DNA of 20,198 bases from a virus. The translations under genes and the position numbers were made by a program. The notes beneath the pieces are model-generated. The model ran no database searches and was not told where the DNA came from. It saw nothing but the letters and a program-made list of their open reading frames with translations. Positions 1-20,198 of this stretch are shown piece after piece. Each line of letters starts with the position of its first letter. Position 1 is the stretch's first letter. The stretch covers positions 1 to 20,198 of the IMG/VR virus record IMGVR_UViG_3300048818_000024. One strand, 5' to 3'.

Positions 1-1
1 T

Positions 2-172
2 CCAAAAGCCACTAAAATTTATGAAGTAACTTTTCCTGATGGTAAAAAAGAAATAATAAATTGTTTAAAAGAATTTGCTCGGAAACATAAGTTATTTAGC
101 AATCTTTTATTTAGGGTTATAGCAAGCAAACAAAAACACCACCATTATTTTACAATTATAAGGTTAAATTAA
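2..172 (+). CDS. C-terminal end of a probable homing endonuclease (5' truncated by window)
   Basis: The open frame enters from the left edge and gives about 56 residues ending in IIRLN. It contains a DNA-target-recognition-like pattern: YEVTFPDGKKEIINCLKEFARKH, then a short basic tail rich in Lys and His. A beta strand followed by 'fpdG', then 'L-K-E-F-x-R' and a final hydrophobic strand, is the usual shape of the small NUMOD-type DNA-binding repeat at the C-terminus of phage HNH and GIY-YIG homing endonucleases. The catalytic part is outside the window, so the class cannot be named. Its TAA overlaps the ATG of the primase gene (TAATG), so it is cotranscribed or has inserted directly upstream. 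It could instead be the end of another DNA-binding protein. Confidence 0.5.
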   Translation, partial: PKATKIYEVTFPDGKKEIINCLKEFARKHKLFSNLLFRVIASKQKHHHYFTIIRLN

Positions 173-1188
173 TGTCATTATATTTAGATAAAAAATATGT
201 TAATTTAATTTCTTCTAGATTAGAAAAATTTAAATGGAAAAATATAAAGGTAGCAAATTTTAGATGCTGTTTTTGTGGTGATTCTGTAAAAAGTAAAATC
301 AAATGCCGGGGATATCTTATTACCAAGGGAAATGAAATTCATTTCTTTTGCCATAATTGTAATAAAGGTATGTCATTAGGGAATTTCCTAAAAGAAATTT
401 CTTATGAGTTATATGAAAAATATGTATTTGAGAAATATAAAGATGAAAAGGGCGAAAAGAAATTGGAAACTTATGACTTTGATTTTAAACCAAAATTTGA
501 CCATCACTCATATTCTAGCCTTGATTTAAATTATCCTAGTATTGATGAATTACCTGACAATCATTATGCCAGAGAGTATATCGCAAAACGAAAGATTCCA
601 TTACAATTTTGGGGAGATTTATATTTTGTACCTGATTTTAAAGAATTGGTAGATAAAACGGAACCTGAAAATGAATATGGACTTAAACAAGGCGATCCAA
701 GAATTGTCATACCGTTTAGAGATAAGGAAAAAAGAATTATTGCATTCCAAGGAAGGTCTTTCTCGGACCGAGGTCTTCGCTACATTACTATTAAGGTTTA
801 CCCTGATGCTCCAAAAATTTATGGTTTGGACCGAGTGGATCCCGAAAATCGAGTTTACGTGGTGGAGGGTCCTTTTGATAGTCTGTTTATTCCAAATTCT
901 ATTGCTACCGCTGGATCCAATTTTGGTTCTGACAATATACCCGCTTATGACAATATGGTTTATATATTTGATAATGAACCCAGAAATAAAACGATAATCC
1001 AAACAATGAAAAAATTATCGGATGAGGGAAAAGAAATTTGTGTATGGCCTGATGTAACAGAAGAAAAGGATATAAATGATATGGCTTTGGCGGGAAGAAC
1101 TTCAAAAGAAATTATACGTATAATAAATACAAATAGTTATAAAGGTCTTTCAGCCCGATTGGCAATCGATGAATGGAAAAGATGTTAA
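172..1188 (+). CDS. 61: DNA primase, T4 gp61 type
   Basis: This 338-residue protein is almost the length of T4 gp61 (342). In T4 that primase makes short RNA primers for lagging-strand synthesis in complex with the gp41 helicase. The N-terminal zinc ribbon is visible as Cys32/33-x-Cys35 and Cys60-x-x-Cys63. The core (about 170-200, GDPRIVIPFRD...IIAFQGRSF) leads into a TOPRIM fold with EGPFD at 232-236 and DNE at 267-269, the acidic residues that bind metal. Start: the ATG overlaps the stop of the upstream frame, and no better start precedes the zinc ribbon. The next gene begins directly after its stop. The helicase gene is not in the window. The assignment rests on length, domain order and motifs; the family is quite certain. 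Confidence 0.9.
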   Translation: MSLYLDKKYVNLISSRLEKFKWKNIKVANFRCCFCGDSVKSKIKCRGYLITKGNEIHFFCHNCNKGMSLGNFLKEISYELYEKYVFEKYKDEKGEKKLETYDFDFKPKFDHHSYSSLDLNYPSIDELPDNHYAREYIAKRKIPLQFWGDLYFVPDFKELVDKTEPENEYGLKQGDPRIVIPFRDKEKRIIAFQGRSFSDRGLRYITIKVYPDAPKIYGLDRVDPENRVYVVEGPFDSLFIPNSIATAGSNFGSDNIPAYDNMVYIFDNEPRNKTIIQTMKKLSDEGKEICVWPDVTEEKDINDMALAGRTSKEIIRIINTNSYKGLSARLAIDEWKRC

Positions 1189-1893
1189 ATGCGAATTGTT
1201 AAACCTCTTGTTATTTTAGAAGACGAAATTGATGGTATTGCAATTGCCAAAAAGATTGAATACTTTACCAGGAAATGTTATAAATCTGAAGGTAAAATAA
1301 CTCCAGATTCATATGATGCGTTTGTTCGCCGTATTTTTAATACGATGAAACATGAAGGTATCATAGAACACAGATATTTTTCTGCCACATTTATTACTGA
1401 TCGTGGTGTTTCTCATGAACATGTTCGCCATCGTATGGCATCATATCTCCAAGAATCAACACGATATTGTGATTATTCAGGAAAAGGTATAACATTTATT
1501 TTACCTCCATGGATATACCCGGGACATCCAGATTGGCTGGAATTTATTCTGGATCTTGAATGTGAAGAAAAGAAATATAATCGGTGGAGAAATGAACATA
1601 AATGGAAACCTCAAGAGGCTCGTTATTGGCTTCCTAATGGGGTTAAGACTGAATATGCCTGTGCAATGAATCTTGGTTCTTGGTATAATTTTTTCAAAAA
1701 GAGAACCTCAGCGGCAGCGCACCCACAAATACGTCAATTAGCAATTCCATTACTACGGTATATATCACATAAAATACCAATGATTTTTGATGGACTTGAA
1801 ATACCTCAAGTTGATTATGAAGAAGCTAAATTATTGTTACATCCAGGAACAGAACCAGTAGAGTTTGAAGAAGTAGAAATTAAAAGGGAATAA
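1189..1893 (+). CDS. thyX: Flavin-dependent thymidylate synthase
   Basis: This 234-residue enzyme methylates dUMP to dTMP using methylene-tetrahydrofolate and FAD/NADPH, and works as a homotetramer. The diagnostic ThyX motif RHRxxSxxxxSxR is complete at 80-92 (RHRMASYLQESTR). A second conserved block, ARYWLPNGVKTEY, lies at 144-156. The C-terminal HPQIR at 178-182 carries the Arg that positions dUMP. The length is typical. The ATG follows the primase stop with no gap, and the ribonucleotide reductase follows the thyX stop with no gap, so the three genes form a tightly coupled dNTP-supply and priming unit. T4 itself uses the unrelated ThyA type (td), so this lineage has the alternative, folate-sparing enzyme. 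Nothing looks degenerate. Confidence 0.96.
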   Translation: MRIVKPLVILEDEIDGIAIAKKIEYFTRKCYKSEGKITPDSYDAFVRRIFNTMKHEGIIEHRYFSATFITDRGVSHEHVRHRMASYLQESTRYCDYSGKGITFILPPWIYPGHPDWLEFILDLECEEKKYNRWRNEHKWKPQEARYWLPNGVKTEYACAMNLGSWYNFFKKRTSAAAHPQIRQLAIPLLRYISHKIPMIFDGLEIPQVDYEEAKLLLHPGTEPVEFEEVEIKRE

Positions 1894-4863
1894 ATGCTTC
1901 CAACAGATTACCAAAAATTTATACATTTTTCGAAGTATAGCAGATGGCAAGATGAATTAGGTAGGAGAGAAACTTGGGAAGAAACAGTTGAACGATATAT
2001 CAATTTTTTAAAAAAATATATTTTAGAAAACCAAAAAATAAAAACCAAAGATGAAAAGGAGTTTTTAAAATTATTGGAATTAACCAAAACCAGTATTTTA
2101 AAATTGGATGTTGTTCCTTCAATGAGGTCTCTTAAGATGGCAGGACCCGCACTTGAAAAACACCATGCATCGGGGTACAATTGTTCCTTTATTTCTATAG
2201 ATCATCCACATTCTTTTGATGAAATTTTATATTTATCCTGTTGTGGTTGTGGTGTTGGATTTTCTGTTGAGAAAAAATACATTTCTAAATTACCTGAAAT
2301 ACCCTTAGAATTTTATCCTACAAGTACAGTTATCGATGTTCCTGATTCCAAAATTGGTTGGGCATCTGCATTACGGGAATTGATTTCATTATTATATGCG
2401 GGTAAAATTCCTAAATGGGATATATCTAAAGTGCGTCCATATGGAGCAATTTTAAAAACTTTTGGTGGTAGAGCATCTGGTCCAGGACCTTTAGTTGATC
2501 TATTTGAATTTGTGGTTAAAACATTTCAAAAGGCGGCTGGCCGTTGCCTTGAAAGTATTGAATGCCATGATATATGTTGTAAAATTGGTTTAATTGCTGA
2601 ATCTGGTGGCACGCGGCGCGCCGCCCTGATTTCATTATCAGATGTTTCTGATGGTGAAATGTGCCATGCAAAATCTGGTAATTGGTGGGAAATAAATTCA
2701 CAAAGATCATATGCTAATAATTCAGCAGTTTATTATACTAAACCAGAATTAGGTATATTTTTAGATGAATGGATTTCTTTATTTCGTAGTAAATCTGGTG
2801 AGCGTGGTATTTTAAGTTTATGGAATTTATCTAAAACTGGAAATAAGCGCCGTGATTGGACTAAAGTGGCCGGGGTAAATCCGTCGATGCCTGCCGGAAT
2901 TTTAGTTATGACAAATGAGGGAATTTTCCCGATACAAAATTTAGAAAATAAAAAATTTCAAGTTAAAACTTTAAACGGTGAATTGGCTCCGGCCAAATGT
3001 GTTTTATCATCTCCGAAAGCACAAATTTATAAGATAGATTTTGGAGAAGGTAAATATACTAGATGTACGCAAAAACATAAGTGGCCGGTATTACGAAATG
3101 ATAAAATAACAAATGTAGAAACTGGAGATTTAGAAGTTGGAGATTTAATACCATTAAATCCTTTAGGTAATTCTAATATTTCAGGAAACTTACAATGGAC
3201 GAAAGATGAGGGGTTTTTGTTGGGTATGCTTTTAGGTGATGGGTGGTTACATAAAAGAAAAAATAACAAATATTCCGCAGGATTTGTCTTTAATAAAAAA
3301 GAAACAGAATTACAAATTAAAACCCAAAAAATATTAAATTCTATGAAGGTGAATCCTTCCCACGTGAAGGAAAGAAAATCATGTAAAGAATTACAATTTT
3401 CTTCTATACAATTATGTGAACGTTTTGTAAATGAATTTGGTTTTAATAAGAAAGAAATAGGTATTCCAAATTCCATTTGGATTTCTAATGATAATTTTAT
3501 AAAAGGTTTTATTGATGGTATCTATTCCTCTGATGGTAATATCTATAAAAATAGTATAGCATTAACAACTTCTCGAAAAAATATTGCGGAAGATATATGT
3601 AAATTGTTATCTTTTTATGGACTAAAACCTCGCATCAAATACAGGAAAATGAAAAATATAAAATTCCCAAACAATAAAATATACGATAGGGAATACGATA
3701 ATTATAATGTTGTTTTGGATTGTATTCAAGCAAAAAGATTTGCTGAGATTTTTACATTATCTCATATACAAAAACAAAAAAGGTTAGATAAAATTAAAAA
3801 ATTTATTTCTAAGAAAAAAAGAATAGATCATAATTACTGTAAAATTAAATCCATTATTTTAGATGGAGAAGAAAAGGTTTGGGATATTTCGGTGGACCAT
3901 AAAACCCATGTGTATCCCTCACAATATTGTTTTTCGGGTAATTGTGGAGAAATCCTTTTGCGACCCAATTCTTTTTGTAACCTTTCTGAAGTAGTTGTAC
4001 GTCCAGGAGATACATTTGAAACCTTAAAAAATAAAGTACAAATAGCAACATTTATTGGTACAATGCAATCGTGTTTAACTAAATTTAAATATATCCGGAA
4101 GATATGGCAAAAAAACTCTGAAGAGGAACGATTATTGGGGGTTTCGTTAACTGGCATTTTAGATAATAAATTATTAATTGATCCTTTAACGAGCCCGGAA
4201 ATACTTCAAACTTTAAAAACAGAAGCGATAGAACTTAATAAGTATTGGTCTGACATTTTTGGTATCAATGCTTCAGTTGCAATTACAACAGTCAAACCCA
4301 GTGGAAATACATCACAGTTGGTAAATTCAGCATCGGGTATACACCCAAGATATTCTCAATATTATATTAGAACAGTCAGAATGGATAATAAAGATCCATT
4401 AACCAAGTTTATGATGGATCAGGGTATCCCGAATGAACCCTGTATTTTAAAACCTCAGAATACAACCATTTTTTCTTTCCCAATAAAATCGCCTAAAGAC
4501 GCCATTTTACGGGATACATATAATGCTATTCAACAATTGGAATTAATGAAAATATTTAAACAAAATTGGGCTGAGCATAATGTTAGTATAACTGTATATG
4601 TTAAAGATTCTGAATGGTTGGATGTAGCCTCTTGGGTATATAAGAATTTTGATATTATTGGTGGTATAACATTTTTACCTTATGATGGTGGCACATATAA
4701 ACAAGCACCATATAGAGAAATAACTGAAGAAGAATATGATACCTTTTTAAAAGGTATGCCCACTAATATAGATTGGTCAAAATTGACTGATTATGAAAAT
4801 GAGGATAGAACTGTAAATTCTAAAGAATTAGCTTGTATGAGTGGAAATTCTTGTGAATTGTAA
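1894..4863 (+). CDS. nrdJ: Adenosylcobalamin-dependent (class II) ribonucleoside-triphosphate reductase with in-frame intein
   Basis: The precursor is 989 residues, or 636 after removal of the 353-residue intein. That is shorter than the Lactobacillus leichmannii RTPR (739). It reduces ribonucleotides to deoxyribonucleotides through a B12-generated thiyl radical. Cys97 (YNCSF) and Cys695 fit the active-site redox pair. Cys684 (NP|CGEILL) fits the radical cysteine: Cys684 to Cys695 is an 11-residue step, as in C408/C419 of the Lactobacillus enzyme. The C-terminal tail CMSGNSC (981, 987) fits the re-reducing cysteines. The substrate/phosphate region PSGNTSQL...SGIHPRYSQYYIR is intact. It lies directly after thyX. 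Dependence on B12 means the host must make or take up cobalamin. No B12 riboswitch is visible upstream. Confidence 0.93.
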   Translation: MLPTDYQKFIHFSKYSRWQDELGRRETWEETVERYINFLKKYILENQKIKTKDEKEFLKLLELTKTSILKLDVVPSMRSLKMAGPALEKHHASGYNCSFISIDHPHSFDEILYLSCCGCGVGFSVEKKYISKLPEIPLEFYPTSTVIDVPDSKIGWASALRELISLLYAGKIPKWDISKVRPYGAILKTFGGRASGPGPLVDLFEFVVKTFQKAAGRCLESIECHDICCKIGLIAESGGTRRAALISLSDVSDGEMCHAKSGNWWEINSQRSYANNSAVYYTKPELGIFLDEWISLFRSKSGERGILSLWNLSKTGNKRRDWTKVAGVNPSMPAGILVMTNEGIFPIQNLENKKFQVKTLNGELAPAKCVLSSPKAQIYKIDFGEGKYTRCTQKHKWPVLRNDKITNVETGDLEVGDLIPLNPLGNSNISGNLQWTKDEGFLLGMLLGDGWLHKRKNNKYSAGFVFNKKETELQIKTQKILNSMKVNPSHVKERKSCKELQFSSIQLCERFVNEFGFNKKEIGIPNSIWISNDNFIKGFIDGIYSSDGNIYKNSIALTTSRKNIAEDICKLLSFYGLKPRIKYRKMKNIKFPNNKIYDREYDNYNVVLDCIQAKRFAEIFTLSHIQKQKRLDKIKKFISKKKRIDHNYCKIKSIILDGEEKVWDISVDHKTHVYPSQYCFSGNCGEILLRPNSFCNLSEVVVRPGDTFETLKNKVQIATFIGTMQSCLTKFKYIRKIWQKNSEEERLLGVSLTGILDNKLLIDPLTSPEILQTLKTEAIELNKYWSDIFGINASVAITTVKPSGNTSQLVNSASGIHPRYSQYYIRTVRMDNKDPLTKFMMDQGIPNEPCILKPQNTTIFSFPIKSPKDAILRDTYNAIQQLELMKIFKQNWAEHNVSITVYVKDSEWLDVASWVYKNFDIIGGITFLPYDGGTYKQAPYREITEEEYDTFLKGMPTNIDWSKLTDYENEDRTVNSKELACMSGNSCEL
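2884..3942 (+). mobile_element. LAGLIDADG intein in the ribonucleotide reductase, inserted before the radical cysteine
   Basis: Residues 331-683 of the precursor (353 residues) are absent from the reductase family and carry intein blocks. Block A is S1-MPAGILVMTNEG. Block B is T62-x-x-H65. The homing endonuclease has two LAGLIDADG helices, FLLGMLLGDG (111-120, Asp119) and GFIDGIYSSDG (208-218, Asp217), both with their catalytic Asp. Block F is VWDISVDHKTHVY. Block G ends YCFSGN, followed by Cys+1. Two residues are unusual: Ser rather than Cys at position 1, and Gly rather than His next to the terminal Asn. Both endonuclease acids and the splice-junction Asn and Cys+1 are present, so it is probably active. 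Splicing must occur for the reductase to have its active site. Confidence 0.92.
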
Positions 4864-4878
4864 TTCACACTCAAAAAG

Positions 4879-4907
4879 TTGCAAAGGTACATAAAATTTG
4901 ATATAAT
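4879..4907 (+). promoter_or_regulatory. sigma70-like promoter (TTGCAA-17-TATAAT)
   Basis: There is a -35 TTGCAA at 4879-4884, a 17-base spacer and a perfect -10 TATAAT at 4902-4907. It sits in the first real gap after the reductase stop. The expected transcription start is close to 4914, which is the A of the next ATG, so the message may be leaderless. Confidence 0.65.
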
Positions 4908-4913
4908 GATATT

Positions 4914-5060
4914 ATGAATTTAATTGATATATACGAGGAGCCGGAAAACCCCGCTCCGCCAACAGAAAAAGAACTTGATGAGGTGATATTTTGGTATGGG
5001 GAAATTATCCAAAAAAGAAATAAAGAAACGGATCCAAGATACTTGGATTCAAATTTCTAA
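4914..5060 (+). CDS. Small acidic protein of unknown function (48 residues)
   Basis: The ATG lies 7 bases after the -10 hexamer, so translation would begin at or within a base or so of the 5' end of the mRNA. The product starts MNLIDIYEEPENPAPPTEKE and continues with an acidic/aromatic helix (ELDEVIFWYGEI). I do not recognise it. It overlaps the next frame (4996-5193) by 65 bases, far more than the few-base overlaps elsewhere. An alternative is that the two are one gene split by an extra A in the A6 run near 5030. Removing one A would join the N-terminal part to the basic KEIKKRIQD helix of the next frame. Both readings are open. Confidence 0.5.
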   Translation: MNLIDIYEEPENPAPPTEKELDEVIFWYGEIIQKRNKETDPRYLDSNF

Positions 5061-5193
5061 TTTTGAGCGAAGTATTAAAGATGCGCCAAAAGAAAACCGA
5101 AATGAATTCAAAAATTTTGTCCGAAAGAATCGGATCAAATTAAGACAGTTTGAAAAATTATTGGAAGCTGGAAATTGGCGTGTAGAGGAATGA
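4996..5193 (+). CDS. Small basic helical protein of unknown function (65 residues)
   Basis: The product begins MGKLSKKEIKKRIQDTWIQI and is strongly charged and helical throughout, with many Lys, Arg and Glu and no cysteines. That suits a small nucleic-acid- or protein-binding factor, but no family is recognised. A GAGGTG sequence about 10 bases before the ATG could serve as ribosome-binding site. The stop overlaps the next ATG (ATGA at 5190-5193), as is usual here. Its start overlaps the preceding small frame by 65 bases, so either the start lies further in or the two frames are parts of one gene. Confidence 0.6.
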   Translation: MGKLSKKEIKKRIQDTWIQISNFERSIKDAPKENRNEFKNFVRKNRIKLRQFEKLLEAGNWRVEE

Positions 5194-5450
5194 TAACACA
5201 AAAACAGCATTTGGAAATCTGTAAGAAGATTGATGATTTACAGGCATTAGGTGTTCCTGTATATACCTATAATGATCTTAAGGTAACTGGAGTAGATATA
5301 AAACTCGGTGAAATATTTTTAAAAAATAAGGATACGATTACCCATAGATCATATGAACCGTGGACTAAATTAAATGATGCTTGGAAGAAATTCATTATTA
5401 AAGACGTAAATTTATACCAAGTAAAACGGTGCCGATTACTCCATAGTTAA
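5190..5450 (+). CDS. Unknown protein (86 residues)
   Basis: I chose the ATG at 5190, which overlaps the previous stop as ATGA; an in-frame TTG at 5175 is a weaker option. The product starts MITQKQHLEICKKIDDLQ (helical) and continues with a short beta-rich part around VYTYNDLKVTGVDIKLG and a C-terminal helix. No catalytic motif or family is recognised. It is followed by a palindrome and a late-promoter-like octamer, so it is probably the last gene of the small unit that starts at 4914. Confidence 0.65.
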   Translation: MITQKQHLEICKKIDDLQALGVPVYTYNDLKVTGVDIKLGEIFLKNKDTITHRSYEPWTKLNDAWKKFIIKDVNLYQVKRCRLLHS

Positions 5451-5451
5451 G

Positions 5452-5467
5452 CCACTATAAATAGTGG
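5452..5467 (+). promoter_or_regulatory. T4-type late promoter octamer inside a perfect palindrome
   Basis: CCACTATAAATAGTGG is a perfect inverted repeat (6-bp arms, TAAA loop) that contains TATAAATA at 5456-5463, the -10 element of T4 late promoters. The octamer is followed by 5 bases and then the ATG at 5469, so a late transcript would start at or next to that codon. No -35 hexamer is visible, as expected for gp55-type late promoters. Confidence 0.6.
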
Positions 5468-5468
5468 T

Positions 5469-5888
5469 ATGAGTGAATGGTTATATAAAGGGACACCTGT
5501 TATTGATCCACCGGAAAAATCGGTGGGATTTGTATATGACATTACAAATAATGTAACGGGTAGACGATACATTGGTAAAAAATTTTTAAAGTCTCACCGG
5601 ACTAAAAAAGTTGCTGGTAGAAAAAATCGAAAGCACGTTATAAAAGAATCTGATTGGCGAATATATTTCGGATCAAATGAATTTTTAATAGAAGATGTAA
5701 AGACATTGGGTGAAGATAAATTTACCCGTGAGATATTAGCGTTTTATAATATGAAAAAGGATATCACGTATTCCGAAACAGAGCAACAATTTAAGATGGA
5801 TGTGCTTCGAGCTAAATTACCAAATGGTAAACCCGCCTATTATAACCGGAATATCCTAGGTAAATTTTTTCCACCAAAGGAAAAATAA
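5469..5888 (+). CDS. GIY-YIG nuclease-domain protein, free-standing
   Basis: This 139-residue protein has GFVY at 20-23 and RYIG at 33-36, the two strands of the GIY-YIG nuclease fold. Next come a basic helix with Arg44 and Lys/Arg clusters (SHRTKKVAGRKNRKH), then WRIYFGSN (63-70) and a Glu-rich TYSETEQQF (100-108) that could supply the metal-binding Glu. It is only one domain long and has no C-terminal DNA-binding repeats, unlike Seg-type homing endonucleases. It may therefore act in phage DNA metabolism, or be a reduced homing enzyme. It does not resemble T4 DenA beyond the fold. The ATG is placed 5 bases after the TATAAATA octamer, so it is likely expressed late and perhaps leaderless. Its TAA overlaps the next ATG. 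Confidence 0.8.
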   Translation: MSEWLYKGTPVIDPPEKSVGFVYDITNNVTGRRYIGKKFLKSHRTKKVAGRKNRKHVIKESDWRIYFGSNEFLIEDVKTLGEDKFTREILAFYNMKKDITYSETEQQFKMDVLRAKLPNGKPAYYNRNILGKFFPPKEK

Positions 5889-6064
5889 TGACAATACATT
5901 ATGGAGATCCCATTTATACTGGACCACCAACACAAGAAAGAATAATAGAAATCAAAAAAAGATTTTACTGGGATGAGTGGTCAAAATATGGATATCCCGG
6001 GCGATTATATTTTGATGGGAAACCTTATTTGAAACCAATGGATGATAAATTATGCCAAAGTTAA
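5888..6064 (+). CDS. Small aromatic-rich unknown protein (58 residues)
   Basis: The ATG overlaps the stop of the GIY-YIG gene (TAATG), and the end overlaps the phosphoesterase start by 13 bases, so the frame fills the space exactly. The product is rich in Tyr, Trp, Pro and Gly (MTIHYGDPIYTGPPTQER, then RFYWDEWSKYGYPGRLYFDG), without Cys pairs or a membrane segment. I do not recognise it. The tight fit between two good genes is the main support that it is translated. Confidence 0.7.
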   Translation: MTIHYGDPIYTGPPTQERIIEIKKRFYWDEWSKYGYPGRLYFDGKPYLKPMDDKLCQS

Positions 6065-6777
6065 TTATACCCGACATACACAATAAAATTGATATACTTG
6101 ATGTTATTCTTAAAAAATATAGCTACATAAAAGAAAAGATCCAATTGGGAGATTGGCACGATAGTTTTGAACATCCATTTCCCTACCAAGCAGGAGAAAC
6201 TGCAAGAGCCCAACGAGATTTTATTGCAGATCCAAACCATATTTGTTTATTGGGAAATCATGATATGCAATATGCCTTTCCTGAATATAAAGGGGAAGGC
6301 CTATATTGTAGTGGATATGGACCATATAAACAAACATATATAACCGAATTTATGACCAGGGAATATTGGGATAAATGCCGTTTATTTGTATGGTATGAAA
6401 TTAATACTAAACATTGGTTACTATCTCATGCTGGATTTCACCCGTATTTTGCTAATCCTGTAAATGGATTAACAGAACAAAATGTACATAACATATGTGA
6501 AATGGCATTAGAATCTATTAGATCTAATGGACCTTTCCCCGAAATATTAATGGCTGGTAGGCGCCGTGGTGGATCTCATCCGACTGGTGGATGTACTTGG
6601 TTGGATTATCGTGAATTTATTCCTGTTCCCGGTGTAAATCAAATTGTTGGTCATACAATAGCTTCTGATGTTCGGAAAAAAGAAATACTAGATTCAGAAA
6701 ATTATTGTATTGATACTCAATTACACAGTGTGGTAATTTTAGATGATGATGGTGTAGTAACAATTGAAAAATTATAA
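6052..6777 (+). CDS. Calcineurin-like metallophosphoesterase (PPP family)
   Basis: This 241-residue protein has the complete two-metal signature: D8-x-H10 (PDIH), G33-D34-W-H-D37, G68-N69-H70-D71, H126 (LLSHAGFH) and G200-H201. This arrangement is that of lambda-phosphatase-type PPP enzymes, which remove phosphate from proteins or from small or nucleic-acid substrates. An AGRRRGG loop at 168-174 may contact the substrate. Bacterial Pnkp RNA-repair proteins use the same phosphatase type, and two RNA ligases and a kinase lie downstream. A role in nucleic-acid end healing is possible but only inferred; diadenosine-tetraphosphatase or protein-phosphatase activity is equally possible. It overlaps the preceding small gene by 13 bases and is followed by a promoter. 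Confidence 0.88.
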   Translation: MPKLIIPDIHNKIDILDVILKKYSYIKEKIQLGDWHDSFEHPFPYQAGETARAQRDFIADPNHICLLGNHDMQYAFPEYKGEGLYCSGYGPYKQTYITEFMTREYWDKCRLFVWYEINTKHWLLSHAGFHPYFANPVNGLTEQNVHNICEMALESIRSNGPFPEILMAGRRRGGSHPTGGCTWLDYREFIPVPGVNQIVGHTIASDVRKKEILDSENYCIDTQLHSVVILDDDGVVTIEKL

Positions 6778-6806
6778 TTGACATCCTAAAGCTATTATGT
6801 TAAATT
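6778..6806 (+). promoter_or_regulatory. sigma70-like promoter (TTGACA-17-TAAATT)
   Basis: There is a perfect TTGACA at 6778-6783, a 17-base spacer and a weaker -10 TAAATT at 6801-6806. A 16-base spacing to TTAAAT is also possible. It drives the gene at 6829, with a short leader carrying GAGAG. Its -10 shares its last base with a TATAAATA octamer, so early and late promoters are stacked. Confidence 0.55.
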
Positions 6807-6813
6807 ATAAATA
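6806..6813 (+). promoter_or_regulatory. T4-type late promoter octamer TATAAATA
   Basis: An exact TATAAATA is followed by GAGAGCG, a ribosome-binding site, and the ATG at 6829. The predicted start gives a leader of about ten bases. It overlaps the sigma70-like -10 by one base. Confidence 0.6.
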
Positions 6814-6828
6814 GAGAGCGAATACATA

Positions 6829-7584
6829 ATGGCTTTAAGAAAAGCATCCACAGTATATAATATAAATACCGTTCTTGCGGTCACTTTAAAAGTACTGGAA
6901 GATCGTGGTGAATATGTATCCAAAAAAGTAGCAACCACGAGTGGAGCAATTCCAACTTCAGAGTTTGTTTTACAATATTTAAACCAAAATCAACAAGATC
7001 AAGGATATCAGGATCATTTAAAAAACACATATCGGGATAAAATTAATGAAATTGTAAAACACTTTTCTGTCATTACACCACAAAATGTTAATGATGATTT
7101 TTTGTCAACCGTTTTTAGATTATTATCCACGGATATGGTTTCGGACCGGATGATCGCTTTTATTGTTGCTCTTCCCTGGATGTATGAAAATCTCCATGAT
7201 AGAGTTTCCAAATTAATGCAAATTGCCGAAAAATACGCAAATAGTAATTATATTGGGGAAATTGGTGTGCGAGATAATTTTATAATGAAATGTTTGGATG
7301 TTCAAGAATATAAAAGGAAAGATGAAACTACCGGAGAGGATAATATCTTTTATATTTACCGAATAGTTGATCGGATTGGTAATTATGGATTTTTCTTTTC
7401 GGAATATCCACCAGCAAAAAATATGACTTCATCTTTGGAACATCTTATCATTGATGTTTGGGATTGTTTTGAAATGAGGGCAAATCCAAAGAAAATGGAA
7501 CCAAATAGAGAAACTGGCATTAAAGAGACTCAATTTAATAGAGTAACAATTACTGAATTTATTGGACCGGGAACAGAGGAATAA
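6829..7584 (+). CDS. Unrecognised 251-residue phage protein
   Basis: The protein is probably largely alpha-helical in its first 150 residues (for example DRMIAFIVALPWMYENLHDRVSKL), then beta-rich around IFYIYRIVDRIGNYGFFFSEYPP. It ends in a conserved-looking tail, NPKKMEPNRETGIKETQFNR, then VTITEF. No catalytic motif, zinc site, signal peptide or membrane span is visible. Among the genes seen it alone has both a sigma70-like and a late promoter directly upstream, with a GAGAG ribosome site, so it is probably needed throughout infection and in quantity. A structural or DNA-binding role would fit but is a guess. I cannot name a family. Confidence 0.75.
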   Translation: MALRKASTVYNINTVLAVTLKVLEDRGEYVSKKVATTSGAIPTSEFVLQYLNQNQQDQGYQDHLKNTYRDKINEIVKHFSVITPQNVNDDFLSTVFRLLSTDMVSDRMIAFIVALPWMYENLHDRVSKLMQIAEKYANSNYIGEIGVRDNFIMKCLDVQEYKRKDETTGEDNIFYIYRIVDRIGNYGFFFSEYPPAKNMTSSLEHLIIDVWDCFEMRANPKKMEPNRETGIKETQFNRVTITEFIGPGTEE

Positions 7585-7585
7585 T

Positions 7586-7744
7586 ATGTCATTGAATATC
7601 GCTTTAATTTGTTTTGCTATCTATACGATTATAGGTATTATTTTTGCATATAAACAATGGAAAAGGGATACACGATATTTGGCGGATTCTTATGGTTTAT
7701 TTTGTATCCAGGTAATTTTATGGCCGTTATGTATTTGGGGATAA
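7586..7744 (+). CDS. Small membrane protein (52 residues)
   Basis: The ATG at 7586 is preceded by AGAGGA at good spacing. The first 22 residues form one hydrophobic helix (LNIALICFAIYTIIGIIFAY), followed by a basic KQWKRDTR segment that should stay in the cytoplasm. A second hydrophobic stretch at the C-terminus (GLFCIQVILWPLCIWG) may form another span. It is probably an inner-membrane protein with one or two spans. The size would suit a superinfection-exclusion or lysis-modulating peptide, but nothing in the sequence proves this. Confidence 0.65.
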   Translation: MSLNIALICFAIYTIIGIIFAYKQWKRDTRYLADSYGLFCIQVILWPLCIWG

Positions 7745-7745
7745 T

Positions 7746-7877
7746 ATGAAACGATTAAAATATATACTTCGATCCATCTTTTATTTACACCATTTTGAAT
7801 ATAAATTAGATGATAAAACATTAACGGTATGTTGTCGTAAATGTGGTTGGGAAAAGAAAACTCCATATGAAAGATAA
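7746..7877 (+). CDS. Tiny Cys-rich protein (43 residues), possible half zinc site
   Basis: It follows the membrane protein by one base and overlaps the next gene by 11 bases. The product starts with a basic, aromatic segment (MKRLKYILRSIFYLHHFEY) and contains VCCRKCGW near the end, a single CxxC knuckle that could bind zinc together with the two His residues or as a dimer. Similar CxxCG ends occur in the genes at 7867 and 12091, so it may belong to a set of small phage zinc proteins. The function is unknown. Support is mainly the close fit between neighbours. Confidence 0.6.
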   Translation: MKRLKYILRSIFYLHHFEYKLDDKTLTVCCRKCGWEKKTPYER

Positions 7878-8250
7878 AGCGGGAACTGAAATTACCGTTG
7901 GTTGTTTTATCGCATATGGTCATGCTCTTGGTCGTTGTGCTGGACTTCGTATTGGCCGAGTAGAAGCCCTAAATATCAAATTTAAAAAAGATGAATGGGA
8001 TAATTCAACTGTGACGGTTCTTGGTGTTGATGATGACTGGGAAAGTAATAAAATAAAACTTTTAGAAAAACGGAGTACATTATATTTTCCAGAAAGAATG
8101 ATTGTTCTCTCGCGTATACCCAATGAATATTTAGAGTTATATAAAACTAATTGTGTTGCAATAGGTGGTAAACACAAGTGGGTTAAAAATACAGATAGGT
8201 TATACAAGAAATGTTGTTCGGTGTGTAAATGGAATAATAGTCGGTATTAA
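7867..8250 (+). CDS. Unknown protein with beta-rich N-terminal domain and C-terminal Cys cluster (127 residues)
   Basis: The ATG at 7867 gives MKDKAGTEITVGCFIAYGHA. An earlier TTG in frame would run through the previous small gene and is less likely. The first 80 residues alternate as short strands (VGCFIAYG, LRIGRVEAL, STVTVLGVDDDW), suggesting a small beta barrel. The tail has KHKW followed by YKKCCSVCKW, a probable zinc knuckle. No enzyme motif is visible. The RNA ligase gene begins one base after its stop, so it is probably translated with that gene. Confidence 0.7.
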   Translation: MKDKAGTEITVGCFIAYGHALGRCAGLRIGRVEALNIKFKKDEWDNSTVTVLGVDDDWESNKIKLLEKRSTLYFPERMIVLSRIPNEYLELYKTNCVAIGGKHKWVKNTDRLYKKCCSVCKWNNSRY

Positions 8251-8251
8251 T

Positions 8252-9484
8252 ATGAATGAATTAAAAATTCAAACATTTTTAAGAAATAGAGATATTAAAG
8301 AAAATTTATGTCTTCAAAATGAACCATATTTTTTAAATGTAAAACAACATCCGAAATATCCAGAATTGTTCCAATTTACATATGATTCCATAGAATCCCC
8401 CAAAGGGGATCTCCTGGTACAACAGTGTCGTGGATTGATTTTGAATTCTGCTGATAATTGGAATGTAGTTGCCTATCCTTTTAACCGGTTCTTTAATGGA
8501 GGGGAATTCCAAGCAGATAAAATCAATTGGGAAAAAGCAAAAGTCCAGGAGAAATTAGATGGCAGCCTCATTATTATGTATTATTATGATAATAAATGGC
8601 AAATAGCCACCCGGGGATCTCCTGATGCATCTGGTCCAGTTGGTGATTTCCAATGGATAGAAGATGGGAAAACAGTACCTCTTACATTTTCCCGTTTATT
8701 TTGGCATAGTGCGGAATATTGGATGGAAGGTTTAAGTAGAACTGGATATTTTGATCGTATTAATACCTATATGTGGGAACTTACTTCTCCATATAATCGG
8801 ATTGTTTGTGATTATACAGAATTTGGTCCTATATTTTATAAAAAAGAAGAAGATCCAGAAATTTATAGTGATGATGAATTGGTTGATAAAACTGGATATG
8901 CGGGTGATGGTTCTCGAATCACATTAATTGGTGTAAGAAATAATATTACCGGATTTGAATTTGATGCGAGTACTTATTTAGGTGATGTTCATTATGTGGT
9001 TAAAGAATTCCCATTGACTTCTTTAGAAGAAGTAATTCAGGCAGCATCTAAATTGAACCCATTAAAACAGGAAGGATTTATTGTCTTAGATGACCAGTTC
9101 CATAGAATTAAAATCAAGTCTCCGGCATATGTTGCTATTCATCATATCCGTGATGGTAATCCTCGTAAGAGATTAATGGAAATTATTCAATCTGGTGAAT
9201 CAGATGAAATGTTGGCTTATAAGATTTTAGATGAATGGCCCGCCGAAAAGAAAATGTATGAGGAAATGAAAGCAAAGATTGATTATTTAATCTTGATTTC
9301 AGAACAGTTTTATGCTATAATAAAAGATATAGAAGTACAAAAGGATTTTGCATTAAAAGCATTATCATCACCAGTAAGTGGAGTGTTATTTGCTTTTCGT
9401 AAGGGTAAAATAAAAAGTATCCGACAGGGAATACTGAACATACAGACAGATAAATTAATTGATATGGTGGATAAAATTAAATGA
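8252..9484 (+). CDS. rnlA: RNA ligase 1 family (T4 Rnl1-like)
   Basis: This 410-residue ATP-dependent ligase seals 3'-OH/5'-phosphate RNA ends. T4 Rnl1 (374 residues) repairs tRNA cut in the anticodon loop. The same landmarks appear in the same order as in T4: CRGLIL (59-64), NRFFNGGE (78-85), the nucleotidyl-transfer motif EKLDGS (100-105) with Lys101 as AMP-accepting nucleophile, a second ATG-binding block near YMWELTSPYNRIV, then ITLIGVRN, EGFIVL and RIKIKSPAYV (motif V). A C-terminal helical region (about 320-410) matches the tRNA-specific domain of Rnl1. The start at 8252 is preferred to an in-frame upstream start that would overlap the previous gene. Its partner, polynucleotide kinase/phosphatase, lies at 12431. 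Confidence 0.93.
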   Translation: MNELKIQTFLRNRDIKENLCLQNEPYFLNVKQHPKYPELFQFTYDSIESPKGDLLVQQCRGLILNSADNWNVVAYPFNRFFNGGEFQADKINWEKAKVQEKLDGSLIIMYYYDNKWQIATRGSPDASGPVGDFQWIEDGKTVPLTFSRLFWHSAEYWMEGLSRTGYFDRINTYMWELTSPYNRIVCDYTEFGPIFYKKEEDPEIYSDDELVDKTGYAGDGSRITLIGVRNNITGFEFDASTYLGDVHYVVKEFPLTSLEEVIQAASKLNPLKQEGFIVLDDQFHRIKIKSPAYVAIHHIRDGNPRKRLMEIIQSGESDEMLAYKILDEWPAEKKMYEEMKAKIDYLILISEQFYAIIKDIEVQKDFALKALSSPVSGVLFAFRKGKIKSIRQGILNIQTDKLIDMVDKIK

Positions 9485-9644
9485 ACCAAAACTTATAGAA
9501 GTGGTAGAAAAATTGGCTTCTTTTGAACCAGTTTTTAATGATTATGATTGTGGTACTTTTACTGAATGTTATAATTCTGCATGGGACAACGGATATAATA
9601 CAGCTATGGCAGACGTAGCGTTAAGTATTAGAGAATATCTATGA
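9459..9644 (+). CDS. Small unknown protein, start uncertain (47-61 residues)
   Basis: The frame ends in ATGA, overlapping the next gene, and its later part looks like a real protein (DCGTFTECYNSAWDNGYNTA). No ATG lies near the beginning. The possible starts are TTG at 9459, inside the ligase gene, or GTG at 9501, which gives VVEKLASFEPVFND. I favour GTG 9501 or an unseen start close to it, because translation from 9459 would reuse ligase sequence. No family is recognised. The product is acidic and has two Cys residues. Confidence 0.5.
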   Translation: MIWWIKLNEPKLIEVVEKLASFEPVFNDYDCGTFTECYNSAWDNGYNTAMADVALSIREYL

Positions 9645-9862
9645 CATTAACTTGTATGTGCTGTGGATTTACCCAAGAATTTATTGACGGAGAAGAAGCA
9701 TTTGAAACTGGATGGGATGCTCCACCTCATTTTTCCGGTTATGTGGCTTGTGATTTATGCCCAGGATCTTTTGTAGTTTTGGGAATAACGCATCAACATG
9801 ATAAGGCTCATGAATGTTGGGCAAAATTTGGACGACCAAGTGAATTTGAGATACCGGTATGA
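9641..9862 (+). CDS. Small zinc-ribbon-like protein (73 residues)
   Basis: It starts MTLTCMCCGFTQEF and has a second pair, CDLCPG, at residues 37-40. Cys-x-x-Cys/Cys-x-x-Cys spacing is typical of a zinc ribbon. The later part contains GITHQHDKAHECW, whose His and Cys residues could take part in metal binding. It overlaps the previous stop (ATGA) and the MazG-like start (ATGA), so the three genes are translationally coupled. No enzyme activity can be assigned. Confidence 0.7.
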   Translation: MTLTCMCCGFTQEFIDGEEAFETGWDAPPHFSGYVACDLCPGSFVVLGITHQHDKAHECWAKFGRPSEFEIPV

Positions 9863-10287
9863 AATTAGAACAACTGGTTGATAAAATATCCACATTACGA
9901 TTGAAAATGTGGCCCGAAAGTGATACTTTAAATATCGTTGAATTTGACCATTTGGTTGCAACATTAACTGAAGAATTGGGAGAGTTAAGACAATCCGTAA
10001 GGTCATATCTCGGTCGTCCATATTCTCCTGAAAAGGCGGCATATAGAAGCCATCTTGTGGAAGAGTTAGGAGATACTTTGGTGCCTATTGTTTCAATATC
10101 CAGACAATTGGATATTAGTTTTGTTGAAGCCTTAGACTTTGCCCACAATAAATTGAATGACCGATATGAAAAGAAATGCCGAATTGAAAGTTTAATTAAA
10201 CAGGATGAAAAACCTGTTGGGAAATTTTCGGCTGAATTGCATCAACCATTAAAATATGATCTTGAAGATCCGATTAATAATCAATGA
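9859..10287 (+). CDS. MazG-like nucleotide pyrophosphohydrolase
   Basis: This 142-residue all-alpha NTP pyrophosphatase has the paired acidic motifs of the MazG fold: TEELGEL with Glu38, Glu39 and Glu42, and VEELGDTL with Glu68, Glu69 and Asp72. Together they hold the Mg ions and the triphosphate. Such enzymes hydrolyse NTPs or dNTPs to monophosphates. In phages they are thought to clean the nucleotide pool or act on (p)ppGpp-related stress signalling. The first 115 residues hold the domain; the last 25 (FSAELHQPLKYDLEDP) form a polar extension that is not part of it. Both ends overlap the neighbours by ATGA. Confidence 0.82.
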   Translation: MKLEQLVDKISTLRLKMWPESDTLNIVEFDHLVATLTEELGELRQSVRSYLGRPYSPEKAAYRSHLVEELGDTLVPIVSISRQLDISFVEALDFAHNKLNDRYEKKCRIESLIKQDEKPVGKFSAELHQPLKYDLEDPINNQ

Positions 10288-10934
10288 GAACCAAATATCC
10301 GCATACTAAACATTTTACCTGGTCTCCTGGATTACAAAATGATGATAGGGTTATTGAAATAAACAAATTAGAAGGACGAAATATTGTTGTTACTGAAAAA
10401 TTAGATGGAGAAAATACTACAATGGCGCGCGATTATATTCATGCGCGATCCTGTTCTGATATGGCACCCCATATATCCAGATCTTGGGTACAAGCATTAC
10501 ATGGATCTATAAAACATGATATACCAGATGGTTGGCGTATTTGTGGCGAAAATGTATATGCTAAACATTCAATTCATTATACCCGTGAAAAGGGTAATGC
10601 TTTACGATCTTATTTTCAAGTATTTGGTATTTGGGACGGGGACCTTTGTTTGAGTTGGGATGAGACTCAACAATATGTAGATGTGTTGGGCTTGGTTACT
10701 GTTCCGGTTTTATCTATACGTCCTTATGACCTATTACTTTTAGAAGAAATAGGTAGAGTGGTGGAGAAATCAAAAGATTGTATTGAAGGTTATGTTGCCC
10801 GAATTTCTGATGACTTTTATTCTGAGGAATATAAATTTGTTACTGCTAAATATGTACGAGCAAATCATATACAAACAACAACAGAACATTGGTTAGAACA
10901 ACCCATGGTTAAAAATGAATTGTGTTATGTATAA
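10284..10934 (+). CDS. Second RNA ligase, short Rnl2-like/nucleotidyltransferase family
   Basis: This 216-residue protein consists of little more than the adenylyltransferase domain. Motif I is EKLDGEN (38-44) with Lys39 as the nucleophile. Motif III is WRICGENVYAKHS (about 84-96), followed by YFQVFGIWDG (motif IIIa). Motif IV is IEGYVAR and motif V is FVTAKYVRANH. The GENVYAKHSI block is characteristic of the RNA-ligase family that includes Rnl2-like enzymes. It lacks the long C-terminal domain of T4 Rnl2 (334 residues) and of the Rnl1 at 8252, so its substrate may differ. RNA-end or nick sealing is inferred. A DNA-ligase role is unlikely because no OB-fold domain follows. Confidence 0.85.
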   Translation: MRTKYPHTKHFTWSPGLQNDDRVIEINKLEGRNIVVTEKLDGENTTMARDYIHARSCSDMAPHISRSWVQALHGSIKHDIPDGWRICGENVYAKHSIHYTREKGNALRSYFQVFGIWDGDLCLSWDETQQYVDVLGLVTVPVLSIRPYDLLLLEEIGRVVEKSKDCIEGYVARISDDFYSEEYKFVTAKYVRANHIQTTTEHWLEQPMVKNELCYV

Positions 10935-11586
10935 ACACCTAGATATCCAAATTTCGGATATTGCTCGCCAAATATCCCAACATGGTGGTCAAAGATTATA
11001 TCAAACCCCAACCGGAGAAATTTATCCTTCGATTACTACCGTATTGGCGCCATTAAAAAAAGAAATAATCCAACAATGGCGATATCGAGTTGGGGATGAA
11101 GTTGCGGATGCTGAATCTCAATGGGGACGCGATAGAGGAAACGCTTTACATTTGGCATGTGAAGAATTATTAAAAAATAAACCAATATCAGGACATCCAT
11201 TATTAATCCAAATATTGGTGGAAGATTTGAAACCATATCTCCGGAGAATAAATAATATACATTGTCAGGAACAAGTATTATATTCTGATCTATTTAAAAT
11301 TGGTGGTCGGTGTGATTGTATTGCTGAATATAATAATATATTATCTGTTGTTGATTTAAAAGGATCAAAAAGACCAAAAAGAAATGAATGGATAACAGAT
11401 TATTTTATCCAAACAAGTTTTTATGCCTATGCTTATTTTGAAAGAACCAAAAGAAAAATAAATCAATGTGTTATTTTAATGGCAAGCGATCAAGGTCAAG
11501 CGCAAGAATTTATTGTCAAACCATGGGACTATTGGTCAGACTTGAAACAAATAAGAAAACAATATAAGGAAAATTTTCATATATGA
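10915..11586 (+). CDS. PD-(D/E)XK exonuclease (RecB/MGME1-like)
   Basis: This 223-residue protein has the RecB-like nuclease core: GNALHLACEE with His79, KIGGRCDC with Asp134 (126-135), VVDLKGSK with Asp147 and Lys149 as the D...DxK catalytic set, and then Gln166 with YxxQ-type spacing (YFIQTSFYAY). The order and spacing resemble phage exonucleases related to the mitochondrial MGME1/Cas4 group, which trim single-stranded DNA ends. No Cys cluster is present, so there is no iron-sulphur site. Two ATGs are possible, 10915 and 10927; the second reduces the overlap with the RNA ligase to 8 bases. The context suggests a role in DNA replication or recombination. Confidence 0.85.
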   Translation: MNCVMYKHLDIQISDIARQISQHGGQRLYQTPTGEIYPSITTVLAPLKKEIIQQWRYRVGDEVADAESQWGRDRGNALHLACEELLKNKPISGHPLLIQILVEDLKPYLRRINNIHCQEQVLYSDLFKIGGRCDCIAEYNNILSVVDLKGSKRPKRNEWITDYFIQTSFYAYAYFERTKRKINQCVILMASDQGQAQEFIVKPWDYWSDLKQIRKQYKENFHI

Positions 11587-11813
11587 AAATAATACAACTA
11601 AAAGATGAAATATATAAAGTCCATCATTGTGGTCAATGTCCTTTCTTTGAATATGATTCATTTAGAGGAGAATATCATAAATGTAAGGCAGTTACTTTTA
11701 CATTATATGTGGATATTCTGGGTATACCAAAAGCTTGCCCCTTATTGGATGAACCTAACTCTGTAAAAGAAACTATAGATAAAGAAGTAGAAAGATCAAA
11801 AAGAATATTATAG
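11583..11813 (+). CDS. Small Cys-rich protein, likely zinc-binding (76 residues)
   Basis: It has CGQCPFF near the N-terminus (16-22), then Cys34 and a CPL at 52-54, so four Cys residues could form one zinc site. The rest is a charged C-terminal helix (VKETIDKEVERSKRIL). This CxxCPFF...CPL pattern recurs in small phage proteins, but no function is known to me. It overlaps the exonuclease stop (ATGA). Confidence 0.7.
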   Translation: MKIIQLKDEIYKVHHCGQCPFFEYDSFRGEYHKCKAVTFTLYVDILGIPKACPLLDEPNSVKETIDKEVERSKRIL

Positions 11814-11821
11814 GACGGTAT

Positions 11822-12094
11822 ATGGCGACAATACTTAATAAAGAAAATAAATTGACGGAAGCACAACAAAAAGATATCGTAATTCGTTGTAATGAGGCAT
11901 ACGACCGTGGTGGTGCAGATGCTTTGAGATTTGTAATGGAATCTGCTAAACAAGTTGCGATAGATAATCCGCTTTTTGGGGAATATTCAGCCTTTGTATT
12001 GTATGTGGCTGAAGCTGTCCGGCAAAGATTGGCGGAAGCAGTTAATGACCAAGTACACGATAGCATACCAGAAAAATCTCCATTAGTTCTATGA
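11822..12094 (+). CDS. Unknown alpha-helical protein (90 residues)
   Basis: It is preceded by AGGACGG about 6 bases before the ATG. The protein is mostly amphipathic helices (EAQQKDIVIRCNEAYDRGG and the repetitive YVAEAVRQRLAEAVNDQ). No motif or membrane span is seen. The stop overlaps the next ATG. I cannot assign a function. Confidence 0.65.
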   Translation: MATILNKENKLTEAQQKDIVIRCNEAYDRGGADALRFVMESAKQVAIDNPLFGEYSAFVLYVAEAVRQRLAEAVNDQVHDSIPEKSPLVL

Positions 12095-12285
12095 GTATTG
12101 CGAGTTGGTTTGTTACCAGTTTTAAACAACACCACCATATATGGGGACCCTGGGTAAAAATAGATTCCCAGAATATCAAATATACCCATAGAATGATCCA
12201 AGGCCGAACATATACCGTAAAACGAACCTGTTTAACCTGTGGAGAAGAAAATCATCAATATAAAGAAGTCAAATTAGATATTTGA
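12091..12285 (+). CDS. Small protein with one CxxCG knuckle (64 residues)
   Basis: It begins MSIASWFVTSFKQHHHIWGPW, a short hydrophobic start followed by three His and aromatic residues, and ends with RTCLTCGEENHQYK, a CxxCG knuckle with a nearby His. The composition is like the proteins at 7746 and 7867, suggesting a family of small zinc-knuckle proteins in this phage. It is the last gene before a promoter at 12282 that overlaps its stop codon. Confidence 0.65.
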   Translation: MSIASWFVTSFKQHHHIWGPWVKIDSQNIKYTHRMIQGRTYTVKRTCLTCGEENHQYKEVKLDI

Positions 12286-12310
12286 CATCCTTCTTTAATT
12301 GAGATATAAT
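12282..12310 (+). promoter_or_regulatory. Consensus sigma70-like promoter (TTGACA-17-TATAAT)
   Basis: It has a perfect TTGACA at 12282-12287, a 17-base spacer and a perfect TATAAT at 12305-12310. Both hexamers and the spacer are ideal, so this should be very strong. Seven bases separate the -10 from the ATG at 12318. Confidence 0.8.
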
Positions 12311-12317
12311 AAAAATT

Positions 12318-12427
12318 ATGAGTAGAAAATATATGTTGAAGTTGAATTAGATTGTCCTTTACTTGCTGGTATTAGTTTGGCAATTCACCGCGCATGGGGT
12401 GATTGGGAAGAAGATACCTGGGGATAA
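12318..12427 (+). pseudogene. Small gene with apparent one-base loss (frameshift)
   Basis: From the ATG that follows the promoter, the first frame gives only MSRKYMLKLN before a stop. The -1 frame continues as VEVELDCPLLAGISLAIHRA, then WGDWEEDTWG, ending TAA at 12425-12427. Adding one A to the AAAA run near 12326 joins them as MSRKIYVEVELDC..., a convincing 36-residue protein. Either a base was lost in the genome or in the assembly, or the ribosome shifts. It sits between an ideal promoter and the kinase gene, so a functional leader peptide is likely in relatives. No family is recognised. Confidence 0.6.
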
Positions 12428-12430
12428 ATT

Positions 12431-13432
12431 ATGGCTGCTCCACAAACGGTTTTTTTAACTATCGGTTTACCTGCATCAGGGAAAACTACTTGGGCAAGAG
12501 AATATTTAAATATACATTATAGTACAATTCGAATTAATAATGATGATATCAGAGCGGAACTTAAAGCCCATAATCCAACTGAATGGACTCCTAAATTTGA
12601 AAAACAAGTCCGTAAAATCAGGATAGAAAGACTTGAAAAAGCATTAAAATCTGGATATGATGTTATATTAGATAATACGTATTTGAATCCCCATACTCTT
12701 AAAAGTCTGAAGACTTGGATAGTTCAAAATTATCCTTCTGTGAAAATCATTGAAAAAGATTTCCGTGATGTTCCGGTTCAAACTTGTATCGACCGAGATA
12801 AGGAACGAGAACACCGTGGGGAGAGATTTGTTGGTCCTGAGGTAATATTGAAAATGGCAACTGAAGCTGGTTTGATTCCTGAAGTAAAACTATATCCCGT
12901 TGATTGGGAATTACCTTGGACGATTATCTGCGACCTTGATGGAACATTAGCATTGTTTGGGAAACGCCGAAATGCATATGATGCCTCTTTATGTGATTTA
13001 ACTGATGAACCAAATTTACCGGTATTGCAATTATTAATGACATATCGTGATTGTTATATTCATGATAAAATTATGGGTTATAATAAAGAAGAAAAGGAAA
13101 AAATTCCTGCATGTAGATCTTTAAGTATTCCTCTTATTTCAAAAATATATTTCTTTTCTGGACGTACTGATAATTATCGTTTACCTACGTTAAGATTCCT
13201 TTTAAATAAATGTGGGTTTTGTGATGTTGATAATGACCCATATTTTAAATTGGTTATGCGCGAAACCGGGGATAACCGATCAGATGAAGTTGTAAAAAAG
13301 GAATTTTTTGATGAACACATTAAAGGTAAATATAATGTGTTTGTGGTCATTGATGACAGACCAAAAGTAATCCGTATGTGGCATTCATTAGGTTTACCTG
13401 TGTTCAATGTTGGAGACGGACATGAATTTTAA
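12431..13432 (+). CDS. pseT: Polynucleotide 5'-kinase / 3'-phosphatase (T4 PseT-like)
   Basis: This 333-residue two-domain RNA-repair enzyme (T4: 301) phosphorylates 5'-OH ends and removes 3'-phosphates, making ends that RNA ligase 1 can seal. The kinase domain has the P-loop GLPASGKTT (12-20), NNDDIR (36-41) for substrate binding and the lid arginines REHRGERF (126-133). The HAD-type phosphatase has CDLDGT (167-172, Asp168 and Asp170), FSGR (242-245), Lys290 and IDDRP (307-311). The order kinase then phosphatase is as in T4. GGGGA lies 9 bases upstream. The extra length is an insertion around 200-232 within the phosphatase. It overlaps the next gene by 11 bases. Confidence 0.95.
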   Translation: MAAPQTVFLTIGLPASGKTTWAREYLNIHYSTIRINNDDIRAELKAHNPTEWTPKFEKQVRKIRIERLEKALKSGYDVILDNTYLNPHTLKSLKTWIVQNYPSVKIIEKDFRDVPVQTCIDRDKEREHRGERFVGPEVILKMATEAGLIPEVKLYPVDWELPWTIICDLDGTLALFGKRRNAYDASLCDLTDEPNLPVLQLLMTYRDCYIHDKIMGYNKEEKEKIPACRSLSIPLISKIYFFSGRTDNYRLPTLRFLLNKCGFCDVDNDPYFKLVMRETGDNRSDEVVKKEFFDEHIKGKYNVFVVIDDRPKVIRMWHSLGLPVFNVGDGHEF

Positions 13433-13763
13433 TACAATAACTTTAGGTAATCTGTGGGAAAAATGGCGTGAAGGAGATATCATGAAAGATACTAAAAATG
13501 AAGTGAAATTTGCATTACAATTGGGTGAATGTTGTTTGGTTTATACCAAATTAAATGAGGAAACTCGAACAGCAATGGGAACAACAAATCTTGATTTAAT
13601 TCCTAAAGAATTTCATCCTAAAACAAAAGAGGTACCAGCAGAACCTAAGCCGGAAACTGATTTAATTCATTATTATGATATTAATTCAAAAGGTTGGCGT
13701 TGTTTCTGGTTGGAAAATTTAATTAGTCTTTCTATTGTTCCAAATGAATTGAGTTGTGTATGA
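13422..13763 (+). CDS. Probable SH3-like barrel protein, resembles DUF2693 (113 residues)
   Basis: I chose the ATG at 13422 because GGAGAC stands about 6 bases before it. An ATG at 13407 also exists. The pattern is a strand pair (VKFALQLGECCLVYTKLNEE), then NLDLIPKEFHPK, a low-complexity linker (KEVPAEPKPET) and a final pair with HYYDINSKGWRCFWLENLISL. This matches the layout of DUF2693-type phage proteins, in which a modified-amino-acid-like message (D..GWRSF) closes a small barrel. The function of that family is not known to me; the resemblance is from memory only. Confidence 0.6.
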   Translation: MNFNTITLGNLWEKWREGDIMKDTKNEVKFALQLGECCLVYTKLNEETRTAMGTTNLDLIPKEFHPKTKEVPAEPKPETDLIHYYDINSKGWRCFWLENLISLSIVPNELSCV

Positions 13764-13935
13764 AATCATATAACCGAATAGTTATTGAAACTGGAGATTT
13801 TGAACAATTAAAATCTGTTATTTTAGCATATGGGGGGCATATAAATTTATCCAAGCCATCCATAAAGTAGATGCAGAATATTTCCTTGTATTTGAAAAGG
13901 AAATAGAAATTCCATATCCTTTTGACAAATCATAA
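13760..13935 (+). pseudogene. Small gene with apparent one-base loss in a G run
   Basis: The ATG overlaps the previous stop (ATGA). The first frame reads MKSYNRIVIETGDFEQLKSV, then ILAYGG, and then runs into unrelated sequence and a stop at 13868. The -1 frame from the GGGGGG tract near 13831 continues AYKFIQAIHKVDAEYFLVFE, then KEIEIPYPFDKS, to TAA 13933-13935. One more G restores a 58-residue protein whose two halves fit in composition. Homopolymer miscounting or a true frameshift is likely. No family is recognised. Confidence 0.65.
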
Positions 13936-13949
13936 CGGTTCCCAACCGT
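13935..13949. repeat. Perfect inverted repeat between convergent genes
   Basis: ACGGTT-CCC-AACCGT forms a 6-bp stem with a 3-base loop, starting on the stop codon of the + gene and ending 9 bases before the stop of the - gene. No T run follows on either strand, so a rho-independent terminator is only a weak possibility. Its place between two converging genes is what makes it notable. Confidence 0.4.
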
Positions 13950-13958
13950 GGAATATTA

Positions 13959-14282
13959 TTAGACTAATCTTCCCGGGGAATATCGGCATTTAGAAAAGTC
14001 CACAAATTTTCTTTTGGGAGTACCATTAGGAGAAAATGTGGCTCTATCTGGTACGGAATTCTGCATACGTCCTAATACTCCATGGAGGAAAGCATCTGGT
14101 GGTCTGGTTATCCCAAGTTTAATTGGGTCACCAATTGCGGGTGGAGAACTTAAGTATATGTGTAATTGTTTTTGCCCACATTCCGGACAAGGTTGTTTCT
14201 CAGGAAGTAAATAATCTTCCATGTGTAATTTTGTTTCTATTATAACATTACATTCAGAACACAAGTATTCATAGTATGGCAT
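13959..14282 (-). CDS. FmdB-like zinc-ribbon protein, the only minus-strand gene
   Basis: Starting at the ATG at 14282, the 107-residue product begins MPYYEYLCSECNVIIETKLH and has a second pair CPECG at about 32-36. An MPxYEYxCxxC start with a downstream CPxC is the signature of the FmdB putative regulatory family. The C-terminal 65 residues are polar with Pro, Gly and Arg and probably disordered. It runs opposite to all neighbours and has its own late-type octamer 5 bases before the ATG. The + strand frame through the same bases has no supporting features. The function of FmdB proteins in phages is unknown. Confidence 0.8.
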   Translation of the reverse strand: MPYYEYLCSECNVIIETKLHMEDYLLPEKQPCPECGQKQLHIYLSSPPAIGDPIKLGITRPPDAFLHGVLGRMQNSVPDRATFSPNGTPKRKFVDFSKCRYSPGRLV

Positions 14283-14287
14283 ATAAG

Positions 14288-14295
14288 TATTTATA
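14288..14295 (-). promoter_or_regulatory. T4-type late promoter octamer TATAAATA for the FmdB-like gene
   Basis: On the minus strand TATAAATA (14295 down to 14288) is followed by five bases (CTTAT) and the ATG at 14282, exactly the spacing found at 5456-5469. It lies back to back with the + strand -35 hexamer at 14297, giving divergent promoters in a 50-base space. Confidence 0.6.
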
Positions 14296-14296
14296 C

Positions 14297-14325
14297 TTGA
14301 CATTCCCCGAAATTTCTACTATACT
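14297..14325 (+). promoter_or_regulatory. sigma70-like promoter (TTGACA-17-TATACT)
   Basis: It has TTGACA at 14297-14302, a 17-base spacer and TATACT at 14320-14325. The expected start gives a leader of about a dozen bases with GAGAG before the ATG at 14345. Confidence 0.75.
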
Positions 14326-14344
14326 TAAATAGTGAGAGAAAATT

Positions 14345-15517
14345 ATGCCTAGAGGCCGTCCGAAGAAACAACGTATTATAATTCCCAAAGAAGGTGAAGA
14401 AATTTCAAAGAAGGCTTTGAAAAATTCTCTTGCCGTTTTTTGGGGATGCGAACCTGTTTTTAAACCTTTAAATCCTTTGCTCAAAGGTAATGAAGCAAAA
14501 TTGGAATATCAATCCGCTTTAGGTAAAGCGTTTAATTGGTATAACGCGATGACCGAAGAAAAAAATAGGAAAACGTTTATCATTGATTATACTGAAAAGA
14601 ATTTCCCAGAATTACTAAAAAACATCAATCACATTTCTCCTGATTTATTTGTTTGTGGAGAAGGACATGCATTATCTATTTGCGCTCGATTAATCCTGCG
14701 TGGATGGCCAGTTGATGACAAGCATATCCAAAATTTGGAAAAGTGTATTAGGAATTGGTCAAAGGTATCAGTTTCGACCGATGATTTGTTTACCGAAAAA
14801 ACAGTAATCCGGGATCATAAAGTTTCCGAATGTATTGGAGTTGTAAATGGAATGCTTGATGATTTTGGATATACCAAGAAACATTTTCCTGATAATAGTA
14901 TGGCAGATGCCGTATTGAAACTTGGTATTACTAATAATCAAAAAACTAAAATCCACGAACACTTTTCTAATTTGATTGTGGAACTTAAACAGGCAATCGA
15001 TGGAAAGAATTCAGATATTAAGGAATCTTATGAAGGTGTTTCTAAAATCATTTTAAAGAAAATGTATGAATGGTTAATTGGTGCGCCATCAGAGGAACTT
15101 CTTAAGACAGTTAGAAAAACAAGAAAACCGAGAACATTAAAACGGAAAACTCCAGCACAACTTCTAAAGTTATTTGTTTACCAAAAATCCGATGATGAAT
15201 TAAAAATGGGATCTACTGATCCGGAAGATATTATCGGTGCTCAACAGCTTTGGGTTTTCAATACTAAGACCCGCAAACTTGGGGTATATTATGCAGTTGA
15301 TGAAAAGGGCCTAACTGTTTCCCGGAAATCAATTGATAATTATAATGAAAAAACCAGTTTTTGTAAGAAACTCCGAAAACCAAAAGAGATTCTTCCCAAG
15401 GTTGCTGAATATGGTAAGGTTGCATTACGGCATCTTATGGATGAAATTCGAGCAAAGAGTGCTCCTATGAGAAGCCGAATTTGTGATACGGTACTTCTTT
15501 TGAGGACGGTGAAATGA
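14345..15517 (+). CDS. AT-hook-containing conserved phage protein (390 residues)
   Basis: The N-terminus PRGRPKK (2-8) is an AT-hook-like DNA minor-groove motif. The middle (about 40-245) is helical with no catalytic motif. A basic linker, KTRKPRTLKRKTP (about 258-270), leads to a C-terminal domain with EDIIGAQQLWVFNTKTRKLG, then VYYAVD. The layout (basic linker, then an LWVFNTKTRKLGVY block) resembles conserved hypothetical proteins of T4-like phages, but I know of no assigned function. A DNA-associated role fits the two basic motifs. It has its own strong promoter with a GAGAG ribosome site, so it probably heads an operon of small genes reaching to about 17331. Confidence 0.75.
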   Translation: MPRGRPKKQRIIIPKEGEEISKKALKNSLAVFWGCEPVFKPLNPLLKGNEAKLEYQSALGKAFNWYNAMTEEKNRKTFIIDYTEKNFPELLKNINHISPDLFVCGEGHALSICARLILRGWPVDDKHIQNLEKCIRNWSKVSVSTDDLFTEKTVIRDHKVSECIGVVNGMLDDFGYTKKHFPDNSMADAVLKLGITNNQKTKIHEHFSNLIVELKQAIDGKNSDIKESYEGVSKIILKKMYEWLIGAPSEELLKTVRKTRKPRTLKRKTPAQLLKLFVYQKSDDELKMGSTDPEDIIGAQQLWVFNTKTRKLGVYYAVDEKGLTVSRKSIDNYNEKTSFCKKLRKPKEILPKVAEYGKVALRHLMDEIRAKSAPMRSRICDTVLLLRTVK

Positions 15518-15780
15518 TTACAAATCATATATACAGGAAACCACCTGAATGTCCTGAGGATGCCAGTCCTTATGGTCTTAGTCAGCACGAATGGATAATA
15601 AACGAAGACCATAAGGTTTCAGTAAAGGAAGAATGGATCCAATATATGATAAATTATTACCGTAAAGCGATTGTAGGTTTTCCTGATACTTGTTATCGGA
15701 AATGGGCCGAACATAAAATAGACGGAGCTCTTGAAGGTTTGGGAGATTATTTTAGTAGGAGTCATTATGAAAAGGAATAA
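15514..15780 (+). CDS. Unknown protein (88 residues)
   Basis: It overlaps the AT-hook gene stop by ATGA. The product starts MITNHIYRKPPECPEDASPY and continues with Trp-, Tyr- and charge-rich helices (EEWIQYMINYYRKAI; CYRKWAEHKIDGALEGLGDY). No motif or family is recognised. It overlaps the next gene by 14 bases. Confidence 0.65.
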   Translation: MITNHIYRKPPECPEDASPYGLSQHEWIINEDHKVSVKEEWIQYMINYYRKAIVGFPDTCYRKWAEHKIDGALEGLGDYFSRSHYEKE

Positions 15781-15988
15781 ACCAGTAGTATTTTGTAAAA
15801 CCAAAATGCTTTGTCCTGGTGGTTGTGGTGCTAAATTTGCTATTTCTGGTCTTGCGTATTGTCGTGACCGTGTTTTGGTTGATTATGAATGCCCTGGATG
15901 TGGTATGGATTGGGAATATAATGCTGTTGCTTTTTTATTAGATATATTAGGAATAGGATGGTCAGAGGCTAACTGGTATGAATCATGA
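15767..15988 (+). CDS. Small zinc-binding protein (73 residues)
   Basis: The ATG at 15767 is preceded by TAGGAG at ideal spacing, better than an in-frame earlier TTG. Two Cys pairs, CPGGC (16-20) and CPGC (42-45), with strands between, make a zinc ribbon likely. A short acidic, aromatic tail follows (LDILGIGWSEANWYES). The function is unknown. It overlaps the following gene by 11 bases. Confidence 0.7.
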   Translation: MKRNKPVVFCKTKMLCPGGCGAKFAISGLAYCRDRVLVDYECPGCGMDWEYNAVAFLLDILGIGWSEANWYES

Positions 15989-16160
15989 ACTTTTAGATAA
16001 CAATATTTTAGATTGGGAGGATACGTGTCTTATTTGTCATGATCGTTTAGACCAAGATGGTATATGTCCAAATGGATGTTTTGAAGATGATTATTTAGAT
16101 GACGTTATTCCTGGAAGAGATTATACAGATGATTGTATCAATGAATGGGATGATGAATGA
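15978..16160 (+). CDS. Very acidic small zinc-binding protein (60 residues)
   Basis: The protein has CLICHDR and CPNGC (about 17-34), four Cys residues and a His for a zinc site. It is unusually acidic: about a third of residues are Asp or Glu, including FEDDYLDDV and INEWDDE. Such acidity in a small phage protein recalls DNA mimics or inhibitors of host nucleic-acid-binding proteins, but there is no direct evidence. It overlaps both neighbours (11 and 4 bases). Confidence 0.7.
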   Translation: MNHELLDNNILDWEDTCLICHDRLDQDGICPNGCFEDDYLDDVIPGRDYTDDCINEWDDE

Positions 16161-16378
16161 CTGGGAAAACATTAATAATTTCCCCCGAAGAATCTTCCGT
16201 AGGGGTTGTTCGTGGAAGAATGATACCTCATAATAAAGGTAATATTGTTTATTTAGAAATTGATCCAGAAAAAGCCAACCATGATGTTTTAGCCACAGAA
16301 GCAAAAGGATTTTGGTTATTATATAAAAAGAAAGAAATACATACAGATGATGAAATACCTGAACCAATTATATCATAA
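16157..16378 (+). CDS. Unknown small protein (73 residues)
   Basis: It is coupled to the previous stop by ATGA. The product is beta-rich (LIISPEESSVGVVRGRMIPH; GNIVYLEIDPEK) and acidic at the end (HTDDEIPEPIIS). No family is recognised. It overlaps the next gene by up to 32 bases, depending on which of two adjacent ATGs is used. Confidence 0.6.
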   Translation: MTGKTLIISPEESSVGVVRGRMIPHNKGNIVYLEIDPEKANHDVLATEAKGFWLLYKKKEIHTDDEIPEPIIS

Positions 16379-16832
16379 GATCTTTAAACGGAAATCTCCA
16401 GTTGGACCATTAATTCATATCCAACCTTTGGGTGCACCAACATGGCATAGGGATGAAGATCCTACAGAAAATAGAATTATTATATCTGAACCTAATCCAG
16501 AAGCCTATGAAAAACTGGTTAGAGTTCAAGGTGAAGTGATTGAACCTTTACCAACTGATACGGCGGAAGATATTGTTTCCTTTATGAGTTGTGCTGCTTG
16601 CGACCATGAATATCCCCGAGTAATTGTATATCCCATTGAAAGTGAATTAAGAACTAAAGTGTTGGAACTTCTTAAAGCTAAACATATTGTTATTGTAGAT
16701 GGTATAGAAACCGAACAAACTTTATATCCGATGTATGAATATCTCTCCGCAAATGTGGTTGGCGATGATAATTTAAATTCCAAAACGATCATCTATAAGT
16801 ATCGAAAATCACATGAATCCAAGTCCATATAA
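16347..16832 (+). CDS. Unknown protein (161 residues)
   Basis: Two adjacent ATGs (16347, 16350) start the frame. It begins with a basic segment (KYLNQLYHKIFKRKSPVG), then a Pro-rich stretch with PTWHRDEDPTE, and a C-terminal alternating strand and helix part (RVIVYPIESELRTKVLELLK; HIVIVDGIETEQ) that suggests a small alpha/beta domain. A single CAAC lies near 82-85. No catalytic motif is recognised. The end overlaps the DUF1643 gene by 20 bases. Confidence 0.65.
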   Translation: MMKYLNQLYHKIFKRKSPVGPLIHIQPLGAPTWHRDEDPTENRIIISEPNPEAYEKLVRVQGEVIEPLPTDTAEDIVSFMSCAACDHEYPRVIVYPIESELRTKVLELLKAKHIVIVDGIETEQTLYPMYEYLSANVVGDDNLNSKTIIYKYRKSHESKSI

Positions 16833-17331
16833 TATCTTTGAAAGTAATGGAGAACAATCTTCAGTAATTTTTTCCAAAGATAGATTATACCGTTATTCCT
16901 TATCCTGGAAAACGGGGATACCTGGAGATAAGAAATTGGTATGGTTGATGCTCAATCCATCTACAGCAGATGCCTTTAAATTGGACCCAACATTAACCAG
17001 ATGTTTGTATCGTAGTTGCCACCACAAAGCAAATGAAATGATTATTATTAATTTATTTGCTTTTCGGTCTCCTTATCCTAAGGATCTTTATACTGTGGGG
17101 GATCCCATTGGTAAAGATAATGATTATTATATTGATAAAATACTGTCATTTTATAACACTTCTTTAGTTTGTGCTTGGGGCAGTCACGCTTTAGTGAAAC
17201 AACGCGGCCACGACGTTCTAATGCGTAATACGAGCATATCTAAATTGTGTCTGGGTGTCACAAAAGACGGCCAGCCTAAACATCCTTTGCATGTTGCGTA
17301 TTCACAAGACTTAATTCCATTTGACATTTAA
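16813..17331 (+). CDS. DUF1643 domain protein (172 residues)
   Basis: It matches the DUF1643 pattern closely: LMLNPSTADAFKLDPTLTRC (46-65), IIINLFAFRSPYPKDL, then VGDPIGKDND, CAWGSHALV, and the final CLGVTKDGQPKHPLHV. The family is widespread in phages and bacteria and its members are small alpha/beta proteins. Its activity is not known to me; a nucleotide- or nucleic-acid-related role has only been supposed. The complete set of blocks shows that it is intact. Its last codons hold the TTGACA of the next promoter. Confidence 0.9.
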   Translation: MNPSPYNIFESNGEQSSVIFSKDRLYRYSLSWKTGIPGDKKLVWLMLNPSTADAFKLDPTLTRCLYRSCHHKANEMIIINLFAFRSPYPKDLYTVGDPIGKDNDYYIDKILSFYNTSLVCAWGSHALVKQRGHDVLMRNTSISKLCLGVTKDGQPKHPLHVAYSQDLIPFDI

Positions 17332-17349
17332 TAAGAGATATGATATAAT
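17321..17349 (+). promoter_or_regulatory. Consensus sigma70-like promoter (TTGACA-17-TATAAT)
   Basis: It has a perfect TTGACA at 17321-17326, a 17-base spacer and a perfect TATAAT at 17344-17349. It lies in the end of the DUF1643 gene. Seven bases then precede the GTG at 17357, the probable first codon of the RNase H gene, so that message may be leaderless. Confidence 0.8.
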
Positions 17350-17356
17350 AATAGAT

Positions 17357-18280
17357 GTGATACTTATAGACTATAATCAAATTGCGATTTCCAATCTGTT
17401 TGCAAATATTGGCGCATTTCATGAAACAAAACCGCAAACGACTCTTCCGGATAAGAAAGAACACTCTGATTTCCCGGGGCAACCTGGCGATAAAACCAAA
17501 ATAAACGAAGATTTAATCCGACATATGGTATTAAATAGCCTCCGATATTATAAAATGAAATTCGGAGAAAAATATGGAAATTTAATCATATGTTGTGATA
17601 GTAACCATTATTGGCGAAAAGATGTATTCCCTTATTATAAATCCAATCGGAAGAAAAATCGGGATAATTCTGGTTTAGATTGGAATTTAATTTTCAATTC
17701 CCTAAATAAAATCCGTGATGAAATTGATATATTTTTACCTTATCGTGTAATTGATATACCTAATACAGAAGCCGATGATTCAATTGGTGTAATTGCCAAA
17801 AGAGAACATACAGCCGAAAAGGTTCTCATTCTTTCCGGAGATAAGGATTTCCCCCAATTACAGAAATATCCTAATATCGAACAATATGCTCCTGTTCAAA
17901 AGCATTTTATTAAGACCGATAATCCTATTGAATTTCTCCGGGAACATATTATGTTAGGAGATTATGGCGATGGAGTTCCTAATTTCTTATCTGATGCTGA
18001 TACCTTTGTAAATAAGGATAAGCGGCAAGTTTCTATTAGAAAAGATAATTTAGCCCGGTGGGTAAAAGAATCCAATCCTTTAAATTTTTGTACTGGTAAA
18101 ATGTTGAACGGATATGCCCGCAATAAACAGTTAATTGATTTAGAATTTATCCCAAAAAATATACAAGGCAATATTATCGAAGAATGGGAAAAGCCATATG
18201 CGGAATCTCGTAAGGGTTTGTGGGATTATTTTGTGGCACATAAATTAGCCACTTTGATGGATAAAATTGGTGAATTTTAA
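17357..18280 (+). CDS. rnh: RNase H / 5'-3' exonuclease, T4 Rnh type (FEN family)
   Basis: The 307-residue product is near T4 RNase H (305). In T4 this enzyme removes RNA primers and some adjacent DNA from lagging strands. Metal-binding acids are at Asp5 (LIDYNQIAIS), Asp81 and Asp89 (CCDSNHYWRKD), Glu138/Asp140/Asp141 (TEADDS) and Asp162/Asp164 (SGDKDF). The ending LWDYFVAHKLATLMDKIGEF parallels the T4 end. I chose GTG 17357: it falls 8 bases after the -10, and the next residues match the first core strand. A TTG at 17321 lies in the -35 box and is rejected. With the gp61 primase it forms part of the lagging-strand set. Confidence 0.93.
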   Translation: MILIDYNQIAISNLFANIGAFHETKPQTTLPDKKEHSDFPGQPGDKTKINEDLIRHMVLNSLRYYKMKFGEKYGNLIICCDSNHYWRKDVFPYYKSNRKKNRDNSGLDWNLIFNSLNKIRDEIDIFLPYRVIDIPNTEADDSIGVIAKREHTAEKVLILSGDKDFPQLQKYPNIEQYAPVQKHFIKTDNPIEFLREHIMLGDYGDGVPNFLSDADTFVNKDKRQVSIRKDNLARWVKESNPLNFCTGKMLNGYARNKQLIDLEFIPKNIQGNIIEEWEKPYAESRKGLWDYFVAHKLATLMDKIGEF

Positions 18281-18720
18281 TGAAAAGTGTAAAGGAACTT
18301 ATGAGTATAAAGATTATTCCAGAAATTTTGGATGAAGTTGCCGCATGTAAAACGGAAGATGAAATTAAAACCGTCCTACGAAAAAACAACAGTCCTGCGA
18401 TCCGATTGATGTTCCAATATGTATGGGATCCTCGGTCCGTATTTTCTATTACCGAATTACCCCCCTACAAACCAGATCCTGGTCCTATTGGTATATCTCC
18501 ATCTTCTTTATTCTATGAAATGAAACGGTTCTATGTTCTTTTGGAATCTAAAAATCTTCCATTAAAAAAGAAACGAGAAATTTTAGGGCAAATTTTAGAA
18601 TCAATTCATCCATCTGAAGCTGAATTGGTTGGTAAAATCCTTAAACATGATTTGGGTATTCCTTTGCTAACACCAGAATTGGTCAGAGACACATTATTTC
18701 CTCAAAAACCTCAAGTATAA
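18280..18720 (+). CDS. DUF6433-like phage protein (146 residues)
   Basis: It starts one base into the stop of the RNase H gene (TAATG). It is helical throughout: EILDEVAACKTEDEIKTVLR, then SPAIRLMFQYVWDPRSV, YKPDPGPIGISPSSL, and a long C-terminal helical half (SIHPSEAELVGKILKHDL). The sequence of helices, a central Pro-rich loop with 'DP', and the E-A-E-L block match the DUF6433 pattern as I remember it in T4-like phages. The C-terminal block also resembles the N-terminal helical domain of ATP-dependent DNA ligases, which suggests nucleic-acid contact. The function is unknown. Confidence 0.65.
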   Translation: MKSVKELMSIKIIPEILDEVAACKTEDEIKTVLRKNNSPAIRLMFQYVWDPRSVFSITELPPYKPDPGPIGISPSSLFYEMKRFYVLLESKNLPLKKKREILGQILESIHPSEAELVGKILKHDLGIPLLTPELVRDTLFPQKPQV

Positions 18721-18723
18721 ATA
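18716..18723 (+). promoter_or_regulatory. T4-type late promoter octamer TATAAATA
   Basis: An exact TATAAATA overlaps the stop of the DUF6433-like gene. It is followed by GAGGG as ribosome-binding site and the GTG at 18741, giving a leader of about a dozen bases. Confidence 0.6.
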
Positions 18724-18740
18724 GTAACTGAGGGTATATC

Positions 18741-19154
18741 GTGCTTCCTATCTTGAGTAAAATTCATGAGCCTGGCACATATTACCCAACAATCAAAGAT
18801 ATTCGGAAATGGCATGCTATTTTAAATGAGTTGATATTTGATGGCAAAATCCCCAAATTTTATGATATTGAAATAAAAAGATTTCAGGGACAATATGCGG
18901 CGTGTGTTCCACACATAAAAATGAAACCACCATATGACAGGTGTGTAAAATTACAAATTGATCCTAAATTTCGTAATTTTAAATTGTTTCTGGCAATTTT
19001 GGTACATGAAATGATCCATTGTCACGAATGGATAAATTATGGGAAAATGACACACGGAAAGAAATCATTTTTTATGTGGAAAGAAAAATTAGCAGAACAT
19101 AATATACCTTTGAGAGAACGATACCATAAAAAATTTCTTGACATCCCCATGTAA
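18741..19154 (+). CDS. SprT-like zinc metalloprotease-fold protein
   Basis: This 137-residue protein carries HEMIHCHEW (89-97), the HExxH zinc motif with Glu90 as catalytic base, and a third His in the following MTHGKKSFF (His105). This arrangement is that of SprT/Spartan-like domains, which in cells cut proteins crosslinked to DNA. Homologues in T4-like phages are mostly of this single-domain size. GTG is the start, preceded by GAGGG and, further up, a late promoter octamer. The last codons contain the TTGACA of the next promoter. Activity on DNA-protein crosslinks is inferred from the family. Confidence 0.85.
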   Translation: MLPILSKIHEPGTYYPTIKDIRKWHAILNELIFDGKIPKFYDIEIKRFQGQYAACVPHIKMKPPYDRCVKLQIDPKFRNFKLFLAILVHEMIHCHEWINYGKMTHGKKSFFMWKEKLAEHNIPLRERYHKKFLDIPM

Positions 19155-19188
19155 AATTGATATACTTAATATTATGACGAAACAAACA
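19128..19188 (+). repeat. 61-bp promoter/start repeat, copy 1
   Basis: It matches 19922-19982 at 58 of 61 bases without gaps. The repeat covers an A/T-rich lead-in, the TTGACA and TATACT hexamers, the space to the ATG and the first five codons (MTKQT). The three differences are adjacent, in the spacer. It starts within the end of the SprT-like gene. Confidence 0.85.
19138..19166 (+). promoter_or_regulatory. sigma70-like promoter (TTGACA-17-TATACT), copy 1
   Basis: It has TTGACA at 19138-19143, a 17-base spacer and TATACT at 19161-19166. Seven bases (TAATATT) separate it from the ATG at 19174, so transcription should start at or beside that codon. Confidence 0.8.
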
Positions 19189-19391
19189 CAAATTAAACTT
19201 GCAAATCTAATATTGATGATAGGTTTTTATTTCCTGTTTTTGAATATGTAGATTTCCTTGTTGCCCGAGAGAGGCGAAAGATTTTTACTGATATTGGACA
19301 TGTAAATCATAAATATCATTATGGTTCAACTCCTAAAAAATGTTACGATTTAAGGAAATCATTCAAAGAAGTGAAATATATTCCAGCATAA
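19174..19391 (+). pseudogene. Frameshifted copy of the small gene that starts at 19968
   Basis: The first frame gives MTKQTQIKLANLI and soon stops. The -1 frame continues IDDRFLFPVFEYVDFLVARE, then RRKIFTDIGHVNHKYHYG and further, to TAA 19389-19391. From PVFEYVD on, it matches the gene at 19968 in about 30 of 39 positions. It also lacks about 9 codons present there near the N-terminus. One extra base, for instance an A in the AAA of GCAAATC, would restore a ~73-residue protein. It could be a decaying duplicate, or intact with a sequencing error. Confidence 0.75.
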
Positions 19392-19396
19392 ATATA

Positions 19397-19500
19397 TGTG
19401 GGTCGTTCATATGTAGGACGGCGCAGGAACAGCGTTATGCCAGAGCGATGAGCCTTCCAAGTGGTGACACTATTGGGGTAGTCGGACACATGGCCCCACA
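19397..19500 (+). ncRNA. Candidate structured RNA element, GC-rich island
   Basis: These 104 bases are clearly richer in G and C than the surrounding DNA and have no good reading frame. TGTGGG (19397-19402) can pair with CCCACA (19495-19500) to close the element. Inside, GGACGGC can pair with GCCTTCC (one mismatch), and CCAAGTG with CACTATTGG forms a hairpin with a GTGA (GNRA) loop. These last two share a couple of bases, so they compete or are trimmed. A CATAAATA, one base off the late octamer, lies just upstream (19387-19394). I do not recognise it as a known RNA class or tRNA. Confidence 0.4.
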
Positions 19501-19514
19501 AATTAAGGTATATT

Positions 19515-19682
19515 ATGGAAAATTTAATTACAATAAGTCTTACAGAGGAAGAAATTAATTTAATAAAACATTGTTTGAATTTATGGATGTTAAGGTTCTT
19601 TGATAAGAAGGTAATTCCATATCAACCCAAAGAACCAACATATATTGAATACAAGATTAATAAGGCATTACGGGAACAATAA
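19515..19682 (+). CDS. Small unknown protein (55 residues)
   Basis: The ATG is preceded by AAGG at 6-7 bases. The product is MENLITISLTEEEINLIKHC, then LNLWMLRFFDKKVIPYQPKE and a charged end. Its 'S-L-T-E-E-E-I-N-L-I' start is a helix-cap pattern common in small phage regulators, but no family is recognised. The TAA is followed at once by the next ATG. Another frame through the same region (19340-19558) has no such support. Confidence 0.65.
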   Translation: MENLITISLTEEEINLIKHCLNLWMLRFFDKKVIPYQPKEPTYIEYKINKALREQ

Positions 19683-19820
19683 ATGCTGGCTTATATATTT
19701 CCCAGTATACAGATTTTACTGTGTTTTGGCGCCTCTATTGTATATTGGCACCTGGGCAATTACAGGAAAATGATTTATTGGTTTGCGGCTGCGGTAATAA
19801 CGGCATCGATAACATTTTAA
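19683..19820 (+). CDS. Tiny membrane protein with two likely spans (45 residues)
   Basis: It begins directly after the previous stop (TAA ATG). Two hydrophobic segments, YIFPSIQILLCFGASIVYW (4-22) and MIYWFAAAVITASITF (30-45), are separated by a short polar loop, HLGNYRK, with positive charges. This gives a two-span hairpin in the inner membrane. The small size recalls lysis-inhibition or exclusion peptides, but no function is shown. A tRNA gene follows 1 base after its stop. Confidence 0.65.
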   Translation: MLAYIFPSIQILLCFGASIVYWHLGNYRKMIYWFAAAVITASITF

Positions 19821-19821
19821 A

Positions 19822-19902
19822 CGGGGTATGGGCCAGTCTGGTTTAAGCCGCCTGCTTTGGGAGCAGGACACTTCGTAGGTTCGAATCCTACTGCCCCGAC
19901 CA
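19822..19902 (+). tRNA. tRNA-Pro (anticodon UGG), CCA encoded
   Basis: A full cloverleaf is visible. The acceptor stem is CGGGGTA (19822-19828) with TGCCCCG (19892-19898). The D arm is GGC/GCC. The anticodon stem is CCTGC/GCAGG with loop TTTGGGA and anticodon TGG at 19858-19860, followed by G as in other tRNA-Pro. The T stem is GTAGG/CCTAC with loop TTCGAAT, then ACCA. The variable region has 7 bases, slightly longer than usual, and the D loop is also long. It is the only tRNA in the window and reads CCA, and CCG by wobble. Confidence 0.93.
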
Positions 19903-19921
19903 TTTACGTGAATCTCACAAG

Positions 19922-19982
19922 AAAAAATTTCTTGACATCCCACAGTAAAATTGATATACTTAATATTATGACGAAACAAACA
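19922..19982 (+). repeat. 61-bp promoter/start repeat, copy 2
   Basis: This is the second copy of the repeat at 19128-19188, 794 bases away. Its left end is part of a small hairpin CAAGAAA-AAA-TTTCTTG (19918-19934) that covers the start of the -35 hexamer. The two copies flank the frameshifted gene, the GC-rich element, two tiny genes and the tRNA. Confidence 0.85.
19932..19960 (+). promoter_or_regulatory. sigma70-like promoter (TTGACA-17-TATACT), copy 2
   Basis: It has TTGACA at 19932-19937, a 17-base spacer and TATACT at 19955-19960, then TAATATT and the ATG at 19968, with the same geometry as copy 1. Confidence 0.8.
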
Positions 19983-20198
19983 AAAGAAAAATTAATAAGA
20001 TTAATAGTTCAAATAAATGGTACTGAATATGCTTTTGATACGAGCACATTAATACCCATTTTTGAATATGTGGATCTCCTTGTTGCAAGAGAACGTCAGA
20101 AAATTTTGCATGATATTGGCCAGGTGAATCGTAAATATCATTATGGTAATACGCCAAAAAAGCGTTATGACGGTGCGGTTGATACGTGGTTTCGAACA
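19968..20198 (+). CDS. Small paralogous unknown protein, 3' end beyond window
   Basis: The frame is open for 77 codons to the right edge. It starts MTKQTKEKLIRLIVQINGTE, continues IPIFEYVDLLVARERQKILH and then HYGNTPKKRYDGAVDTWF. It is the intact partner of the broken gene at 19174. The conserved block EYVDxLVARER..KI..DIG.VN.KYHYG.TPKK.YD is shared by both and must hold the fold or activity. No family is recognised. A leaderless start after a strong promoter suggests early expression. Confidence 0.75.
   Translation, partial: MTKQTKEKLIRLIVQINGTEYAFDTSTLIPIFEYVDLLVARERQKILHDIGQVNRKYHYGNTPKKRYDGAVDTWFRT

Follow-up and report, generated by a model that had tools for sequence, protein, structure and literature searches.

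The locus described here raises the question of why an intein that begins with Ser and ends in Gly-Asn interrupts a viral ribonucleotide reductase (RNR) gene directly at the codon of the radical cysteine, and whether such an intein is a working mobile element, a switch of the reductase, or a decaying insertion. The stretch analysed, referred to as the window, is a viral record of 20,198 bases.

The interrupted reductase gene

The nrdJ open reading frame matched TIGR02505 (E 1e-78), 1L1L (E 2e-41), and the PHROG ribonucleotide reductase (E 6e-154); the TIGR02505 score was 265 bits in comparison to a cut-off of 340, as the intein splits the match. The TIGR02505 match and the similarity to 1L1L, with equivalents of C119, C408, and C419, identify the product as a monomeric class II RNR (NrdJm/RTPR), in which all catalytic cysteines are retained. 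The features of the gene are as follows, a slash marking a splice junction.

1894 to 4863, + strand: nrdJ, interrupted in frame by an intein and encoding a monomeric adenosylcobalamin-dependent ribonucleoside-triphosphate reductase; 989 amino acids, 636 after splicing
1894 to 2883, + strand: N-extein, ending GVNP, from the 1L1L alignment and comparison with the intein-free reductase L062
2182 to 2184, + strand: C97, redox cysteine, aligned with C119 (1L1L)
2884 to 3942, + strand: intein of 353 amino acids, Ser1 to Gly-Asn, residues 331-683 (...AGVNP/SMPAG...FSGN/CGEILL)
3943 to 4863, + strand: C-extein, starting CGEILLRPNSFCNL, stop codon included
3943 to 3945, + strand: Cys+1 (C684), the radical (thiyl) cysteine, aligned with C408 of L. 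leichmannii RTPR (1L1L); Cys+1 in 33/33 homologues
3976 to 3978, + strand: C695, redox cysteine, aligned with C419 (1L1L)

The intein scored 37.9 bits with Pfam Intein_splicing in comparison to a cut-off of 35.8 and matched LAGLIDADG_3 with E 4e-11, and it is no chance feature of nrdJ. Its junction was fixed independently by the 80% identical reductase L062, which carries the uninterrupted NPCGEILLRPNSFC, and by 33 homologous inteins with NP/S...N/C borders. The original prediction had placed an intein with Ser1, a Gly-Asn end and Cys+1 at 2884-3942 and had equated Cys+1 with C408, the thiyl cysteine of the Lactobacillus enzyme; the coordinates and residues proved exact, and the alignments place the junction at the same point. 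It had further given the +1 nucleophile a double role and held the reductase to be dead until splicing. The location of the site bears this out: because the radical cysteine is the +1 residue, the unspliced reductase must, judging from the alignment, be inactive.

Several neighbouring features were also recorded. A thyX gene (window 1189-1893) lies directly upstream of nrdJ with adjoining stop and start codons, and L062 has a different, larger open reading frame in its place. About 600 bases downstream of nrdJ is a free-standing SegE-like GIY-YIG endonuclease (window 5469-5888; PF19835, E 2e-37), and a single tRNA-Pro with anticodon TGG is found at window 19822-19902 on the + strand.

Splicing residues of the Ser1 family

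With the window intein and two relatives as queries, the family search yielded about 40 viral loci, and bacterial assemblies were searched as well. The final set consists of 33 distinct full inteins, 28 of them viral or phage and 5 from metagenome-assembled bacterial contigs, the relatives being mostly metagenomic contigs. The bacterial assemblies held five complete copies and one fragment; four of the complete copies were in candidate phyla radiation bins (Paceibacterota, Levyibacteriota, Daviesbacteria, and Levybacteria, one each) and one in a Chloroflexi bin, and the contigs that carry them may be viral in origin. All 33 inteins follow the NP/S1...N/C+1 pattern without exception. The motifs of the window intein and their conservation in the family are as follows.

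2884 to 2886, + strand: Ser1 (S331), predicted N-terminal splicing nucleophile; 33/33 homologues, TCN codons in all
2998 to 3000, + strand: Cys369, conserved 32/33
3007 to 3009, + strand: Ser372, where Ser1/Ser+1 inteins carry the NX-motif His (aligned with PI-PkoII), 23 residues before the block B His; Ser 32/33, Thr 1/33
3067 to 3078, + strand: block B, T392-x-x-H395; Thr 31/33, Ser 2/33, His 33/33
3217 to 3243, + strand: LAGLIDADG motif 1 (LLGMLLGDG), acid D449; Asp 33/33, Pfam match
3496 to 3537, + strand: LAGLIDADG motif 2 (FIKGFIDGIYSSDG), acid D547; Asp 32/33
3877 to 3915, + strand: block F, D664 (F:4) and H672 (F:13); D664 33/33, H672 in every Gly-Asn member
3937 to 3942, + strand: penultimate Gly682 and C-terminal Asn683; Gly 30/33, His 3/33, Asn 33/33

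The residues of a class 1 intein are thus present, with Ser1, Cys+1, the block B T-x-x-H (T392, H395), Asp at F:4 (D664), and the C-terminal Asn (N683), and only the penultimate His, which is usual but not strict in class 1, is replaced (Gly682). The assignment to class 1 stands all the same, since the penultimate His was found dispensable in some inteins (Chen et al. 2000, as cited in PMC8772380). The two motifs with acids D449 and D547, together with a PF14528 match above its cut-off, identify a LAGLIDADG homing endonuclease. Other assignments agreed less well with the sequences: a class 3 intein was rejected because Asp occupies F:4 in 33/33 where class 3 has Cys and no Ser1/Cys1, the intein begins with Ser1 and not with the Ala1 of class 2, and it differs from a cysteine-less Ser1 intein in having Cys+1 instead of Ser or Thr and in missing the NX [R/K]-His.

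The block F His was retained in 30/30 Gly-Asn members, and two of the three members with a penultimate His have Asn or Gln in its place. Two of those three are sisters, and this pattern is only suggestive of a swap in which the block F His would take over Asn cyclisation from the penultimate His. By these counts, Ser1 and Gly-Asn are evidently rules of the family and no decay. The original prediction had called Ser1 and a missing penultimate His known but uncommon; Ser1 is indeed a standard class 1 nucleophile (PMC4031507), but neither trait is uncommon here, with Ser1 in 33/33 and Gly in 30/33, where it is accompanied by the block F His.

The pairing of Ser1 with Cys+1 bears on the role of the NX motif. 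An [R/K]-His is conserved at this motif in 58 Ser1/Ser+1 or Ser1/Thr+1 inteins and is missing from the GOS TerL intein, and it was proposed that Cys+1 makes the motif unnecessary (PMC10189870). In the literature covered, GOS TerL (Bachmann and Mootz 2015, as cited by later papers) is the only intein for which Ser1 with Cys+1 had been described. In the alignment, the NX His of PI-PkoII precedes the block B His by 23 residues, and none of the 33 members has a His at that spacing; Leu or Lys, then Ser or Thr, were found instead. The NX-free Ser1/Cys+1 state thereby extends from one case, GOS TerL, to 33, as that proposal predicts, and the pairing is fixed across the whole allele family at the NrdJ radical cysteine. 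In the sequences of the Cys1 inteins from this site, the NX position is Thr. Because the Ser1 family resembles them in the NX region, its origin from an RNR intein by a Cys1-to-Ser1 change is suggested, without being proved. It is possible, though on balance not quite favoured, that the inteins at the RNR radical cysteine make up a mechanistically distinct Ser1/Cys+1 subgroup within class 1, in which the host radical cysteine, as a strong +1 nucleophile, makes the NX His dispensable, the block F His replaces the penultimate His, and the host active site dictated the chemistry of the intein. No earlier description of this NrdJ allele family was found in the literature searched.

Mobility, selection, and alternative explanations

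The radical-cysteine site was empty in 79 of the 80 nearest loci. The most similar reductase, L061 (82%; IMG/VR 3300050013_000156), has an unrelated intein between the same two codons (1564-3000; 479 amino acids, Cys1, HNH_3 endonuclease with E 1e-8, C-terminal Gln), and in L062, the second most similar in the viral collection (80% over the C-extein), the site is empty and reads through as VAGVNPCGEILLRPNSFC. Three closely related reductases, that of the window included, thereby show one empty site and two inteins unrelated to each other, which is the pattern of a mobile element; the sporadic occupancy is consistent with the predicted cleavage of intein-free alleles. In the maximum-likelihood tree a branch supported at 100/100 separates the Ser1 inteins from the Cys1 inteins of the same codon, which come from Thermus phages and class I nrdE/nrdA genes, so that the tree shows the Ser1 group as one clade with a single origin. 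Monomeric and dimeric NrdJ hosts interleave within this group, where well-supported branches force 3 to 4 changes, which means that the intein has passed from one NrdJ subclass to another. With the endonuclease acids kept in 33/33 and 32/33, the copies appear to have been mobile until recently.

Extein dN/dS in comparison to the intein-free L062 was 0.12 for the N-extein and 0.09 for the C-extein, and family intein pairs gave mostly 0.09-0.26 overall, with usually lower values for the N-terminal splicing half. Pairwise comparison thus shows purifying selection on the extein, the splicing domain, and the LAGLIDADG endonuclease, the estimate for the reductase coming in part from intein-free lineages. 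Since all three parts are under such selection, slow or failing splicing is unlikely, and the indirect evidence speaks for functional splicing. An AlphaFold2 model built with 25 family members showed a HINT plus LAGLIDADG fold with pLDDT 90, for which the best Foldseek match was PI-PfuI, an intein endonuclease (1dq3, E 1e-18). PI-PfuI is likewise the intein of a ribonucleotide reductase, that of Pyrococcus.

Very probably, the insertion is a selfish homing class 1 intein with its own LAGLIDADG endonuclease and an oxyester-to-thioester relay, one allele of a mobile family at the NrdJ radical-cysteine codon; its chemistry, splicing speed, and homing are what we infer from the residues and patterns above. 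T392, H395, and D664 would strain and activate the Pro330-Ser331 bond, Ser1 would form the oxyester, and the N-extein would then pass as a thioester to Cys+1, the reductase's own thiyl cysteine. Asn683 would cyclise, with the block F His672 standing in for the absent penultimate His, and an S-to-N shift would yield the native NPCGEI. Before splicing, the reductase would be inactive with its radical cysteine capped and displaced, and homing, together with the cost of losing it imprecisely, would maintain the intein, with no regulatory benefit. Pro at -1 counts against this explanation, as it can slow the splicing of some inteins; Mth RIR1, presumably located at the same NP/C site, is one that splices poorly with this residue.

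A proline at -1 may also disfavour the acyl shift, and Cys+1, the stronger nucleophile, might then attack the Pro-Ser amide directly as in class 2, leaving Ser1 a merely structural residue; the class 2 intein Mja KlbA likewise has no penultimate His (G6 Ser, PMC7765530). Such a route is unlikely for a family in which Ser1 is invariant (33/33), whereas class 2 has Ala1. Decay, with a dead reductase and a gene on its way out, would fit the departure of both terminal residues from the usual Cys1 and His-Asn, but it is scarcely credible where Ser1 is invariant, Gly-Asn is the family norm, the endonuclease acids are conserved, and the exteins are intact with every catalytic cysteine present and dN/dS of about 0.1. 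Ser1 and Gly had also been expected to slow splicing; their constancy and the low extein dN/dS, together with ultra-fast splicing of NrdJ-1 at the neighbouring bond (PMC13123727), speak against this expectation.

The original prediction had considered conditional control of dNTP production conceivable, that is, an intein kept as a switch through which a redox or temperature signal frees the reductase when dNTPs are wanted. With the radical cysteine as the +1 residue, activity would be strictly splicing-dependent; conditional splicing has precedent in other inteins (PMC6195587, PMC7360933), and in Aquifex R2 the intein has an effect on how the mature enzyme is loaded with iron (PMC8772380). We nevertheless regard a switch as quite improbable. 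Occupancy is sporadic in near relatives, the nearest of which are empty or, in the case of the closest, harbour an unrelated intein at the identical codon, and inteins of the HNH and LAGLIDADG types share no conserved switch. Ser1 takes one thiol out of the active site, conservation does not extend to the cysteines of the intein near Cys+1 (C679 occurs in a minority of members), and C369, which is conserved, lies three residues before the NX position. Among the 33 inteins no conserved candidate for a redox-switch partner of Cys+1 and no sequence sign of conditional splicing were found, and nothing appears to need the intein for control. Inteins as a rule occupy conserved positions of functional weight (PMC2814812), and this suffices to explain the radical-cysteine location: the enzyme cannot lose this residue, which is already well suited as a +1 nucleophile.

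Other insertions were seen at catalytic codons of related reductases. In L015 (IMG/VR 3300025661_000373; open reading frame from 414, 2024 amino acids) a single nrdJ carries four inteins. The C119 site holds one with Pro1 and a block F Cys, which is class 3-like; a second precedes SNNSI, the Ser1 type occupies C408, and the last adjoins C419 and ends in Gln, so that each of the three catalytic cysteines has an intein at or next to it. L023-L026, L029, and L039 have, besides the Ser1 intein at C408, a second intein at the redox cysteine C119 (YN/C...TGN/C) in the N-terminal part of nrdJ. Gln-ending inteins with Cys+1 were found in L057 and L058, in Thermobifida phage P318 at the C119 site and in Salicola phage SCTP-2 at the NrdA radical-cysteine site. 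In Rhizobium phage RHph_N3_13 a group I intron (L008:1945-2194 and on to about 2700; RF00028, 83.6 bits) lies at the C419 codon of nrdJ, followed by an open reading frame that is annotated as a sigma-factor decoy and looks HNH-type.

Comparison with known inteins

The results take the Ser1/Cys+1 pairing from a single described case to a natural family of at least 33 in viral and some bacterial NrdJ genes, which tests a stated prediction on the NX histidine and makes contiguous inteins of this type available for protein engineering. The invasion of one catalytic codon by unrelated inteins is also a sharp case of site choice where the +1 residue can never be lost. The GOS TerL intein shares Ser1, Cys+1, and the lack of an NX His (PMC10189870) with this family, but it is split and does not come from an RNR gene, whereas the family is contiguous, endonuclease-bearing, and located in NrdJ. 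The cysteine-less Ser1/Ser+1 inteins PolB16, Psp Pol-1, and PI-PkoII share Ser1 and the class 1 catalytic residues, but they carry Ser or Thr at +1 and an NX His, neither of which occurs in the family.

Closer in location are the Cys1 inteins at the same RNR codon in Thermus phages G20c, P23-45_stolb1, and TSP4 (NP/C...SGN/C) and in the class I NrdE/NrdA of an SPbeta-like phage, Brochothrix A9, and Vibrio VPMCC14 (SNL/C...TGN/C). They share with the Ser1 family the insertion point, the radical cysteine as Cys+1, mostly Gly-Asn, and LAGLIDADG in the full-size ones, and differ in Cys1, in Thr at the NX position, and in their separate side of the tree. The L061 intein occupies the identical codon, but with Cys1, an HNH_3 endonuclease, and a terminal Gln. 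The split intein NrdJ-1, with native exteins NPC and SEI and a splicing rate constant of 0.027 per second (PMC13123727), uses the same NPC motif of the RNR active site; unlike the Ser1 family, it is inserted one residue later, so that the radical cysteine is at -1, and it combines Cys1 with Ser+1 in a split, ultra-fast intein.
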